Origin: Vulcanimicrobiota bacterium
GTDB lineage: Bacteria; Vulcanimicrobiota; Vulcanimicrobiia; Vulcanimicrobiales; Vulcanimicrobiaceae
DNA length: 64,000 nucleotides
Direction of reading: 5' to 3'
Assembly (NCBI GenBank): GCA_003168375.1
Contig: PMSI01000001.1
Location: 682,001 to 746,000 of the forward strand
How positions within the stretch are numbered: position 1 is the stretch's first letter; each line of letters begins with the position of its first letter. The notes under the pieces were generated by a model. It had not been told where the DNA came from, did no database searches, and saw only the letters and a list, made by a program, of their open reading frames with translations. Below, in pieces: positions 1 through 64,000 of this stretch. A program made the translations under genes and the position numbers.

Positions 1-458
1 TCGATCCGCACTTCGTGCGCCAACGAGTCGATCGCGATGGCGCCGACGTGCCGTTCGTTCGAGGACGCGGGCTGCTCGCGGCGCTCGGTTCGCCGGAGCA
101 CGCTCTTGACGCGCGCGACGACCTCACGCGGGCTGAACGGCTTGCCGACGTAGTCGTCGGCGCCGAGCTCGAGCCCGACCACACGGTCGACCTCGTCGAC
201 CCGGCCGGTCAGCAGGATGATCGGAACGTCCCGGACGGACCGCATCCGGCGCAGCACCTCGGTGCCCGGCAAGCCCGGCAAGTTGATGTCGAGCAGCACC
301 AGGTCCGGGCGGTGGCGCTCGAACAACTCGATCGCTCCCGGTCCGTCGGCGGCCCGCACGACGCTGAACGCCTCGTTGCGAAGGTACTGTTCGAGGACGT
401 CCCCCACCGCCGGCTCGTCGTCGACGAGCAGCACCGTCCGGCTCGCCGTCTGCGTCAC
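1..458 (-). CDS. OmpR-family response regulator, receiver domain, truncated by window edge
   Basis: Reading leftward from a GTG at 458, the protein opens with a receiver domain. It has an acidic pocket (VDDEP), a phosphoacceptor Asp in LVLLDINLPG, a Thr in IILLTGR and a Lys in YVGKPFSPRE. About 150 residues are visible before the window ends, and the last ones enter the linker to the expected winged-helix output domain. An in-frame TGA two codons upstream of the GTG fixes the start. No partner kinase is visible on this side. The gene is divergent from the cytochrome oxidase operon, with a GTGAACGC inverted repeat between them, so control of that operon is plausible but inferred. Confidence 0.85.
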   Translation of the reverse strand, partial: MTQTASRTVLLVDDEPAVGDVLEQYLRNEAFSVVRAADGPGAIELFERHRPDLVLLDINLPGLPGTEVLRRMRSVRDVPIILLTGRVDEVDRVVGLELGADDYVGKPFSPREVVARVKSVLRRTERREQPASSNERHVGAIAIDSLAHEVRI

Positions 459-496
459 GGGTCAGGGCTTCGGCCCGGCCGAGCGCGGCTCCCCGG

Positions 497-525
497 TTGT
501 GAACGCGTCTTCGCGCGGCGTTCAC
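497..525. promoter_or_regulatory. Inverted repeat between regulator and cox operon
   Basis: GTGAACGC at 499-506 is matched by GCGTTCAC at 518-525, a perfect 8-bp inverted repeat in the 100-bp divergent gap. The left half, TGTGAACGC followed by GTCTTC, closely resembles the site at 7373-7395 upstream of the CuA/cytochrome genes. This suggests a common binding protein, possibly the response regulator ending at 458. No experimental support. Confidence 0.4.
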
Positions 526-558
526 GGCGAGCGCCGCAGCCCAGACTAGGATGGTCCC

Positions 559-675
559 ATGGAACCAACGCGCGACGAGCCGCTCCCCGCGACGCTCGCC
601 TTCGTCTTCTTCCTCGGCGGCCTCATCCTGGTCGGGTGGTTCGCCATGTACCTACTCCTCCGGGCGAGGTGGTGA
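559..675 (+). CDS. ba3-type cytochrome c oxidase subunit IIa (38 aa)
   Basis: This tiny membrane protein has a short charged N-terminus (MEPTRDEPL), one hydrophobic helix at about residues 11-34 and a basic end (RARW). Length, topology and position immediately before subunits II and I match subunit IIa of ba3 (B-family) oxidases such as the Thermus enzyme, where a 34-residue helix replaces the first helix of a normal subunit II. It acts in the cytoplasmic membrane as a structural subunit. An AGGA element at 548-551 precedes the ATG. The stop is one base before the GTG of the next gene, so the three oxidase genes are probably translationally coupled. It is easily missed by gene callers. Confidence 0.85.
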   Translation: MEPTRDEPLPATLAFVFFLGGLILVGWFAMYLLLRARW

Positions 676-676
676 G

Positions 677-1144
677 GTGCACGTTCACCGGCAAGAACGC
701 TTCTGGCTGGCCGCGGGGCTGGCGATGCTCGTGCTGTTCGCCGCGGTGATCACGACGTCGGCGGTCGTGGACGGCTTCGTGCCGCCGAGCCGCATCCAGA
801 GCATCGATCCCACCAAGGTCGCACAGACGCCGCCCTTCGACCACCCCGGGCTGCGCAAAATCGCCGATGGTGCGTACGAGGCGTACTACGTCGCGCGCGT
901 CTTCTCGTTCTCGCCCGCGGAGATCCGCGTGCCGGCCGGCTCGCGCGTGACCTTCTACGTCACGAGCACCGACGTCGAGCACGGTTTCAGCATCCCCGAG
1001 ACCGGCGTGAACACGATGGTCACGCCCGGCTGGGTCAGCAGCGTCTCGCACACGTTCAAGCAGCGCGGGACCTTCCTGCTCGTCTGCAACGAGTACTGCG
1101 GCGCCGGCCACCACCTGATGGCTGCGAAAGTGACCGTGGAGTGA
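677..1144 (+). CDS. ba3-type cytochrome c oxidase subunit II (CuA)
   Basis: 155 residues with one N-terminal membrane helix (about residues 9-30) and a periplasmic cupredoxin domain. The binuclear CuA site is complete: H102 in VEHGFS and the cluster C137-x3-C141-x3-H145-x2-M148 (CNEYCGAGHHLM). It accepts electrons from a c-type cytochrome or cupredoxin and passes them to subunit I. A single short helix instead of the usual two fits the ba3 (B-type) class, as does the separate subunit IIa gene. GTG 677 is preceded by GAGGTGGTGAG. The stop overlaps the next start (TGATG). Confidence 0.95.
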   Translation: MHVHRQERFWLAAGLAMLVLFAAVITTSAVVDGFVPPSRIQSIDPTKVAQTPPFDHPGLRKIADGAYEAYYVARVFSFSPAEIRVPAGSRVTFYVTSTDVEHGFSIPETGVNTMVTPGWVSSVSHTFKQRGTFLLVCNEYCGAGHHLMAAKVTVE

Positions 1145-2829
1145 TGCCGGAGGTGATCGGCAGCGATACGATCGCCAAGCGCGCCGGCGAGTCGCTCGCG
1201 CTCTCCCGCGCGGGCGGTGACCTGCTCGTCCTCGCACATATCTACACCGCGACGCTCGTGCTCGGCATCGGTGCGCTGTTCGGGATGCTGCAGGGCTTCT
1301 CGCGTGCGAACCTGATCGTGATGCCGCCGTCGTTCGACTACTACCGCATGCTCACCGCACACGGTGTGCTGATGGCTCTCGTCTTCACGACGTTTTTCAT
1401 CACGGGCCTCTTCACGTACGCCGTCTACCGCAGCATTCCACGCGACCGCTCCCCCCGGCTGGGGTGGATCGGCTACTGCGTGATGCTGATCGGAACCGTC
1501 ATGGCGGCGGTCGCGATCCTCGACGGCAGCGCGAGCGTGCTCTACACGTTCTATGCGCCGCTCAAGGCCAGCCCGCTGTTCTACTTCGGCGCGACGTTCC
1601 TGGTGCTCGGCACGTGGGTGGTCGCCGCGGACCTGTTCCTGAACGTCGCCTGGTTCAAGCGTGCGGTGCCCGGTGCGCGGATCCCGCTGCCGGCGTTCAT
1701 GGCGACCTGCACGATGATCATGTGGATCATCGCGACGCTCGGCGTCGTCGCGGAGATGGGGCTGCTGATCCCCTGGTCGCTCGGTTGGACGAACGGGATC
1801 GACGTCGGTCTCACGCGGATGTTCTTCTGGTACTTCGGGCATCCGCTCGTGTACTTCTGGATCATGGGCGCATACATGATCTGGTACGCGGTCGTCCCGA
1901 CGACCTACAAAGGGACGATCTTCAGCGACGCGTTGACGCGCCTCGCGTTCGTGATGCTGCTGCTGCTCTCCACGCCGGTCGGGCTCCATCACCAATTTCT
2001 CGATCCCGGCATCGGAGCCGGTTGGAAATGGCTGCACACGATGACGACCTACGGCGTCGTGGTCCCGTCGTTCATGACCGCGTTCGTGCTGTTCGCGAGT
2101 TTCGAGCTCGCCGCGCGCAAAGCGGGCGTCCGCGGGTTTCCGAACATCGTGCGCTGGCTGCCGTGGAAAGATCCGGTGTTCGCCGGTCCTGCGCTCGGAA
2201 TGATCCTGTTCATCTTCGGCGGGTTCGGCGGGATCGTCAATTCCTCGTACTCGATGGACGTCCTCGTGCACAACACGATGTGGATCGTCGGACACTTCCA
2301 CATCACGGTCGGTGGGCCGGTCGCGTTGACGTTCATCGGCGCGGCGTACGGTTTGATCCCGGCGCTCACCGGCCGCAAGCTGTTCGCACCGAAGCTCGCG
2401 CTCGTGCAGGTCTACACGTGGTTCGGCGGGATGGCGATCATGTCGACCGCGATGCATTGGGCCGGCCTGCTCGGGTCGCCGCGGCGTACCGCGGACGTGA
2501 GCTACTTCGGCGCGCAGGGCGCAGCGACGTGGCACACCGAGATGCTGTGGGCGGCGTTCGGCGGTGCGATCGTCGCGCTATCCGTGCTCATGTTCATCAT
2601 CGTCGCGACGGGGACGTACGTCGCGAACCAGCGTTCCGAGGAAACGCCGCAGTTCGAGTTCGCGCCCGCGCGGACCGGCGACGACGCGACCTCGACGCCG
2701 CCGGCGCTCGATCGGCTCGGCCACTGGGGCCTTCTCGCGATCGCGCTTGCCGTGCTCGCGTACGCGGGACCGGTCGCGCAGCAGATCCAAGCGCACGCGT
2801 ACCTCGCTCCAGGCATGAGGACGTGGTAA
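1144..2829 (+). CDS. ba3-type cytochrome c oxidase subunit I
   Basis: 561 residues, many membrane helices. All metal ligands are visible: H73 in TAHGVLMA (low-spin haem), H233 and Y237 in FGHPLVYF (CuB His crosslinked to Tyr), H282-H283 in GLHHQF (CuB), and H384/H386 in VGHFHITVGG (high-spin and low-spin haem). This is the catalytic subunit that reduces O2 to water and pumps protons in the cytoplasmic membrane. The YFGHP form and the partner subunit IIa place it in the B (ba3) family, typically high-affinity oxidases. No subunit III gene follows, as expected for this class. Start ATG 1144 overlaps the subunit II stop. Confidence 0.96.
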   Translation: MPEVIGSDTIAKRAGESLALSRAGGDLLVLAHIYTATLVLGIGALFGMLQGFSRANLIVMPPSFDYYRMLTAHGVLMALVFTTFFITGLFTYAVYRSIPRDRSPRLGWIGYCVMLIGTVMAAVAILDGSASVLYTFYAPLKASPLFYFGATFLVLGTWVVAADLFLNVAWFKRAVPGARIPLPAFMATCTMIMWIIATLGVVAEMGLLIPWSLGWTNGIDVGLTRMFFWYFGHPLVYFWIMGAYMIWYAVVPTTYKGTIFSDALTRLAFVMLLLLSTPVGLHHQFLDPGIGAGWKWLHTMTTYGVVVPSFMTAFVLFASFELAARKAGVRGFPNIVRWLPWKDPVFAGPALGMILFIFGGFGGIVNSSYSMDVLVHNTMWIVGHFHITVGGPVALTFIGAAYGLIPALTGRKLFAPKLALVQVYTWFGGMAIMSTAMHWAGLLGSPRRTADVSYFGAQGAATWHTEMLWAAFGGAIVALSVLMFIIVATGTYVANQRSEETPQFEFAPARTGDDATSTPPALDRLGHWGLLAIALAVLAYAGPVAQQIQAHAYLAPGMRTW

Positions 2830-3773
2830 CGCCGCCGCCTGCGGTCGTAGCGCACGCGCATCTTCCTGCGCTGCGCGGCGCGGTCGTCGCGATCGACGGA
2901 CGGACGGGGTACGTCCTCGTCCGCCATGGGCCCTTTGACGGGATGCCCGCGATGACGATGACGTTCCGCGTGGCGCGCGGCTCGCCGGCGCTGCACGCCG
3001 GTGACTCCGTAAGTGCGATGGTGAACGAGCGCACCCAACCGTGGACCCTGCGGGACGTGCGTACGAACCGCGCGCCGCGGGAAAGCGCGATGCGCGCGTT
3101 CATACCGGTGCTGCACGAAGGCGACGCGGTCCCCGCCGTCGCCCTCGTCGACCAGGACGGCCGCCGGTTCTCGTTCCAGGCGACGGCCGGCTCGACGACG
3201 ATCGTTTCGTTCATCTACACGCGCTGCCGGGATGCGCGGATGTGCCCGCTGGTCGCCGCGAAGTTCGCGCGCATGCAGCGCGCGCTCCATGGGACGCCGA
3301 TTCGTCTGGTCACCGTGACGCTCGATCCGGCCTACGACACGCCGAAGGTGCTCGCGCGCTACGGCGCCTCCTATGGCGCCGATCCGGCAGTCTGGACGTT
3401 CGCGACCGGAACGACCCCGGCGATCGACCAGCTCGCCGGACGGTTCGGCGTCGCACTGGAGCGGTCGGCGCCGGGGATCCTCGCGCACACCGAAACCGCG
3501 ATCGTGATCGACGCGCAGGGTCGCGTCGCGAAGATCGTCGACGGAGCCGCCTGGGCCCCCGACGACCTGCTCGCAACCGCCCGAGAAGTCGCCGGACTGG
3601 ACGCGAACGCTGCACGCCGCCTCGGTCTTTGGCTGGGAAGTTCTGCGAGCGCGCTGTGCGGCGGGAGCGGAGCGACGGGGATCACGGTGGGCGCGGCGCT
3701 CACGCTTCTCGCCGCGTTGGCCGCGGTTTTCGGCCTGATCGCGCGACGAGCGTTCAAGGGACAAACATCATGA
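2823..3773 (+). CDS. CusF-like/SCO1 fusion copper chaperone for oxidase assembly
   Basis: 316 residues in three parts. Residues about 18-80 resemble the CusF/copper-efflux domain, with methionines M41, M44 and M46 (GMPAMTMTF). Residues about 100-260 are an SCO1/SenC thioredoxin-fold domain with two cysteines, C135 and C141, and H222 (AHTET). The C-terminus has a membrane helix (about 285-310). SCO proteins deliver copper to the CuA site of oxidase subunit II, which agrees with position directly after subunit I. The cysteines are spaced CX5C instead of the usual CX3C. There is no obvious N-terminal signal, so the orientation of a tail-anchored protein is unclear. GTG 2823 overlaps the upstream stop and follows ATGAGGAC. 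Confidence 0.85.
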   Translation: MVTPPPAVVAHAHLPALRGAVVAIDGRTGYVLVRHGPFDGMPAMTMTFRVARGSPALHAGDSVSAMVNERTQPWTLRDVRTNRAPRESAMRAFIPVLHEGDAVPAVALVDQDGRRFSFQATAGSTTIVSFIYTRCRDARMCPLVAAKFARMQRALHGTPIRLVTVTLDPAYDTPKVLARYGASYGADPAVWTFATGTTPAIDQLAGRFGVALERSAPGILAHTETAIVIDAQGRVAKIVDGAAWAPDDLLATAREVAGLDANAARRLGLWLGSSASALCGGSGATGITVGAALTLLAALAAVFGLIARRAFKGQTS

Positions 3774-4219
3774 CGGGCATTCTGGATTCCGATGCGATCG
3801 ACGCACTGCTGCGACGCGAGATGATCGCGCATCTCGCATGCATCAGGCGCGACGGCCGGCCGTACGTCGTCCCTATCACCTATGCATATGACGGGGAAGC
3901 CCTCTACTCGTACAGCACCGACGGCGACAAACTCGAGGCACTCCGCGCCAACCCGTCGGCATGCGTCGTCGTCGATCACGTCGATGACGCCGCGAACTGG
4001 GTCAGCGTCATCGCGTGGGGCACGTTCCGTGAGCTCGCTGACGAGGATGCCGCACAGGCATTACGCCTCATCAGCGATCGCCTACGCACCGTCGCGCTCG
4101 CCGACGCGGCGTGGCCTTCGGCCGAACGGAGCTACGTCACCCGCATCGGGCGCGACGGCGTCGTATACAGCATCACGATCGCCGAGCGCACGGGACGGTA
4201 CTCCAGGAGCGGCGCGTAG
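3770..4219 (+). CDS. Pyridoxamine 5'-phosphate oxidase-family (flavin split-barrel) protein
   Basis: 149 residues with the typical split-barrel opening (REMIAHLACIRRDGRPYVVPI followed by a YAYDGEALYSYS strand). Members bind FMN, F420 or haem and are often nitroreductase- or oxidase-like proteins of unknown substrate. It starts in an ATGA overlap with the copper chaperone gene, making it the last gene of the oxidase operon. This position may mean a role in respiration or redox stress, but the sequence does not show which cofactor is used. Confidence 0.8.
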   Translation: MTGILDSDAIDALLRREMIAHLACIRRDGRPYVVPITYAYDGEALYSYSTDGDKLEALRANPSACVVVDHVDDAANWVSVIAWGTFRELADEDAAQALRLISDRLRTVALADAAWPSAERSYVTRIGRDGVVYSITIAERTGRYSRSGA

Positions 4220-4236
4220 GTTCCGCTCGCCGCCGT

Positions 4237-4707
4237 CTAGATATGCAGACCCTCGCGGTGGAGGATATCCGATTCGCTGCGGCGGATCTCGTCGAGCACG
4301 TCGGCGCGCAAGCGTTCGAGAAATGCGCGGAGGCTTCGCTGCGCGGCGTCGCCGAGCACGCGCCGGTTCACGATGGTCCCGAGCGCCCCGAGCGGAACTT
4401 CGTAGTCGCCGATTAGACGCAGTCGCGAGGTGAGCAGACCCTGATCCTCGCTGCGCGCCTCGCCGCGGAAGATGGGAAACCAGTCCGTGTGCTCTCTCGC
4501 CGCGAGCACGAGCGGAATCGACGTCGCGCCGCGGCCTCCGGGAAGTTCGAGGCGTACGGGAACGCTCATCGCCGCGCGCGCTATTCCGAAATCGACCGTC
4601 ATTGTGAAATCGGTGCGCTCGGCGTAGCCGCACAGCACGGTGTGCAGCCGCGGTGCGACGACGGTCTGTGGCGACGGGAGCCTGCTGTTGAGCGTGATCT
4701 GCGGCAT
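4237..4707 (-). CDS. SRPBCC-like (START-fold) hypothetical protein
   Basis: 156 residues. Pattern of beta strands with a long C-terminal amphipathic helix (RSLRAFLERLRADVLDEI) typical of the SRPBCC/polyketide-cyclase fold that binds hydrophobic ligands. Last of three related small genes in tandem (5354-5773, 4767-5252, 4237-4707). The ATG at 4707 has a good ribosome site, AGGAAAG. Function unknown. The three copies follow the CuA/cytochrome-porin genes on the same strand, possibly in one transcript. Confidence 0.65.
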   Translation of the reverse strand: MPQITLNSRLPSPQTVVAPRLHTVLCGYAERTDFTMTVDFGIARAAMSVPVRLELPGGRGATSIPLVLAAREHTDWFPIFRGEARSEDQGLLTSRLRLIGDYEVPLGALGTIVNRRVLGDAAQRSLRAFLERLRADVLDEIRRSESDILHREGLHI

Positions 4708-4766
4708 CTTCTTTCCTGACCCACGTTGGCCCAAGACTATTGTGTGGCGCCGGGCGGTTACGAGCG

Positions 4767-5252
4767 TCAGGTGCCGTGCTTGCCGGATTCCATCCGCTCA
4801 TGAGCCGCGCGGAGCTCCTGTCGAACACCGTCTAGCAACGAACCCAGGGTGGCATGCGCGATCCGCCGGCCGACGACGTCGTCGAAGAGTTTGCCGGCAA
4901 CACCGCCGGGCGGTTCGTATCGACCGTCGAGCTCGAGCTCGCATTCGTCGTAGTCCTCGCCCGCTCGGAGCGTGATCGTTCCATCGAATCCGGGCGTAGG
5001 GATGCCGCGCGAGGTTCGGCCCGCAGTCCAGGCGATGAGGTACTGCGAAGTGAAGTTCGCCGTGCCGGGAACGCGCTTCGTCGCTGCCGTAACGTCCCGT
5101 GCGACCTCGCGGCCCTCCGCCAGCGGGGCCACCAATGCGAGAACGCAGGTACCCTCGCTCTGTCCGGCTTCGAGGCCCAGCCGGTGCTCGAAGGCAGCGA
5201 CCGCCTGGACGTACGGCGCTTCGATGTAGACCCGTTCGCGGACTGCTGTCAT
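4767..5252 (-). CDS. SRPBCC-like hypothetical protein
   Basis: 161 residues. The N-terminus (VYIEAPYVQAVAAFEHRLG) and the C-terminal helix (IAHATLGSLLDGVRQEL) match the overall plan of the neighbouring paralogues, including a shared PPxG(I/V)AG..FD..VG.RIA(H/Q)AT block also found in the 5354-5773 gene. That block shows the two arose by duplication. Probably a ligand-binding or stress-related START-fold protein. Start at 5252 chosen over ATG 5264; neither has a strong ribosome site. Confidence 0.65.
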   Translation of the reverse strand: MTAVRERVYIEAPYVQAVAAFEHRLGLEAGQSEGTCVLALVAPLAEGREVARDVTAATKRVPGTANFTSQYLIAWTAGRTSRGIPTPGFDGTITLRAGEDYDECELELDGRYEPPGGVAGKLFDDVVGRRIAHATLGSLLDGVRQELRAAHERMESGKHGT

Positions 5253-5353
5253 ACGATGGAGCATGCCATAACGGTCGGAACGACGCGTGAACGCCGCCCG
5301 GTGCAGCCGTTCCGGCCGCGTTCGCATCCGGCCCGTAGCTCGCTGCGAGGTAC

Positions 5354-5773
5354 TCAGTTCTGCGCGAGCAGGAGCCGCTTGAGCTCGGCCAGCAGCTCGG
5401 ATGCGGTCGCCTGCGCGATGCGGTGACCCACCGCCGCGTCGAAAGCGGCACCGGCGATCCCGAACGGCGGACGGTAGCTGCCGTCGATCTCGATGCGGCT
5501 CCAACCGGCCGCGTCCTCCGCGACGCTCAGCGTCCCGGAAAAACTGGGATAGGGCCCCCCGTCTTTCGGTGTCCAAGACACGTCGAGCAGGCGGTAACCG
5601 GGATACGCGGGCTTGGTCTTGAGGTGAAAGTTCACGTCGCGTTCGACCATGAGGTCGCCGAAGCGGACGCGGAGCGGAAGCACCGCATCGCCTCCGTCGA
5701 AGGTCGCGAGCAGCCGATCGGGGACGTCATCGAATGCGCATGCGACGGTGGTGAATTCACGGATGTTGCCCAT
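5354..5773 (-). CDS. SRPBCC-like hypothetical protein
   Basis: 139 residues, first of the tandem trio. Contains the RPPFGIAGAAFDAAVGHRIA block, near-identical in plan to its neighbour. Its ATG at 5773 lies one base beyond the stop of the cytochrome-porin gene, so the two are almost certainly co-transcribed and translationally coupled. Function unknown. Co-expression with electron-transfer proteins is the only clue. Confidence 0.7.
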   Translation of the reverse strand: MGNIREFTTVACAFDDVPDRLLATFDGGDAVLPLRVRFGDLMVERDVNFHLKTKPAYPGYRLLDVSWTPKDGGPYPSFSGTLSVAEDAAGWSRIEIDGSYRPPFGIAGAAFDAAVGHRIAQATASELLAELKRLLLAQN

Positions 5774-5774
5774 G

Positions 5775-6938
5775 CTAGTGCTTCGCCTTGGCGACGGGCA
5801 TCGTCCACCAGACGAACATCCGCCACGCCGGCGTTCCCACCCGGTCTGCCCCGTTCCCGGCGTTCGTGCCGGAGAGCCCCACTTCAGTGTACAGGCGCAG
5901 GTATCTCGCAATCTGCACCGTCAGATCGATGTTGCCGTAGTGGTTGATCGTCCCCATCCCGTCATCCGTCATCTCCCGTCGGAATCCGACGGCCACTTTG
6001 TCCTTGAAGATCGGCTGGTAGATGTTGAGGGTGTATCCGCGGCCGTTCGCGGGGCCGGTAGCACCTGCCAGGGGGTAGCTGTCGTGCGTGGTCTGGTAGA
6101 CGAAGAACACGCCCGGCACTCCGTGCATCGGATCCCGCTGGAAATATCCGGCGATGGCGGAATACCGATCGGTCAGGCCGTCGGAGATGGGGAACGTTCC
6201 GGTTGTCCCGTAGACGCCGACTTCGACCGGATTCTTCGGACCCATGAACGCGGCGCGGTATTGCAACGCCTTGCCGTTCCCCGGAACGAAGTCCGAGGCG
6301 CCGTTGAGGTCGGCGTCACTGCCGACGTATGCGGCGTCGATGCTCGTCGAACCGTGGAGGTACCCGACCTTCGCGCCCCACCGGTTCGCGTCGAGCTGGT
6401 AGGTGTGCTCGCCGACGGTCACTTCCGGCGTGTTGAAGGGGGCGATCTCCAACCACATGCTGTATGGCGACGGAGCTGGAACCTCGAGTTTGCCGACTTC
6501 GAGGTACCCGTTGTGTTTAAAGAGGTTGTTGTAGCTGACCCATGCGGTGTCGAGTCCGCCGCCCTGGTTGTCGTTCACCAGCCACTGCTGCACGTGGTAC
6601 GACCAGTTGTCGCCGATGACGCCGACGGCGTGGACGGCGACGTTCCCCCAGATGACCTTGTGCGTGTCAGGCGATGATGCTTGCGAATCGTAGTTCGCCT
6701 GGTATCCGACCCAGAGCGGGAGCGCCTTCTTGAGGACCGCCGCATCCAAGTACGCGTATTGGGAGCGCTGGACGTACCGGCCGTATGCGTTCAAGGCCGG
6801 CACCGCGGTGTGGCACTGCGAACAAGCAACGCCGTACGCTTGCCCAAAGGTCGGCATCGCGAGGACCGGTGCGCGGTTGATGAAGACGAACGCAGCTGCG
6901 AACGCGACGCCGAGAGTGCAGCGAAGGGTACGTGTCAC
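5775..6938 (-). CDS. Monoheme cytochrome c fused to an outer-membrane beta-barrel (Cyc2-like)
   Basis: 387 residues. A signal peptide (about residues 1-27, ending VLAM) leads to a single haem motif CSQCH at 39-43 in the context MPTFGQAYGVACSQCH...PALNAYGR. The remaining ~320 residues have no further haem site and show alternating aromatic/polar beta strands, ending near WWTMPV, as in porins. This matches the Cyc2 plan, in which an N-terminal haem plugs an outer-membrane barrel and takes electrons from extracellular donors such as Fe(II). Known Cyc2 proteins are slightly longer. The GTG start at 6938 overlaps the stop of the CuA gene (GTGA). Barrel assignment is by eye, and other cytochrome-porins without iron oxidation are possible. 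Confidence 0.7.
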   Translation of the reverse strand: MTRTLRCTLGVAFAAAFVFINRAPVLAMPTFGQAYGVACSQCHTAVPALNAYGRYVQRSQYAYLDAAVLKKALPLWVGYQANYDSQASSPDTHKVIWGNVAVHAVGVIGDNWSYHVQQWLVNDNQGGGLDTAWVSYNNLFKHNGYLEVGKLEVPAPSPYSMWLEIAPFNTPEVTVGEHTYQLDANRWGAKVGYLHGSTSIDAAYVGSDADLNGASDFVPGNGKALQYRAAFMGPKNPVEVGVYGTTGTFPISDGLTDRYSAIAGYFQRDPMHGVPGVFFVYQTTHDSYPLAGATGPANGRGYTLNIYQPIFKDKVAVGFRREMTDDGMGTINHYGNIDLTVQIARYLRLYTEVGLSGTNAGNGADRVGTPAWRMFVWWTMPVAKAKH

Positions 6939-7318
6939 GGATTGACTTGGATGGTCAGGGCCATGTCTGCGTGTCCGGGACCGCACACGATCGTGCACGG
7001 GATCCGGTACGTTCCCGCTTTCTTGGGGGTGACGGCGATGGACACCGGCTTGCCCGGCATGATCATCGTGGCGGGAATTCCGAGATCGGTCGATACGATG
7101 CCGTGGACGCCGCCCGAGGACGTGAAGCGCAGCGTCTGACGCTTCTTCACGTGCAGCACGATGTGGTCCGGCGCGAACTTCTGGTCGGCCGTCGCGACGA
7201 TGTTGACGACCGGAAGGGCGGTCATTTGGGGCTTCGCTGCCGAGGTGGGGACGGCGGCGGTGGTGGCCGCAAACAGCGCCCCCACGAGGACAATCACTGA
7301 CAGACGCATGGTACTCAC
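6935..7318 (-). CDS. Stand-alone exported CuA-domain cupredoxin
   Basis: 127 residues: signal peptide (about 1-28, ending SAA), then a cupredoxin domain with H72 (GGVHGI) and C108-x3-C112-x3-H116-x2-M119 (CTIVCGPGHADM). That is the full CuA ligand set, aligned in order with subunit II at 677-1144. Unlike subunit II it has no membrane anchor after the signal, so it is probably a soluble or loosely bound periplasmic electron carrier, or a copper carrier. Start GTG 7318 has GGAG five bases upstream; ATG 7309 is the alternative. It is the first gene of the operon that includes the cytochrome-porin. Confidence 0.8.
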   Translation of the reverse strand: MSTMRLSVIVLVGALFAATTAAVPTSAAKPQMTALPVVNIVATADQKFAPDHIVLHVKKRQTLRFTSSGGVHGIVSTDLGIPATMIMPGKPVSIAVTPKKAGTYRIPCTIVCGPGHADMALTIQVNP

Positions 7319-7372
7319 AATGGCTCCATCGTACGGCTACGGTGGGAATGCCCTGCGAACGGGCCCGCCCGA

Positions 7373-7395
7373 CGTGTGAACGCCGTCTTCACACG
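7373..7395. promoter_or_regulatory. Inverted repeat in divergent CuA/tri-heme cytochrome promoter region
   Basis: CGTGTGAA (7373-7380) and TTCACACG (7388-7395) form a perfect 8-bp inverted repeat with a 7-bp spacer. A further TTTCACCC follows at 7397-7404. It lies in the 182-bp gap between divergent genes. The core TGTGAACGCCGTCTTC is nearly the same as TGTGAACGCGTCTTC at 498-512. Likely operator for a regulator shared by both electron-transport units (inference). Confidence 0.45.
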
Positions 7396-7500
7396 CTTTC
7401 ACCCGGTCTTCCGGCGGCGCAGGCTTTTGTCGTACCCGCGTCCTACGTCAGGGAGCCCGCTTCTCGGGCAAATGACCGTCCCTGGGCCGCGGAGAGATAC

Positions 7501-8535
7501 ATGAGCCGCCAGCTGACAGCCGCGCTCGTATGCGCATTGATCGCCGCCGCCGCGTCGACGCTCCATGTGCGCGCAGGCTCGGCAGCAAGCGCCGCGGCGC
7601 CGGACGGCAAGGCGATTTTTGCCGCGAAGTGCGCCGCCTGCCACCAGGCGAACGGAACCGGCGGCGGTCCATATCCGCCGCTCGCCGGGAACGGTGACGT
7701 GACGGCCTCTGATACGGCGACGTTGATTCTCACGGTGCTCAACGGGCGCAGCGGGCCGATCCAGGTGAACGGGAAGACATTCAGCGGCGCCATGCCGGCA
7801 TGGAAGGATCAGTTCTCGAGCGACGACATCGCGGCCGTGCTCACCTACATCCGATCCGCCTGGACCAACAAAGCGGCTGCCGTCACGTCGGAGCAGGTCG
7901 CGGCCGCGCGCAACCCGATCGCGCTGAGCGGCGGGCAGATCTTCGCCGCCAAGTGCGCGACCTGCCATCAGGCGAGCGGCCAGGGCACGAGTGCGTACCC
8001 ACCGCTCAACGGCAATCCGCACGTGAGCGCGACGGATCCCAAAGAGATGATCGCGACGATCGTCAACGGCCGCTCCGGCGCGCTGGTGGTGAACGGCACG
8101 ACGTACAACGGCAAGATGCCGACGTGGAAGGGCCAGCTCTCGCACGCCGACATCGCCGCGGTCGCGACCTACATTCGCTCGGCGTGGACGAACAAAGCGC
8201 CCGGCGTCACCGAGCAGCAGGTTGCGGCGTCAGGACCCTCCGTGCTGAGCGCGGTCGGCGCTTCGATCTATGCCTCGAAGTGTGCGTCCTGCCACGGCGC
8301 CGCCGGACAAGGCGGAGGTCACGGGACGTTCCCGGCGCTCGCCGGCGATTCTCTCGTCAACAGCGCCGATCCGAACGGCATGATCGCCCTCGTCGAGCAC
8401 GGGCGCAGCATGATGCCCTCGTGGAGAGGCCAGCTCTCGGCGGGTGACATCGCGGCCGTCGCGACGTTCGTTCGCGCGGCATGGGGCAACAAGGGCGGAC
8501 CCGTCAGCGAGCAAGACGTCACGGCGGTGAAATAG
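7501..8535 (+). CDS. Tri-heme cytochrome c (three tandem class I domains)
   Basis: 344 residues: signal peptide (about 1-34), then three similar cytochrome c domains with haem motifs CAACH (44-48), CATCH (152-156) and CASCH (261-265). Distal methionines are recognisable at M98, M206 and M304/305 in (A/K/M)MPxWK-like segments. The first two domains are very alike (YIRSAWTNKA repeated), showing internal duplication. Periplasmic electron carrier, plausibly linking the neighbouring cytochrome-porin and CuA protein with the ba3 oxidase. The ATG is preceded by GGAGAG. Divergent from the CuA operon with a shared regulatory gap. Confidence 0.92.
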   Translation: MSRQLTAALVCALIAAAASTLHVRAGSAASAAAPDGKAIFAAKCAACHQANGTGGGPYPPLAGNGDVTASDTATLILTVLNGRSGPIQVNGKTFSGAMPAWKDQFSSDDIAAVLTYIRSAWTNKAAAVTSEQVAAARNPIALSGGQIFAAKCATCHQASGQGTSAYPPLNGNPHVSATDPKEMIATIVNGRSGALVVNGTTYNGKMPTWKGQLSHADIAAVATYIRSAWTNKAPGVTEQQVAASGPSVLSAVGASIYASKCASCHGAAGQGGGHGTFPALAGDSLVNSADPNGMIALVEHGRSMMPSWRGQLSAGDIAAVATFVRAAWGNKGGPVSEQDVTAVK

Positions 8536-8554
8536 GGCGCCCGCTGGCGCGTAT

Positions 8555-9145
8555 TCAGCGTGCCGGGCGTGCCGCGAGCACGAAATGATACGCGAGCGGC
8601 GCACGGATCTCCACCGTAAAGCCGGCGGCTTCGAGGCGCTGCACCGCGTCGCCGGGACTGTAGACGTGATCGCGCGGCGGACCGACCGGTCGTTCGACCG
8701 CCGCGTTCCAGTCGACGAACAACGCCGTTGCGTCGGACGAAAGCACTGCCAGCAGTTCCTCGAGCGCCGCATCGCCGAGCTCGTGCAGCACGTTGAGCGC
8801 CAGCACACCGCCGGCGCATCCGCGCAGCGCGTCCAGTGCCGACGGATCGACCGCTTCCACGTTGGTCACGCCCGTGCGTCCGATCGCCGTCCGCAGATGG
8901 TCGAGCATCTCGGGTTGTTCGTCGAGCGCGACGACCCGGAGATCGGGCCGGCGCTGCGCGAGCGCGATCGCGTACAGACCGGTCCCCGCACCAAAGTCGA
9001 CCAGCGTCGCCGACGGCGGCAGCACGAGCTCCGCGAGCAGCGCATCGGGGGAGACGTACGCAAAGCGCGCCGTGTCGTCGAGGATCGCGGCGCGCGCGGG
9101 ATCGAAGCGGCCGGGCTGCTTGGCCCCGTGACGGTCGTGGTGCAC
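8555..9145 (-). CDS. Class I SAM-dependent methyltransferase
   Basis: About 196 residues. Motif I is clear (LVDFGAGTGLYAIALA), followed by an acidic residue at the end of strand 2 (VVALDEQ) and motif IV-like ALNVLHEL. The substrate is unknown; the fold resembles UbiE/arsenite-type small-molecule methyltransferases. The start is uncertain: GTG 9145 is given, ATG 9154 is possible. It converges on the tri-heme cytochrome gene with a 19-bp gap. Confidence 0.85.
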   Translation of the reverse strand: MHHDRHGAKQPGRFDPARAAILDDTARFAYVSPDALLAELVLPPSATLVDFGAGTGLYAIALAQRRPDLRVVALDEQPEMLDHLRTAIGRTGVTNVEAVDPSALDALRGCAGGVLALNVLHELGDAALEELLAVLSSDATALFVDWNAAVERPVGPPRDHVYSPGDAVQRLEAAGFTVEIRAPLAYHFVLAARPAR

Positions 9146-9248
9146 CCTGCACATACATCGGCGCGGGCCCGGCGTGCCCCTTCGGCCGCGGCGGGCATGA
9201 AGTCGTCGTAGGCAGGCCCGCGGCGACCGGGTGTGCGAAGGCCGCGTC

Positions 9249-9899
9249 GTGCCGCGATGGTTTTCCTTCTTCGTGCCCGTCGTGGGGTTTGTGGTTTTGG
9301 GCGTCGCACTGCCGCTCGGCGTGCTCATCTGGCTGCTCGCCCATCACGAACCGCCATACGTGCTCGATCGCGAGTCGATGGGAAGCGCGCGCAGCGCACT
9401 CGGGGGAAACCCGGTAGCGATGCGGCCGGTCTCGGGCGTGCTCGACGTCGTCGGCGATGGCGGGACGACGGCCGAATACGCGGACGGCAGTACGGCCACG
9501 ATGGTCCGCGCAGCGAACCCCAGCCAAGTCGTCGATAAATTCGGTCTGTCGCTCCCCGAGAAGAGCTCGACATCCTTCTCGGTCGGCGGTTTCACCCAGC
9601 GCGACGCGCGGCTCACCGACGGCCGGTTCGCGCGGACGATCGGCACGAGCGGTATGGTGTTCGCCTTCATCGCGCGGTCGATCCCGGCTCTCGACCGGCT
9701 CGTTGCGCAGAGTGCGGTGCGACCCAATCGCAAACGCGACATCGGCAACACGGTCCTCGACCATCACGCAGCGATGGCGATCCTCATCGGCCTTGGGTGG
9801 TTCCTGGCAGCGCTGATCCTGGCGACCGTCGCAGTCGTGCGTGCCGCGATATCGCTGCTCGCGCCGGCACCGAGCCGGGCCGGGCCCCTGAGTTCCTAG
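9249..9899 (+). CDS. Hypothetical protein with two membrane helices
   Basis: 216 residues: an N-terminal hydrophobic helix (about 4-28), a soluble extracytoplasmic section rich in Gly/Ser/Thr, and a second helix near the C-terminus (about 178-205). I do not recognise the family. GTG 9249 is preceded by GAAGG with 7-bp spacing; an in-frame GTG 9231 is also possible. Confidence 0.65.
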   Translation: MPRWFSFFVPVVGFVVLGVALPLGVLIWLLAHHEPPYVLDRESMGSARSALGGNPVAMRPVSGVLDVVGDGGTTAEYADGSTATMVRAANPSQVVDKFGLSLPEKSSTSFSVGGFTQRDARLTDGRFARTIGTSGMVFAFIARSIPALDRLVAQSAVRPNRKRDIGNTVLDHHAAMAILIGLGWFLAALILATVAVVRAAISLLAPAPSRAGPLSS

Positions 9900-9910
9900 C
9901 GGGCGTCTCG

Positions 9911-10474
9911 ATGGTGCAGCGCGTCGAACACTGGCTCCAGTGCCGCGAGAAGAGCTGTTGCTCGTACTACCTCGTGTACGTGACCGGCGAGGACGCGAGC
10001 CGGATCGCGCGCACGCTTTCGGTGCCGCCGTGGGAGATCACCGTCGCGATCGGGTGCGACGATGCGCTGCCCGACGCGTTCGTGCTCGCCAACGGCGCGC
10101 GGCACCGCTTGGCGCTGGCCCGGACACGCGTTTCCAGCGACGCCGAGCCGAGCTGCGAGTTTCTCGTGCGGCTGCCGGACGGTGCGGCACGTTGCGGGCT
10201 CGGCGAAGGACGGCCGAACCCGTGCCGCACCTTCCCCTCACAAATGATCGACGGCGAGATCCGGTTCGCCACCGAAGGCTGCGTCTGCGATTGGTCCGGC
10301 GTCGAGATCGACGCCGCGCACGATGCGGAACTCCTGCGGTCCGAGCTGCGCGCGCGCGAGCGCTATGCCGGCCTCGTGGCGCAGTGGAACGGCTACGTCG
10401 CGACGCTCGAACGCACGACCGACCTCACGCATCGGGACTTTTGCCGCTTCCTTTTGGACGAGTATCCGCCGTGA
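9911..10474 (+). CDS. YkgJ-family cysteine-cluster protein
   Basis: 187 residues with scattered cysteines typical of the YkgJ/Fe-S or zinc-binding cluster family: CREKSCC near the start, CEF, AARCGLGEGRPNPCRTFP in the middle, and GCVCDW. The RCG...RPxxCRxFP block is the family signature. Members are thought to bind a metal or cluster, and their role is unknown. Overlaps the next gene by GTGA, and the next gene belongs to the same family. Confidence 0.8.
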   Translation: MVQRVEHWLQCREKSCCSYYLVYVTGEDASRIARTLSVPPWEITVAIGCDDALPDAFVLANGARHRLALARTRVSSDAEPSCEFLVRLPDGAARCGLGEGRPNPCRTFPSQMIDGEIRFATEGCVCDWSGVEIDAAHDAELLRSELRARERYAGLVAQWNGYVATLERTTDLTHRDFCRFLLDEYPP

Positions 10475-11115
10475 GCACCGATGCATGCGCCGGCTGCACG
10501 GGGAACTGCTGCCGCGACGTCGTCGTGCGCGTGACCGGATTCGACGCGTGGCGCATCAGGCGCGGCCAGCGGCTCGAGTACGACCAGTTCGTCGAGGTCC
10601 GCGCCGACGAGGATCCGCTGGGAGAGTCGTTCCGCATCGGGGACCAGTCGTGCAGCCTGTTTCTCACCAAGAGCGCGGTCGATCCCGCGGCGTGCGTGTT
10701 CTTGATGAACCTGCCGGGCGACGTGCGGCGGTGCGGCATCTATGCCGACCGGCCGACGGTGTGCGCGGTGTACCCGATGGCGCTGCGCTACGGATCGATC
10801 GAGTTGCGTGAGGACGTGCGCTGCACGCCGTCCGACTGGAATATGGCGACGCTGGATTATCCCCACTGGCGCGAGGCGTTCCTGGGCTACGCGGTCGAAC
10901 GCCGGCTGTTCGGGCGCGTGGTCGAGGCGTGGAACCGGCATGCTCCCTTCGAGGACGACGGACCAGCGCGAGCGCGCTTCTTCCGGTACCTCGACGCCGC
11001 CACGGAGGCGCTGGTGGCCGCGCGCGACCGGCTCGGCGCCGAAGGGACGGAAGAAGCTCTGGGAGCGGCGCTCGACCCCTCATGTGCTATGCTGTTCGAG
11101 GAGGATAGTCGATGA
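10471..11115 (+). CDS. Second YkgJ-family cysteine-cluster protein
   Basis: 214 residues. N-terminal CAGCTGNCCRD, then CSLF, ACVFL, RRCGIYADRPTVCAVYPMA and VRCTPSDW, the same cysteine plan as the preceding gene with a stronger match to the RCGIYxxRPxxCxxYP signature. The tandem pair probably act together. GTG 10471 overlaps the upstream stop, and the downstream gene starts in an ATGA overlap, so the three form one operon. Confidence 0.82.
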   Translation: MSTDACAGCTGNCCRDVVVRVTGFDAWRIRRGQRLEYDQFVEVRADEDPLGESFRIGDQSCSLFLTKSAVDPAACVFLMNLPGDVRRCGIYADRPTVCAVYPMALRYGSIELREDVRCTPSDWNMATLDYPHWREAFLGYAVERRLFGRVVEAWNRHAPFEDDGPARARFFRYLDAATEALVAARDRLGAEGTEEALGAALDPSCAMLFEEDSR

Positions 11116-11705
11116 TCGGTTTGCTCCTACTCGCGGCTGCCGCGTCACCCCCGCCCGGCGAGGCGATGAAGGCCGCCCAGGCCGCCGACAACACCGTGAT
11201 GGGGACGATCACGCTCAAGCCGAACCCCGGCGATCCGCCCTCGAATGCGCTCGACAAGGTCAACTGCGCCGACGTCGTCGTCACCGCGACCGACGAGGCG
11301 GGCCAGGTCGTCGCGAAGACGCCGGCCCGCGCCGGCGCCGCGAAGGGTGAGTGCATCTACTCGCTCAAGGTGCCGCAAGGGAAGAACGTGCTGATCGGGC
11401 TGCTCGACGTCAAGCTGCCTGTGACCGCCATGCGGAAAGCCGGCGGCGGCTTGGACAAGGGGACCCAGATCGATCAGCACGCCCCGGTCGGAAACAATCA
11501 AGGGATCATCGTAGGTTCGGGCCGCGCCGGTCAGTTCGACGTGTTCATCAAAGCCGCTCCGCCGAGTTTATTCAAGGCAGCCGCCTTCAACGGCAGTAAT
11601 GCGCACATGGTCAAGATCGGGGAAGCGACGGGTCCGGTGCGCCGTGACCTCAACGCCACGTTCATGTTCCGCGCCGCGAACAAGGCGTCGACCGAAACGA
11701 AGTAG
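11112..11705 (+). CDS. Exported hypothetical protein
   Basis: 197 residues with a short signal-like N-terminus (MIGLLLLAAAASPPPGEA) and a soluble, beta-rich remainder containing two cysteines (NCADVV, GECIYS). Ribosome site GAGGAGGA lies just upstream, and the ATG overlaps the preceding stop. Family not recognised. Likely periplasmic. Confidence 0.7.
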   Translation: MIGLLLLAAAASPPPGEAMKAAQAADNTVMGTITLKPNPGDPPSNALDKVNCADVVVTATDEAGQVVAKTPARAGAAKGECIYSLKVPQGKNVLIGLLDVKLPVTAMRKAGGGLDKGTQIDQHAPVGNNQGIIVGSGRAGQFDVFIKAAPPSLFKAAAFNGSNAHMVKIGEATGPVRRDLNATFMFRAANKASTETK

Positions 11706-13631
11706 TCAGACCCGAGCGAGAACGCGTTTGCCGGCGGTTGCGCCCGGCGGTTCCATCGAGTAGCTCGTGCCGAGCACGCGCCGGCGCAGCTCTTCGGTCG
11801 AGCGCGGCTTCTTGGCGATCGGCAGCGTGAGGAACAGGTTGCCTTCGGTCATCAGCACGCCGTTCGCGACGAGATCATCGAGCGTGCGCTCGAGCGCGCC
11901 GTCCGCTGCAGCGTCGGGGTAGAGCGGGCGCAGGTCGGCGCGCAGCTTGTCGGCCGACTGCACCGAATCGCACAGCAGCGCGACGTCGCGCGACAATCCG
12001 GAGAGTCTGACCGAGCGGTCGCGACCCTCGCGCGCGTCGACGATCAGAACGTAGTCGGGCCCGAATGCGTAGTCGTACACCGGCATCGACTTTGCTTGCC
12101 AATCCGCGCTCCACGGGTCGACCACGGCGGAGACCGCAGCGCGCGCGGCGGTCGTTTCCGGCACGAGCGAGGAATGGAACTCGAAGAAATACCCGATCTT
12201 GTCGGGATCGACCATCCCCGCCGGGAAGTTGTGCTGGTATTCCACGCGCAGCGAGCGCGAATCGACGCCGAACGCGCCGGCGTTCTCGAACAGCGGCGAG
12301 AAGCGGTGCAGCTCGATCGGCCCGAACGTCTGCGGCGGCTGCAGGTGGCGAATGCTCGGGAGGAAGGCGGCCATGTCGTCGTACCATTCCGCACGCTCGC
12401 CGGGGAAGCCGCACAGGATGTTGTACGCGGTGTTGATGGCGTACTCGCGCGTCCAGCGCAGGAACTGCACGTGCCTGATGCGCGAGGTCCCTTTGCGCAT
12501 CAATTTCAGGAGGTCGGTTGAGAACGACTCGATCCCCGGCTGCACTTCGACGACGCCGGCGTCGCGCATGCGCGCGATCTGCGCCTTGGTCAAATCGGCG
12601 CGAATCTCGTAGAAGATCTGCAGGTCGAGCTCGAGCTCGGCGATGCGCCGGAACAGTTCGTCGCAATGCCAGCGCGAGAGGATCCAGTCGGTCGCGGTCA
12701 GCCGCACGGAGCCGTAGCGCTGCGAAAGTCCCGCGATGTCGGCGACGACGGTGTCGAGATTCTTGTGCCGGAAGCCGAGGATCTCAGGGTTGATCCCACA
12801 GAACGTGCATTGGTTCTTCGCGCCCCACCAGCAGCCACGCGAACTTTCGAAGGGGAGATGGCCGACCTCGAACTCGACTCCGGTTTGCGTCGCGACGCGT
12901 TCTCGCTCGCTGAAAAACGCGTCGTAGTCCGGCGATGGGCTGGCGTCCATATCGGCGAGCGGGCGTCCCGCAACCGTGTGGACTCCGCCGGAGGCGAAGT
13001 ACGTCGTGCCGGGGATCTCCGCGGTCGGGACGCCGGCGAGCTTGCGCCGCAGGTACTCGCGAAACGACTCTTCGGCTTCGCCGATGAAGACGTGATCGAC
13101 GGCGTGCGGAAGCGCACGGTGGTACTCCGCGCCCATCGAGCCGTCGAACGACGCTCCGCCGACGATGACCTCGATCGACGGGCGCGCGCGTTTGAGCCGT
13201 GTCGCGAGCGCGAGGCTCGGCATCGCTTGGTTGAACGTCGCGGTGAAACCGACCACGTCCGGATCGAGCGCCAGGATGCGGTCCGCCGTACGGGTGAGGA
13301 ACGCCGGGACGGCCTCATCGCGCAGCGCCGTGAGCGAGCCGCGATCGAGGTCGGGATGCGCCAAATCGAGGAACGCGTCGCTGTCGAGCGCGGCCGGCCC
13401 GAACATGTCGGCAGCGAAGAGATGCTCCGACAGGCCGAAGAACGAGCGCTCGTCGGAGAACGGCTTTGCCGCGTTCGGTCCGATCTCGGCGGCGAGGTCG
13501 AGGTTCGGATAGAGCACGCTCGCGGTGACGGACTGTTCGTCGCACAGCCGCTTCAGGATGCCGAGCGCGATCGATGGGCGCAGCACCGTGGCCCATGGCA
13601 TCTGCACGAATACGATCGCAAGCGGCGCCAT
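11706..13631 (-). CDS. B12-binding-type radical SAM enzyme, RiPP maturation family
   Basis: 641 residues. N-terminal half resembles a cobalamin-binding domain (about 100-190, VVGFTATFN, VGGASFDG, FIGEAEE). The radical SAM centre is C267-x7-C275-x2-C278 in SSRGCWWGAKNQCTFCG. The CWWGAKN form with CX7CX2C spacing is, to my knowledge, the hallmark of the ribosomal peptide maturation radical SAM protein 1 family, which modifies ribosomally made peptides, often in clusters with nitrile-hydratase-type or Nif11-type leader peptides. The C-terminal ~150 residues could hold a substrate-binding domain. No precursor peptide is visible next to it. Nitrile hydratase-like genes lie 1.4 kb beyond its start. 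Confidence 0.85.
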   Translation of the reverse strand: MAPLAIVFVQMPWATVLRPSIALGILKRLCDEQSVTASVLYPNLDLAAEIGPNAAKPFSDERSFFGLSEHLFAADMFGPAALDSDAFLDLAHPDLDRGSLTALRDEAVPAFLTRTADRILALDPDVVGFTATFNQAMPSLALATRLKRARPSIEVIVGGASFDGSMGAEYHRALPHAVDHVFIGEAEESFREYLRRKLAGVPTAEIPGTTYFASGGVHTVAGRPLADMDASPSPDYDAFFSERERVATQTGVEFEVGHLPFESSRGCWWGAKNQCTFCGINPEILGFRHKNLDTVVADIAGLSQRYGSVRLTATDWILSRWHCDELFRRIAELELDLQIFYEIRADLTKAQIARMRDAGVVEVQPGIESFSTDLLKLMRKGTSRIRHVQFLRWTREYAINTAYNILCGFPGERAEWYDDMAAFLPSIRHLQPPQTFGPIELHRFSPLFENAGAFGVDSRSLRVEYQHNFPAGMVDPDKIGYFFEFHSSLVPETTAARAAVSAVVDPWSADWQAKSMPVYDYAFGPDYVLIVDAREGRDRSVRLSGLSRDVALLCDSVQSADKLRADLRPLYPDAAADGALERTLDDLVANGVLMTEGNLFLTLPIAKKPRSTEELRRRVLGTSYSMEPPGATAGKRVLARV

Positions 13632-13697
13632 CCGGGAGGTCGCGTTCAGGGTCTGCCCCTGAAGCCCTGCGGACCCGAAGGCGTGTTACAGTAAGGT

Positions 13698-14246
13698 ATG
13701 AGCGGCCGGGGATTTGCACTGTTCGATACGGCGATCGGCTCGTGCGGGATCGTGTGGGCCGAGCGCGGCGTCGTCGCGGTGCAGCTTCCGGAGGCGAGCG
13801 AAGCAGCGACGCGCGCGCGCATGCGGCGGCGGTTCCCGGAGGCCGGCGAAACGCCGCCGCCGGCGTCCGTCGAGCGCGCGATCGCCGGCATCGTGACGCT
13901 ACTCGTAGGCGAGACGACCGATCTGTCGGACGTCGTGGTCGACATGGAGCACATCCCGCCGTTCAACCGCCGCGTGTACGAGATCGCGCGCGCGATACCG
14001 CCGGGGTCGACGCTCTCGTACGGCGAGGTCGCGGCGCGGCTCGGCGATCCCGGCGCGGCACGCGCCGTCGGACAGGCGCTCGGCGAGAACCCGTTTCCGA
14101 TCGTCGTGCCCTGCCACCGCGTGCTCGCGGCGCGCGGAAAAATAGGCGGTTTCTCCGCGCCGGGCGGCACCGCGACGAAACGCCGGCTGCTCACGATCGA
14201 AGGCGCGCTCGCGGACGTGGAGCTGCCGCTGTTCGGCCACGCCTAG
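13698..14246 (+). CDS. ogt: Methylated-DNA--[protein]-cysteine S-methyltransferase
   Basis: 182 residues. The active-site motif PCHRV, followed by the GGFSAPGG loop, identifies an O6-alkylguanine-DNA alkyltransferase. The preceding helix-turn-helix (YGEVAARLG...ARAVGQALGENPFPIVV) is intact. It repairs alkylated DNA by suicidal transfer of the alkyl group to its Cys. ATG 13698 is preceded by TAAGG. Divergent from the radical SAM gene with a 66-bp gap. Confidence 0.93.
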   Translation: MSGRGFALFDTAIGSCGIVWAERGVVAVQLPEASEAATRARMRRRFPEAGETPPPASVERAIAGIVTLLVGETTDLSDVVVDMEHIPPFNRRVYEIARAIPPGSTLSYGEVAARLGDPGAARAVGQALGENPFPIVVPCHRVLAARGKIGGFSAPGGTATKRRLLTIEGALADVELPLFGHA

Positions 14247-14336
14247 AACCTCTCCGACCGGGTGGGGACCATCGGCTCAGGGTCGATCCGTCGGCCGCTC
14301 CTTGCGGCGGGGGCCGTGCGGCGGTACGCTCGACCG

Positions 14337-14648
14337 GTGATCGAAGGCTTCGACGGCGGCGAACGCGCGGGCGCGTACCTCCGGCCCATGCTGCTGGGCG
14401 CCGACGGGACGCAAGCCGGCGGCTCGCTGGTCACCCTGACGCGCGGCGAATGCAGCGCCGCCTTTCGCGATCTCGAACCGGTGCTGCGCGCGGCGCAGAC
14501 GCCGCTCGTCTTCACGCCGCCGGTCTATGCCGGCGACGCCGTCAGCGATTCACGCAATCCGCTCTTCGCGGTGCGCGCGCTCCGCGAGTTCATCACGATC
14601 TGCTTGCTGCAGAACCCGCACACGTCCGGACGCCGCCGCCGCGGCTGA
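14337..14648 (+). CDS. Small hypothetical protein
   Basis: About 103 residues from GTG 14337. Contains a central segment GGSLVTLTRGECSAAFRDLEPVLR and an RRRRG end. No family recognised, and reality rests only on an open frame in coding strand context between ogt and the nitrile hydratase-like set. Confidence 0.4.
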   Translation: MIEGFDGGERAGAYLRPMLLGADGTQAGGSLVTLTRGECSAAFRDLEPVLRAAQTPLVFTPPVYAGDAVSDSRNPLFAVRALREFITICLLQNPHTSGRRRRG

Positions 14649-14713
14649 AACCGCCTGCCAGGAGCGGTCGGCACGCCACGCGGCGAAAGCGCTGCAGCGA
14701 TGGAGCGAGCGAC

Positions 14714-14980
14714 GTGAGCGATTCGGGGGCCGCCGGCGAGGCAGGCGGCTCGAGCTGGGACGACCGTCTCTTACCGCTGTTGACCGACGACTGGCAGAGC
14801 GCCGACGTGCTCGCCGCTCGGCTGAACGCGAACCATTTCACGGTGCTGGCGCGGCTCAAGGACATGATGCGGCGCAACCTCGTGGAACGCCGCATCGTCC
14901 CGAACGCGGCCGGGAAGAAGCACGCCGGGCGCCCGCTCCAGCAGGCCGAGTTCCGCCGCGTCAAGCTCGGCCGCTCGTAG
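14714..14980 (+). CDS. Small winged-helix-like protein
   Basis: 88 residues. A helix-turn-helix-like stretch (SADVLAARLNANHFTVLARLKDMMRRNLVERR) is followed by a basic wing (AGKKHAGRP). The layout fits a small MarR/ArsR-like DNA-binding domain. GTG start with GGAG eight bases upstream. It immediately precedes the three nitrile hydratase-like genes and could regulate them (inference). Confidence 0.6.
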   Translation: MSDSGAAGEAGGSSWDDRLLPLLTDDWQSADVLAARLNANHFTVLARLKDMMRRNLVERRIVPNAAGKKHAGRPLQQAEFRRVKLGRS

Positions 14981-14994
14981 GGCGAACGACGAGG

Positions 14995-15270
14995 ATGAGC
15001 CGCATCCACGACATGGGCGGGCTCCACGGCTTTGGCCCGCTGGAGATCGAAAGCGACGAACCGGCCTTTCATCACGAATGGGAAGCGCGCGTTTTCGCGA
15101 TCAATCGCTTCCTGCTGCGCGCCGGCTGGTACACGCTCGACGAGTTTCGCGACGCGCTCGAGCAGATGCCGCCGGCCGAGTATCTCGAGGCGTCGTACTA
15201 CGAGCGCTGGCTGTTCGCGCTCGAGTCGCTGATCCGCCGCAAAGGCGTGCTCGATGTTCCAGGTCGGTGA
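14995..15270 (+). CDS. Nitrile hydratase beta N-terminal-like subunit (ScnB-like)
   Basis: 91 residues starting MSRIHDMGGLHGFGPLE, the conserved opening of the nitrile hydratase beta subunit, followed by the helical part (WEARVFAINRFLLRAGWYTLDEFR...YYERWLFALESLI). It stops where the beta C-terminal barrel would begin; that barrel is the next gene. This split is known in thiocyanate hydrolase (ScnB) and toyocamycin nitrile hydratase. Related sequences also serve as metal-insertion activators, an alternative for this gene. Confidence 0.85.
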   Translation: MSRIHDMGGLHGFGPLEIESDEPAFHHEWEARVFAINRFLLRAGWYTLDEFRDALEQMPPAEYLEASYYERWLFALESLIRRKGVLDVPGR

Positions 15271-15526
15271 TCGCGTCCGCACCCGGCTGATGAATCCGGC
15301 CGGCCACACGCGGCTGCCGGTCTACCTGCGCGGGCGCGTCGGCCGGATCGAGTATCTCCTCGGAACGCTGCCGTTCTCCGATCAGCGCGCGGCGGGCGTT
15401 CGCTCCGCGAAAGAAGCGGCCTATACCGTCCGCTTCTCGACCCGCGACGTGTGGGGCGCCGACGGCGACGCGCACGGCAGCGTCTGCGCCGATCTGTTCG
15501 AGTCGTATCTGGAGGCCTCCGAATGA
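15254..15526 (+). CDS. Nitrile hydratase beta C-terminal-like subunit (ScnA-like)
   Basis: 90 residues matching the SH3-like C-terminal half of nitrile hydratase beta: FQVGDRVRTR, GHTRLPVYLRGRVG with the Arg that contacts the active site, YTVRF, WG and LFESYLE. Overlaps the preceding gene by 17 bp in another frame. That overlap shows it is a true separate gene and not a frameshifted beta subunit, since it has its own ATG and both reading frames end cleanly. Confidence 0.87.
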   Translation: MFQVGDRVRTRLMNPAGHTRLPVYLRGRVGRIEYLLGTLPFSDQRAAGVRSAKEAAYTVRFSTRDVWGADGDAHGSVCADLFESYLEASE

Positions 15527-16113
15527 GCCACGTCCACGAGGCGTCCGGCAGCGCCGCGAACCGCGTGAAGACGCTCGTCGGCGCGCTCGAAGACGCGCAC
15601 GTGCTGACCGAGCGCGAGCTCGACGCGTCGATCGAAGCGTTCCTCTCGCGCGCGCAGCCTGCCAACGGCGGGCGCATCGTCGCGCGCGCCTGGGTCGACC
15701 CGGAGTTCCGCCGGCGCCTGCTGGCCGACGGGAACGCGGCCGTCGCGGAGCTGGGGATCGATCTCGCCCACTGGGCGCCGGTGAAGCTGCGCGTGGTCGC
15801 CAACGAGCCGGGCCGGCACAATCTGATCGTCTGCACGCTCTGCTCGTGCTATCCGCTCGCGCTGCTCGGACCTTCGCCGGCATGGTACAAGAGCAACGCG
15901 TATCGCTCGCGCGCGGTGCGCGACCCGCGCGGCGTGCTCGCGGAGTTCGGCACGCAGCTCGGCGACGACGTCGAGATCACCGTGTGGGACAGCACCGCCG
16001 AGGTGCGCTACTTGGTGTTGCCGCAGCGCCCCGCGGGAACGAAACGCGCGACCGAAGACGCGCTCGCCGCGCTGGTCACGCGCAACGGCCTAATCGGTAC
16101 CGCGCTGGTCTAA
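15523..16113 (+). CDS. Nitrile hydratase alpha / thiocyanate hydrolase gamma-like catalytic subunit, Co-type
   Basis: 196 residues. The metal-binding claw is intact: C104-T-L-C107-S-C109 in IVCTLCSCYP, the form associated with cobalt rather than iron (which has CSLCSC). Two of these cysteines become sulfinic/sulfenic acids in known enzymes. The substrate is a nitrile, thiocyanate or a cyano-nucleoside, and the sequence alone does not decide. Preceded by GGAGG and joined to the beta-C gene by an ATGA overlap. Gene order betaN-betaC-alpha equals scnB-scnA-scnC. It lies near a RiPP-type radical SAM gene, but the intact metal site argues for an enzyme rather than a leader peptide. Confidence 0.9.
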   Translation: MSHVHEASGSAANRVKTLVGALEDAHVLTERELDASIEAFLSRAQPANGGRIVARAWVDPEFRRRLLADGNAAVAELGIDLAHWAPVKLRVVANEPGRHNLIVCTLCSCYPLALLGPSPAWYKSNAYRSRAVRDPRGVLAEFGTQLGDDVEITVWDSTAEVRYLVLPQRPAGTKRATEDALAALVTRNGLIGTALV

Positions 16114-16120
16114 CCCCCGC

Positions 16121-17959
16121 TCAGTGGTGGGTCGTCGTTGATCGCGCGGCGTGCGTCTCCGTGCGCTGGGTGTGCTGCACCGGCGCGCTATGCTGCACCG
16201 ATTGCGCGCGCTGCACGGGCTCGGCGCGATACGATGGCTCAGCGCGCTGCACCGGCAGGCTGCGCTGCACCGAATCGCCGCGGTAGACCGGGCGCGCGTA
16301 CGCCGGTAGGGTCGTTCGCTCGCGCACGGCGCCGGGGTCGCGGATCACGGGCTCGCGGATCACGGTCGCTTCGCGTGGCGCGACCGCGCGTGACCCGGAC
16401 GCCGCTTCGAAGCGCGACCAGGCCGGCGTATCGTGTGCGCTCCGGGTCACCGGCGCTATCGCGCGCACGGCTGCCGTGGCGGGCTTCGCGCTCGTCACCG
16501 TGGTCCCGTCGATCACGGTGACCCGGTGCGCGGGCGCAGCGCGCGTCGTCGTGAAGCGCGTCCACGGATCCGACGGCGTCGTGTGGAGCGGTTCGACGGA
16601 CGTGTGGCGCATTGCGACCACGGGCGCGACCGGACGATCGCTGAAGCGCAGGTTCGCCACGCTCGGCACGATCGGAACGGTTCCGCGAACCGTCTGTGCG
16701 GTGCGCATGCGATCCGGCGTCACCGCGACCTTGCGATCGAATCGGCCTTCGAGGAAGCGCTGCCGCGCGACCGCGGTGCCGCCGCCATCGTGCCAGTTCT
16801 TGAAGAACGGCCGTGCGATCACGTCGCGGTCGTGGTGGCGCCGCGGGGGATCGACGAACACGTTGGTGACGTTCACGAAGGTCGTATGGCCGAAGCCCCA
16901 CCACGGGGTGAACGGCTCGAACGGCGCGAGCGGCACCCAGCCGATCGTGTCGAAGCCGAAGCCGACGCCGCCGAACGTCACGAACCCGACCAGCGCCGGG
17001 CTCCACGCCACGAAGGCACGCGACGGCACCCAGCACCAGCCGTACGCCGCGCTGTGGTACCAGCGCCCGTAGTGATACGGCGCCCAGCCCCACGGCTCGG
17101 AGCCGATCCAGGTCCAACCGTACGCGTTCTCCCAAACCCAGCGCCCGTCGCGGTACGGCGCCCAGCCCGGTGCGACGTACGAGGGCGCCCACACCGTGCC
17201 GTACGAGCCGTCGCTCACCCAGCGTCCGTAGGTGTCGAGATCGTCGATCCCCGCCACGCCGGGCGGAGCGTACGTGTCGGTGAGGGCACGCATCTCACGC
17301 TGGTCGCGGTCGGCGTTGAAGCGGTCGAAGTCGTCGACGGCGAGCGCTGAAAGGCTGGTGATCGTCGGGTTCGAGGCGGGCCCGGACGCGGCGAGCGTCG
17401 TGCCGGGGCCGACCATCTGTAGCCCGTCCGGGGTGACGATCTCGGCCCGTCCCGACCGCACGGTGACCTGCGTCGCGCCGGCGGCGTCGACCGAGATCCG
17501 GTAGCTGCCGGCCGCATGCGGGCGAACCGAGATCGAGGGGGTGTCGATCTGCATGCGCGCGTCGCCGGCGGCACGCAGCAGGCGCACCGCGATCGTCCCG
17601 TCGGCGAGCTGCAGCTGGCGGTCGGCGGTGTCGATGTGGGTGAAGCGGAGCTGCACGCCCTCGCCGAGCCGGACGGCGGTCGCGGCGTCGAACTGGATCT
17701 CCGCGCGCGCTCCCTGCGCCGTGGTCACATAGTCGGCGCCCAGCACCGGAGCGTTGATGACCGCGGCGGTCGCCGTGGCGGAGTCGCCGCGCTGGAGCGT
17801 GACCGATCCTTCGAGCGCGCTGATCCGCGCGACCCCGACGCCGTTGTTCGCAGCGGCGTCGCCATCGGCGCGCGCCGCGCCGGGGGCGGCGAACGCCAAC
17901 CCGGCGGCGAGGACCGCGATCAGGAGAGAGACGGGCTGGCGGACGAGCGAACGATGCAT
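16121..17959 (-). CDS. FecR-domain/DUF6600 envelope protein
   Basis: 612 residues: signal peptide (about 1-31, ending ARA), a FecR-like domain (about 40-200, VARISALEGSVTLQRG and following strands), and a Trp/Tyr-rich region (about 240-340) with repeated GRWVWENAYGWTWIGSEPWGWAPYHYGRW-like units typical of DUF6600. A long low-complexity Pro/Thr/Arg/His tail ends in QRTETHAARSTTTHH-type sequence. Probably anchored to or embedded in the cell envelope. Function is not established. Convergent with the nitrile hydratase-like operon. Confidence 0.8.
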   Translation of the reverse strand: MHRSLVRQPVSLLIAVLAAGLAFAAPGAARADGDAAANNGVGVARISALEGSVTLQRGDSATATAAVINAPVLGADYVTTAQGARAEIQFDAATAVRLGEGVQLRFTHIDTADRQLQLADGTIAVRLLRAAGDARMQIDTPSISVRPHAAGSYRISVDAAGATQVTVRSGRAEIVTPDGLQMVGPGTTLAASGPASNPTITSLSALAVDDFDRFNADRDQREMRALTDTYAPPGVAGIDDLDTYGRWVSDGSYGTVWAPSYVAPGWAPYRDGRWVWENAYGWTWIGSEPWGWAPYHYGRWYHSAAYGWCWVPSRAFVAWSPALVGFVTFGGVGFGFDTIGWVPLAPFEPFTPWWGFGHTTFVNVTNVFVDPPRRHHDRDVIARPFFKNWHDGGGTAVARQRFLEGRFDRKVAVTPDRMRTAQTVRGTVPIVPSVANLRFSDRPVAPVVAMRHTSVEPLHTTPSDPWTRFTTTRAAPAHRVTVIDGTTVTSAKPATAAVRAIAPVTRSAHDTPAWSRFEAASGSRAVAPREATVIREPVIRDPGAVRERTTLPAYARPVYRGDSVQRSLPVQRAEPSYRAEPVQRAQSVQHSAPVQHTQRTETHAARSTTTHH

Positions 17960-17980
17960 GACGCCTCCGGGTCGACGGGT

Positions 17981-19660
17981 TCAGCGCTCCAGAACGTATG
18001 TACCCGGCGCGTCGCCGAGCGATGGATAGTGCTCGCTACCGGGTGCTTCCGGAGAACGAATCTGAGCGGGCGAGCGTTGCGCGAGCCAGGCCGTCCAGTC
18101 GGGCCACCACGAGCCCTCGTGCCTCGGCGCGGCGGCGAGCCACGCGTCGGGATCGGGCGGGTTGGCGGTTCCGGGCGGCGTGCCCCACCACACCGCCTTC
18201 TTCTTCTGGGGCGGGCTGATGATCCCGGCAATGTGCCCCGAGGCACCGAGCCGGAACGTCGTCGGCCCGCCGAAGTGCCGGGTCATCGCGTAGACCGAGC
18301 GCCAGGGCGCGATGTGGTCTTCGGAGGTCGCGACACAGTAGGTGTCCAGCGTGATCCGGCCGAGGTCGATCGGGACGCCGTCGACCTCCAGGGCGTCGGG
18401 CTTCGCGAGGTTGTTCTCGACGTACATCTGGCGCAAGTAGTACGAGTGGGCGGCGCGCGGGATCCGCGTGGCGTCGCTGTTCCAGTACAGGAGGTCGAAC
18501 GCCGGCGCGTCACGGCCGAGCAGATAGCGGTTGACGGCGACGCCCCAGATGAGGTCGTTCGCACGCAGCATGCTGAACGTGTCGGCCATCGCGCGCCCGC
18601 TGAGCACACCCTTCTCGGCCATCTGACCTTCGATGAACGCCAGCGCCTCACCGGTGAGAAACGCCATCACATCGCCCGGATCGGTGAAATCGACGAGCGC
18701 CGCGAAGAACGTCGCGGTGTTCACGACCTTCGAATCGGTGCGCGCGAGGTAGGCGAGAGCGGTCGAGAGGAGCGTGCCGCCGATGCAGTAGCCGATCGCG
18801 TCGACGTCCGGGCTGGCGGCGATCTCGCTCGCGACGCGAATCGCCGCCAGCGGTCCGAGCTTCACATAGTCGGCCCAGGTGAGGTCGGCGAGCGAGGCGT
18901 CCGGATTGCGCCACGAGATCACGAAGGTGTTGCGCCCGGCGTCGGTCGCGTACTTGACGAAGCTGTTCGCGGCCTGCAGGTCGAGGATGTAGAACTTGTT
19001 GATCCACGGCGGGACGATGATCAGCGGCCGCGCGTAGATCGCTTCCTGCGTCGGGGCGTACTGGATCAGCTCGATCAGCTCGTTGCGAAAGACGACGTTG
19101 CCGGGCGTCGTCGCCACGTTCTTGCCGACTTCGAACGCCGACTCGTCGACCAGCGCCGGGCGGCCTTCGTTGTTGCGCGCGTCCTCGAGCACGTTCTCCA
19201 TGCCGCGGCGGAAGTTCGCACCGCCGCTGCGCATCGTCTCTTCGAGCACGTCGGGGTTGAACCACGGAACGTTGGTCGGGCTCATCGCGTCGGTGAACTG
19301 CTTGGCGAAGAACTTCACCCGCCGTTTCGTCGCGTCGTCGATCCCCTCGGCGGCGTCGATCGACCCGAGCACCGCTTTGACCGAGAGCAGATAGCCCTGT
19401 TTGAGCGCGTCGAAGTAGGGATTCGTCGTCCACACCGGATTGCTGAAGCGGCGGTCGCCAGGGTCCGGCGCGACGACCGGGGTCCCGGCCGGCTCGGTGT
19501 CGGAGGCAGCGCTCGCGCCGCGCGCGGCGACGTCGGTGAGCGCTCGGCCGAACTCGGCCTGCGCTTCGAGCAGCGCGCCGGGCGAGGTCATCATCGCGCG
19601 CCAGACTTCCATCGACATGGCGCCGACGCCGAGAGGGTCGAACGGATTCTTCGCGCTCAT
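17981..19660 (-). CDS. phaC: Class I polyhydroxyalkanoate synthase
   Basis: 559 residues. Lipase-like box G-Y-C292-I-G-G with catalytic Cys, Asp in SEDHIAPW and His in GASGHIAGIISPP complete the triad. Other class I landmarks include PPWINKFYILDL and FVISWRNPD. It polymerises 3-hydroxyacyl-CoA into storage polyester granules. Length fits class I (about 560-600), which needs no partner subunit. ATG 19660 has GGAGG with 6-bp spacing. No phaA/phaB nearby, but a 3-hydroxybutyrate dehydrogenase-like gene lies at 54465-55262. Confidence 0.95.
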   Translation of the reverse strand: MSAKNPFDPLGVGAMSMEVWRAMMTSPGALLEAQAEFGRALTDVAARGASAASDTEPAGTPVVAPDPGDRRFSNPVWTTNPYFDALKQGYLLSVKAVLGSIDAAEGIDDATKRRVKFFAKQFTDAMSPTNVPWFNPDVLEETMRSGGANFRRGMENVLEDARNNEGRPALVDESAFEVGKNVATTPGNVVFRNELIELIQYAPTQEAIYARPLIIVPPWINKFYILDLQAANSFVKYATDAGRNTFVISWRNPDASLADLTWADYVKLGPLAAIRVASEIAASPDVDAIGYCIGGTLLSTALAYLARTDSKVVNTATFFAALVDFTDPGDVMAFLTGEALAFIEGQMAEKGVLSGRAMADTFSMLRANDLIWGVAVNRYLLGRDAPAFDLLYWNSDATRIPRAAHSYYLRQMYVENNLAKPDALEVDGVPIDLGRITLDTYCVATSEDHIAPWRSVYAMTRHFGGPTTFRLGASGHIAGIISPPQKKKAVWWGTPPGTANPPDPDAWLAAAPRHEGSWWPDWTAWLAQRSPAQIRSPEAPGSEHYPSLGDAPGTYVLER

Positions 19661-19669
19661 AGGGGACCT

Positions 19670-19683
19670 CCGTAGTTCTACGG
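19670..19683. promoter_or_regulatory. Palindrome between phaC and the eight-gene operon
   Basis: CCGTAG-TT-CTACGG is a perfect 6-bp inverted repeat in the 59-bp gap between phaC (-) and the HMG-CoA reductase gene (+). It overlaps the phaC ribosome site. Could be an operator acting on phaC or on both units; unproven. Confidence 0.3.
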
Positions 19684-19719
19684 ACGCCAGCGGCACCCCC
19701 CGCCCGCTATCGTCGTGGC

Positions 19720-20844
19720 ATGAACCGCGTCAGGCATCTCCTCCCACTCGCCGACCTCGGCTGCGACGATCCCGCGACCTACGAGCGCAACATCGAGAAC
19801 TTCATCGGGACCGTTCGCGTCCCGGTCGGGATCGCAGGGCCGCTGACGATCCACGGCGGCGCGGCGCGTGGGACCTACTACGTCCCGCTCGCCACCACCG
19901 AAGCGGCGCTCGTCGCCTCGTACAGCCGCGGTGCGCAGCTCCTGACGCGCGCCGGCGGCTGCGTCGCCCGCGTCCTCGACGCGCGCATGCACCGCGCGCC
20001 GGTCTTCACCTACGCGGACTTGCGCGAGGCGACGATCGCGGCGCTGTGGGTGCGCGAGAACGCCGATCGCCTGCGCGCCGCCGCCGAAGCGACCTCGCGC
20101 CACGCGCGGCTGCTCGACGTCGGCACGACGATCGAAGGCAACCACCTGTATCTCGACTGCGCGTACGCGACCGGCGAAGCGGCGGGCCAGAACATGGTGA
20201 CGTTCGCGACCGAGGCTCTGTGCGCCGAAGTGGTGAGCTGTGCGCCGGTGCGGCCGCGCGCGTTCGCCGTCGAGTCGAACGCGTCGGGCGACAAGAAGGC
20301 CGCCGCCCACGCGCTGCTTTCGACGCGCGGCCGGCGCGTGTGCGCCGACGTGACGATCCCTGCCGCACTGCTCGGAGAGCGGCTGCGCGTGACCCCCGAG
20401 GCATTGGCGACATACTGGCGGACCGGCGCGGTCGCAGCGGCGATGACCGGCACGATCGGGATGCAGGGGATGTACGCGAACGCACTCGCCGCGTTCTACC
20501 TGGCGACCGGCCAGGATGTCGCGTGCGTCGCCGAGTCCGCAATCGGGATCACGCGGCTCGACGTCGCGCCGGACGGCGCGCTGTACGCTTGCGTGACGAT
20601 GCCGAACGTCGTCGTCGCGACGGTCGGCGGCGGCACCGGCCTGCCGACGCAGCGTGCGGCGTCACGCCTGCTCTCGCGCGGCGACGAGCCGCCGACCGCG
20701 GACGCGCTGGCCGAGATCGTCGCCGCGGTCACGTTGGCCGGTGAGATTTCGCTGACCGCATCGCTTTGCGCGCACGAGTTCTCCGATGCCCATCGCCGGT
20801 TCGCCCGCGACGGCGCGAACGCGTGCGCGAGCGCGTCGGCATGA
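19720..20844 (+). CDS. Class I-type hydroxymethylglutaryl-CoA reductase
   Basis: 374 residues. Catalytic residues of HMG-CoA reductase are in place: E61 in PLATTEAALVAS, K192/K193 in SGDKKAA, D266 in TGQDVA, and H358 near the C-terminus (SDAHRR). ENFIG (26-30) and the TVGGGTGLPTQ loop also match. The reaction would be NADPH-dependent reduction of HMG-CoA to mevalonate. Two motifs deviate: the cofactor loop reads TGEAAGQNM instead of DAMGMN, and the Lys motif is ESNASGDKK. It is the first gene of an eight-gene overlapping operon. No other mevalonate gene is visible, so the true substrate may differ. Confidence 0.88.
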   Translation: MNRVRHLLPLADLGCDDPATYERNIENFIGTVRVPVGIAGPLTIHGGAARGTYYVPLATTEAALVASYSRGAQLLTRAGGCVARVLDARMHRAPVFTYADLREATIAALWVRENADRLRAAAEATSRHARLLDVGTTIEGNHLYLDCAYATGEAAGQNMVTFATEALCAEVVSCAPVRPRAFAVESNASGDKKAAAHALLSTRGRRVCADVTIPAALLGERLRVTPEALATYWRTGAVAAAMTGTIGMQGMYANALAAFYLATGQDVACVAESAIGITRLDVAPDGALYACVTMPNVVVATVGGGTGLPTQRAASRLLSRGDEPPTADALAEIVAAVTLAGEISLTASLCAHEFSDAHRRFARDGANACASASA

Positions 20845-21749
20845 ACCGCTGGTTCGTCTACGCCCGCGAGCGTTTTCCGCCGCTGCAGAACGGGGCGCTG
20901 ATCGCCGCGTTCAGCGCGTCCGCGATCGCCTTCTCCGCGCTCGCCCGCGGCGCGGATCATTTTCCGCACTGGCCGCTGCTGGCGGCCGGCTTCGCATCCT
21001 CGCTGCTGATGTTTGCGCTGCTGCGCATCGCCGACGAGTGCAAGGACGCGGAAGAGGATGCGCGCTGGCGCCCGTACCGTCCCGTCCCGCGCGGCCTGGT
21101 GACGCTGCGCGAACTCACCGTCGCCGGTGCTTGCTGCATGGCGCTCCAGCTTGCGATCGCGCTTGCCGTCGACGTGCGGCTCGTCCCCGGGCTGCTGCTC
21201 GTCTGGGTGTGGTTCGCGCTGATGAGCAAAGAGTTCTTCGCTCGCGATTGGCTGCGCGCGCATCCCGTCGTCTACGTCGCCTCGCACATGGTGATCGTCC
21301 CGCTGCTCGACTGGTACGTCAGCGGGTTCGACTGGCTCGTCGCCGGCGCGGCCGCTCCGCACGCCCTCGTTTGGTTCCTTGCGGTGACGTTCGTCAACGG
21401 TCTGGTCGTCGAGCTCGGGCGCAAGATCCGCGCACCGCACGATGAGGAGCCGGGTGTCGAGACCTACACCGCGCTGTGGGGCCGCGGGCGCGCGACGGCG
21501 ATCTGGGCCGGCGCGATCGCGTGCAACGTCGCCCTCGCGACGGTCGCCGCCGCGCACGTCGGCTTCGCGCGCGTCGACATCCTCGTCTTCGGCGCGCTCG
21601 CACTCGCGGCCGCGGCCTGCGCGGTCGTCTTCCTGCGTTCGCGGCGGGCCGGCGGCGGCCGCCGCATCGAGGCCATGACCGGTGCATGGACCCTCGGCTC
21701 CTACCTCTTCCTCGGCGTCATTCCGCTTGGAGTACACGTGCTGCGATGA
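20841..21749 (+). CDS. UbiA-family membrane prenyltransferase-like protein
   Basis: 302 residues, about eight hydrophobic helices. First Asp-rich motif: D65-E-C-K-D69-A-E-E-D73 followed by RPYRPVPRG, equivalent to UbiA NDxxDxxxD...RPL..G. Second: RKIRAPHDEEPGVETY (about 190-205). The missing leading Asn and the DxxxDxxxD spacing separate it from standard menaquinone or haem enzymes. UbiA enzymes move a prenyl group from a diphosphate to an acceptor in the membrane. Start ATG overlaps the reductase stop (ATGA). Confidence 0.85.
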   Translation: MNRWFVYARERFPPLQNGALIAAFSASAIAFSALARGADHFPHWPLLAAGFASSLLMFALLRIADECKDAEEDARWRPYRPVPRGLVTLRELTVAGACCMALQLAIALAVDVRLVPGLLLVWVWFALMSKEFFARDWLRAHPVVYVASHMVIVPLLDWYVSGFDWLVAGAAAPHALVWFLAVTFVNGLVVELGRKIRAPHDEEPGVETYTALWGRGRATAIWAGAIACNVALATVAAAHVGFARVDILVFGALALAAAACAVVFLRSRRAGGGRRIEAMTGAWTLGSYLFLGVIPLGVHVLR

Positions 21750-24145
21750 TCGCTCTGCAAACCCGCGCGCATCGCGGAATCGTTTTCCCCGGCGACGTCG
21801 ACGCCGCCGACCTCGCGCAGACCGGCGGGAAAGCAGCCGGCCTCGCGCGCCTGCGCGACGCCGGCTGCAACGTACCGCCCTGGTTCGTCATCACGCCGGA
21901 TTGGACGGAAGACGACGGCGATGCACTCGAAGAAGCGCTGTCGCGGCTTGGCGACGAGCGGTTCGCGGTGCGCTCGTCCGCGACGATCGAAGACGGCGCG
22001 CACGCGTCGTTCGCGGGGCAGTTCGCAAGCCTGCTGTTCGTCTCGCGCGACGATGTAGCAGCGGCGATCCGTCGTGTGCGCGAATCGACGTCGAGCGATG
22101 CGCTGCGTGCGTACGCCGGCGCAGCGCACGGCGTCGAGATGGCGGTGATCGTGCAGCGCATGGTCATCGGCGAAGCGAGCGGCGTCGCGTTCGGGATCGA
22201 CCCGATCGGCGGCGGCGACGTGGTTGTCGTGACCGCAGCGCGCGGGCTCGCCGCCGCCGTCGTCGACGGCGACGCCGTCACCGATATGTGGCACGTCGAG
22301 CGCGACGGCACGATCGCGGCGCGTACGATCGCCGAGCCGGGCGCGACGCGCGCCGTCCTCGACGACGCGCAGGTGCACGCCGTCGCGTCGCTCGCGCGCC
22401 GCATCGCGAACGCCGCGGGTGGCCCGCAGGACGTCGAGTTCACCTTCGCGGCCGGACGCCTTTGGGCGCTGCAGGCGCGACCGGTCACCGCGGCCGCCGC
22501 CGTGCCGGTCGCGATCTGGGACGACAGCAACATCGCGGAGAGCTACGGCGGCGTCGTCGGCGCACTGACCTACTCGTTCGCGCGTCACGCGTACGCGGGC
22601 GCATATCGCGCGTTCTTCCGCTTCGCCGCCGTCCCGCGCAACGCGATCGACGCGCACGCCGAGACCTTCGAAGGACTGGTCGGACGGATCGAAGGGCGGA
22701 TGATGTACGACCTGGTGCGCTGGTACCGCATGCTGGCGCTGCTCCCGGGCTATCGTCTCAACCGCCGGTTGATGGAAGAGATGATGGGGGTGCGCGAAGC
22801 GATCCCGCCGGAGCTCGCCGACACGATCGCGCGCGGCTGCCGCCGCGGGAAGCTGCGCGACGCCGCGATGCTCGCGCGCACCGCCGTCGCGCTCGCGATC
22901 GCCGCCGTGCGGCTCCCCGGCGACGTCGAACGCTTCCACGCTCACGTCGAGACGACGCTGAGCGGCGGGCCGCCGCTCGAACGCGCGTCGCTGACCGAGC
23001 TCGCCGGCGAATACCGGCGACTCGAGCGCGCGCTGCTCGAGCGCTGGAACGTGCCGATCGCCAACGACTTTTTCGTGATGCTTTCGTTCGGGCTGCTCAA
23101 ACGTGCCGCGGAGCGCTGGTGCGGCGACGTCACGCTGGCGCCGGCGCTGCTCGCCGGAAGCGGTGGAATGACGAGTGCCGAGCCCGCGCGCGCCGTGCAG
23201 CGCCTGGCGGCACTCGACGCCGCCGGCGACCGCGACGCGTTCGCTCGCGAGCTCGCGGCCTACGTCGCGCGGTTCGGCGACCGCTGCGAGAGCGAGCTGA
23301 AGCTGGAGAGCCCGACGCTGCACGACGATCCGCAGCCGTTGCTCGAGGCGATCGCCCGGCTGCGCGACGCTGCGAACGTCGACCCGACCGCCGCGGCCGA
23401 ACGGATGCGCGCCGGCGCCGAACGGCGCGCGCGCACCGCGCTGCGAGCGCGGCCCATGCAGGCGTTCGTCTTCGCCCGCCTGGTCTCGTGGGCGCGCGCC
23501 CGCATCGTCGCGCGGGAAAACCTGCGCTTCGAGCGGACGCGCGTGTTCGGCCGCGTGCGGCGGATTTTCTTGGCGATGGGCCGCGTGCTCGCGCGACGCG
23601 GGGCGATCGGCGACGCGCGCGACGTCTTCCACCTCACGATCGACGAGCTGCTCGGCTTCGCCGAAGGAAACGCCGCGAGCCGCGAACTGCGCGCACTTGC
23701 CGCGGTGCGGAGCGCTGAGAGCGCGCGCTACGCCGCGGCTCCCGCCCCGCCCAGCCGCTTCGCGACGCGGGATCTTCCGGTCGCCCCGCTCTCGGCGCCG
23801 CCTGCCGCCATGTTGGACGATACGGTCCGGACCGGCACGCCCTGCTGTCCCGGCGTCGTCCGGGCGCGGGTACGGGTCGTGCGCGATCCGCGCGAGACGC
23901 TGCACGCCGGAGAGATCCTCGTCGCCGAACGCACCGATCCCAGCTGGGTCGTGCTGTTCCCGGCCGCCGCCGCGATCCTGGTCGAGCGCGGCAGCCAGCT
24001 CTCGCACGCGGCGATCGTCTCGCGCGAGATGGCGATCCCCTCGATCGTCGCGATCCGCGGCCTCACCGCGTGGCTGCGCGACGGCGATCTCGTCGAGCTC
24101 GACGGAGCGACCGGCCTCGTCCGCCGGCTGGAGCGCGCGTCATGA
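21746..24145 (+). CDS. PEP synthase-like / rifampicin phosphotransferase-like dikinase
   Basis: 799 residues. N-terminal ATP-binding domain of PEP synthase type (TGGKAAGLARLRDAGCNVPPWFVI; FAVRSSATIEDGAHASFAGQ; AVIVQRMV). A long central helical domain (about 280-680) does not resemble the PEP-synthase TIM barrel. The C-terminal swivelling domain carries the phosphohistidine H754 in GSQLSHAAIVSRE. This three-part plan is that of antibiotic phosphotransferases and related dikinases, which split ATP and phosphorylate an alcohol through the His. The acceptor here is unknown; its operon neighbours suggest a lipid or isoprenoid alcohol. Start overlaps by ATGA. Confidence 0.85.
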   Translation: MIALQTRAHRGIVFPGDVDAADLAQTGGKAAGLARLRDAGCNVPPWFVITPDWTEDDGDALEEALSRLGDERFAVRSSATIEDGAHASFAGQFASLLFVSRDDVAAAIRRVRESTSSDALRAYAGAAHGVEMAVIVQRMVIGEASGVAFGIDPIGGGDVVVVTAARGLAAAVVDGDAVTDMWHVERDGTIAARTIAEPGATRAVLDDAQVHAVASLARRIANAAGGPQDVEFTFAAGRLWALQARPVTAAAAVPVAIWDDSNIAESYGGVVGALTYSFARHAYAGAYRAFFRFAAVPRNAIDAHAETFEGLVGRIEGRMMYDLVRWYRMLALLPGYRLNRRLMEEMMGVREAIPPELADTIARGCRRGKLRDAAMLARTAVALAIAAVRLPGDVERFHAHVETTLSGGPPLERASLTELAGEYRRLERALLERWNVPIANDFFVMLSFGLLKRAAERWCGDVTLAPALLAGSGGMTSAEPARAVQRLAALDAAGDRDAFARELAAYVARFGDRCESELKLESPTLHDDPQPLLEAIARLRDAANVDPTAAAERMRAGAERRARTALRARPMQAFVFARLVSWARARIVARENLRFERTRVFGRVRRIFLAMGRVLARRGAIGDARDVFHLTIDELLGFAEGNAASRELRALAAVRSAESARYAAAPAPPSRFATRDLPVAPLSAPPAAMLDDTVRTGTPCCPGVVRARVRVVRDPRETLHAGEILVAERTDPSWVVLFPAAAAILVERGSQLSHAAIVSREMAIPSIVAIRGLTAWLRDGDLVELDGATGLVRRLERAS

Positions 24146-25206
24146 ACGCGCTGCGCTACGCGCAATGCTGGGAGGATGCCGACGTGCTGGTCGCCGCACT
24201 CGCCGTCCGGCCCGGCGGAACGTACGTCGCGATCGCGTCGGCCGGCGACAACGCGCTGGCGATGCTGGCGGCCGGGCCGGCGCGGGTGATCGCGCTCGAC
24301 CGCGAGCCGGCGCAGCTCGCCGCGCTGGAACTGCGCGTCGCCGCCTATCGGGCGCTCAGCCACGAAGAGCTGCTCGCGCTCGTCGGATCGCGTCCGCACG
24401 CTGCGCGTCGCAAGCTCTACGCGCGCTGCCGTCCCCTTCTGCACGACGCCCCCCGCGCGTACTGGGACGCGCGGCCGGACGCGATCCGCGCGGGGATCGG
24501 CAGCGCCGGGCGTTTCGAGCGCTATCTCGCGTTGTTCCGCACCGTCGTCCTGCCGCTGATCCACTCGCGCGAGACCGTGAACGAGCTGCTCGCCTGCGAC
24601 GACGGCGAGCGCGCACGCTTCTACGCCGAGCGCTGGGACACGCCGCGCTGGCGGCTCGCGTTCCACCTGTTCTTCGCACGCTCCACGATGGGCGCTCTGG
24701 GCCGCGACCCGCGCTTCTTCGCGCACGCCGACGGACCGGTCTCGCAGCGGCTGCTCGCGCGGATCGCGCGCTCGCTGCGCGACGACGACGCCGGCACGAA
24801 CCCGTACCTCCGCTGGATTCTGACCGGCGCGCACGGCGACGACCTGCCGCCGGCGCTGCGCGCGGAGTCCTACGAGGCGATCCGCGCGAACCTGGACCGG
24901 CTCGAGATCCGCCGCACCTCGCTCGAGGAGTTCGTCGACGCGCACGACGGCCCGCTCATCGACGGCTGGAATCTCTCCGACGTCTTCGAGTACGTCGACG
25001 ACGCCGAGTACGCGTCGCTGCTGGCGCGCATCGCCGCCGTCTCGGCGCCCGGCGCGCGACTCGCGTACTGGAACATGCTCGTGCCGCGCCACCGGCCGGA
25101 GGCGCTCGCACCGTTCTTGGCCGCGCGTGAGGACCTCGCGGCGCCGCTGCGCGCCCGCGACCGCGTTCCGTTCTACGGCGACTTCGTCGTGGAGCAAGCA
25201 CGATGA
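24142..25206 (+). CDS. BtaA-like DUF3419 protein (SAM 3-amino-3-carboxypropyl transferase family)
   Basis: 354 residues. Opens with LRYAQCWEDADVL, the signature start of DUF3419/BtaA, then a SAM-binding-like fold (GGTYVAIASAGDNALAML, VIALDREPAQLA) and later NLSDVFEYV. BtaA moves the aminocarboxypropyl group of SAM to diacylglycerol in betaine-lipid synthesis. No BtaB N-methyltransferase is next to it, so the product would stay a homoserine-type ether or be modified otherwise. Start overlaps by ATGA. Confidence 0.83.
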   Translation: MNALRYAQCWEDADVLVAALAVRPGGTYVAIASAGDNALAMLAAGPARVIALDREPAQLAALELRVAAYRALSHEELLALVGSRPHAARRKLYARCRPLLHDAPRAYWDARPDAIRAGIGSAGRFERYLALFRTVVLPLIHSRETVNELLACDDGERARFYAERWDTPRWRLAFHLFFARSTMGALGRDPRFFAHADGPVSQRLLARIARSLRDDDAGTNPYLRWILTGAHGDDLPPALRAESYEAIRANLDRLEIRRTSLEEFVDAHDGPLIDGWNLSDVFEYVDDAEYASLLARIAAVSAPGARLAYWNMLVPRHRPEALAPFLAAREDLAAPLRARDRVPFYGDFVVEQAR

Positions 25207-25850
25207 CCGCGGTGCTCGTCGCCGCCGCACTGGCGCTTTTGGTCGGCGGGATCGGCGTCCTCGCTCGACGCTTCGCCTGGGAAGCCGAGGTCGCACGCAA
25301 AGCCTCGCACGTCGCGCTCGGGCTGGCGGCGCTGCCGCTGCCGTGGCTGTTCCGCGACGACGCGCCGGTGCTGATGCTGGCGTTTGCGGCATGCGCGGGC
25401 CTGTTCGCGCTGCGCGCGGTCCCGGCGCTCAAGGCACGCTTCGGCTGCGCGCTGCACGGGATCGCGCGCGCCTCGTTCGGCGAGTTCGCGTTCGTGGGCG
25501 GCGTCGCGCTCGCGTTCGTGCTGGCGCACGACCACCCCACCGCAAACGTCGCGGCGATCCTCACGCTCGCGCTCGGCGACACCGCGGCGGCGCTGGTCGG
25601 GCGCAGCTTCGGCCGGCATCGGTTCGCGGTCGGCCGCGCGCACAAGTCGCTCGAAGGATCGTGCGCGTTCTTCGCGGTGGCCGCGGTCGTCGCCGCCGTC
25701 TTGCCGGACGGGCTCGGCGTCGCCGCCGTGGCGGCGTTCGCGCTCGCGACGACGCTCGCCGAGGCGCTCGCGGGCGACGGTCTCGACAACGCGGCGATCC
25801 CACTCGCCGGTCTGCTCGCGCTTCGTCTCTTCACGGGAGTTTCGCCATGA
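25203..25850 (+). CDS. SEC59/DGK1/VTE5-family lipid kinase-like membrane protein
   Basis: 215 residues, about six hydrophobic helices. Motifs of the dolichol/phytol/diacylglycerol kinase family are visible: RKASHVALG near the start, ILTLALGDTAAALVGRSFGRHRF, and KSLEGSCAFF. These enzymes phosphorylate lipid alcohols, usually with CTP. In this operon it could make a prenyl or other lipid monophosphate. ATGA overlap with the preceding gene and another with the next. Confidence 0.82.
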   Translation: MTAVLVAAALALLVGGIGVLARRFAWEAEVARKASHVALGLAALPLPWLFRDDAPVLMLAFAACAGLFALRAVPALKARFGCALHGIARASFGEFAFVGGVALAFVLAHDHPTANVAAILTLALGDTAAALVGRSFGRHRFAVGRAHKSLEGSCAFFAVAAVVAAVLPDGLGVAAVAAFALATTLAEALAGDGLDNAAIPLAGLLALRLFTGVSP

Positions 25851-26752
25851 CGCCCACCCTCGCACGCCCGCCGATCACCGCGCCCGACGACGTGCTCGAA
25901 TTGCGCGCGCGCGGGATCGTTCGCGCGCGGTGCTCGCTGTGGTGGGGCGGAATCCCCACGCACGAGGGTCGCCGCACCGGCTTCGTCGGCGCGCTCGAGT
26001 CGTGCGACGACGATGCAACGAACATCCTCCTCGCGCGCGCCGCGGAACGCTTGCGCGCGGCCGGCTGCACGCTGGCCGCCGGTCCCGTCGACGGTGATAC
26101 CTGGCATCGCTACCGGCTGGTGACCTGGACCGACGGTACGCCGCCGTTCGCGCTCGAACCGTACTCGCCGGTGGCGGCGACGGTGCCGTGGGAGCGCGCG
26201 GGGTTCGCGCCGCTCGAGACGTACGCGTCGTATCGCGACGACGCGCTCGGCACGCGCGACCCGCGCGCTCCGGCGCTCGAGGCGCGGCTGCGCGCGGCCG
26301 GGATCGTGCTGCGCCCGCTCGATCTCGCGCGCTTCGACGACGAGCTCGCGCAGATCCACACGCTCGCGCTGCGCGGCTTCCGCGACGCGGCGCTCTACGC
26401 GCCGATCGGGTTCGAGGCGTTCGCCGCGCTGTATCGCCCACTGGCGCCGCTGCTCGACCCGCGCCTGTGCCCCGTCGCCGTCCGCGACGGCCGGATCGCC
26501 GGCGCACTGTTCGCGTTGCGCGATCCGCGCGTGCCGCACACGGTCGTGCTGAAAACGGTCGTGCGCGACCCCGACCGCCTGCTGGCCGGACTCGGCTTCG
26601 TCCTCACCGACCATGCACGCGCCGCGGCACACGCGCTCGGCGCGACGCGCGCGATCTCGGCGCTCCAGCACGACGGGAGCGTCGCGCGCTCGCTGGCCGC
26701 GCAAGCCATCATCTTCCGCCGCTACGCCGTCTTCGGTAAGGAGCTCTCGTGA
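25847..26752 (+). CDS. GNAT-like acyltransferase-family protein
   Basis: 301 residues. The block AAGPVDGDTWHRYRLVTWTDGTPPFALEPYSP is shared with YghO-like GNAT proteins as I remember them. The second half (about 150-300) has the GNAT plan of an acceptor-binding helix, beta strand AGALFALRD and a possible cofactor-binding segment VVRDPDRLLAGLG. It probably transfers an acyl group to an amine, perhaps the amino acid group added by the DUF3419 protein (inference). Joined by ATGA upstream and GTGA downstream. Confidence 0.65.
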   Translation: MTPTLARPPITAPDDVLELRARGIVRARCSLWWGGIPTHEGRRTGFVGALESCDDDATNILLARAAERLRAAGCTLAAGPVDGDTWHRYRLVTWTDGTPPFALEPYSPVAATVPWERAGFAPLETYASYRDDALGTRDPRAPALEARLRAAGIVLRPLDLARFDDELAQIHTLALRGFRDAALYAPIGFEAFAALYRPLAPLLDPRLCPVAVRDGRIAGALFALRDPRVPHTVVLKTVVRDPDRLLAGLGFVLTDHARAAAHALGATRAISALQHDGSVARSLAAQAIIFRRYAVFGKELS

Positions 26753-28317
26753 ACGTCGCTCGGATCATCTGCGGGCGGGCCGCCGCGCACCCCGAACGGA
26801 TCGCGTTCGTCGACGCCGGAGCCGGGCGCACGCTTTCGTACGCGGCACTCGACGCGGCGAGCGCGCGCGTCGCGGCGGCGCTGCGCAACCACGGCCTGCG
26901 TCCGGGCGACACGGTGCTGATCGCGCATCCCGTGACGCTGGAGCTGTACGTCGCGCTGATCGGGATGCTGCGTGCCGGGCTCGTTCCCGCGATCCCGCCG
27001 CCGGGCGCGGACCTCGGCGCGCTGGCGCGCTGCGTGCTCGCCTATCCGCCGCGGGCGGTGCTCGCGGGCGGGATCGGCTGGGCGGCAGTCGCGGCGATCC
27101 CGGCGCTGCGCCGCGCGATGCGGTTCGCGACGGTTGGCGGGCCGTTCGCGTTCGACATCATCCACGCCGGCGTCGCGTCGGACGGCGAGGTCGTCGCGCG
27201 CGATGACGGCGATCCCGCGATGCTCACCTTCACCTCGGGCAGCACCGGCACGCCGAAGGCGATGCTCCGCTCGCACGGCGTTGCGCACGCGCAGATCGAC
27301 GCGCTCGCCGCGGCACTCGCGCCGTGCGAGGCGACCTCACTCTGCACGATGCCGATCGTGCTGCTGGCCGAACTCGCCGCGGGCGCGACCTGCCTGCTGC
27401 CGGGGATCGACCTGCGCCGGCCCGCGCGCGCCGACGCGGCGCAGCTCGCCGCCCGGATGCGCGCGCACGGCGTCGCGCGGATCGTCGCCTCGCCGGCGCT
27501 GCTGACGAACCTCGCCGCCGCGCTGGAAGCGCGCGGCGAGACGCTGCCCGCGCTTCGGCTGACCGCCTCGGGCGGCGCGCCGGTGATGCCGCCGCTCGCC
27601 GCCGCACTGCGCAGGATCGCGCCGAACGCGCGGATCCTCGCCGTCTACGGAAGCACCGAGGCCGAACCGATCGCAATCCTGGACGCAGCGGACGTCACGC
27701 CTGACGATCACGACGCGATGCGCGGCGGCGCCGGACTGCTCGCCGGCGTTCCCTGCGCCCCGGGACGCATCGCCGTCGTCGCGACCGAACGCGGCGCCGT
27801 GTTCGGGCCGTTCGCCGAAGACAACGCGCCGCTTCGGCTCGCCCTGCCGCCGCGAGCCGTCGGCGAGATCGTCGTCGCAGGCCCGCATGTCGTACCGCAC
27901 TTCCTCGACCGTGCCGACGATGCGACCACGAAGATCCGCGCCGGCGCGACGATGTGGCACCGCACCGGCGATCTCGGCTATCGCGACGAGACGGGCCGGC
28001 TGTGGCTGGTGGGGCGCGTCGCGGGCACGATCGACGACGCGCGTGGGACGCTCGAGCCGCTGCGCGTCGAGTGCGCGCTCGCGTATCGGCCCGAGATCGC
28101 GCGCTGCGCGATCGCGGGGGTCGACGGAATGCGCATCCTGCTCGTCGAGCCGCTGCCGAACCGGCGCATCGACGAGCGCGCGATCCGCGCTGCGGTCGCG
28201 TTCGCCGAGATCGACCGCGTCGTCACCGGGCCGGTCCCCGTCGACCCGCGCCACAACGCGAAGGTCGACTACGCCGCGCTGCAGCGGATCGTGCGCCGGT
28301 ACGCGCGTGTCGCCTGA
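26749..28317 (+). CDS. Acyl-adenylating AMP-binding ligase
   Basis: 522 residues. ANL-superfamily motifs: P-loop TFTSGSTGTPKA (about 160-171), YGSTEAEP, HRTGDLGYRD and the C-terminal RHNAKVDY, where the Lys of NAKVDY is the likely adenylation lysine. It would activate a carboxylic acid as acyl-AMP and possibly acyl-CoA. General form resembles OleC-like and fatty-acid ligases, but no OleA or OleD is nearby. GTG start overlaps the previous stop, and the next gene overlaps its end by 11 bp. Confidence 0.85.
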   Translation: MNVARIICGRAAAHPERIAFVDAGAGRTLSYAALDAASARVAAALRNHGLRPGDTVLIAHPVTLELYVALIGMLRAGLVPAIPPPGADLGALARCVLAYPPRAVLAGGIGWAAVAAIPALRRAMRFATVGGPFAFDIIHAGVASDGEVVARDDGDPAMLTFTSGSTGTPKAMLRSHGVAHAQIDALAAALAPCEATSLCTMPIVLLAELAAGATCLLPGIDLRRPARADAAQLAARMRAHGVARIVASPALLTNLAAALEARGETLPALRLTASGGAPVMPPLAAALRRIAPNARILAVYGSTEAEPIAILDAADVTPDDHDAMRGGAGLLAGVPCAPGRIAVVATERGAVFGPFAEDNAPLRLALPPRAVGEIVVAGPHVVPHFLDRADDATTKIRAGATMWHRTGDLGYRDETGRLWLVGRVAGTIDDARGTLEPLRVECALAYRPEIARCAIAGVDGMRILLVEPLPNRRIDERAIRAAVAFAEIDRVVTGPVPVDPRHNAKVDYAALQRIVRRYARVA

Positions 28318-29173
28318 GTACGCCGCCGCCCTGCAGCGCTACGAGACGCTGCGGCGGCGCGACGACGCGACGATCCACGCCCGCAGCGGCTCGATCCTGC
28401 TCGCGCACGGACACCGCACGCCGCGCGTCGTGCTGCTGTTGCACGGCCTCACCGCCAGCCCGATGCAGTGCGACGCGCTCGCGCGCAGCCTGCACGGTCG
28501 TGGCGACACGGTGCTCGTCCCGCGCCTGCCCGGGCACGGCGCCCGCGACCGGCTGACGACACAGCTGCGCGACCTGCGCGGGGAGCATCTGCTCGACGCC
28601 GCGCGCGAAGCGCTCGCGATCGCGCGTGGCCTCGGCGTCTCCGTCACCGTGGCGGGATTCTCGCTCGGCGGGCTGCTCGCCGCCTGGATCGCGCAGCACG
28701 AGAGCGTCGACCACGTCGTCGCGATCGCGCCGTTCCTCGGCGTCGCGTGCGTGCCGCGCGCCGCGACCGCGACGCTGGTCACCGCGCTGCGCACGCTGCC
28801 GAACGTCTTTCTGTGGTGGGACCCCCTACGCCGCGAGCGCCAGATGCCGGACCACGGCTATCCACGCTATCCGACGCACGCGATCGCCGAAGCGCTCGGG
28901 ATCGCGTCGGCGCTCGCAGGCCTCGCCCGCACGACGGCGCCTGCGACGCGCCGGATCACGATCGTCACCAACGCGAGCGAGACGGCGGTCAACAACGCCG
29001 CCGCGCACGACCTCGCCGACCTCTGGTCTGCGCAAACCGCCGGATCGGTGAGCGTGCAGCGCATCACCGGCTTGCCGCCGTCGCACGACGTGATCGAACC
29101 GCTCCGCCCGGGCACGCTCGCGCGCCGCGCCTACCGAACGCTCCTGCCGATCCTCCATGACGGCCGTACGTGA
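28307..29173 (+). CDS. Alpha/beta hydrolase (esterase/lipase-like)
   Basis: 288 residues. Nucleophile elbow G-F-S119-L-G-G, oxyanion segment LLLHGLTASPMQ, and a candidate catalytic His in LPPSHDVI near the end. Resembles bacterial monoacylglycerol lipase/carboxylesterase proteins. GTG 28307 lies inside the end of the ligase gene, closing the eight-gene operon. It could remove or transfer an acyl group in the same pathway. Confidence 0.8.
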   Translation: MSPEYAAALQRYETLRRRDDATIHARSGSILLAHGHRTPRVVLLLHGLTASPMQCDALARSLHGRGDTVLVPRLPGHGARDRLTTQLRDLRGEHLLDAAREALAIARGLGVSVTVAGFSLGGLLAAWIAQHESVDHVVAIAPFLGVACVPRAATATLVTALRTLPNVFLWWDPLRRERQMPDHGYPRYPTHAIAEALGIASALAGLARTTAPATRRITIVTNASETAVNNAAAHDLADLWSAQTAGSVSVQRITGLPPSHDVIEPLRPGTLARRAYRTLLPILHDGRT

Positions 29174-29182
29174 CCGCGCCGG

Positions 29183-29956
29183 TTAGAGGGAGTCGACGAA
29201 CGACGCGATCCGCTCGATCACAAGCTCCGGGGCGTCGCGGTGCGGGCTGTGGCCGGCGCCGGGGACGAGCAGCGTCTCGCTACGCAGGACGCGCAGCGCG
29301 ATCGCATCGAGCTGCGCCGTGGTGCCGTACTCGTCGGCGTTGCCTTGGATCATGAGGACGGGGCAGTGCACGCGATCGGCATATGACTCGATGTTCCAGT
29401 CGCGAAAACGTGGATCGAGCCAGATCTCGTTCCAGCCGGAGAATGTCGCATCAGCGTCGGCATGGTGACGCGCGAGCTTTGCCGGGAGGTCGCTCGTCGC
29501 GTACGCGGTCTTCGCCGCCGCGATGCTGCGCACGCTGATCTCTTCGACGAAGACGTGCGGGGCCTCGAGCACGAGTGCGCGCACGAGCTCGGGCTGCGAC
29601 GCCGCGCAGATCAGTGCGATCGACGCGCCGTCGCTGTGGCCGAAGAGCACCGGGCGTTCGATCTCGAGCGCGGCGAGGAGCGCGGGGAGAACGACCTCTC
29701 CCTCGTGGTGCATGTAGTCGGGTTCGCGAGGCTCCGCGAACACCTCGGACCGGCCGTAGCCGTATCGCGAGTACGCGACGACGCTGCAGCGCGTGCGGGC
29801 GGCGAGTCGCTGCGGGAAATCGCGCCACAACGAGACCGAGCCCAGCCCTTCGTGCAGCATGACGAGCGCCGGCCGCGCCGGGTCGCCTTCGTAGCGCACC
29901 GTTTCGAGCCGCTTGCCGTCCGCGACGACCTCACGCGCAGTAGGCTCGCGCGTCAT
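29183..29956 (-). CDS. Alpha/beta hydrolase in benzoate operon
   Basis: 257 residues. Nucleophile motif GHSDGA, with GNADEYG (Asp) and GAGHSPH (His) completing a likely triad. Its ATG overlaps the stop of the benzoate-CoA ligase gene (ATGA), so it is the third gene of the boxD-ligase-hydrolase operon. In this setting it may open a ring product, act as a thioesterase, or release benzoate from esters; the sequence does not decide. Confidence 0.83.
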   Translation of the reverse strand: MTREPTAREVVADGKRLETVRYEGDPARPALVMLHEGLGSVSLWRDFPQRLAARTRCSVVAYSRYGYGRSEVFAEPREPDYMHHEGEVVLPALLAALEIERPVLFGHSDGASIALICAASQPELVRALVLEAPHVFVEEISVRSIAAAKTAYATSDLPAKLARHHADADATFSGWNEIWLDPRFRDWNIESYADRVHCPVLMIQGNADEYGTTAQLDAIALRVLRSETLLVPGAGHSPHRDAPELVIERIASFVDSL

Positions 29957-31545
29957 TTGTTCTCGCGGGCGCGCAGCACGTGCCGCCGGATCTTGCCGGT
30001 CGCCGTCTTCGGCAGCTCGGTGACGAACTCGATCCAGCGCGGGTACTTGTACCGCGCCAAGCGGCTCTTCACGTGCGCTTTGAGCTCCTCGGCCAGCTCG
30101 TCGCGCGGCTCGATCCCCGGCTTGAGCACGACGAACGCTTTCGGCTTGATCAAATCGCTCTTATCGGCGACGCCGATCACCGCCGCTTCGAGGACGGCCT
30201 CGTGCGCGACGAGCGCCGCCTCGACCTCGCTCGGCGAGACCCAGATCCCGCCGACCTTCAGCATGTCGTCGACGCGTCCGCAGTAGACGAAATACCCCTC
30301 CTCGTCCTGGCGGTACTTGTCGCCGGTGCGCGTCCACTCGCCGGCGAACGTGGCGCGCGATTTCGCGCGGTTGTTCCAGTAGTGGACCGCCGACGTCTCG
30401 CCGCTGACCTCGAGCTCGCCGAGCTCGCCCGGCGCCACCTCGCGGCCGTCCTCGGCGACGATCCGCACGCGGTAGCCGGGGACCGGCAGACCGGTGGTGC
30501 CGTACTTCACCGCGCCGGGACGGTTCGAGACGAAGATGTGCAGCATCTCGGTCGAGCCGATCCCGTCGATGATCTCCACGCCGAAGCGCGCGGTCCAGTT
30601 CTTGCCGATCTCTTCGGGGAGCGGCTCGCCGGCCGACGTACAGAGCCGCAGCGCGATCTCGCCGCGGGCCGGAAGATCGGGGTGGACCAGCAGCGAGCCG
30701 AACAGCGTCGGCACGCCGCAGAAGATCGTCGCGCCGCGCTCGCGCAGGATCGTGCTGACGACGTCCGGCGTCGCGCGGCCGGACTGCAGCACCGCCGTCG
30801 CACCGACCGACATCGGGAACGAGAGCGCGTTGCCGAGCCCGTACGCGAAGAACAGCTTCGCAGCCGAGAAGACGACGTCGTCTTCGCGCATGCCGAGCAC
30901 GTCGCGCGCGAACAGCTCGGCGGTGCGGATCATGCTCGTCTGCACGTGCAGCGTGCCCTTCGGCTTACCGGTGGAACCCGACGAGTAGAGCCAGAAGCAG
31001 ACGTCGTCGGGCCGCGTCGGCGCGGGCTTGGCGATCGGCGTCGCGGCGTCCATCAGCGCGGCGAGCGTGGGATAGCGCGCGTCCGTCAGCGTGCCGCGCG
31101 GATCGGAGACGATGAAGCGCCCGGTCCAGCTCGCGAGGCGCGCGGCTTCTTCGTACGCCGGGAGCAGCTCCGCCGAGACGATCGCCGCCTTGGCGCGACT
31201 GTCGGCGAGGATGAACGCGAAGTCGAGCGGCTGGAACAGCGTGTTGACCGGGATCGGAACGACGCCGGCCTTGATCGCGCCGAGGAACGCCGTCGGGAAG
31301 TCGATCGTGTCGAGCAGGCCGAGCACGACGCGCTGCTCGACGTCGATGCCGAACGCGCGCAGCGCGCCGGCGCAGCGGTCGACGCGGCGCGCGAGCTCGC
31401 CGTAGGTGCACGCGCCGTACTCGTCGACGAACGCCGGCTTCTCGGCACGCGCCGGAAGGTTCCGCTCGATCAGATCGACGGCGGCGTTGTAGAACGCAGG
31501 TGCGGCGTTCTCGGCCGACGCGTTTGGTTCGGTCGACGCGGTCAC
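29953..31545 (-). CDS. Benzoate-CoA ligase
   Basis: 530 residues. ANL ligase with YSSGSTGKPKGTLH (P-loop), GIGSTEMLHIF, and the C-terminal TGKIRRHVLR carrying the catalytic Lys. The FVSNRPGAVKYGTTGLPVPGY segment is the form seen in benzoate/4-hydroxybenzoate CoA ligases. It activates benzoate to benzoyl-CoA with ATP, the entry step to the box pathway encoded around it. GTG 31545 overlaps the stop of boxD (GTGA). The frame stays open further upstream only because of high GC. Confidence 0.92.
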   Translation of the reverse strand: MTASTEPNASAENAAPAFYNAAVDLIERNLPARAEKPAFVDEYGACTYGELARRVDRCAGALRAFGIDVEQRVVLGLLDTIDFPTAFLGAIKAGVVPIPVNTLFQPLDFAFILADSRAKAAIVSAELLPAYEEAARLASWTGRFIVSDPRGTLTDARYPTLAALMDAATPIAKPAPTRPDDVCFWLYSSGSTGKPKGTLHVQTSMIRTAELFARDVLGMREDDVVFSAAKLFFAYGLGNALSFPMSVGATAVLQSGRATPDVVSTILRERGATIFCGVPTLFGSLLVHPDLPARGEIALRLCTSAGEPLPEEIGKNWTARFGVEIIDGIGSTEMLHIFVSNRPGAVKYGTTGLPVPGYRVRIVAEDGREVAPGELGELEVSGETSAVHYWNNRAKSRATFAGEWTRTGDKYRQDEEGYFVYCGRVDDMLKVGGIWVSPSEVEAALVAHEAVLEAAVIGVADKSDLIKPKAFVVLKPGIEPRDELAEELKAHVKSRLARYKYPRWIEFVTELPKTATGKIRRHVLRARENK

Positions 31546-33077
31546 CGCGCGATCTCCACCGCCCGGCTCGCGAGCTCGGCGAGCACCGGCGCCGGACCCT
31601 GCACCGCGGTTCGTTGATGGTAGAACCAGAGCCCACGCAGTCCGCCGAGCTCTTCGCCGTTGCCGGCGCGGCCGGGACCGCCGTGCAGGCACGACGGCAG
31701 CACGATCCCATGACCGGTGTGGCTCTCGCCGATCGACGGATCGACCAGCAGCACGCGGCCGTGCGACGCGCCGAGCGCCGCCGCCGACGCGGCCAGGAAG
31801 GCGGGATCGGCGCTGAAGACCGACGCGACCAGCGATCCCCCGCCGCGCCGTGCGAGCGCGTACGCCTCCGCCGGATCGCGATAGGTGACGACGGTCGCGA
31901 CCGGGCCGAAGATCTCCGCGTCGTGCACCACCGGCACGTCACCGTCCGCGCGGAACAGCGCCGGCGCGACGTACGCCGCTTTTTCGTCCGCGCCATGTCG
32001 GCGCCGGTAGACGAGCGTTGCCGCTTCCTGCAGTGCGCGAATCCCGGCTTCAACCGCGTCGCGCGACGACGGTGAGACGACCGGCGCGACCTCGGGCGCA
32101 GCGTCGAGCGCGGACGAGATCGCAGCGACGACGGCATCGGCAAAGGCTGCCGGAACGAGCGCGCGGCGGATCGCGGTGCATTTCTGGCCGGCCTTGGTCG
32201 TCATCTCGCGCACGACCTCGCGCACGAAGAGGTCGAAGACCGGCGTGCCGGGTGCAGCGTCCGGTCCGAGCAGCGATGCGTTCAGCGAATCAGCTTCTAC
32301 GTTCACGCGAATGTTCTCGCCGCGCACGTGCGGATGTTCGCGAATCGTCTCGCCGGTCTCGGACGAACCCGTGAACGCGAGCGCGTCGCCGAACTTCACG
32401 AAGAGCAGCAGGTCGCCGGCCGAGCCCGCGATGATCGATAGCGCACCGTCGGGCAGAATACCGGCGTCGGTCACCGCACGCGTCATCGCCACCGCGAGCC
32501 ACGCGGTCGCGGTCGCGGGCTTCGCAACGACGGGGACGCCGGCTAGCAGCGCAACCGCGGCTTTCTCCCACAGCCCCCACGACGGGAAGTTGTACGCGTT
32601 GATGTGGATCGCGACGCCGTCGATGGGAACGCCGATGTGCAGTCCTTGGAAGTTCGCGTCGCGCGCGAGCCTTTGCGGCCCGCCGTCGGCGAGAAACGAC
32701 GCCGAGCCGAGCGCCGCGCCGGTCTTCGCGAAATACTTCAGCGTCCCGATCGCCCCGTCGACGTCGATCGCCGCATCGGCCGGCGTGTTCCCCGAGTTGC
32801 GGCGCGCGATCTCATGCCACTCGTCCTTGCGCGCGGCGAGCACGTCGGCGATCTTCCCGAGCAGCTCGGCCCGCTCCGCGAAGCTGAGCCGCCGCAGCGC
32901 GGGTCCGCCGATCTCGCGGGCATAGCGCAACGCCCCGGCGAGGTCGAGTCCATCGGAGCTCGCCCGAGCGACGGTCTCGCCGGTCGCGGGATCGACCAGT
33001 GCCGCGCCCTCCCCGTCGCCGCGAACCCATTTCCCGGCAAGATAGCTTTCGAGGACGATCGGCTCGGCAGCGATCAT
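31542..33077 (-). CDS. boxD: 3,4-dehydroadipyl-CoA semialdehyde dehydrogenase
   Basis: 511 residues, aldehyde dehydrogenase fold: INAYNFPSWGLWEK, FTGSSETG, NVEADSLNA and the active-site Cys in TTKAGQKCTAIRR. The NAYNFPxWG and AGQKCT forms are typical of the BoxD/PaaZ group rather than general ALDHs. It oxidises the semialdehyde released by BoxC to 3,4-dehydroadipyl-CoA. ATG 33077 has GGGAGAG upstream. Promoter with a perfect TATAAT lies at 33111-33138. Confidence 0.92.
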   Translation of the reverse strand: MIAAEPIVLESYLAGKWVRGDGEGAALVDPATGETVARASSDGLDLAGALRYAREIGGPALRRLSFAERAELLGKIADVLAARKDEWHEIARRNSGNTPADAAIDVDGAIGTLKYFAKTGAALGSASFLADGGPQRLARDANFQGLHIGVPIDGVAIHINAYNFPSWGLWEKAAVALLAGVPVVAKPATATAWLAVAMTRAVTDAGILPDGALSIIAGSAGDLLLFVKFGDALAFTGSSETGETIREHPHVRGENIRVNVEADSLNASLLGPDAAPGTPVFDLFVREVVREMTTKAGQKCTAIRRALVPAAFADAVVAAISSALDAAPEVAPVVSPSSRDAVEAGIRALQEAATLVYRRRHGADEKAAYVAPALFRADGDVPVVHDAEIFGPVATVVTYRDPAEAYALARRGGGSLVASVFSADPAFLAASAAALGASHGRVLLVDPSIGESHTGHGIVLPSCLHGGPGRAGNGEELGGLRGLWFYHQRTAVQGPAPVLAELASRAVEIAR

Positions 33078-33089
33078 GGAAACTCTCCC

Positions 33090-33118
33090 TTGTCGTTGAG
33101 GCGCCTGAGCATTATAAT
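33090..33118 (+). promoter_or_regulatory. boxR promoter
   Basis: TTGTCG (33090-33095), a 17-bp spacer and TATAAT (33113-33118) form a good sigma70-like promoter with predicted start near 33125. The -10 lies in the palindrome ATTATAAT, which also supplies the -10 of the opposite promoter. Confidence 0.6.
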
Positions 33119-33138
33119 GCATCTCAGTGGATTCACAA
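33111..33138 (-). promoter_or_regulatory. boxD promoter and likely BoxR operator
   Basis: On the minus strand TTGTGA (33138-33133), 16-bp spacer, TATAAT (33116-33111). The coding-strand string ATGCATTATAAT (33122-33111) recurs as ATGCAGTATAAT before boxC. TGCA elements are, from memory, the core of BzdR/BoxR operators. A second TGCA lies at 33148-33151. Confidence 0.6.
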
Positions 33139-33140
33139 GC

Positions 33141-34025
33141 GTGATAGTGCATTCTCCTGACGACGAAGACGCCGCCGCCCTGGCCGCGCTCGGCGACCGC
33201 GTGCGCGAGCTTCGCGCGCGGCGCGGGATGACCCGGAAGATCCTCGCCAAGGACTCCGGCGTCTCGGAACGCTACCTCGCCCAGCTCGAGGGCGGCCAGG
33301 GGAACGCCTCGCTCACGATTCTGCGGCGGCTCGCCAGCGCGCTCGACGTGCCGCCCAACGCTCTCGTCGCCGACGCGCCGGAACATCCGGCCGAGCTCAC
33401 CGGCTCGATCGAGCTGCTGCGCCGGCTCGACGCAGCGCAGCTCGCCGAAGCCCACGCCCTCCTTCGGAAGACGTTCGGCGAAGCGGAGGTCGCCGGGCGG
33501 ACGGGCCGCATCGCGCTGGTCGGCCTGCGCGGCGCCGGGAAGACGACGCTCGGGAAGCTGCTCGCCGAGCGTCTCGGCGTCCCGTTCCTCGAGCTCGACC
33601 GCGAGATCGAGCGCGAGAGCGGGATCTCGTTCGCGACGATCTTCGACTTCTACGGCCAGGCCGGATTCCGGCGGATGGAGCGCCGCTGTCTCGACCGCGT
33701 CATCGCCGAGCACCCGCGCTTCGTGCTCGCCACCGGCGGCAGTATCGTGTCCGAGCCGGCCACCTTCGAGCGGCTGCTCGCGGCCTGCTGGACCGTGTGG
33801 CTCAAGGCCGCGCCGGCCGAGCACATGGGTCGCGCCGTGGCCCAGGGGGACATGCGACCGATGTCCGGCAACCGCGAATCCATGGCCGATCTGCAGCGCA
33901 TCCTCGCGGGCCGCGAGCCGCTCTACCGCCGCGCCGACGCGGAGGTCGACACCAGCGGGAGAACGCCCAGCGAAGCGCTCACCGTGCTCGCCGCCACGGT
34001 GCCGCTCGGCACCGACGCTGTCTAG
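33141..34025 (+). CDS. boxR: BoxR/BzdR-type regulator (XRE helix-turn-helix plus shikimate kinase-like domain)
   Basis: About 294 residues. N-terminal XRE DNA-binding domain (about 18-75, RELRARRGMTRKILAKDSGVSE), linker, then a shikimate kinase-like domain with Walker A GLRGAGKTT at 128-136, LDREIERESG and ATGGSIV. This fusion is the known architecture of BzdR and BoxR, which repress benzoate genes and respond to benzoyl-CoA bound in the kinase-like domain. Length agrees with BzdR (about 298). Start GTG 33141 or 33147; no ribosome site is seen and the predicted transcript start is only about 16-22 bases away. Divergent from boxD. Confidence 0.92.
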   Translation: MIVHSPDDEDAAALAALGDRVRELRARRGMTRKILAKDSGVSERYLAQLEGGQGNASLTILRRLASALDVPPNALVADAPEHPAELTGSIELLRRLDAAQLAEAHALLRKTFGEAEVAGRTGRIALVGLRGAGKTTLGKLLAERLGVPFLELDREIERESGISFATIFDFYGQAGFRRMERRCLDRVIAEHPRFVLATGGSIVSEPATFERLLAACWTVWLKAAPAEHMGRAVAQGDMRPMSGNRESMADLQRILAGREPLYRRADAEVDTSGRTPSEALTVLAATVPLGTDAV

Positions 34026-34030
34026 CCTCG

Positions 34031-34795
34031 ATGCCGTCGAGCGGCCCCACGGCCACGGCGCCCCAGCGCGAGCGACGAGGCTACGCGCTTTGCACGGCGC
34101 CACGCTCGGGCAGCAACTGGGTGTGCGAACTACTCGCGAGCACCGGCGCGCTGGGCTATCCCCTGGAGTACTTCAACACGCTGGGCCGGCGCACGTTCAC
34201 CGATCCTGCGTACCCGAGCGATCCCGCAGCGCAGGCGCGCTACATCCTCGCGCACAGCACATCGCCGAACGGCGTGTACGGCGTCAAGCTCTTTCCGTGG
34301 CAGCACGACGCGGTCGCGGCGCACGTTCGCTGGAACGACGTGCTGCCCAACCTGCGCCTCGTCCATCTCGCTCGACGCGATCTCCTGGGACAAGCGCTCT
34401 CCGCGCTGCGCGCGCAGCAGACGAAGCAGTGGCGTTGGAACGTGACCGCTCACGGAGCGGCGCGTTACGACGGTGCCGGCATCGACGTGTGCCTGCAGAT
34501 GATCGTGCGCGAGTACGCCCGGTGGGAGCTGTACTTCGCGCGCAACGGCGTGCAGCCGCTGCGCCTGGTGTACGAGGACGTCATCGCTTCGCCGCAGTCG
34601 GCCGCCGACGGGGTGGCCGATCTGCTGCAGCTCGGCTACCGCCCTATCATCGATCCCGGCCGCGTGACCCTGAGGCCGCAGCGAGACGCGGTCACCGAAC
34701 AATGGCGCGCGCGGTTCCACGCCGAATTCGGAGACCTCGATCGCATCGATGCGTTGCGGCCGGATGCGAGTCCGGAACACGTCGCGCCGCGCTGA
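34031..34795 (+). CDS. Stf0-like sulfotransferase
   Basis: 254 residues. CTAPRSGSNWVCELLASTGALGYPLEYFN is the PAPS 5'-phosphate loop and following helix of Stf0-type sulfotransferases, and LVHLARRDLLGQALSALRAQQ is the 3'-phosphate-binding region. Stf0 sulfates trehalose in mycobacteria; the acceptor here is unknown, presumably a glycan or glycolipid. Begins 6 bp after boxR and is followed by a glycosyltransferase and an acetyltransferase, forming a decoration cassette unrelated to benzoate. Confidence 0.85.
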   Translation: MPSSGPTATAPQRERRGYALCTAPRSGSNWVCELLASTGALGYPLEYFNTLGRRTFTDPAYPSDPAAQARYILAHSTSPNGVYGVKLFPWQHDAVAAHVRWNDVLPNLRLVHLARRDLLGQALSALRAQQTKQWRWNVTAHGAARYDGAGIDVCLQMIVREYARWELYFARNGVQPLRLVYEDVIASPQSAADGVADLLQLGYRPIIDPGRVTLRPQRDAVTEQWRARFHAEFGDLDRIDALRPDASPEHVAPR

Positions 34796-34833
34796 AGCCC
34801 GCGTGATTCCGTGAGAAAGAGAGTGTCGACGGT

Positions 34834-35730
34834 TTGAGCCAAACGTTTGCCGCGGTGATCGGTCATGCCGACGAGCCCGAGATGCTGTGCAGTTGCATCG
34901 CGCACCACCTCGCGATCGGAGTCGACCGCATCTTCGTGTCGCTCAACCTGCCCGACGCGAAGAGCGAGCGCGTCGCGCGCGAGTTCGAAGGGACCGGCCG
35001 CGTGCGCGCGGCGCGCGTCGAATCGTTCACGGACGATCCGTTCCACTATTTCACCGCCGCAAAGGACGCCGTACTCGCGTGGGCGGATCCAGCCTGGATG
35101 ATGTTCGTCGACTCTGACGAGTTGTGGACGCCCGCGAGCGGCCGCATCCACGACACCGTGGGGCTCGACCACGCCGACCTCATCGACGTGCCGCTGTTCC
35201 AAGCGCCGCCGATCCGCGAAGCGGACGGCAGCATTCGCGCGATCGACACCGCTGATCTGCGTAACACGACCGTCGCGGCCTCGACCGAGGCGATGGATGC
35301 CGACTACCTCGCGCGCAATCCGGATTCGGCGGTCGTCATGGCGGGCGGCAGCAAGGTCCTGGTCCGGCCGGAGATCGTCGCCGAAGTCGGACGCGGCGCG
35401 CACGCCGTCACGACGCGCGTTGCGGAGCCGCGGCGCGGCAGCGTGTCCGACCTCGCGATCCTGCACTTCCCATTCACGTCGCGGGAACGTTTCCGCCGTA
35501 AAGTGGAGCGCGTCCGCGCGCGGCTCGCGCTGTACGGACACCGCTTTGGCCCGCGCCAGGCGTGGCACTGGCGCCGTTGGCTCGAGATCGACGACGCCGG
35601 GGGCCTCGACGCGGAGTTCGACCGCCAGCTCGTGGACGCAGCCGGCATCGCGGCGCTGCGCACGAAGGGCGTTCTCGCCACGCCGGCCGTCGTCTTCGCG
35701 CGCTGCGGCCCGACCGCGTGCGAACGCTAG
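34834..35730 (+). CDS. GT2/GT92-like glycosyltransferase
   Basis: 298 residues. Early GHADEPEMLCSCIAHHLAIGVDRIFVSLN and MMFVDSDELW (DxD-like metal site) match the Glyco_tranf_2_4/GT92 group that sits at conserved E..ML..W..HH-type starts. Later HFPFTSRERFRRKV fits the family. Probably adds a sugar to a cell-surface glycan. TTG 34834 chosen as start; the ribosome site is weak. Overlaps the next gene by 13 bp. Confidence 0.75.
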   Translation: MSQTFAAVIGHADEPEMLCSCIAHHLAIGVDRIFVSLNLPDAKSERVAREFEGTGRVRAARVESFTDDPFHYFTAAKDAVLAWADPAWMMFVDSDELWTPASGRIHDTVGLDHADLIDVPLFQAPPIREADGSIRAIDTADLRNTTVAASTEAMDADYLARNPDSAVVMAGGSKVLVRPEIVAEVGRGAHAVTTRVAEPRRGSVSDLAILHFPFTSRERFRRKVERVRARLALYGHRFGPRQAWHWRRWLEIDDAGGLDAEFDRQLVDAAGIAALRTKGVLATPAVVFARCGPTACER

Positions 35731-36410
35731 CGATCTTCGGCGGGAGCAGCAGCGGCCTCATCGTCGCCGCGTCGATCGCGCGGGCTGCCGCCGCCGGCGA
35801 AGACGTCGAGCTGATCGGATTTCTGAACGACCTCGTGCCGGCCGGCGACCGTATCGGCGGGTATCCCGTGCTCGGCAGGTTCGACGACTGGCGCGCGCTC
35901 GCGGAGCGGGTTCGCCTGGTGACCGCGTTCCGGCTCCCGGACCACGCTTTCGAGCGTCACGCGCGACTGCGATCGCTCGGCGTGCCGGAGGACCGATGGG
36001 AGACCGTGCGAGACCCGGCGGCGCTGGTGGATCCGAGCGCGCGCATCGGCCCCGGCTGCTACCTTGGCCCGAACGCGGTCATCGAGCACGGCGCCGAGCT
36101 TGGGCCGCACACGATCGTCCGGGCGGGCGCGTACGTGAGCCACGACGCCCGCGTCGGCGAGTTCGGATTCGTCGGGCCGAACGCGTCACTGCTCGGCCGG
36201 ACGGTGTGCGGTGTGGGCGTGCACGTCGGCGCGAACGCCGTGTGCCGGGAAGGGACGGTGGTCGGCGACTACGCCTTGATCGGCGTCGGAGCGGTCGTGG
36301 TCGGCGCCGTCGCTGCGGGGGCGCGCGTCGCGGGCAATCCGGCCCGTCCGCTCGGGCCCCGCCGAGACCCGGCAACCGGACCAAACGTCTCCGACGTGAC
36401 AGCATCATAG
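35718..36410 (+). CDS. NeuD-like sugar O-acyltransferase (hexapeptide repeat)
   Basis: 230 residues. N-terminal dinucleotide/substrate-binding-like segment (TLAIFGGSSSGLIVAASIARA), then left-handed beta-helix repeats from about residue 95 (IGPGCYLGPNAVIEHGAELGPHTIVRAG... and so on) with catalytic His in YVSHDARVGEF. This is the PglD/NeuD plan of acetyl-CoA-dependent sugar acetyltransferases. GTG start inside the preceding gene end. Last gene of the three-gene glycan cassette. Confidence 0.85.
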   Translation: MRTLAIFGGSSSGLIVAASIARAAAAGEDVELIGFLNDLVPAGDRIGGYPVLGRFDDWRALAERVRLVTAFRLPDHAFERHARLRSLGVPEDRWETVRDPAALVDPSARIGPGCYLGPNAVIEHGAELGPHTIVRAGAYVSHDARVGEFGFVGPNASLLGRTVCGVGVHVGANAVCREGTVVGDYALIGVGAVVVGAVAAGARVAGNPARPLGPRRDPATGPNVSDVTAS

Positions 36411-36430
36411 TGCTAGCAGGGAGCGCTCTC

Positions 36431-36442
36431 ATGCAGTATAAT
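36431..36442 (+). promoter_or_regulatory. boxC promoter -10 with ATGCA operator-like element
   Basis: ATGCAGTATAAT, with a perfect TATAAT at 36437-36442, matches ATGCATTATAAT upstream of boxD. Predicted start about 36449, just 2-3 bases before the boxC ATG at 36452, so the transcript would be nearly leaderless. No good -35 at 16-18 bp, suggesting need for an activator. ATAGTGC at 36407-36413 also recurs at 33144-33150. Confidence 0.5.
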
Positions 36443-36451
36443 TCATCTGCC

Positions 36452-38125
36452 ATGGTCACTGCGGACGCCCCGGCGGAGTCCGGCCTCGTCATCTTCGACG
36501 CCGCCCCGGAGCGCTATCGGCATTGGACGCTGAGCGTCGACGGGCGCGTCGCGACGCTCGCGCTCGACGTCGATGAAGATGCCGGGATCCGGCCCGGCTA
36601 CAAGCTCAAGTTGAACTCCTACGACTTGGGCGTCGACATCGAGTTCCGTGACGCGCTCGACCGCATCCGCTTCGAACGTCCCGAGGTTGCGTGCGTGGTC
36701 GTGACCAGCGCCAAGGACCGCTCGTTCTGCGCCGGCGCGAACATCTACATGCTCGGGACGTCTTCGCATCAGTGGAAAGTGAACTTCTGCAAGTTCACCA
36801 ACGAGACGCGCAACGGGATAGAAGACTCGAGCCGCCACGACGGGCTGCGGTTCGTCGCGGCAGTCAACGGTGCGTGTGCCGGCGGCGGCTACGAGATCGC
36901 GCTCGCCTGCGACGAGATCCTGATGATCGACGATCGCTCGACCGCCGTGAGTTTGCCCGAGGTGCCGCTGCTCGGCGTGCTGCCCGGGACCGGTGGCCTG
37001 ACGCGCGTCGTCGACAAGCGCAAGGTGCGCCGTGACGTCGCCGACCTGTTCTGCACGAACGCCGACGGCGTGCGCGCCGAGCGCGCGAAGGCGTGGAAGC
37101 TGGTCGACGCGATCGCCGCGCCGTCCGAGTTTGCGGCACTGGTGCGCGACCGCAGCGCTGCACAGGTCGCCGCCTCGCCGCGTCCCGCCGGTGCGCATGG
37201 GATCGCGCTGCGACCGCTGCAGCGAACGATCGACGCGCGCGGCTATCACTATTCGAACGTCGACGTCACGTTCGACCGCGAAGCCCGCACCGCGACGATC
37301 GTGGTGCGCGCGCCGAGCACCTCGCAGCCCGAGACGCCGGAGGCGATCGTGGCGGCCGGAGACACGTGGTGGCCGCTGGCGTTCGCCCGCGAGCTCGACG
37401 ACGCGATCCTGATGCTGCGCACCAACGAGCCGGAGCTCGGGCTGCTGTTGCTGCGCACCGAGGGCGACCCCGCAGCGGTGCTGGCAGTCGACCGTACGCT
37501 GCTCGCGCAGCGCGAGCACTGGCTGGTGCGCGAGACGATCGGTTTTCTGCGACGCGCGCTGGCTCGGCTCGACGTCACCTCCCGCAGCCTCTACGCGGTC
37601 GTCGACCGCGGTTCGTGCTTCGCCGGTACGCTGCTCGAGCTCGCGCTCGCGGCGGACCGCATCTACATGCTCGCCCTCGACGAAGGTGCCGAGGCGCCGA
37701 CGATCGCGCTCGGCGAGACGAACTTCGGACTCTATCCCGTCGTCAACGGGCTTTCGCGGCTCGATACGCGGTTCGAGGGCGATCTCGCGGCGTTCGCCGC
37801 GCTGAAAGCGGGCACCGGCTACCGCTACCGCGCGCAGGAGGCGCTCGAAGCCGGGCTGGTGACCGTCGCACCGGACGAGCTCGACTGGGACGACGAGATC
37901 CGGCTCGCGATCGAAGAACGCACGTCGCTCTCGCCGGACGCGCTGAGCGCGATGGAGGCGAACCTGCGTTTCCCCGGCCCCGAGACGCTCGAGACGAAGA
38001 TCTTCGGCCGCCTCTCAGCCTGGCAGAACTGGGTGTTCTACCGTCCCAACTCGACCGGCGAGCGCGGTGCGCTCAAGATCTTCGGAACCGGTTCGCGTCC
38101 CAGCTTCGACCAGGAACGAGTGTAA
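36452..38125 (+). CDS. boxC: Benzoyl-CoA-dihydrodiol lyase
   Basis: 557 residues, two crotonase-like halves. The first has the CoA oxyanion site (SFCAGANIYML and NGACAGGGYEIALACDE), and the second is more diverged (RGSCFAGTLLELALAAD). Length equals known BoxC (about 555). It cleaves 2,3-epoxybenzoyl-CoA with water to 3,4-dehydroadipyl-CoA semialdehyde and formate. ATG 36452 is used; an upstream in-frame ATG at 36431 lies inside the predicted promoter and is less likely. Confidence 0.95.
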   Translation: MVTADAPAESGLVIFDAAPERYRHWTLSVDGRVATLALDVDEDAGIRPGYKLKLNSYDLGVDIEFRDALDRIRFERPEVACVVVTSAKDRSFCAGANIYMLGTSSHQWKVNFCKFTNETRNGIEDSSRHDGLRFVAAVNGACAGGGYEIALACDEILMIDDRSTAVSLPEVPLLGVLPGTGGLTRVVDKRKVRRDVADLFCTNADGVRAERAKAWKLVDAIAAPSEFAALVRDRSAAQVAASPRPAGAHGIALRPLQRTIDARGYHYSNVDVTFDREARTATIVVRAPSTSQPETPEAIVAAGDTWWPLAFARELDDAILMLRTNEPELGLLLLRTEGDPAAVLAVDRTLLAQREHWLVRETIGFLRRALARLDVTSRSLYAVVDRGSCFAGTLLELALAADRIYMLALDEGAEAPTIALGETNFGLYPVVNGLSRLDTRFEGDLAAFAALKAGTGYRYRAQEALEAGLVTVAPDELDWDDEIRLAIEERTSLSPDALSAMEANLRFPGPETLETKIFGRLSAWQNWVFYRPNSTGERGALKIFGTGSRPSFDQERV

Positions 38126-38130
38126 GCACC

Positions 38131-39555
38131 GTGGCGATCGACTACGCCGAACGGATCCCGAACAACGTCGAGCTCTCGACGAATCGCACACTGCAGCGCG
38201 CCCTCGAACAGTGGCAGCCCGCGTTCTTGTCGTGGTGGAAGGAGATGGGACCGACCGATTTCAACGCGCTCGACGTCTATCTGCGCACCGCGATCTCGGT
38301 CGACACCAAAGGCTGGGCGAACTACGGCTACGTGCGGATGCCGGACTACCGCTGGGGGATCTTCCTGGCCGAACCGGAGGCGGACCGCCGCATCGGATTC
38401 GGCGACGATTTCGGCAACCCGGTGTGGCAGCAGGTTCCCGGCGAGTACCGCAGCCAGCTGCGGCGCCTCATCGTCACGCAGGGCGACACCGAGCCCGCGT
38501 CGGTCGAGCAGCAGCGGCTGCTCGGTCACACCGCGCCCTCGCTCTACGATCTGCGCAACTTGTTCCAGGTCAACGTGGAAGAAGGCCGTCACCTGTGGGC
38601 GATGGTCTACCTGCTGCACGCGTACTTCGGACGCGACGGACGCGAGGAGGCCGAAGAGCTGCTCGCGCGCCATTCCGGCGACGCCGACAATCCGCGCATC
38701 CTCGGTACGTTCAACGAGCCGATCACCGACTGGCTCTCGTTCTTCATGTTCACGTTCTTCACCGACCGCGACGGCAAGTTCCAGCTCAAGTCGTTCGCGG
38801 AGTCGAGCTTCGACCCGCTGGCGCGCACCTGCCGCTTCATGCTGACCGAAGAAGCGCACCACATGTTCGTCGGCGACACCGGGATCTCGCGCGTGACGAA
38901 GCGCACGCTCGAGGTGATGAAGGAGCTCGGCACCGACGAGCCGGCGGCGATCCGCCGCGCCGGCGCGCTCGATCTGCCGACGATCCAGCGATACTTGAAT
39001 TTCTGGTTCAGCTCGTCGCTCGATCTGTTCGGCTCCGAAGCCTCGTCGAACGCCGCCGCGTACTTCGCGCAGGGCATCAAAGGCCGCCCGGACGAGAAGA
39101 AGTACGATGACCATATCGTGCGCGACGCGACGTTCGAGCTCGACGTTCCCGACGGGAACGGCGGCGTGCGCCGGGAGAGCGTCGCGATGCGCAACGCGAT
39201 GAACGAGGTCGTGCGCAATTCGTACACCGAGGACTGCATGCGCGGTCTGAACCGCTGGAACAAATTGATCGAGGCGGCGGGTCACGCGTTCCGCTTCTCG
39301 CTGCCGAGCACGCGCTTCCGCCGCACGATCGGGAACTGGGCCGGCGTTCCGACCGACCCGTCGGGCCGCCCGATCGCGCAGGATGAATACGACGCGCAGG
39401 TCGCGTCGTGGCTGCCGAACGGCGACGACCGCGCGTTCGTCGCGAGCCTGATGCGGCGCGTCATCGAACCGGGGAAGATGGCTGCCTGGATCGCGCCGCC
39501 GGAGAAGGGCATCAAAGACCGGCCGGTCGACTACGAATACGTGCGCCTCGCCTGA
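38131..39555 (+). CDS. boxB: Benzoyl-CoA 2,3-epoxidase subunit B (diiron oxygenase)
   Basis: 474 residues. Diiron carboxylate site: NVEEGRHLW (E..H) and TEEAHHMFVGDTG (E..H) supply the two EXXH-type ligand sets. It epoxidises benzoyl-CoA with O2. The partner BoxA, which passes electrons from NADPH, is not found in this window. GTG 38131 six bases after the boxC stop. Conserved tail (GKMAAWIAPP...DYEYVRL). Confidence 0.95.
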   Translation: MAIDYAERIPNNVELSTNRTLQRALEQWQPAFLSWWKEMGPTDFNALDVYLRTAISVDTKGWANYGYVRMPDYRWGIFLAEPEADRRIGFGDDFGNPVWQQVPGEYRSQLRRLIVTQGDTEPASVEQQRLLGHTAPSLYDLRNLFQVNVEEGRHLWAMVYLLHAYFGRDGREEAEELLARHSGDADNPRILGTFNEPITDWLSFFMFTFFTDRDGKFQLKSFAESSFDPLARTCRFMLTEEAHHMFVGDTGISRVTKRTLEVMKELGTDEPAAIRRAGALDLPTIQRYLNFWFSSSLDLFGSEASSNAAAYFAQGIKGRPDEKKYDDHIVRDATFELDVPDGNGGVRRESVAMRNAMNEVVRNSYTEDCMRGLNRWNKLIEAAGHAFRFSLPSTRFRRTIGNWAGVPTDPSGRPIAQDEYDAQVASWLPNGDDRAFVASLMRRVIEPGKMAAWIAPPEKGIKDRPVDYEYVRLA

Positions 39556-39559
39556 GCGC

Positions 39560-39997
39560 ATGGCTGGACGAACGCACCTGACGCACACCCGCGTACGCTT
39601 CGGCGAGACCGACGCCGCGGGGATCGTGTTCTACCCGACGTTCTACACCTGGTTCGACGTGGGGACGTCGGGGCTGTTGCGCGCCGCGCTCGGCGAACTG
39701 CTCGGCGCCGACGGCCGGCCGCGCTGGCCGGTGCCGATCGTCGAGGCGAGCGCGCGGTTCAGCGTGCCGCTCTACTTCGACGACGCGATCGTGATCCGCT
39801 CGACCGTGGCCGAGCTCGGCACGAGTTCGTTGCGGATCGAACACGTCGTCCTGCGCGATGACATCGAGGTGGCCCGCGGCTTCGAGGTCCGCGTCCTCGT
39901 CGGCTACGACGGCGCGCGTATCGGCGCGCGGCCGCTCCCCGAGGAGATGCGCCGCGCGCTTTCGGAAAGCGTCTCGTCCGAGGACGAGGTCGCCTGA
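39560..39997 (+). CDS. 4-hydroxybenzoyl-CoA thioesterase-like (hotdog) protein
   Basis: 145 residues. RFGETDAAGIVFYPTFYTWFD is the acyl-CoA thioesterase signature with the catalytic Asp in TDAAG. Commonly encoded with box genes, where it may release free acid and CoA when benzoyl-CoA or dead-end esters build up. Begins 4 bp after boxB. Confidence 0.88.
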   Translation: MAGRTHLTHTRVRFGETDAAGIVFYPTFYTWFDVGTSGLLRAALGELLGADGRPRWPVPIVEASARFSVPLYFDDAIVIRSTVAELGTSSLRIEHVVLRDDIEVARGFEVRVLVGYDGARIGARPLPEEMRRALSESVSSEDEVA

Positions 39998-40009
39998 CGC
40001 CGAGCGTCA
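39995..40009 (+). other. Hairpin at the thioesterase stop codon
   Basis: TGACGC-CGA-GCGTCA is a perfect 6-bp stem with a 3-base loop starting at the thioesterase stop. No T-run follows, so it is not a standard terminator. It may protect or separate the upstream message before the binding-protein gene. Confidence 0.35.
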
Positions 40010-40050
40010 ATTCAACCTCACCACCCCACCATCAGGAGGTTAGCCGCCGG

Positions 40051-41316
40051 ATGATCTCTCGTCGTTCGCTTCTCGCAAGCGGCGCTGCCGCCGTCGCCGC
40101 CACCGCAGTGCCACGCTTCACGCTCGCCGCCGGTCCCGCCGCGACGGTGAAGATCGGCTTCATCGACTCCTTCAGCGGCATCTTCTCCGACATCGCCGCG
40201 ATTCACAAGGTCGGCGCGGAGCTGGCGCTCGCCGACATGAACGCGAAGGGGCGCGTCAAATTCGAGTTTGCCTTCGCCGACGACAACTCGAAGCCGGCGG
40301 TTGCGACGACCGAAGCGCGCCGGCTCGTCGGCCAGGAGAACGTCGACGTGCTGTTCGGGCTGACGTCGTCGGCCAACGGCCTCGCACTGGCGGCGCTCGC
40401 GAACGATCTCGGCACGTTCATGCTGGAGCTCGGTCCGCAAGACTCCTCGATCACCGGCGCCAAGGCCGGAAAGCTGACCTACCGCTTCTCGCCCAACAAC
40501 CACATGATGCTGCGGACGCTCTCCACGCGCGTGCTCGCGCTCGGCAAGAAGTGGTACTTCATCCAAGCCGACTACGCGTTCGGCAAGGACGCGTACAACG
40601 AGCTCTCCGCGATCCTCCAGCATGCCGGCGGCACCGAGATCGGTCACGACATCGTTGCGCTCGGCACCAGTGACTTCTCGTCGAACCTCACCAAGGCGCG
40701 CAACAGCGGCGCCGACGTGCTGATGCTCACCAACAGCGGGCTCGACGCCGCGAACGCCGCCAAGCAGTTCGTCGACTTCGGCCTGGGCAAGCGGATGAAG
40801 CTGGCCGGGATCAACCTCGAAGACTTCTACTACAAGGCGGTGCCGCTCGACGCGATCGCCGGAACGACGTTCCCGGTCGCGTGGACGCCGACGTGCTCCG
40901 ACGGCGCACGGCGGCTCACCGCCCGCCTGAAGAAGAACATCAACGTGCCGATCTCGTGGCGACACTACTTCGGCTACATGGGTGCGACGGCGCTGATGCA
41001 GCGCATCAGCAGTGCCGGCACCACCGACGCCGCCAAGCTCGCCGCCGCCTTCGAGAACTACTCGTTCGACGCGGCGAAGCCGAGCAAGTCGACGTTCCTG
41101 CCCTGGGACCACCAGCTCGCGCAGGACGTCTTCGCCGGCTCGGTCGTCACCCAGAAGCAGTTCGAGAAGACGCAGTTCATGTTCGACGTCGTGGGCGAGG
41201 TCTCGGCGGCCGACGCCGACGGCACCGCAAGCTCGCCGTGGTCGCTCGCAGCCAAAGCCGCGATCGCGAGTCAGACGATCACGCCGCGCCCGGGCTACAC
41301 GCCGAAGACGTTCTGA
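40051..41316 (+). CDS. ABC-transporter substrate-binding protein (branched-chain amino acid/aromatic type)
   Basis: 421 residues. Twin-arginine-like signal MISRRSLLASGAAAVAATAVP, then a type I periplasmic-binding fold (VKIGFIDSFSGIFSDIAAIHKVGAELALADMNAKG). Such LivK-like proteins in aromatic-degradation clusters bind benzoate-type acids. No permease or ATPase gene is next to it, so it must rely on transport genes elsewhere. Strong ribosome site AGGAGG. Probably delivers the substrate for the box pathway (inference). Confidence 0.85.
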   Translation: MISRRSLLASGAAAVAATAVPRFTLAAGPAATVKIGFIDSFSGIFSDIAAIHKVGAELALADMNAKGRVKFEFAFADDNSKPAVATTEARRLVGQENVDVLFGLTSSANGLALAALANDLGTFMLELGPQDSSITGAKAGKLTYRFSPNNHMMLRTLSTRVLALGKKWYFIQADYAFGKDAYNELSAILQHAGGTEIGHDIVALGTSDFSSNLTKARNSGADVLMLTNSGLDAANAAKQFVDFGLGKRMKLAGINLEDFYYKAVPLDAIAGTTFPVAWTPTCSDGARRLTARLKKNINVPISWRHYFGYMGATALMQRISSAGTTDAAKLAAAFENYSFDAAKPSKSTFLPWDHQLAQDVFAGSVVTQKQFEKTQFMFDVVGEVSAADADGTASSPWSLAAKAAIASQTITPRPGYTPKTF

Positions 41317-41339
41317 GCGGAGGGAGCGAACGGGGCGGA

Positions 41340-42155
41340 ATGGCTCTCGACCCGTCGCTCCTCCTGTTCGTGCCGGCCGACCGGCCGGAGCGGTTCGGGA
41401 AAGCGCTCGCGTCCGGCGCGAGCGGCGCGATCCTCGACCTCGAGGACGCCGTCGCGCCGGACCGCAAGGCGTACGCGCGCGAACAGGTCCGCGTGTTCCT
41501 GGATGCGAGCGCCGATCTCGCGAACGTCGCGGTGCGCGTCAACCCGCCGCATACGCCCGACGGCGATGCGGACCTCGTGATGCTCGCCTCGGCACGGCGC
41601 GTCGGCGCGGTGGTCGTGCCGAAGGTCGGCGCGGTCGGCGACTGCGCGCTCGTCGCCGAGATCGCCGGCGATCTCCCCCAGATCGTTCTGATCGAGTCGG
41701 CGCGCGGTCTCGCGCGCTGCGAGGCGATCGCCGCCGCGCCGAACGTGTTCGCGCTCGCTTTCGGCCCGTACGATCTCGCCGCCGAGCTCGGCGGCTCGTC
41801 GGACGCCGACGTGATGGACGTGCACCGTGCGCGGATGCTCGTCGCGGCGCGCGCTGCCCAATGCTGGGCGATCGACGGTCCGTCGCGCGAGTACGGCGAC
41901 GCGGCGATCCCAGCGCGCGACGCCGAGCGCGCCCGCCGCATGGGCTACGACGGCAAGCTGCTGATCCACCCCGCGCAGCTCGCCCCGGTGCGCGCCGCGT
42001 TCACACCGTCAGCCGACGAGATCGCCTACGCGCGCCGCGTCGTCGAAGCGGCGGCACGTTCGAACCCGGCGGTCCTCGACGGCACGATGATCGACCCGCC
42101 GATCGAGGCCGCCGCCCTTCGCGTCCTCCGCCGCGCCGGAGCTTTGTCATCCTGA
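41340..42155 (+). CDS. CitE/HpcH-HpaI-family CoA-ester lyase
   Basis: 271 residues. TIM-barrel with LLLFVPADRPERFGKAL, GAILDLEDAVAPDRK (Mg-binding acidic residues), VRVN, VLIESARGL (Glu ligand), AFGPYDLAAELG and LLIHPAQLAPVR. This is the citrate/malyl/citramalyl-CoA lyase family. With a CaiB-type CoA transferase and MaoC hydratase close by it could be a citramalyl-CoA lyase, as in itaconate use, or malyl-CoA lyase. Ends in a 9-bp convergent overlap with the next gene. Confidence 0.87.
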   Translation: MALDPSLLLFVPADRPERFGKALASGASGAILDLEDAVAPDRKAYAREQVRVFLDASADLANVAVRVNPPHTPDGDADLVMLASARRVGAVVVPKVGAVGDCALVAEIAGDLPQIVLIESARGLARCEAIAAAPNVFALAFGPYDLAAELGGSSDADVMDVHRARMLVAARAAQCWAIDGPSREYGDAAIPARDAERARRMGYDGKLLIHPAQLAPVRAAFTPSADEIAYARRVVEAAARSNPAVLDGTMIDPPIEAAALRVLRRAGALSS

Positions 42156-43403
42156 CGACGGTTCCTCGTACGGCATCAATCGTTTGGCGCCGAACGCACC
42201 GCGCGACCGCAGCGCCCGGACGCGTGCGTCGTCATAGCCGAGCAGCTCGCGCAGTACGACGCGGTTATGTTCGCCGAGTTGCGGAGCGCGGCGGTGGTGG
42301 GCCGGCGGATCGCCGACACGGACCGGGCTTGCGATCCAGGATGCCGTTCCGAACGCCGGATGCTCCGTCTCGGTCACCAGACCGCGCGCCGCGGTCTGCG
42401 GGTCGGCGAGCGCCGCGCGCACGTCGTTGATCGGGCCGCACGGCACGCCCGCGGCGGTCAGCGCCGCGATCCAGTCCGCCGTCGTGCGCGTCGCGAACGC
42501 ATCCTGCAACGTCGCGACGACGTAAGCACGGTTCGCGCGGCGCGCGGCAAAGCCCGCGAAGCGGGGGTCGTCGCGCACATGCGCGATGCCGAGCACGTCG
42601 ATCAGGCGCTGCCAGAACTTCTCCTTCGCGCACACGATCACGATCCAGCCGTCGGCGGTACGGAAGTTCTGGAACGGCACGATCGAAGGATGCGCCGAAT
42701 ACGCCAGCCGCTCGGGCTCGTAGGTGCTCCCCGGCGCCATCGTCCAGGCGGCGACGTACGTGAGCATGCTCATCGCCGTATCGAACAGCGAGGTATCGCA
42801 GTCGCAGCCGACGCCGTCGCGGCGCGCGGCGTGGACGCCGGCGAGCAGCGCGAGCGCGGCGACGAGCCCGCCGCTGTAGTCGACCAGCGAGAGCCCTGAT
42901 TTCGTCGGCGGCCCGTCCGGATCGCCGGTCAGGGCCTGCCAGCCCGCCATCCCTTGGAGGATGTAGTCGTACGCAGGCTCGGCGCGGCGCGGGCCCGTCA
43001 TGCCGAACCCGGAGAGCGAGACGCAGACGATGCGCGGGTTCACGTGCGCGAGGTCGGCGTAGCGTAGTCCGAGTTTCGCCGGAACGTCGCCGCGGAGGTT
43101 CGAGTAGACAGCATCGCTCGCACGGACGAGATCGTGGAATACCTCGCGGCCGGCGTCGTTCGCGAGGTCGAGCACGACGCTGCGCTTGTCGTGGTTGAAC
43201 GTCTCGAAGAACAGGGAGTCGTCGCCCTGCTGGAACGGCGGCACGGCGCGCCCGACGTCGCCGCCGGTGCGCACGTCCTCGACTTTGATCACGTCGGCGC
43301 CGAGTTCGGCCAAGTGCACCGTCCCGAACGGGCCGGCACCGTACTGTTCGACCGCGAGGATGCGCAGATCGCCGAGCGGGCGGGGACGAGCGCTATGCGT
43401 CAT
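42147..43403 (-). CDS. CaiB/BaiF family III CoA-transferase
   Basis: 418 residues. Family III CoA transferase marks: DLRILAVEQYGAGPFGTVHLAELGADVIKVED at the start, the catalytic Asp probably in PAYDYILQGMAGW, TKSGLSLVDYSGG, and HPSIVPFQNFRTADGW. It moves CoA between two acids, for example from succinyl-CoA to itaconate, mesaconate or an aromatic acid. Its ATG directly abuts the stop of the GT39 gene (TAGATG on the minus strand), so it is the last gene of a four-gene operon. Confidence 0.9.
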   Translation of the reverse strand: MTHSARPRPLGDLRILAVEQYGAGPFGTVHLAELGADVIKVEDVRTGGDVGRAVPPFQQGDDSLFFETFNHDKRSVVLDLANDAGREVFHDLVRASDAVYSNLRGDVPAKLGLRYADLAHVNPRIVCVSLSGFGMTGPRRAEPAYDYILQGMAGWQALTGDPDGPPTKSGLSLVDYSGGLVAALALLAGVHAARRDGVGCDCDTSLFDTAMSMLTYVAAWTMAPGSTYEPERLAYSAHPSIVPFQNFRTADGWIVIVCAKEKFWQRLIDVLGIAHVRDDPRFAGFAARRANRAYVVATLQDAFATRTTADWIAALTAAGVPCGPINDVRAALADPQTAARGLVTETEHPAFGTASWIASPVRVGDPPAHHRRAPQLGEHNRVVLRELLGYDDARVRALRSRGAFGAKRLMPYEEPSSG

Positions 43404-44924
43404 CTAGATGTAGTTTTTCAGCGTTGGCCACAGTTCCGGCAGCGCTTGCCGGGGTCCGCGGCAGACCATCACCGGCAGATTTCGCTCGTACGAGATCGCG
43501 TACGCCGTGCCGGCGGTCGCGGCCCGCGTTGCGCTCGCATACAGGTGCTCACCTGCACCACAATCGCCGCCGACATCGATCAGAACTTGGCCGCTGCGAC
43601 CGCGCGGTCCCCACAGCCAGTATTGGTTGTGACCGCTCACCACCGGCGGCAGGCCGTGGCCGAAGAACTCGAGCGCGGCGGCCTCGCCGTAGTTGCCGGC
43701 AACGATCACCGCGTTCTCTCGGTCCGCTGCCGGCAAACCGGCGACGACGCGTTCGACCGTCGCCGCCAGCTCGGGCCACCCGTGCATGTCGGCCCAGTCG
43801 GGGGGCAGGACGGCCTCGGCGTGGTGCTCCGTCGCCGTCGCAGCGCGCGAGAGGTGCAGCGCACCGAGCACACGCGACTCGTACGCGAGGAACGTGCGCT
43901 CCGGAAGCACGGGCAGAACGATCGGGAGGAAGATCGCACCGGCGACCACGAGCACGGTCGCCAGCACCGGACGAAGAAGGCGCGAGCGCGCGGTCCATGC
44001 TTCGAGCGCGACGCAGCCGGCGGCGAACGGTATCGGGTAGACGGCCGCCGGGTAGTAGTGCTTGCCGTGCAGCGCGATCATCGCGCCGATCAGCAGCACG
44101 AACGAGAGCGCCAGGAAACGCGTCGCGGGCTCGCGCGCGAGGCGCACGACGCCGACGACCCAGACCGGCGCGAACGGCGGACCGGTGATCAGGATCTCCT
44201 GACCGAGATACGCGAGCGGGCCGACCACGACGTTCTTCCCGTGCTGCCCGTTCCGCAGCAACTCCAGCATCGGCCACCCGTGCGCCCATTGCCACAGCCC
44301 GTTCGGCAGCGCGATGAGGACGCACAACGCAACTCCGCCGAGCATCCAGGGCGACGCGAAGAGACGCCGTTCGGGCAGCACCAGAAGCGCCGCGACCAGC
44401 GCCAGCCCGAAGAAGACGGTGCTGTACTTCGTCTCCAGCGCGAGCCCCAGCGCGCCGCCGGCGACCAGCGCCCAGCGCTGGTCTCCACGCACGACGCGCA
44501 GCAGCGCATACGCCACGAGCGTCCAGAGAAACGGGTTTGCCTCGTCGGTCCCCACCTTGCCGCCGAACGCTGCCAGCACCGGCGAGAGCGCGACGACGAT
44601 CGCGGTGAGCACGCGCGCGAACGCGCCGCCGCCCAGCTCCGCCGCAAGCGCGATCGAGACGAACACCGCGGCGGCGGCGAACAGCGCGGGAACCGCGCGC
44701 AGCAGCACCAGCGAGTGTCCGCCGAGCTGCGTCGCGGCGGCCATCAAGGGGACGAGCGGAGGTTGGTCGACGTAGCCCCAGTCGGGCCGGAAGCCGCACA
44801 TGATGAAGTACAGCTCATCGCGGAAAAACCCGTAGTGCGGGTTCGCGGCCAGGTGGAACGCGAAGGTGACCGCTGCGGCGATCCAGGGGAGCGCGCGAAG
44901 CGAACGGTCGTCGTGCGCGTTCAC
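43404..44924 (-). CDS. GT39-type (ArnT/PMT-like) membrane glycosyltransferase
   Basis: 506 residues with about ten membrane helices. PHYGFFRDELYFIMCGFRPDWGYVDQPPLVP carries the DE and the DQPP of GT39/PMT-type enzymes, and KYSTVFFG and HGKHYYPAAVYPIPFAAG follow. These use polyprenyl-phosphate sugars to modify lipids or proteins on the outer face of the membrane. Odd company for acyl-CoA enzymes, yet coupled on both sides: GTGA overlap with the dehydrogenase gene and TAGATG with the CoA-transferase gene. Confidence 0.85.
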   Translation of the reverse strand: MNAHDDRSLRALPWIAAAVTFAFHLAANPHYGFFRDELYFIMCGFRPDWGYVDQPPLVPLMAAATQLGGHSLVLLRAVPALFAAAAVFVSIALAAELGGGAFARVLTAIVVALSPVLAAFGGKVGTDEANPFLWTLVAYALLRVVRGDQRWALVAGGALGLALETKYSTVFFGLALVAALLVLPERRLFASPWMLGGVALCVLIALPNGLWQWAHGWPMLELLRNGQHGKNVVVGPLAYLGQEILITGPPFAPVWVVGVVRLAREPATRFLALSFVLLIGAMIALHGKHYYPAAVYPIPFAAGCVALEAWTARSRLLRPVLATVLVVAGAIFLPIVLPVLPERTFLAYESRVLGALHLSRAATATEHHAEAVLPPDWADMHGWPELAATVERVVAGLPAADRENAVIVAGNYGEAAALEFFGHGLPPVVSGHNQYWLWGPRGRSGQVLIDVGGDCGAGEHLYASATRAATAGTAYAISYERNLPVMVCRGPRQALPELWPTLKNYI

Positions 44925-46066
44925 GTCGAGCGGGGCATGCCGAGGACTTTGTTGCCGAGGAACGCGAGCACCAGGTTGTTCGAGATCGGCGCCACGATAT
45001 AGAGGCGCGTCTCGCGGGCGATCCGCTCGACGTCGTAGTCGGCCGCAAAGCCGTTGCCGCCGAGCGCGTCGATCGCGGCGTTCGCCGCCTGCCAGGAGGC
45101 CTCGCTGGCGAGCAGCTTCGCCATGTTCGCCTGCGGGCCGCACGGCTCGCCGCGGTCGAAGCGGTCGGCGGCGTCCTTGCGCACCAGATCGGCGGCCTCG
45201 AGCGCGGCATGGGCGCGCGCGATCGGAAACTGGATCGATTGGTTCGCGCCGAGCGGCTTGCCGAAGATCTCGCGCTTCGTCACGTACGCCGACGCCCGCT
45301 CGACCAGGAACCGGCCGTGCCCGACGCACTCGGCGGCGATCAGGATCCGCTCGGCGTTCCAGCCGTCGATGATGTAGCGGAAGCCGCGTCCCTCGTCGCC
45401 GATCAGGTTCTCGGCCGGGATCTCCAGGTCGCGGATCGCGATCTCGTTCGTCTCGTTGTTCATCCACACCGGGATCGGCGTGACCTCGATCGCGCCGGGC
45501 CGCACCGCGCGCAGATCGACGATGAACACGGAGAGCCCGGCGCCGCGGTCTTCGGGCGTCGCCGGACCGGTGCGGGCGAGCAGCAGCATCGCGTCGGAGT
45601 GCGCAAAGCGCGAGGTCCAGCGCTTGCGGCCGTTCACGACGTAGACGTCGCCCTGCCGGATCGCGCTGGTGGTAATGCTCGTCGTGTCGACGCCGGCGTC
45701 GGGCTCGGTGACGCCGAACGCCTGCAGCCGTACCTCGCCGCTCGCGATCCGCGGCAGCCACGCGCGCTTCTGCGCCTCGCTCCCCCACCGCAGCAGCGTG
45801 CCCATCGTGTAGAGCTGCGCGTGCGCGGTTCCCGCGTTGCCGCCGGAGTGGTTGATCTCCTCGACGATCACGCTGGTGTCGCCGAGCGAGAGCCCCAGGC
45901 CGCCGTACCCCGCGGGGATCAGCGCGGCGAGGTAGCGCGCCTCGGTGAAGGCGCGCGCGAACGCGTCCGGATACGCGCCCTGCGCGTCGAGCGCGCGCCA
46001 ATAGGCGGCCCCGCCGAGGCGCTCGCACAGCGCGCGGACGTCCGCCCGCAGCTGCTCGCGGTCCAT
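44921..46066 (-). CDS. Acyl-CoA dehydrogenase
   Basis: 381 residues. FAD-dependent dehydrogenase fold: IPAGYGGLGLSLGDTSVIVEE, QAFGVTEPDAGVDTT (FAD-binding), GRKRWTSRFAHSD, and the C-terminal LGGNGFAADYDVERIARE. The residue at the usual catalytic Glu site is Glu/Asp-rich (DYDVERI), as in several branched-chain or short-chain enzymes. Substrate not clear. ATG 46066 lies one base after the stop of the MaoC gene. Confidence 0.9.
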   Translation of the reverse strand: MDREQLRADVRALCERLGGAAYWRALDAQGAYPDAFARAFTEARYLAALIPAGYGGLGLSLGDTSVIVEEINHSGGNAGTAHAQLYTMGTLLRWGSEAQKRAWLPRIASGEVRLQAFGVTEPDAGVDTTSITTSAIRQGDVYVVNGRKRWTSRFAHSDAMLLLARTGPATPEDRGAGLSVFIVDLRAVRPGAIEVTPIPVWMNNETNEIAIRDLEIPAENLIGDEGRGFRYIIDGWNAERILIAAECVGHGRFLVERASAYVTKREIFGKPLGANQSIQFPIARAHAALEAADLVRKDAADRFDRGEPCGPQANMAKLLASEASWQAANAAIDALGGNGFAADYDVERIARETRLYIVAPISNNLVLAFLGNKVLGMPRST

Positions 46067-46067
46067 A

Positions 46068-46559
46068 TCAGGCGGACTGGAGCGTGTCGCGCGGGTCTTG
46101 GCCGCGCTTGTACACCATGAACGTGCGCTCGTACGAGATGATCGTCTCGCCGCGCTGGTTGACGCCGGTCGTGCGGGCGGTGACGATCCCGACGTCGGTG
46201 CGGGAGCCCGACTCGCGCTTCGCGAGGATCTCGCTGGACGCGTACATCGTGTCGCCGATGTAGACGGGGCTCGGTAGCCGGATGTCGTTCCAGCCGAGGT
46301 TCGCCATCACGTGTTCGCTCAAATCCGAGACCGAAAGCCCGACGGCGAGCGAGAGCGTGTAGCACGAGTTCACGAGGATCTTCCCGAAGGGCGTTTTCTG
46401 GGCGAGATTCTCGTCGAAGTGGATCGGGTTCGTGTTCAGCGTCAGCATCGTGAAGAGCGTATTGTCGGTCTCCGTCACGGTGCGTCCGAGGCGGTGGCGA
46501 TAGGTGTCGCCGACCTCGAAGTCCTCGTAGTACCGTCCGCGCCAGCCCTCTTTGATCAT
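46068..46559 (-). CDS. MaoC-family enoyl-CoA hydratase
   Basis: 163 residues. Hotdog hydratase with NTNPIHFDENLAQKTPFGKILVNS, where the Asp/His of the hydratase dyad lie in (N)PIHFD. Related to mesaconyl-CoA and itaconyl-CoA hydratases. First gene of the operon with the acyl-CoA dehydrogenase, GT39 and CoA-transferase genes. Its ribosome site is weak. A 38-codon open frame ends 26 bp upstream. Confidence 0.87.
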   Translation of the reverse strand: MIKEGWRGRYYEDFEVGDTYRHRLGRTVTETDNTLFTMLTLNTNPIHFDENLAQKTPFGKILVNSCYTLSLAVGLSVSDLSEHVMANLGWNDIRLPSPVYIGDTMYASSEILAKRESGSRTDVGIVTARTTGVNQRGETIISYERTFMVYKRGQDPRDTLQSA

Positions 46560-46585
46560 AGGCCCCGCGCGTTCGGCGTTCCGGC

Positions 46586-46702
46586 CTAAAGTCCGGGGAC
46601 GCGGGGGCCCCAGCCGCTGAAGGGGGTGCTGTCGGCGCCGGTCGGGCGCGTCAAGGTGCGCACCGGGCGCGCCGTGTCGGGTGGTTTTGTCGTGGTCTTC
46701 AT
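46586..46702 (-). CDS. Candidate 38-residue peptide upstream of MaoC
   Basis: ATG at 46702 opens a frame of 38 codons ending TAG 26 bp before the MaoC start. The N-half is Thr/Pro/Arg-rich and the end is STPFSGWGPRVPGL. No clear ribosome site. It might be a leader peptide, a small partner protein or simply chance. The 46703-46926 stretch beyond it holds only a possible hairpin and promoters I could not define. Confidence 0.3.
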   Translation of the reverse strand: MKTTTKPPDTARPVRTLTRPTGADSTPFSGWGPRVPGL

Positions 46703-46855
46703 GCCCGTATGTACGGCGCCGCGGGACCGGAGTTTCGAGCGTACCTGCCGTCATTCGGCCGGGCCGGCTAAGCGGACCTGAATTTTTGCCGATGCAACTC
46801 CAGGAGTCGGGAGCGTGGTTTCGGAATGTAACGCCCCAACATCCCGGCTCTTGAA

Positions 46856-46869
46856 GGCACGCGAGTGCC
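46856..46869 (+). other. Small hairpin upstream of helicase gene
   Basis: GGCAC-GCGA-GTGCC, a 5-bp stem with a GNRA-type loop, flanked by TTGAA and TCGAA which could extend the pairing. It lies 58 bp before the helicase ATG, in its probable 5' untranslated leader. Role unknown. Confidence 0.3.
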
Positions 46870-46926
46870 TCGAACCGGCCTCTCGCCCCGTCGAGGAGCG
46901 ACGGAGCGCACCCTCTCTAAGGCGCA

Positions 46927-48828
46927 ATGGACCTACAAGATGCGACGCCTGCCGTTATAACGCGGCCGAGACGTCGTCCCGCGCACGACTCCGCCCGCAC
47001 GGCTCACTCGCGGGCGCCGCACCTTCGTCCGTATCAGGTCGAAGCGCAGCAGGCGATCCTCGAGCATCGCGCGCGCGGCGTGCGCAGTCAACTCGTCTCG
47101 CTCGCCACCGGCCTCGGCAAGTCGGTGGTGATCGCGACGCTTCCCAAGCTGCTCTCGCTGCGTCCCGGCGACGTGACGGTCGTGGTCGCGCATCGCGACG
47201 AGCTGATCGAGCAGCTGGTGGACAAGTTCCACGTCGAGAATCCTGAAGCGACGATCGGCGTCGAGAAGGCCGAGCGGCGCGCCTCCGAAGACTGCAACAT
47301 CGTCGTCGCGACGGTCCAGACCCTCGCCGACAAACGTCTGGAAGAGTTCGTCGCGCGCTTCAAGCGGCGGATCGCGCTGTTCGTCATCGACGAAGCGCAC
47401 CACGCCGCGGCGCCCTCGTACCGCGCGATCGTCGACGCGGTCCTCGGCCAGCGCCCCGAAGCGATGATCCTCGGCTTCACCGCGACCCCGAACCGCGGCG
47501 ACGGGGTCCGCCTGGTCGACGTGTTCGAGCGCATCGTCTATACGATGGACGCTCGGAAGGGGATCGACGCCGGCTACCTGGTCCCCGTCAAGTCCTACGC
47601 GGTCGCCACCGGCGTGAACCTCGACGAGGTGGCCTCCCGCGGGGGCGATTTCGTGATCGGGCAGCTGGCGCAAGCGGTCAACATCGGGCAGCGCAACGAG
47701 CGCATCGTCGCCGCCTACAAACAGAACACCCTGGGGCTCAAGGCGCTCGTGTTCACCGCTTCGGTCGAGCACGCTCGCGACGTCGCCGAAGAGTTCGTCG
47801 CCCGCGGCGTCAACGCCGAGTGGGCGTCGGGCGAGACGCCCCGCGAGGAGCGCGAGCGGATCGTGCGCGAGTTCCGGGGCGAGGGGATCGACGTGCTCGT
47901 CAACTGCGGGCTCTACCTCGAAGGCTTCGACGTCCCGTCGGTCCAGGTGATCCTCAACGCGCGGCCGACCAAGTCGACCACGCTGTACACGCAGATCACC
48001 GGCCGGGCGCTGCGGCCGCTCGACGAGATCGCGACGCCGCTCTCGAACACGAACTCCGGGCTCGAGCGGCGCGAGCTGATCGAGAAGTCGCCGAAGCCGG
48101 CCGCGATCGTGATCGACCTGGTCGACCAGGCGCAGCGGCACCAGCTGGTGACGGTCCCCTCGCTCTACGGCCTGCCGCCGCACATCGACGCGCAGGGGCA
48201 GATGACGGCGCAGGTCGCCGACAAGTTCGAAGAGCTGCTGCGGCGCGATCCGAAGCGCGCGGCGAAGGTGCGCACGGCGGAAGAGATCGAGACGGCGCTG
48301 GTCGAGATCGACGCCTTCAACGGCCCGCGCGAGATCAAGCCGACCTTCCAGCCGATCGACCCCGAGAGCCATTGGCGGCTCGAGATGCCCTCGCAGCGCA
48401 CGGCGTACGACCGCAAGGGGCGGCCGATCCCGGACTTCTCGCGCAAGTGGGACCAGTGGGTCGCCGAGGCACGCCGGGTCGCGCCGCACGAGGACGCCGA
48501 ACGCTTCGCCAACCGGATGCTCGACGTGAATCAGAAGTCGGTGCGCTGGGAACGGCGCCGCATCGACGTGAAGCGCGACGGCGACAAGTTCGTCACGCTG
48601 TATTCCACCGAGGATCTCCCCGAGCGCGTGATCGAGGTCGGTTCCTCGCTGGTCGGGCTTCTCGGCAGCGCGTACCAGCGCGTCGACGAGATGCTCTCCG
48701 GCTACGCGCAAGTTCCGGGCAACGGCGCTGCGCCGCGGCCGTCCGCGAAAGCGCCGCCCCACGCCGGGACGGAGATGAAGAACGCCGCCGGACGCCGCCG
48801 TCGCGGACGCCGCGCGCGTTCGCGGTAG
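46927..48828 (+). CDS. Superfamily 2 DEAH-type helicase
   Basis: 633 residues. Helicase motifs in order: LRPYQVEAQQAIL (Q-like), I ATGLGKSVV, Ia VVAHRDEL, II DEAH in VIDEAHHAA, III FTATPNRGD, IV LVFTASVEHA, V VNCGLYLEGFDVPSVQVI and VI QITGRALRPL. Similar to SSL2/RecQ-like type III restriction-enzyme-fold helicases. The C-terminal ~230 residues after the helicase core are not a known domain to me, ending in a basic RRRRGRRARSR tail that may bind nucleic acid. Not obviously part of a defence system. Confidence 0.9.
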   Translation: MDLQDATPAVITRPRRRPAHDSARTAHSRAPHLRPYQVEAQQAILEHRARGVRSQLVSLATGLGKSVVIATLPKLLSLRPGDVTVVVAHRDELIEQLVDKFHVENPEATIGVEKAERRASEDCNIVVATVQTLADKRLEEFVARFKRRIALFVIDEAHHAAAPSYRAIVDAVLGQRPEAMILGFTATPNRGDGVRLVDVFERIVYTMDARKGIDAGYLVPVKSYAVATGVNLDEVASRGGDFVIGQLAQAVNIGQRNERIVAAYKQNTLGLKALVFTASVEHARDVAEEFVARGVNAEWASGETPREERERIVREFRGEGIDVLVNCGLYLEGFDVPSVQVILNARPTKSTTLYTQITGRALRPLDEIATPLSNTNSGLERRELIEKSPKPAAIVIDLVDQAQRHQLVTVPSLYGLPPHIDAQGQMTAQVADKFEELLRRDPKRAAKVRTAEEIETALVEIDAFNGPREIKPTFQPIDPESHWRLEMPSQRTAYDRKGRPIPDFSRKWDQWVAEARRVAPHEDAERFANRMLDVNQKSVRWERRRIDVKRDGDKFVTLYSTEDLPERVIEVGSSLVGLLGSAYQRVDEMLSGYAQVPGNGAAPRPSAKAPPHAGTEMKNAAGRRRRGRRARSR

Positions 48829-48838
48829 CGCCGATCTC

Positions 48839-50455
48839 GTGAGGCTCCCGGCTGCGGCGCTCGCGCTGCTTCTCGCGCTCGGCGCCTCGGCACCCGCGCC
48901 GGCGGCCGGACACCATCCCTGGAGCGATCCCGGACACGTGCGGATCGGCGCGCTGCGCACGCTCGACAACCTCAACCCGCTCCTCTCGGGACAAGCCGCG
49001 ACCACCGACCTCGCGCAGTTCCTCTTCAGCGGGCTGATCCGCTTCGACGACCGCGGCGATCCGATCCCCGACGCGGCCGAGGCCGTACCGACGCGGGAGA
49101 ACGGCGGGATCAGCCGCGACGGCAAGACGATTACGTACCGGCTGCGGCCGGGGCTGCGCTTCTCCGACGGCCAACCGCTCACGGCCGACGACGTGGTGTT
49201 CACCTGGCAACAGGTGATGAACACGCGCAACAACGTGCCGTTCCATTTTCCCTACGACCTGGCGCAGAGCGTCGTCGCGAAAGACGCGCGCACGGTGGTG
49301 GTGCGGCTGCGCGAGCCCTCGGCGCCGTTCGTCTCGAACTTCTTCCGCTGCGGCGCGCAAGGCGTGATCCTGCCGAAGCACTTGCTGCAGGGCAAACCCG
49401 ACTTGAACCACGACCCGTACAACATCAAGCCGGTCGGCAGCGGGCCGTTCATGGTCGAGCGCTACGACATCAACTCGACGCTCGAGATGGTTCCGAACCC
49501 GCACTGGTTCGGCGGTAACCCCGGGCTGCGCCGCGTGACGTACCGCATCATCCCCAGCGAGAACACCCTGCTGGTCGCGCTCAAGACACACGAGATCGAC
49601 TTCTACTTCGCGGCACCCGAACAGCAGTATCGCGAGCTCAAGGCGCTCGGAGGCGTCACCGTCGCCGCGTTGCCGTCCTCGCAGTTCGAGATGATCGCGT
49701 TCAACGGCGGCCGCGAGCCGCTCAGCGACGTGCGGCTCCGCCGTGCCGTCGCCATGGGAATAGACTGGCACTCGCTGGCCCGCACCGTCTATCTCGACGT
49801 CGACGTGACCGATTGGGGCGACGTGTTCCCGCGATCGTGGGCATATACGGCGCAACCCGATCCGACGCCGTTCGATCCGGCCAAGGCGCGCGCGCTGCTC
49901 GACGAAGCCGGCTGGAAACTCGCTTCCGACGGCTTCCGCGCGAAGGACGGCAAGCGACTCGAGCTCGAGATCAGAACGGTCGCCGGCGTGATCACCCGCG
50001 AGAACGCCGAGGTGGTGATCCAGCAGTCGATGCGTGCGATCGGCGTCGACCTCCAGGTGCACAACGCGCCGGCGAACATGCTGTTCGCGCCGATCGGCGC
50101 CGGCGGGCTCTTGGCGAGCGGCAAATTCGATCTCGGCATCTTTGCCTGGACCAAGAACCCCGATCCCGACGACAGCCAAACCGCCGGCCCGGAGTACGTT
50201 CCGCCGCACGGGGGCAACTACTCGCGGGTCACCGATGCGACGTTGGGGATGCTGCAGCACCGTGCCAATGCCGTCTACGACCGCGCGGCGCGCAAGGCGC
50301 TCTACGCGCAGCTCGAGCGACGGCTCGGCGAAGTGCTGCCCTATCACACGATGGTGTGGCGCGCGAACGTGAACGCTTGGAACGACGACCTGCACGGCGT
50401 GAAACCTGCGCAGGCGGTAAGCGACTTCTGGAACGTGGGTAGCTGGACGCTGTGA
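48839..50455 (+). CDS. Extracellular solute-binding protein (oligopeptide type, family 5)
   Basis: 538 residues: signal peptide (about 1-23), then the DppA/OppA fold with GLIRFDDRGDPIPDAAEAVPT, YRLRPGLRFSDGQPLTADDVVFTW and GSGPFMVERYD. Binds a peptide or similar ligand in the periplasm for an ABC importer whose other genes are not here. Coupled by GTGA to a DUF885 peptidase, so import or processing of peptides is likely. Confidence 0.9.
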   Translation: MRLPAAALALLLALGASAPAPAAGHHPWSDPGHVRIGALRTLDNLNPLLSGQAATTDLAQFLFSGLIRFDDRGDPIPDAAEAVPTRENGGISRDGKTITYRLRPGLRFSDGQPLTADDVVFTWQQVMNTRNNVPFHFPYDLAQSVVAKDARTVVVRLREPSAPFVSNFFRCGAQGVILPKHLLQGKPDLNHDPYNIKPVGSGPFMVERYDINSTLEMVPNPHWFGGNPGLRRVTYRIIPSENTLLVALKTHEIDFYFAAPEQQYRELKALGGVTVAALPSSQFEMIAFNGGREPLSDVRLRRAVAMGIDWHSLARTVYLDVDVTDWGDVFPRSWAYTAQPDPTPFDPAKARALLDEAGWKLASDGFRAKDGKRLELEIRTVAGVITRENAEVVIQQSMRAIGVDLQVHNAPANMLFAPIGAGGLLASGKFDLGIFAWTKNPDPDDSQTAGPEYVPPHGGNYSRVTDATLGMLQHRANAVYDRAARKALYAQLERRLGEVLPYHTMVWRANVNAWNDDLHGVKPAQAVSDFWNVGSWTL

Positions 50456-52161
50456 AACCAGACTGGATACGCCGGAGTGACGAGCTCGCCGAGCCCGTCG
50501 TGACCCTCTTTACGCTGGCCGCGCCGGAGACGACGTCCTCGCTCGGACTGACCCAGGCCGATGCTGCGACGACCGACCTGCGCGAGGGCTGGCGCGACCG
50601 GATCCGCGAGGCGGCGTTCCGCGCCGCCGAGACGCTACGCGCAGCCGGGTCGAGCGAAGGCGACGCGCGCGTTCGCGAGGACATCACGATCCTGCTCACC
50701 GCCGTCGACGACCTCGTGCGCGGGATCGACGTCTACGACCGCCATCTGATCGTGCTGATCGACGTCGCACGGATCGCGTTCGCCGGGGTCCGCGTGCTGC
50801 TCGACGAGCAGAACCCGCGCGAGCGCAAGCAGCTTGCGGTCACGCGGCTGCGGCGCTACGCCGGGCTGGAATCGAACGGGATCCCGCTCGCGCGCAGCGC
50901 CGAAGCCGAAACACGTGCGCGGCTCGCGGAGCCGGGACTGATCGGGCCGTACGTGCTCGAGGTCCGTACCGCGCTCTCGCTCGGACCCGTCCTGCTCGAC
51001 GGAATCGGCGCGCTGCTGCGCTCGTCCGGGCTCGAGGGTTGGCAGGACGCCTACGGCGCGCTGCGAGCGCAGTACGACGACTACGCCCGCTTCGTCGAGG
51101 CCGAGGTGCTGCCGCGCGCGCGCACCGACCACCGGCTTCCGCGGGAGGTCTACGCGTACCGCCTGCACGACGTCGGCGTCGACATCCCGCCGGCGGAGCT
51201 CGCCGCACGAGCGCATGCCGCGTTCGACGCGATTAGCACCCAGATGCAGGCGCTCGCGCCGCGCGTCGCCGCCGAGCGCGGCTTTGCCTCGAACGACTAT
51301 CGCGACGTGATCCGCGACCTCAAGCGCGAGCAGATCCACGGCGATGCCGACGAGATCGTCGGCTTCTATCGCAGGCGGCTCGAAGAGATCGAGGCGATCG
51401 TCCGGCGCGAGAACCTCGTCACGCTCCCGGAACGCCCGGCGCGCATTCGCGTCGCGTCGCTCGCCGAGAGCGCCGAGATACCGGCCGCGCACATGAACCC
51501 GGCGCCGCTGGTCGGCAACACCGGGCAGGTCGGCGAGTTCGTGCTGCCGCTCGATGTCCCGCCGGCGGCGGGTGCAACCGGCACCGACCGCTCCGACGAC
51601 TTCACGCACGACGCGGTGACCTGGACGCTGACCGCGCACGAAGCGCGGCCCGGCCACGAAGTGCAGTTCGACCGCATGCTCGAAGGCGGACTCTCGCTGG
51701 CGCGCGCGGTCTTCGCGTTCAACTCGGTCAACGTCGAAGGGTGGGCGCTGTACGCGGAGCAGATCGTGCTGCCGTACATGCCGCTCGCCGCGCAGCTGTG
51801 CTCGCTGCAGATGCGCCTGCACCGTGCGGCGCGCGCGTTCCTCGATCCCGAGCTGCAGAGCGGCGCGATCACGCCCGAAGCGGCGCACGCGTTTCTCGAA
51901 CGCGAGATCGTCTACTCGGCGCCGTTCGCGCGCAGCGAGGTCGAGCGCTACACCTTCCGCTCGCCGGGTCAGGCGACGTCGTACTTCTACGGCTACACGA
52001 AGCTCGTCGCACTCCGCGCCGAGGCGGAGGCCGCGCTGGGCGCACGGTTCGACGCGCGCGCGTTTCACGACTTCGTGCTCGATCAGGGACTCGTTCCGCC
52101 GGACGCGCTCCGCGCCGCCGTGCTCGAGCGGTTCGTCGGCAACGGAGCAGCGATCTCATGA
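50452..52161 (+). CDS. DUF885-family metallopeptidase-like protein
   Basis: 569 residues. TLTAHEARPGHEVQ contains the HExxxGH zinc site found in DUF885 proteins, and VNVEGWALYAEQ supplies a downstream Glu. No signal peptide. Members are thought to be carboxypeptidase-like. Overlaps the solute-binding gene (GTGA) and the alcohol dehydrogenase gene (ATGA), giving a three-gene operon. Confidence 0.87.
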   Translation: MKPDWIRRSDELAEPVVTLFTLAAPETTSSLGLTQADAATTDLREGWRDRIREAAFRAAETLRAAGSSEGDARVREDITILLTAVDDLVRGIDVYDRHLIVLIDVARIAFAGVRVLLDEQNPRERKQLAVTRLRRYAGLESNGIPLARSAEAETRARLAEPGLIGPYVLEVRTALSLGPVLLDGIGALLRSSGLEGWQDAYGALRAQYDDYARFVEAEVLPRARTDHRLPREVYAYRLHDVGVDIPPAELAARAHAAFDAISTQMQALAPRVAAERGFASNDYRDVIRDLKREQIHGDADEIVGFYRRRLEEIEAIVRRENLVTLPERPARIRVASLAESAEIPAAHMNPAPLVGNTGQVGEFVLPLDVPPAAGATGTDRSDDFTHDAVTWTLTAHEARPGHEVQFDRMLEGGLSLARAVFAFNSVNVEGWALYAEQIVLPYMPLAAQLCSLQMRLHRAARAFLDPELQSGAITPEAAHAFLEREIVYSAPFARSEVERYTFRSPGQATSYFYGYTKLVALRAEAEAALGARFDARAFHDFVLDQGLVPPDALRAAVLERFVGNGAAIS

Positions 52162-53204
52162 AAGCAACCGTGTTCCACGGCGCGCGCGACGTGCGCGTCG
52201 AGACCGTCCCGGATCCCTCGATCCGAGAGCCGACGGATGCGATCGTGCGTGTCGTGAACGCGGCGATCTGCGGCTCGGATCTGTGGCCGTACCGCGGCGT
52301 CGCGAAATGGGAGGCCGGCGCCCGCCTCGGCCACGAGTTCACCGGGATCGTCGAGGCCGTCGGCAGCGGCGTGACCGCGGTCCGCACCGGCCAGTTCGTC
52401 GCGGCACCGTTCTCGTACGCCGACGGTTCGTGCGCGTTCTGCCGGCAGCACCTCTACACGTCGTGCGAGCACGCCGGTTTCTGGGGCGGTATGGACGACG
52501 ACGGCGGGCAAGGCCAGTTCGTCCGCGTCCCGTTCGCGGACGCGACGCTGGTCGCGATCCCCGACGCGATCGGCCACGACGCCGTCAAGCGCACGGCGGT
52601 GCTCGCCCTGACCGACGTGATGGGGACCGGCTACCACGGCGTGGTCAGCGCGGGGACGCAAGCCGGCGGAACCGTCGTCGTCGTCGGCGACGGCGCGGTG
52701 GGGTTGTGCGCGGTCCAGTCGGCACGCTACCTCGGCGCCGAGCGCGTCGTCAGCGTGGGCCATCACGCGGAGCGGCTCGCGCTCGCCGAACGGTTCGGTG
52801 CGACCGACGTCGTCGACTCGCACGACCCCGACGCCGCGCAGCGCGTCGTCGAGCTGACGCACGGCGGGGCACCGAGCGTCGTCGAGGCGGTCGGCATGCA
52901 GAGCTCGCTCGATCTCGCGCTCGCCGTCGTGCGCGACGGCGGAACCGTCGCCTTCGTCGGCGTCCCGGCCGGGATGGAGACGCTCGCGTTCCGCCGCCTG
53001 TTCAGCGGCAACGTCGCGCTCCGCGGCGCGCTGGCGCCGGTCCGCGCCTACCTGCCGGAACTGATGTCCGCGCTGGCCGCCGGTGCGATCGATCCGTCGC
53101 CGGTCTTCACCCTGAAGCTTCCGCTCGAGGGAGCGCCGCAGGGCTACAAAGCGATGGACGAACGCGCGGCGATCAAGGTCGCCCTCGAGATCTCCACGCC
53201 GTAA
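52158..53204 (+). CDS. Zinc-dependent alcohol dehydrogenase
   Basis: 348 residues, medium-chain dehydrogenase. Catalytic zinc ligands AICGSD and GHEFTG; a structural-site loop with CAFCRQHLYTSCEH, where part of the usual four-Cys set is present; NAD(P)-binding VVVVGDGAVGL. Substrate unknown; GSD in place of GTD resembles sorbitol/formaldehyde-type subgroups. Its 3' end overlaps a gene on the other strand by about 60 bp. Confidence 0.9.
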   Translation: MKATVFHGARDVRVETVPDPSIREPTDAIVRVVNAAICGSDLWPYRGVAKWEAGARLGHEFTGIVEAVGSGVTAVRTGQFVAAPFSYADGSCAFCRQHLYTSCEHAGFWGGMDDDGGQGQFVRVPFADATLVAIPDAIGHDAVKRTAVLALTDVMGTGYHGVVSAGTQAGGTVVVVGDGAVGLCAVQSARYLGAERVVSVGHHAERLALAERFGATDVVDSHDPDAAQRVVELTHGGAPSVVEAVGMQSSLDLALAVVRDGGTVAFVGVPAGMETLAFRRLFSGNVALRGALAPVRAYLPELMSALAAGAIDPSPVFTLKLPLEGAPQGYKAMDERAAIKVALEISTP

Positions 53205-53431
53205 GGACCGGCGGCGCGCACGAACCAGCTCGCCAGCATCGCCAGCAGCGCCGCGTCGTCGAGCAACCCAAACAGCGGGATGTCGCCGAGCAGGTTCAGC
53301 GGCGAAAGGATGAACAGCACGCCCGCGAGGGCGATCAGCTTCAGCCGCAACGGCACGCGCGGATCACGCGCCAGCGCGAACGCGCGAGCGAGCGTGCGCC
53401 GGGAAGTCAGCAAGAGACGCATGAGACCCAT
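53144..53431 (-). CDS. DUF1232 (YkvA-like) small membrane protein
   Basis: 95 residues. DPRVPLRLKLIALAGVLFILSPLNLLGDIPLFGLLDDAALLAM is the DUF1232 motif (a P.DLIPD-type segment) and includes one or two membrane helices. Function unknown. Its last 61 bp overlap the alcohol dehydrogenase gene on the opposite strand. ATG 53431 or 53422. Confidence 0.75.
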   Translation of the reverse strand: MGLMRLLLTSRRTLARAFALARDPRVPLRLKLIALAGVLFILSPLNLLGDIPLFGLLDDAALLAMLASWFVRAAGPYGVEISRATLIAARSSIAL

Positions 53432-53490
53432 GCTCGTCTCAACGCGCCCAAACGGAGTTTGTTTCGCCCGCTCGCCGTACAAGGCGAGCC

Positions 53491-54003
53491 TCAGACCGCA
53501 CGCGAGACGTAGAACTTCAGCTGCACGCGGGCGGAAGCGCCCTCGACGGTCAGGATCGCGTACGAGTAGAGCGGGTTCAGCCGTTTGTCCGTCGACGAGC
53601 CCGGATTGGCGAACAGCACGCCGCGTGCGCGACCGACTACCGGCCGGTGACTGTGCCCGAACAGCACGACGTCGACCTCGCCCTCCTCGAAGGCGCCGAG
53701 CGCGCGCGACTGCGTCGAGCCGCGCGTCCCGTCGCCGTGGATCATCCCGACGCGCACGTCCTCTATCCGCACGACCTTGCGCCGGCCGAACCGCTCGCGA
53801 ATCGCCGGCCCATCGTTGTTCCCCGCAACCGCGTCGAACGGCGCGATCGCCTCGAACAGCGGAACCGCGAGCAGATCGGTCAGGTCACCGAGGTGCAGGA
53901 TGCGCGTGACGCCGGCACGCCGCAACCCGCGCTCCAGCGCACGCGGAAGCGCACGGCCGAAGCGGGGAAGGTGCGTGTCGCCGACGATGCCCACGCGAGT
54001 CAC
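53491..54003 (-). CDS. YfcE/MJ0936-type phosphodiesterase
   Basis: 170 residues. Metallophosphoesterase motifs: GIVGDTHLP (D-x-H), LHLGDLTD (GD), AGNNDGP (GNxD), IHGDG and LFGHSHRP (GHSH). Small stand-alone enzymes of this kind cleave phosphodiesters such as cyclic or bis-p-nitrophenyl phosphate with two metals. Start GTG 54003. It lies downstream of a leader-like region (54210-54431) and a 76-codon frame. Confidence 0.9.
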   Translation of the reverse strand: MTRVGIVGDTHLPRFGRALPRALERGLRRAGVTRILHLGDLTDLLAVPLFEAIAPFDAVAGNNDGPAIRERFGRRKVVRIEDVRVGMIHGDGTRGSTQSRALGAFEEGEVDVVLFGHSHRPVVGRARGVLFANPGSSTDKRLNPLYSYAILTVEGASARVQLKFYVSRAV

Positions 54004-54007
54004 GCCG

Positions 54008-54238
54008 TTATCGTGCCCGCTCGCGGGCACGAACCAACGGCTCGTCGTCAAGGACGACCGCGACGACCGTCACGGCTTTAGCGAGGGCGTATACGGCGCT
54101 CGCGACCCGACGCCGCAACCGAGGCTGCGGGACGTCGGAGCGAAGGACGGCGATGGCACGGTGCCGGTCGCGGACCAGCACGGCCAAAACCTGCTGGGTG
54201 TATGGCACGAAAAAACCTCCGGGGAGCGGAGGCTTCAT
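54008..54238 (-). CDS. Small hypothetical protein upstream of phosphodiesterase
   Basis: 76 codons from ATG 54238, or 66 from a GTG just after the T-run of the hairpin. The later start is more likely because the first ATG lies inside the hairpin stem. Basic protein with a hydrophobic patch (SAVYALAKAVTVVAVVL). Its stop is 5 bp before the phosphodiesterase GTG. No family recognised. Confidence 0.4.
   Translation of the reverse strand: MKPPLPGGFFVPYTQQVLAVLVRDRHRAIAVLRSDVPQPRLRRRVASAVYALAKAVTVVAVVLDDEPLVRARERAR
54210..54232 (-). terminator. Rho-independent terminator/attenuator hairpin
   Basis: On the minus strand CCTCCG-CTCC(C)-CGGAGG is followed by TTTTTT. The 5' arm GCCTCC can instead pair with GGAGGC at the end of the 30-codon frame (54266-54358), so two exclusive structures are possible, as in attenuators. 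Confidence 0.6.
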
Positions 54239-54265
54239 CAGAACCGACGTGCCGAAGCGGTCAGG

Positions 54266-54358
54266 TCAGCGTGATGCGGCCTCCAAAAATGCACAATCAG
54301 AACGCGAAACGACGAACATCGTCCACGTGCGGGTGAAAATGGGCAGAAGTCGGTTCAT
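54266..54358 (-). CDS. Candidate 30-residue leader peptide
   Basis: The ATG at 54358 has an excellent ribosome site (AAGGAGA, 6-bp spacing) and sits about 40 bases after a predicted promoter. It reads MNRLLPIFTRTWTMFVVSRS... then DCAFLEAASR and stops 34 bases before a terminator hairpin. Size and position fit a regulatory leader peptide. Residues are not strongly enriched for one amino acid, with a single Trp and several Phe. Confidence 0.55.
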   Translation of the reverse strand: MNRLLPIFTRTWTMFVVSRSDCAFLEAASR

Positions 54359-54403
54359 ACGCGTTCTCCTTTCTCTCGCGCGTTTTGCGCGGTGGTAGTC
54401 GAG

Positions 54404-54431
54404 ACTATCACGCGCCACGACGTTTCGTCAA
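54404..54431 (-). promoter_or_regulatory. Promoter for leader peptide
   Basis: Minus strand TTGACG (54431-54426), 16-bp spacer, GATAGT (54409-54404), predicted start near 54397. A GC-rich inverted repeat (CGCGC and GCGCG around a TTTT loop, about 54377-54391) lies just downstream in the leader. Confidence 0.5.
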
Positions 54432-54434
54432 CCA

Positions 54435-54457
54435 CACCCTTCGACAGGCTCAGGGTG
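54435..54457. repeat. Short REP-like hairpin element
   Basis: CACCCT (54435-54440) and AGGGTG (54452-54457) flank TCGACAGGCTC. This TTCGACAGGCTCAGGGTGA-type string is familiar to me as a dispersed repeat in several environmental genomes. It lies 8 bp beyond the stop of the SDR gene and may end its transcript. One copy is seen in the window. Confidence 0.45.
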
Positions 54458-54464
54458 ACAATGG

Positions 54465-55262
54465 CTAGTGAGCCGCCCAGCCTCCGTCGATGCTGATCGG
54501 CGCTCCCGTGATCGAGATGGCGTAGTCGCTGCAGAGGTAGGCGCACAACGCGCCGACCTCAGCGGGCTCGATGAAGCGCTTCGTCGGCATCGCGTCGAGG
54601 AACGCGCGCTCGAGCGCTTCGTCTTCGGTGATGCCACCGCCGTACGAAGCGGCCAGACCGGCGGCTTGTCCGCGCACGAGGTCCGTCATCACGGCGCCGG
54701 GACAGATCGCGTTCGCGGTGATGCCGAGCTCCGCGCCCTCGATCGCGAGCACCTTCGTCATGCCGACGACGCCGTGCTTCGCCGAAACGTACGCGACTTT
54801 GAACGGCGAGCCGATCAGCCCTTGAACGCTCGCGACGTTGACGATCCGGCCGCGCTTGCGCGCGACGAAGTGCGGCCAGGCAGCCTTGGAGGCGTAGAAG
54901 ACGCTGTCGAGATCGATCGCGCGCACGTTGAGGTACTTTTCGTCCGGGAACTCGGCGATCGGCGACACGAACTGCACGCCCGCGTTGTTGACGAGATGGT
55001 CCAGGCCGCCGAACTCTGTCGCGGCCAGGTCGACGGTGCGGCGGATCGCGGCCGGATCGCGCACGTCGCACACGTAGGCGCGGGCGGTCACACCGTGCGC
55101 TTTGGCAACCTCAATTGCCGTTTGGGCGGCGACGTCGCCGTCGAGGTCGACGACCGCGATCGCCGAGCCGGCCTCGGCGAGGGCCTCGGCGCAGGCGCGC
55201 CCGATTCCACGGGCCCCACCCGTTACAAAGCTGACCCGGTCGTGTAGGTCGATCGAAAGCAA
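54465..55262 (-). CDS. Short-chain dehydrogenase, 3-hydroxybutyrate dehydrogenase-like
   Basis: 265 residues. NAD-binding TGGARGIG, NNAG, active site Ser in NVASVQG, YxxxK in YVSAKHG, and FIEPAEVGALCAYLCSD plus SITGAPISIDGGW at the end. The VQFVSPIAEFP and MTDLVRGQ segments match 3-hydroxybutyrate dehydrogenases, which interconvert hydroxybutyrate and acetoacetate in PHB breakdown. This fits with PhaC at 17981-19660. Start TTG 55262 with GGAGGAGG further upstream. Confidence 0.85.
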   Translation of the reverse strand: MLSIDLHDRVSFVTGGARGIGRACAEALAEAGSAIAVVDLDGDVAAQTAIEVAKAHGVTARAYVCDVRDPAAIRRTVDLAATEFGGLDHLVNNAGVQFVSPIAEFPDEKYLNVRAIDLDSVFYASKAAWPHFVARKRGRIVNVASVQGLIGSPFKVAYVSAKHGVVGMTKVLAIEGAELGITANAICPGAVMTDLVRGQAAGLAASYGGGITEDEALERAFLDAMPTKRFIEPAEVGALCAYLCSDYAISITGAPISIDGGWAAH

Positions 55263-55296
55263 GGTCGTCGTTCCTCCTCCGAAGGAGATCGCTCAC

Positions 55297-56205
55297 GTGG
55301 GTACTCTGGTCCTCTCCAACGTCGCTCGATCGTTCGGCGACGTCGTCGCGGTGCGTGACGTCTCCTTCACCGTTCCACCTGGGACGACGTTCGGTCTCCT
55401 CGGTCCGAACGGTGCCGGGAAGACGACGACGATGAGAATGATCCTGGGGATTCTGATCCCCGACCGAGGCGTCGTCAGCTGGGACGGTGCGGCGGTCACG
55501 CTCCCGGTGCGCCGGCGCTTCGGCTATCTTCCCGAAGAGCGCGGCTTGTACGGGAAGCTCAAAGTGCGCGACCAGATCTCGTATTTCGGCCGCCTCCACG
55601 GCGTGCCGGCGCCGGAAGACACGCGGCGCGCCGACGCCTGGATCGAGCGGCTCGGGCTCGGTGAGTACGCGAACCGGCGGTGCGGCGAACTCTCGAAAGG
55701 GAACCAGCAGAAGGTGCAGATCGCGTGCGCGGCCTTGCACGAGCCCGAGCTCCTGGTCCTCGACGAGCCGTTCTCCGGACTCGATCCCGTCAACGCCGAG
55801 ACGCTGCACAGCGCGCTCCGCACGCTGCGCGACGCCGGGACGACGCTGATCTTGTCCTCGCACCAGATGTGGCAGATCGAGGACCTGTGCGAGTCGTTCT
55901 GCGTGATCGCGGACGGAACGGTCCGCGCGAGCGGAACGCTCACCGAACTGCGCGCGGCGTGGCCGACGCGCATCGTCGAGGTCGAACCGGTCGCCGCGCC
56001 GTTGCGCAGCGTCCTCGAGGCGATGCCCGGCGCGCGACGGCTCCCCGACGCCGATCGCCCGACGCTGGCCTACGAGATCCCGGCCGACGCCGACACGGCC
56101 GCACTGCTGCGCCGGCTCGTCGCGGCGGGCGACGTGACCCGTTTCGAGCGCGTCGATCCGAGCTTGCGCGATATCTACCTGCGCGCGATCGGAGCGGCGG
56201 CATGA
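55297..56205 (+). CDS. ABC transporter ATP-binding protein (NatA-like)
   Basis: 302 residues. Walker A GPNGAGKTT, signature LSKGNQQK, Walker B LLVLDEPFSGLD, switch His in LSSHQM. The LSKGNQQK form and C-terminal ~80-residue extension match Na+ exporter/drug exporter NatA-type ATPases. GTG 55297 with AAGGAGAT upstream. Partner permease follows with an ATGA overlap. Confidence 0.92.
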   Translation: MGTLVLSNVARSFGDVVAVRDVSFTVPPGTTFGLLGPNGAGKTTTMRMILGILIPDRGVVSWDGAAVTLPVRRRFGYLPEERGLYGKLKVRDQISYFGRLHGVPAPEDTRRADAWIERLGLGEYANRRCGELSKGNQQKVQIACAALHEPELLVLDEPFSGLDPVNAETLHSALRTLRDAGTTLILSSHQMWQIEDLCESFCVIADGTVRASGTLTELRAAWPTRIVEVEPVAAPLRSVLEAMPGARRLPDADRPTLAYEIPADADTAALLRRLVAAGDVTRFERVDPSLRDIYLRAIGAAA

Positions 56206-57431
56206 ACACGATCGGGATCGTCTTCACGGCTGAATTCATGCGCCGCATTCGTTCGCGTGCGTTTCTCGCCGGCACGCTGATCGGCGCGGCCGGGATCCTC
56301 GTGCTCACCCTCCTGCCGGCGATCCTCGGCGGCATGACGTCGAGCTCGTCGAAGAACGTCGTCCTGGTCGGCGATCCCGCGCTGACCGCTCAGGCGAAGA
56401 AGGCTCTAGCGGGCGACTTCGAGGTGGCGTCGATGCTGCCGCGACTCGACCAGGCGCCGACCGCGGCGTTCCTCGACGCGCACGGAAAAGCGGTCGCCGT
56501 CGCCGTTCTCACCACGCACCCCGGCCTGCGCGTCACGGTGTACGCGCGAGACCCTTCGCAGTTTCGCGAATCGTTCGGGCGCGATCTCGCGACCGTCCAG
56601 ATCGGTCTCGCGCTCGGCGTACCGGCGGCGCGCGTCGAGGCGAGCTCGAAGGTGCCGGTCGACGTCCATGACGTGTCGGGCCGCTTCGCCGACGCGGCGG
56701 CGGCCGACGCCGCCAAAGGCGTCGCGTACTTCTTCGTGATCCTGCTGTATCTTTCGATCCTGCTCAATGCCCAGTCGATCATGACCTCGGTCGCGGAAGA
56801 GAAGACGAATCGCATCGCCGAGCTGCTCGTCGCGACGCTCGATCCGTCGCGGCTGCTCGCGGCGAAGATCCTCGCCAGTGCGGCGACCTCGTTCATTCAG
56901 CTCGGGGTGTGGGTTGCGACGGGGATCGTCGGCGGGCGAGCCGTGACGGGGCTGCTCGCGCACGGCGCCGCGGCAACGAGCGGGGCACCGTCGCCGCTGG
57001 GAACGATCGACGTCTCGTCGGGTGAGATCCTGGCGTTCCTCGCGTTTTTCGCGATCGGCTTCACGCAGTACGGCGTGCTGTACGCCGCTGCGGCGTCGCT
57101 GATCAACCGCACCGAGGACCTGGGAAGCGTCGCCGGCCCGCTGGTCATCCCGGTGATCATCGGGTTCTTCCTGGCGATGGTCGCCATGAACGCCCCGAAC
57201 GATCCGCGGATCGTCGCGTGCTCGCTGATCCCGCTGATCTCGCCGTTCGTGATGTTCACGCGCATCGCCGTCAGCAGCGTTCCGGTGTGGCAGCTCGTCC
57301 TGTCTCTGGCGCTCAACGTGGGCAGCGCCGCGCTGCTGGCGTGGGCGTCCGGAAAGATCTACCGCGTCGGCTTGCTGCTGTACGGGCGGCCGCCGTCGCT
57401 CAAACAGGTCATCGCTACCTTGCGGGCCTGA
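56202..57431 (+). CDS. ABC-2 type permease (NatB-like)
   Basis: 409 residues. One N-terminal membrane helix (about 20-45), a large extracytoplasmic domain (about 50-170), then five helices at the C-terminal side. MTSVAEEKTNRIAELLVATLDPSRLLAAKI is the conserved cytoplasmic loop of NatB/YhaP permeases. With the preceding ATPase it forms an exporter of unknown substrate. Its stop abuts the stop of the convergent Tad gene. Confidence 0.9.
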   Translation: MNTIGIVFTAEFMRRIRSRAFLAGTLIGAAGILVLTLLPAILGGMTSSSSKNVVLVGDPALTAQAKKALAGDFEVASMLPRLDQAPTAAFLDAHGKAVAVAVLTTHPGLRVTVYARDPSQFRESFGRDLATVQIGLALGVPAARVEASSKVPVDVHDVSGRFADAAAADAAKGVAYFFVILLYLSILLNAQSIMTSVAEEKTNRIAELLVATLDPSRLLAAKILASAATSFIQLGVWVATGIVGGRAVTGLLAHGAAATSGAPSPLGTIDVSSGEILAFLAFFAIGFTQYGVLYAAAASLINRTEDLGSVAGPLVIPVIIGFFLAMVAMNAPNDPRIVACSLIPLISPFVMFTRIAVSSVPVWQLVLSLALNVGSAALLAWASGKIYRVGLLLYGRPPSLKQVIATLRA

Positions 57432-58100
57432 TCAGCAGCCGCCGCCGATGGTCAGGGCGCCGGTCGCGAACGTCGCGATCGGCGGCGTGACGGCCGCCCC
57501 TGCCGGATCGGTCGAGGGGTCGATCGAGTGCTCGAACGCGGCCTGCATCTCGGGATAGCACGCGATGAGCGTCGCCATGTCGGGGGAACGGAACGAGTTG
57601 AGCGTCGCGCCGCGTTGCGTCTGCGCGCCGACGAAGGGCTGCAGGGTGGTCGGCACGTCGCTCGAGGCGCTGACGGTGATCGCGGCGCGGCCAAGCAGCA
57701 TCGGCGCGCTGAGACCCAACCCGTTGCTGACCGTCTTGCCGCACACGGCGCCGGCGGTCGCGGAGTTGTTCGCGGGCTGCCAAAAGCCGAGCGTCGCCGA
57801 CGCCGGCGCGGCGAGCGGCGCGCCGTCCTTGATCAGATCGGGCGGCGGCGTCGCGCAGGCGCTCGGCAGCGGCGCGCCGGCGGCCGCGCTGTAGGCAGCG
57901 TACAGGCTGTACTGCTGGTACGGGTTGATCTCGGCGGTCACCATCCCGCCGTACCGCGCGACCATCTCGACACGCTCGCCGAGCACGCCGGCCTGGAGCG
58001 CCCAGACGACGCCGAACATGACGAGTAAAAAGACGGGCAACGCGACCGCGGTCTCGATCAGCGCCTGGCCCCGCGAACCGCGCGTCACGATGTGCTGCAC
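57432..58100 (-). CDS. TadE-like pseudopilin
   Basis: 222 residues. N-terminal pilin-like leader GSRG followed by QALIETAVALPVFLLVMFGVVWAL, with Gly before the cleavage site and Glu at +5, as in TadE/TadG. The rest is a periplasmic domain with two or three Cys pairs. Start GTG 58100 has GGGAG upstream; GTG 58088 overlaps the stop of the preceding gene. Part of the Tad pilus locus. Confidence 0.8.
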   Translation of the reverse strand: MQHIVTRGSRGQALIETAVALPVFLLVMFGVVWALQAGVLGERVEMVARYGGMVTAEINPYQQYSLYAAYSAAAGAPLPSACATPPPDLIKDGAPLAAPASATLGFWQPANNSATAGAVCGKTVSNGLGLSAPMLLGRAAITVSASSDVPTTLQPFVGAQTQRGATLNSFRSPDMATLIACYPEMQAAFEHSIDPSTDPAGAAVTPPIATFATGALTIGGGC

Positions 58101-59095
58101 GCGAGCGCTCCCGTGTCGAGTTGCCCCGCGAACGGTTTGATCGGGACGGTGTTCCACCAGCCGGTAACCGCCGAGAACTCGGGGCCGCCGACACGCTCGG
58201 CGTACGCGTCCCATTTCGGGAACGCCGTCGCCGGATTGCCGCCGAAGTTGATGGCGAACCAGTTCCAGCCGTTGGGTCCGCTCGGATTCGTGCCGGGAGC
58301 GTACTGCTCGACGGGCTGGAACGCTTGTCCCGTGCGCGGGTTCACCTGAAATCCCGGCTGCAGCCATTCCTGCGTCACCATCGCCGACGTCGCGGCGGCA
58401 CGCCCGATCGCGGTGAACGTCGGAGGCTGGAAGTTCAGGAACGACGGCACGATCGGCGCGACCTTCGCGCAGGTCACGATTTCGAGCTGCATCGGCACGT
58501 AGTCGGTCTTGACCGTCGCCGGCGTGCCGGGATTGTTGATGACCCACGCCCCGCCGTCTTGCTCCACGTCGTTGAGCGGCGAACGCGCCTGCACTCGAAC
58601 GACGTTGTACGTAAACCCGCAATCGCCGCCGTTGGCCTGGCCGCAATGCTGCTGAAGCTGCTGCACCAGCGCGCGCGCGTCGGCCGTCGCCTGCGCCTGG
58701 GTGTACTGGGAGGTGCGGTTGATCAGCTGCACGTCGGTCGTGTAGCGCGCGACGGCCCGAAGATACTCGCGCTTCAACTGGTCGAAGGCGGCGGAGCAGC
58801 CGCTTCCGGTGCAACCGTTGTCGTTGTACGCAGCGGCTTGCAGGCCGCTCAGCAGGTGGCGGATCCGCCACTCTTCGACTGCCGCGGCATAGACCAGCGA
58901 GAGCTGCTGGTTCCAGGTCTGGGTCTGGGCCGAGAGCGCCGCGGACGCGGCGGCATCGGCCGCATTCTGCGCTCGCACCTGCCAGCGCAGGACCTCGCCG
59001 TACTGCATCGCGGCAAACGCGAGGACCAGCGCCGCGGCGATGCCGAGCGACCAGATCGGAAGCGTTTGGCCGCGCGAGCGCGAGGTCAGGAACAT
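58085..59095 (-). CDS. TadG-like Tad locus protein
   Basis: 336 residues. N-terminus RSRGQTLPIWSLGIAAALVLAFAAMQYGEVLRWQ is a TadE/TadG-type membrane anchor, though the +5 Glu is replaced (QTLPI). The QVRAQNAADAAASAAL segment is typical of TadG. The body is a large Gln/Asn-rich periplasmic domain. The ATG overlaps the end of the upstream gene by 10 bp. Confidence 0.78.
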   Translation of the reverse strand: MFLTSRSRGQTLPIWSLGIAAALVLAFAAMQYGEVLRWQVRAQNAADAAASAALSAQTQTWNQQLSLVYAAAVEEWRIRHLLSGLQAAAYNDNGCTGSGCSAAFDQLKREYLRAVARYTTDVQLINRTSQYTQAQATADARALVQQLQQHCGQANGGDCGFTYNVVRVQARSPLNDVEQDGGAWVINNPGTPATVKTDYVPMQLEIVTCAKVAPIVPSFLNFQPPTFTAIGRAAATSAMVTQEWLQPGFQVNPRTGQAFQPVEQYAPGTNPSGPNGWNWFAINFGGNPATAFPKWDAYAERVGGPEFSAVTGWWNTVPIKPFAGQLDTGALACSTS

Positions 59096-59988
59096 CCGGG
59101 CGTGTTCCCGAGCGGGTTGAGCGGATACGTTCCGATCGCGGTGGTCCCGATGACGTAGCCGGGCGGCATCGCGACGTCCCAGTTGTTGACCGTCGCCATG
59201 CACGGCCGCCCGGGATCGAGGACCGTCCCGGTCGCGTCGCCGCCCGGCCACGACATCGCGTTCAGCTTGGCGGCGATCGTCGCGTAGACTTGCTGGTGGA
59301 TCGACATCGCCCCGTAGACGCCACCGGGACCGATGCCGTTCTGCGGGGCGCTCCAGTTGCTGCCGTCGAGATACTCGGCGAATCCGCTGGCCCACAGCGG
59401 CGCATTCGGCGAGCACCCCGCGTTCGCGCTGGGCTGGCAGTGATAAAGGAAGCGGAACCCGATGTGGTACGGCGGCGCGTTCCCGTCGTCGTTGAAGTAC
59501 GTCTTCTGCTTCGCGAAGTCGGCCGACGAGTTGTACGGGTTGCCGTCGAGCTCGAAGCCGACGCCGGAGACCATCATGTTGGCTTCGATCACGCCGCTCG
59601 AGAGGGAGGTCTTGGGCAGGATCATGCCGATCCCGACCCCGTTGTTGGTGATCGTCGCCTGGGTGTGCGTCGGCCGGACGACCTGCGCCCCGCCGTGCCG
59701 GTTCGACGAAGCGGCGACGTTGTAGTCGACGTCGACGCTCGTCGCGTCGGGCTGCGAAGACTGCACGTTGACCGTCGCGTTCTGCGCGACGGTCGGAAAC
59801 GGTCCGGCGATCGCGGCGTTCGGATCGTTGCCGAGCACGGAAGCATGCGCGGCGACGAACGCCGCACCGTCCCCGCCGAGCTGCGCCAGCCCGATGAGGC
59901 CGAGCTCGAAGGTGCCGAACAGCAGCGTCAGGACAACGCCGAGAACCACTGCGGTCTCGGGGACCGCCGCTCCCCGAGAGCCTCTCAT
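59086..59988 (-). CDS. TadE-like pseudopilin
   Basis: 300 residues. SRG-AAVPETAVVLGVVLTLLFGTFELGLIGLAQ: Gly at -1 and Glu at +5 of a prepilin-type site, then one hydrophobic helix. The exported body has no known domain, with several Cys and many Asn/Gly. Overlaps the minor pilin stop (ATGA). Confidence 0.8.
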   Translation of the reverse strand: MRGSRGAAVPETAVVLGVVLTLLFGTFELGLIGLAQLGGDGAAFVAAHASVLGNDPNAAIAGPFPTVAQNATVNVQSSQPDATSVDVDYNVAASSNRHGGAQVVRPTHTQATITNNGVGIGMILPKTSLSSGVIEANMMVSGVGFELDGNPYNSSADFAKQKTYFNDDGNAPPYHIGFRFLYHCQPSANAGCSPNAPLWASGFAEYLDGSNWSAPQNGIGPGGVYGAMSIHQQVYATIAAKLNAMSWPGGDATGTVLDPGRPCMATVNNWDVAMPPGYVIGTTAIGTYPLNPLGNTPGCS

Positions 59989-60164
59989 GGCCCGCTTTGG
60001 GACGCCGTGAGCTTGTCCGAGACGTTGTTGAGCGTCGCGGAGACGGCCTCGTAGACGTGCTGCAGGCCCACGATCGCGACGACCGCGATCAGGGCCAGCA
60101 CGAGCGCGTACTCGGTCAGCGATGCCGCGTCTTCATCACGCAGCATCGCGACGAATGGGGTCAT
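59985..60164 (-). CDS. Minor Flp-type pilin (59 aa)
   Basis: MTPFVAMLRDEDA then ASLTEYALVLALIAVVAIVGL, a typical Flp pilin helix with EY at +5/+6. The residue before the cleavage site is Ala instead of Gly. It starts inside the secretin stop (ATGA) and ends inside the next start. Compare the major pilin at 62458-62631, which has Gly. Confidence 0.85.
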   Translation of the reverse strand: MTPFVAMLRDEDAASLTEYALVLALIAVVAIVGLQHVYEAVSATLNNVSDKLTASQSGP

Positions 60165-61603
60165 CGGCTGATCACCTCGGGGGTCAGGATGAAGACGACG
60201 TCGGTCTCGGACTTCTGATAGCGCGTCGAGCGGAAGAGCTTGCCGAGGATCGGCAGATCGCCGAGCCCCGGGATCTTGTCGACGTTGCGCGTCTCTTGCC
60301 GGCGGAGCAGCCCGGCCATCACGATGCTCTCGCCGGATTTCGTCACGACGTCGGTGGTGATGCGGCTGGTCTTGAACGCGGGGAGGATGATGCCACCCGC
60401 CGTGACCCCGTTTTGGAAGTCGAGATCGCTGACCTCGGGCGTGATCTTCGACTCGACGCCGCCGTCCGGCAGGATCGTCGGCGTGACGTTGAGCCGAACG
60501 CCGTATTCCTTGAACTGAACGGTGACGGCGCCGAGGCCGGTCGAGACGACGTACGGCACCTCGCCACCGACCAGGAACTTCGCTTCGGCGCCCGGCATCG
60601 CGACCAGCTCCGGCGACGAGAGCACGCGCGCGTTCCCGTTGCGGATCAGCGCGTCGATCGTCGGCGCGAGGAAGGCCGCGCGGATGAAACGTCCCTTTAT
60701 GATGTTGAGGGCCTGGCTGGTCGCGGAATTGGCGGTCGTCTGGCCGTTCGGACCCGTCGCTCCGGGGTTGTCGAAGAACGGGAAGAGCGGGTCACCGTAC
60801 GCGATGTTTCCGCTCGGATCGACGGCGGCGCTTTGCAGTCGCAGGCCGATTTGTGAGAGCGCGGTGCGGTCGACCTCGAGGATGGAGACGTGGGTATTGA
60901 CCTGCTGCGTCACGTCGAGGACGAGACGGTCGACCAGTTTGCCGTCGACGGCGAGGTTCGCGCCGGCGAACCCGCGGACGCGCTGCAGCACTGCCTCGGC
61001 GGCGGCCCGGTCGCGGACCCGGCCGCTGACGATCACGTTGCCCTTGGTGTCGTAGTCCACGCGCACGTCACGCGCGCCGGTGTCGCGCGCCAGCTCGTTC
61101 TGAATCGCGCCGAGCGGGCGCGAGACCGTCACGGCGTTGACGATGTCGTACTTCTGGTTCTTGGCGAGCAGGCTGAAGCGCCCGAGCACGTCGCCGATGT
61201 GGTTGGCGCGCCCCTGGTCGGCGACGTCGCCTTTGACGACGAGCGCGCGCCCGATCGGCTCGATCGTGACGCCGGGCTCGCCGAGCGTCGTGCGCAGCAT
61301 CTGCGCGAGATCGTCCAGGGTTTGCTCGGTGACGGTCACGTCGTACTCGCGCCGGCCGCCGTTGGCCCACACGAGCAGGGTCGTATGACCTGGGCCTTTC
61401 GCGTTGACGATCACTTGCGAGGTACCGACCGGAACGACGCCGGCGATCCGGCCGTCACCGACCGCGACACGGGTGAGTCCCGGCGCCTCGATCGTCGTCG
61501 AGCGCCCTGACGGGAGCGAGATCGCTGCGATTGGCTGCGCAAACGCCGGAGCGGCGATCGCGAGCGACGCGACGATGGACGGAAGGAAGGCGAGCGGTTT
61601 CAT
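60161..61603 (-). CDS. cpaC: Tad pilus secretin (CpaC/RcpA)
   Basis: 480 residues: signal peptide (about 1-22), N-terminal pilus-secretin domain (residues about 25-120), a BON-like part (DTGARDVRVDYDTKGNVIVSGRV), and the secretin core (VLSSPELVAMPGAEAKFLVGGEVPY... VKLNVTPTI-like segment, MAGLLRRQETRNVDKIPGLGDLPILGKLF). It forms the outer-membrane channel for Flp pili. First gene of the minus-strand Tad set. Confidence 0.93.
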   Translation of the reverse strand: MKPLAFLPSIVASLAIAAPAFAQPIAAISLPSGRSTTIEAPGLTRVAVGDGRIAGVVPVGTSQVIVNAKGPGHTTLLVWANGGRREYDVTVTEQTLDDLAQMLRTTLGEPGVTIEPIGRALVVKGDVADQGRANHIGDVLGRFSLLAKNQKYDIVNAVTVSRPLGAIQNELARDTGARDVRVDYDTKGNVIVSGRVRDRAAAEAVLQRVRGFAGANLAVDGKLVDRLVLDVTQQVNTHVSILEVDRTALSQIGLRLQSAAVDPSGNIAYGDPLFPFFDNPGATGPNGQTTANSATSQALNIIKGRFIRAAFLAPTIDALIRNGNARVLSSPELVAMPGAEAKFLVGGEVPYVVSTGLGAVTVQFKEYGVRLNVTPTILPDGGVESKITPEVSDLDFQNGVTAGGIILPAFKTSRITTDVVTKSGESIVMAGLLRRQETRNVDKIPGLGDLPILGKLFRSTRYQKSETDVVFILTPEVISR

Positions 61604-61717
61604 CCGCGTTCGTTCTGCCCGCGCGAGGGGCGTTAACGCGTCAACGTCCCGTCAACGGTCGGTAAAAGTTCCCACGTTCACGCGAGACCAAGGTCCTAGT
61701 GACGGTATGACCCCGGC

Positions 61718-62431
61718 GTGACTCTCTCGATGCGGCACCTCGCCGCGACGCTTGTTGCGACGGCGCTCCTGGCCACTCCGGCTACCGCCCACACCGGAAC
61801 CCCGCTGATGCGGGTGGCCGAGGGGGCGGGCTACGTCTATGCGTGGTCGGCGTCCGCATCAGAGGTCACGCTCTCGCGCCCTGGACTCACGATCGTCCTC
61901 CGACCCGGCAACCGCCGGTACGAGATCAACGACCGCGTGGCGTACGCCAGCGAAGCACCCGTCTACGAGAACGGCGACCTGTTCGTTCCCGCCGACGTGG
62001 TGAATCAGCTGCGCGTACTTGCCGGACGCAACCCGGATGCGCGTGCCATGGAGGGCGCGCGCACCGGATCCGTCTCCACGCCCGCGACGGTGAGCGGTTC
62101 GCTCACGATCACGGCGCGCATGGCGACGGGTCGCGATGCGATCGTGGTCGACGGGATGGCACCTGCTTCCGTGCCCGTGACCCTCACACTCGTCGGTTCG
62201 ATCTCACGCGATCTTCCGGATGTGCTGCTGCGGCGGGTGACCTTGCAGACTGACGGCACGTTCCACGCGACGATCACCGTCGCACCGGCGATGCCTCGCG
62301 GCAGCTACGTCACCGTTACGGCGACCTCGCTGCCCGGGGTGTCCCCCGCCTCAGCGCGGGTCGTCATCGCCGCGCCGAACCCCGGCATCGACTCAGACCT
62401 CTTCGATCATCTCCCTAAAGACCCTAAGTGA
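61718..62431 (+). CDS. Exported stalk-domain-like protein
   Basis: 237 residues: signal peptide (about 1-25), a segment resembling copper amine oxidase N-terminal/stalk domains (LRPGNRRYEINDRVAYASEAPVYENGDLFVPADVV), then an Ig-like beta domain. Sits between the secretin and the major pilin genes and may be a Tad accessory or cell-wall protein. Start GTG 61718 or ATG 61730. The 114-bp gap before it holds no clear promoter. Confidence 0.65.
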   Translation: MTLSMRHLAATLVATALLATPATAHTGTPLMRVAEGAGYVYAWSASASEVTLSRPGLTIVLRPGNRRYEINDRVAYASEAPVYENGDLFVPADVVNQLRVLAGRNPDARAMEGARTGSVSTPATVSGSLTITARMATGRDAIVVDGMAPASVPVTLTLVGSISRDLPDVLLRRVTLQTDGTFHATITVAPAMPRGSYVTVTATSLPGVSPASARVVIAAPNPGIDSDLFDHLPKDPK

Positions 62432-62457
62432 CGAAACCGTCCGTGAAGGAGCTCTCC

Positions 62458-62631
62458 GTGACCACTACGTTCCTCGACATGCTCAAGGACGACGAAGGCG
62501 CGACCCTCGTCGAATACGGCCTCGTCGTCTCTCTCATCGCGGTTGCAGCGATCGTCGCCATCGGCGCGCTCGGCACCAAGGTGAGCGATACGTTCAACGC
62601 CATCGCCACAAAGATCACTCCGCCCTCGTGA
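62458..62631 (+). CDS. Major Flp-type pilin (57 aa)
   Basis: MTTTFLDMLKDDEG then ATLVEYGLVVSLIAVAAIVAIGALG. Prepilin cleavage after Gly14, Glu at +5 and Tyr at +6, the defining Flp motif. GTG 62458 has AAGGAG with 6-bp spacing, better than the upstream in-frame GTG at 62428. Directly followed by the prepilin peptidase (GTGA overlap). Confidence 0.93.
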   Translation: MTTTFLDMLKDDEGATLVEYGLVVSLIAVAAIVAIGALGTKVSDTFNAIATKITPPS

Positions 62632-63113
62632 TTCCGCCGTTCGTCCCGATCCTCGCCGCAGCCGCGGTCGTGGCTGCGGCGAGTGACGTGCGTGCACGCA
62701 AGATCCCGAACGCGCTAACCGGCGCGCTCGCGATTGCGGGCGTCGCCGTCGCCGGGACGACCGGAGGACTCCTTGGTGCTGGGACCGCTCTGGCGATCCT
62801 CACCGTTCTCCTCGCAGCCGGCACCTACGCGTTCGCGCGCGGTTGGTTCGGAGGCGGCGACATCAAGTTGCTCGCAGCAGGATGCTGCGGGTTGACTCCC
62901 GCCCTCGCGGCGGACTTCTTGATCTACACGGCGCTCTGCGGGGGACTTCTCTCGCTCTACGCGCTCGCGACGTCGCAAAGGATGGTGACCTCGCTGATCA
63001 CTCGGCAGCTCCCGCAAACCGGCGAACGGCTTCCCTATGCCGTCGCCGCGACCGGTGGCGCCCTCTCCCTGTGGGTGGCACTCTTATGTCCCGCGTTCTT
63101 GCTCGTCCGCTAG
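62628..63113 (+). CDS. cpaA: Prepilin peptidase (CpaA/TadV)
   Basis: 161 residues, about four membrane helices. The two catalytic aspartates appear in ASDVRARKIPN and GGGDIKLL, as in aspartic prepilin peptidases. It would cleave the Flp pilins and TadE/TadG-like proteins encoded nearby. Overlaps the next gene by 28 bp. Confidence 0.92.
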   Translation: MIPPFVPILAAAAVVAAASDVRARKIPNALTGALAIAGVAVAGTTGGLLGAGTALAILTVLLAAGTYAFARGWFGGGDIKLLAAGCCGLTPALAADFLIYTALCGGLLSLYALATSQRMVTSLITRQLPQTGERLPYAVAATGGALSLWVALLCPAFLLVR

Positions 63114-63982
63114 ACACGCGAACGATAGCACTCTCGGTCGCCGGTCTTCTCGCAGTCGGTACCGGCGTTCTGACCTACAACTACCTCGCAGCGGTCGGCC
63201 ATACGACGGCCCCGGTGGTGCAGCGCACGATCCTGGTCGCCGCGCGCACGATCCCGGCGCGTACGACGATCACCGACGCCATGCTGACGCGCGTGTCGCG
63301 TCCCGCGGACGCAGTCGACCCCGACGCGATGGTGGTCCCGGCCTCGGCGATCGGCTCGATCGCGATGAACGAGATCCCGGCCGGGAGCCAGATCACCGCG
63401 TCCAAACTCGTGCACTACTCGGTCGCCGGCCTTCCCGGCCGCGTCCACGTCGGCATGCGCGCCGTCTCGATCGCACTCGACCGCGTCAAAGGCGTCTCGA
63501 ACCTGATCCAGGCCGGCGACAAGGTCGACGTGATCGCGGCAACCGTGCCGCGCAACGACGCCGTGCCGAAGGCGGTCACGATCATCCGCGGCGCAACGGT
63601 GCTCTCCGTCGGCACGATGACCGAGCCCGGCGCAACGCCGGCGCCCGACGCCGCGGGGCAGCCGCAGCAGTTCTTGACCGCGACGCTCGAGGTGACGCCC
63701 AAGCAGGCCGACCTCCTGACGCTTGCCGACGTCAACACGATGCTGCGGCTCGCGCTGCGCTCTCCGAAGGAAAGCCAGCGCAGCCAGCCGGTCGAAAAGC
63801 TCGTGTTGAACGGAAGCGCTCAGGCGCAGCGCGCCGAGGCGCCGCTCTCGCCGATGCAGCAGCTGATGCCGCTCCTGGCGCCGCGGCTTCCGGTCGCGCA
63901 AGCGGCGCCGCAGGCAAAACCGGTCTCGCCGGTCGCGGTGATCGACGGCGACAAGATCGTCCAGCCCGGCACGGCGCACTGA
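63086..63982 (+). CDS. cpaB: Flp pilus assembly protein CpaB (RcpC)
   Basis: 298 residues: N-terminal membrane helix (about 14-35), then a SAF domain (ARTIPARTTITDAMLTRV... EIPAGSQITASKLV) and the RcpC/CpaB domain (GMRAVSIALDRVKGVSNLIQAGDKVDVIA, TATLEVTPKQADLLTLAD). Periplasmic partner of the secretin. Ala/Pro-rich end. Confidence 0.93.
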   Translation: MSRVLARPLDTRTIALSVAGLLAVGTGVLTYNYLAAVGHTTAPVVQRTILVAARTIPARTTITDAMLTRVSRPADAVDPDAMVVPASAIGSIAMNEIPAGSQITASKLVHYSVAGLPGRVHVGMRAVSIALDRVKGVSNLIQAGDKVDVIAATVPRNDAVPKAVTIIRGATVLSVGTMTEPGATPAPDAAGQPQQFLTATLEVTPKQADLLTLADVNTMLRLALRSPKESQRSQPVEKLVLNGSAQAQRAEAPLSPMQQLMPLLAPRLPVAQAAPQAKPVSPVAVIDGDKIVQPGTAH

Positions 63983-63986
63983 CGCC

Positions 63987-64000
63987 ATGAAGGGAACGAT
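63987..64000 (+). CDS. Start of next Tad gene (window edge)
   Basis: ATG AAG GGA ACG after the cpaB stop with 4-bp spacing; only four codons are present. From locus order, a secretin-associated or CpaE-type ATPase gene is likely. Confidence 0.35.

Follow-up and report, generated by a model that had tools for sequence, protein, structure and literature searches.

Betaine-lipid synthesis by BtaA and BtaB is among the described systems closest to the operon reported here. BtaA carries the DUF3419 domain (PF11899) and appears among the listed 3-amino-3-carboxypropyl (ACP) transferases (PMC10491745). Class I HMG-CoA reductase is the described counterpart of a second operon enzyme, and its Lys735 forms a salt bridge to the HMG carboxylate (PMC9500038). 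Further relatives are the UbiA prenyltransferases, the VTE5 and SEC59 kinases, the phosphotransferases related to PEP synthase, and the OleC acyl ligases. Each enzyme family is already known, and any novelty lies in the pathway as a whole. The lipocone paper mentions other UbiA and HMGR neighbourhoods and not the seven-gene operon (PMC12419801). Searches of the open literature yielded no account of the seven-gene pathway and no product assigned to it, which within that scope bears out the initial annotation's remark that no described pathway matches.

The operon and its conserved seven genes

The window is the whole 64,000-nucleotide stretch of Vulcanimicrobiota bacterium DNA that was analysed (contig PMSI01000001.1, positions 682,001 to 746,000). 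At 19720-29173 it contains eight confirmed open reading frames, all on the + strand and free of internal stops:

19720..20844, + strand: HMGR-like reductase (class I fold), 374 aa; PF00368, E 1e-102; residues compared with human, plant, and archaeal HMGR
20841..21749, + strand: UbiA-fold membrane transferase, 302 aa; PF01040, E 9e-12; motif counts in 61 homologues
21746..24145, + strand: RPH/PigC/PEP-synthase-like phosphotransferase (dikinase), 799 aa; PF01326, E 1e-40, and PF00391, E 1e-22
24142..25206, + strand: DUF3419 (BtaA-like) SAM-dependent transferase, 354 aa; PF11899, E 3e-62, 211 bits
25203..25850, + strand: VTE5/SEC59-like polyprenol (phytol/dolichol) kinase-like membrane protein, 215 aa; motifs and a weak CTP_transf_1 match
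25847..26752, + strand: tandem GNAT N-acyltransferase-like protein, 301 aa; AlphaFold2 model and fold matches
26749..28317, + strand: ANL acyl-adenylating ligase, 522 aa, GTG start; PF00501, E 2e-47
28307..29173, + strand: alpha/beta hydrolase, 288 aa, GTG start, accessory; PF00561, E 2e-9

Seven overlaps joining eight gapless genes had been described earlier, and the junctions match that description base for base: five are ATGA, one is GTGA, and one is an 11-bp overlap. A promoter and terminator scan returned signals no better than chance.

The first seven genes are a real evolutionary unit that keeps a nearly constant order across many phyla. The complete set (HMGR, UbiA, dikinase, DUF3419, VTE5-like, GNAT, and ligase) occurs in 32 of the 42 homologous loci with enough flanking sequence, in 11 phyla, and follows only two gene orders (25 and 7 loci). 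Across the 42 loci, the individual partners are present in 41 (UbiA), 41 (dikinase), 39 (GNAT), 38 (VTE5), 38 (ligase), and 34 (HMGR). Distances between the operon proteins are correlated, with r of 0.65-0.90. Conservation in two orders across so many loci excludes a chance origin of the gene set and, with the correlated distances, lends good support to the initial annotation's proposal of one pathway.

That proposal also named eight families to be sought together in the same order, and the co-occurrence extends to seven of them. The hydrolase was found solely in three loci of the window's own genus (L016, L017, and L018) among more than 80, and the conserved unit therefore comprises seven genes; the hydrolase was rejected as a core pathway member. 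The GNAT-ligase pair behaves as a movable module, with order swaps and absences among loci. No gene fusions were accepted, as the long reading frames seem to be mere upstream choices of start codon.

Homologues of this DUF3419 type come from 17 named phyla and include isolates, and Roseinatronobacter sp. S2 has a plasmid-borne copy. The window's first seven genes are best read as one instance of a biosynthetic operon that is widespread and has moved horizontally. Besides generic ABC transporters and small clusters, clustering of neighbouring genes recovered MMPL proteins in 5 loci and P450 proteins in 5 loci. The UbiA fold, the VTE5 motifs, and the MMPL transporters indicate a membrane or lipid character.

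Predicted product and pathway

The seven-gene operon is proposed, with a probability of about 0.5, to make a membrane-associated amino-lipid that bears a SAM-derived 3-amino-3-carboxypropyl group and is probably N-acylated; both the product and the sequence of steps are inferred. In the manner of BtaA, the DUF3419 enzyme would take the 3-amino-3-carboxypropyl group from SAM and attach it to a lipid alcohol at its hydroxyl. The HMGR-like enzyme would serve as an NADPH-dependent acyl-CoA reductase that converts an acyl thioester other than HMG-CoA to that alcohol or another one. Phosphorylation or another activation of a lipid alcohol would fall to the VTE5-like kinase together with the RPH-like phosphotransferase, and the UbiA-fold enzyme would alkylate the acceptor with the activated product. 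The ligase would supply acyl groups as acyl-adenylate or acyl-CoA, for the tandem GNAT to place on the amine. The product may be exported, as a minority of loci have an MMPL-type lipid transporter within the operon or close to it. The order of these steps and the acceptor are guesses, and an N-acylated homoserine-type amino-lipid is the most economical guess at the product.

A fuller version of the amino-lipid proposal is tentative, at a little under even odds. It holds that the product belongs to an unrecognised class of bacterial membrane amino-lipids with an ACP head, an alkyl or prenyl ether, and an N-acyl group, made by seven enzymes that have spread between phyla. It would involve a UbiA enzyme that lacks the second Asp motif, and an HMGR-fold acyl-CoA reductase whose substrate has no HMG carboxylate and might instead present a neutral or positive group near Glu684.

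When a metabolic operon retains one set of seven enzymes in many phyla, its product is usually important. Cyanobacteria, Methylomonas, Verrucomicrobia, Planctomycetes, Acidobacteria, and others would thereby gain a lipid class, or at the least a pathway. The operon also offers a testable explanation for isolated "HMG-CoA reductases" in MEP-pathway bacteria, Vibrio perhaps among them, as a reductase family that lost the HMG-specific lysine. Three catalytic puzzles are posed by an HMGR without Lys735, a UbiA enzyme without its second Asp motif, and a DUF3419 enzyme outside betaine lipids. Since culturable carriers exist, the pathway question is testable now; they include Natronospirillum operosum, Desulfobulbus rhabdoformis DSM 8777, Methylomonas sp. 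SURF-1, Alkalilimnicola ehrlichii AK92, and Roseinatronobacter sp. S2.

Proposed lipid-alcohol activation and acyl transfer

The UbiA-fold enzyme shares its Pfam family and first Asp-rich motif with UbiA prenyltransferases, as judged by a profile comparison with chlorophyll synthase and DGGGP synthase, but differs in the second motif. The first motif, DExKDxxxD (D65, E66, K68, D69, D73), is kept, with D65, D69, and D73 in 61/61 homologues. The second, of the DxxxD type, is missing and replaced by ExGRK (E191, G193, R194, K195), in which R194 and K195 occur in 61/61 homologues and align with ND of chlorophyll synthase. The earlier assignment of prenyl transfer to this protein is uncertain because RK replaces the second motif. 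Prenyl diphosphates may not be substrates of the operon enzyme.

The dikinase contains an ATP-grasp domain and a mobile phospho-His domain, with His754 in 60/60 homologues. The same ATP-grasp and swivelling phospho-His domains occur in rifampicin phosphotransferase RPH, the prodigiosin ligases PigC and RedH, and PEP synthase, but the operon protein forms its own subgroup near NF004881, its best NCBIfam match (593 bits). Its PDB matches include 5fbs and 5hv2. Pfam found PF01326 and PF00391 only, and the PEP/pyruvate-binding domain PF02896 was not found.

The VTE5-like protein has near-invariant RKxxH, D144, KxxEG, and DN motifs in 59 homologues, and motifs of the RKxxH, KxxEG, and DN type also occur in VTE5 phytol kinase and SEC59 dolichol kinase. 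It differs from these kinases in that its Pfam match to CTP_transf_1 is sub-threshold (E 0.021) and in often having an extra membrane domain. Most homologues have this C-terminal domain of about 220 aa, but the window's protein and several more lack it. The domain accounts for the gap of about 750 bp that most relatives show between VTE5 and GNAT, and a missing gene there was rejected. A DUF92 (VTE6-like) identity for the extension was not accepted, as the signal is weak and confined to 7/47 members (best E 0.002). Foldseek returned no matches for a confident model of the VTE5 fusion, and no PDB relatives of the VTE5-like protein were found.

These three proteins also bear on isoprenoid-alcohol salvage or conjugation, in which the VTE5-like kinase and the dikinase would make a polyprenol or phytol diphosphate for UbiA and the DUF3419 enzyme would modify the conjugate by methyl or ACP transfer, by a tocopherol- or quinone-like logic. 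The kinase motifs, the adjoining UbiA gene, and the faint VTE6-like signal fit this scheme, but it is unlikely given a UbiA enzyme without its second Asp motif, the weakness of that signal in a domain the window and several other loci lack, the absence of any Foldseek match for the fusion, and a gene set without aromatic acceptor or ring-modifying enzymes.

The GNAT protein is sub-threshold by sequence (E 0.014). Its AlphaFold2 model has a pLDDT of 94.3, and the best PDB folds are tandem GNATs (E 2e-11), with matches that include MAB_4324 (7q3a) and mycothiol synthase (1ozp). The ligase belongs to the ANL family, and its nearest named families are the NF006754 acyl ligases (319 bits) and the OleC beta-lactone synthetase (205 bits), both under cut-off. 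The operon ligase differs from OleC systems in scoring far below the OleC equivalog cut-off in NCBIfam (204.6 bits against 900), and the conserved set contains no OleA, OleB, or OleD.

The operon's distribution recalls that of secondary metabolism, being patchy and horizontal: it occurs in about 10/149 genomes of the phylum and in 5-6/274 of Methylomonas' class. Together with the plasmid copy and a MacB/Lol-type ABC exporter immediately downstream of the operon in Methylomonas, this pattern would suit a cluster for a secreted small molecule, such as a signal or chelator, in place of a structural membrane lipid. Such a product is rather improbable, however, as integral membrane enzymes and MMPL transporters suit a lipid better and the set holds no carrier proteins and no NRPS or PKS parts.

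The DUF3419 and HMGR-like enzymes

The DUF3419 protein is 26% identical to a Rhizobium leguminosarum BtaA-like protein over a full-length alignment and has the same SAM-binding region, and no PDB relatives were found for it. By analogy with BtaA it is a predicted ACP transferase, most naturally one that acts on a lipid hydroxyl; because identity to the reference is only 26%, the ACP transfer is an extrapolation, and so is the lipid acceptor. The operon proteins form a separate clade, split from the rhizobial BtaA-like proteins by a long branch with 100% support. A divergent betaine-lipid (DGHS/DGTS-like) pathway, with DUF3419 acting as BtaA on diacylglycerol and the other genes modifying or supplying the lipid, would explain the homology, the common SAM-binding region, and the nearby membrane enzymes. 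It is nonetheless decidedly unlikely: besides the long branch, no BtaB-type N-methyltransferase is among the conserved operon genes, although one adjoins the R. leguminosarum DUF3419 gene, and the operon enzyme keeps six other conserved partners.

The HMGR-like proteins share the fold, catalytic residues, and NADPH-binding region of class I HMG-CoA reductase, with Glu559, Lys691, Asp767, and His866 intact in 60/60 operon proteins. They are unlike it at Lys735, which is absent in 60/60 and replaced by Met, Val, Thr, Ile, Phe, Ala, or Leu (Thr in the window copy), at Ser684 (Glu in 60/60), and at Met657 (Gln in 60/60). At the level of aligned residues, the substrate pocket is thus shown to be altered.

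No mevalonate pathway surrounds the reductase. HMG-CoA synthase is present in 0/17 operon-bearing genomes, mevalonate kinase over cut-off in 0/17, and mevalonate-diphosphate decarboxylase in 1/17; the MEP enzyme DXR is present in 16/17. This genome content shows that the HMGR-like enzyme lies outside any mevalonate pathway, and with Lys735 missing throughout, mevalonate chemistry is not supported for the protein that the initial annotation named HMG-CoA reductase. An operon supplying mevalonate for extra prenyl donors attached by UbiA would fit the class I fold, the intact catalytic residues, and the adjoining UbiA and polyprenol-kinase-like genes, but it is highly improbable and was rejected on genome content together with the Lys735 and Ser684 replacements.

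Of the 42 well-flanked loci, 8 have no HMGR gene close to the operon, and no recurrent substitute gene was seen upstream of UbiA in the loci without it. No HMGR homologue was found anywhere in two genomes (G154 and G160), and the step catalysed by this enzyme is therefore dispensable or replaceable.

Operon layout and conservation

The operon (19720-29173, + strand) consists of HMGR, UbiA, dikinase, BtaA-like DUF3419, VTE5-like, GNAT, ANL acyl ligase, and hydrolase genes, of which the first seven form one conserved unit that has no mevalonate context and carries altered HMGR and UbiA motifs. Re-reading of the sequence places the eight open reading frames as initially annotated, without internal stops, and reproduces the seven junctions: five are ATGA (20841, 21746, 24142, 25203, and 25847), one is GTGA (26749), and the last is an 11-bp overlap spanning 28307-28317. 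Two flanking genes show no sign of operon membership:

17981-19696, - strand: class I PHA synthase, upstream, divergent from the operon
29953-31692, - strand: benzoate-CoA-ligase-family gene, downstream, convergent with the operon

The operon is a separate unit because it is divergent from the PHA synthase and convergent to both the benzoate-CoA-ligase-family gene and a - strand hydrolase. Profile searches uphold the initial family calls for HMGR, UbiA, dikinase, DUF3419, ligase, and hydrolase, and a confident structure model matching tandem GNATs confirms the GNAT. The profile match of the VTE5-like protein is weak, but 59 homologues keep its motifs almost unchanged.

A DUF3419 profile scan of 84,980 species genomes provided the best 80 loci, the nearest two of which are titled Candidatus Eremiobacterota (83-84% identity). 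Of 149 genomes in the window's phylum, 14 contain a DUF3419 match, and 10 of these, the window's included, are close homologues. Of the 80 loci, 42 extend at least 6 kb upstream and 4.5 kb downstream of the DUF3419 gene; among these, 25 have the order HMGR-UbiA-dikinase-DUF3419-VTE5-GNAT-ligase and seven the order GNAT-ligase-HMGR-UbiA-dikinase-DUF3419-VTE5; these full sets span 11 named phyla, and all DUF3419 loci together 17. Individually, UbiA and dikinase are each present in 41 of the 42, GNAT in 39, VTE5 and ligase in 38, and HMGR in 34. Of the eight families, seven co-occur in conserved order (32 of 42 loci, in two orders); the hydrolase was found only in three congeners, where all eight genes keep an identical order, and other families in the phylum carry seven or fewer.

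Many carriers are metagenome-assembled genomes (MAGs), and isolates with the operon or most of it include Methylomonas, Alkalilimnicola, Natronospirillum, and Desulfobulbus. About 2% of 274 sampled genomes from the class of Methylomonas have it, and one alphaproteobacterial plasmid carries UbiA to ligase in order. Across 23 loci, the pairwise protein distances of the seven families correlate with each other (r 0.65-0.90), and phyla are intermixed in a quick DUF3419 tree, in which several long branches make exact outlier placement unsure; both are as would be expected for whole-block transfer. GNAT and ligase form a movable pair that is at times first, last, far off, or absent.

The set can be split: in Leptolyngbya sp. 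FACHB-8, the DUF3419 gene (L053) has no operon partners in its 20 kb, and an operon-type HMGR lies on a contig of that genome (G152:C86). Inserts between dikinase and DUF3419 in a Verrucomicrobiaceae MAG (L064:4610-9893) encode a class III aminotransferase, another dikinase-like protein, and a small protein. Variant operons at L070:3732-4478 and L023:7175-8086 have a divergent UbiA that keeps the FGRK motif, and in L070 a formyltransferase follows HMGR.

Enzyme motifs

The operon HMGR is not an ordinary HMGR. When 60 operon HMGRs were aligned to human, plant, and archaeal enzymes, Glu559, Arg590, Asp690, Lys691, Lys692, Asn755, Asp767, and His866 (human numbering) were kept in all. Lys735 is never Lys, being Met (38), Val (9), or else Thr, Ile, Phe, Ala, or Leu, and Ser684 is Glu and Met657 Gln in all 60. 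Neither HMG-CoA synthase nor an above-cut-off mevalonate kinase was found in any of 17 operon-bearing genomes; one (G154) has mevalonate-diphosphate decarboxylase, and 16 have the MEP enzyme DXR. These residue changes and genome contents make the enzyme a probable NADPH-dependent acyl-CoA reductase for an acyl group other than HMG. The neutral replacements of basic Lys735 and the Ser-to-Glu swap would accommodate a substrate that carries a neutral or cationic group at this site.

The first UbiA motif is invariant in 61 operon homologues. At the second, chlorophyll synthase has Asn-Asp, whereas all 61 have Arg194-Lys195 (window numbering), which makes a normal prenyl diphosphate donor doubtful. 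The dikinase contains ATP-grasp and phospho-His domains with an invariant His754, and profile search found no PEP/pyruvate domain in the window's copy; its nearest families are PRK06241-type 'PEP synthases', RPH, and PigC/RedH. Most VTE5-like homologues contain an extra membrane domain of ~220 aa, for which profile and structure searches found no relatives.

BtaA is listed among SAM aminocarboxypropyl (ACP) transferases (PMC10491745). The window's DUF3419 protein is 26% identical over its length to a BtaA-like protein of R. leguminosarum, whose gene differs in having a methyltransferase neighbour; a long branch with 100% support in the quick tree sets the rhizobial proteins apart. Rhizobium plasmid pMK-2 (L113:1-5077) presents a third DUF3419 context, beside an oxidoreductase, an MBL-fold hydrolase, and a 'CoF synthetase' and without BtaB.

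Putative pathway and export

Family membership suggests SAM-derived ACP transfer, thioester reduction, lipid-alcohol phosphorylation, UbiA-fold alkyl transfer, acyl activation, and N-acylation. In the simplest chain, the HMGR-like enzyme would reduce an acyl-CoA to an alcohol, the VTE5-like protein and dikinase would activate it, the UbiA-fold enzyme would transfer it, DUF3419 would add the ACP head group, and ligase and GNAT would N-acylate the product. The general amino-lipid reading has a probability of about 0.5, and the exact order of steps is far less secure. No description of the operon or pathway was found in the open-access library searched, a result that does not prove its absence from the literature as a whole.

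In two or three loci, an MMPL transporter gene is inserted between those for dikinase and DUF3419, and in two more loci one is found close by. Among those in or near the operon are:

L034:7818-9965, MMPL-family transporter
L069:7682-9811, MMPL-family transporter
L037:3690-5957, MMPL-family transporter
L080:12470-14746, MMPL-family transporter

In Methylomonas, a MacB/FtsX-type ABC exporter is directly downstream, and both kinds of neighbour fit an exported lipid. Cytochrome P450s occur in or near the operon in L051, L052, L074, L086, and L097; they and the MMPL transporters recur only in a minority of loci.

HMGR relatives outside the operon

Orphan HMGRs in bacteria may reduce a different substrate. 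Vibrio HMGRs (V. fluvialis plasmid, L116:13800-15062; V. campbellii, L119:14001-15056) are 60-65% identical to the Methylomonas operon enzyme, with Lys735 changed to Met and Ser684 to Asp; the annotated copy in V. fluvialis is solitary. Lys735 is also lost in other orphans of the window's phylum and Alteromonas. A second orphan group in that phylum (L105, L106, L109, L110), with the other operon genes absent, has Ile, Arg, or Val at Lys735 and Gln at Met657, and genome G125 has both groups. On Alteromonas macleodii plasmid pBGP9 (L117:6265-13026), a T_hemolysin, AMP ligase, haem-oxygenase-like, and SDR block lies a few genes before an HMGR-like gene with Lys735 changed to Tyr, possibly another HMGR-plus-ligase set. 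A divergent HMGR on Sinorhizobium medicae conjugative plasmid pMl2 (L118:4920-14592; 38% identical, Lys735 to Ala, Arg590 to Lys) is flanked by acyl-CoA carboxylase subunits on one side and an MmgE/PrpD gene on the other.
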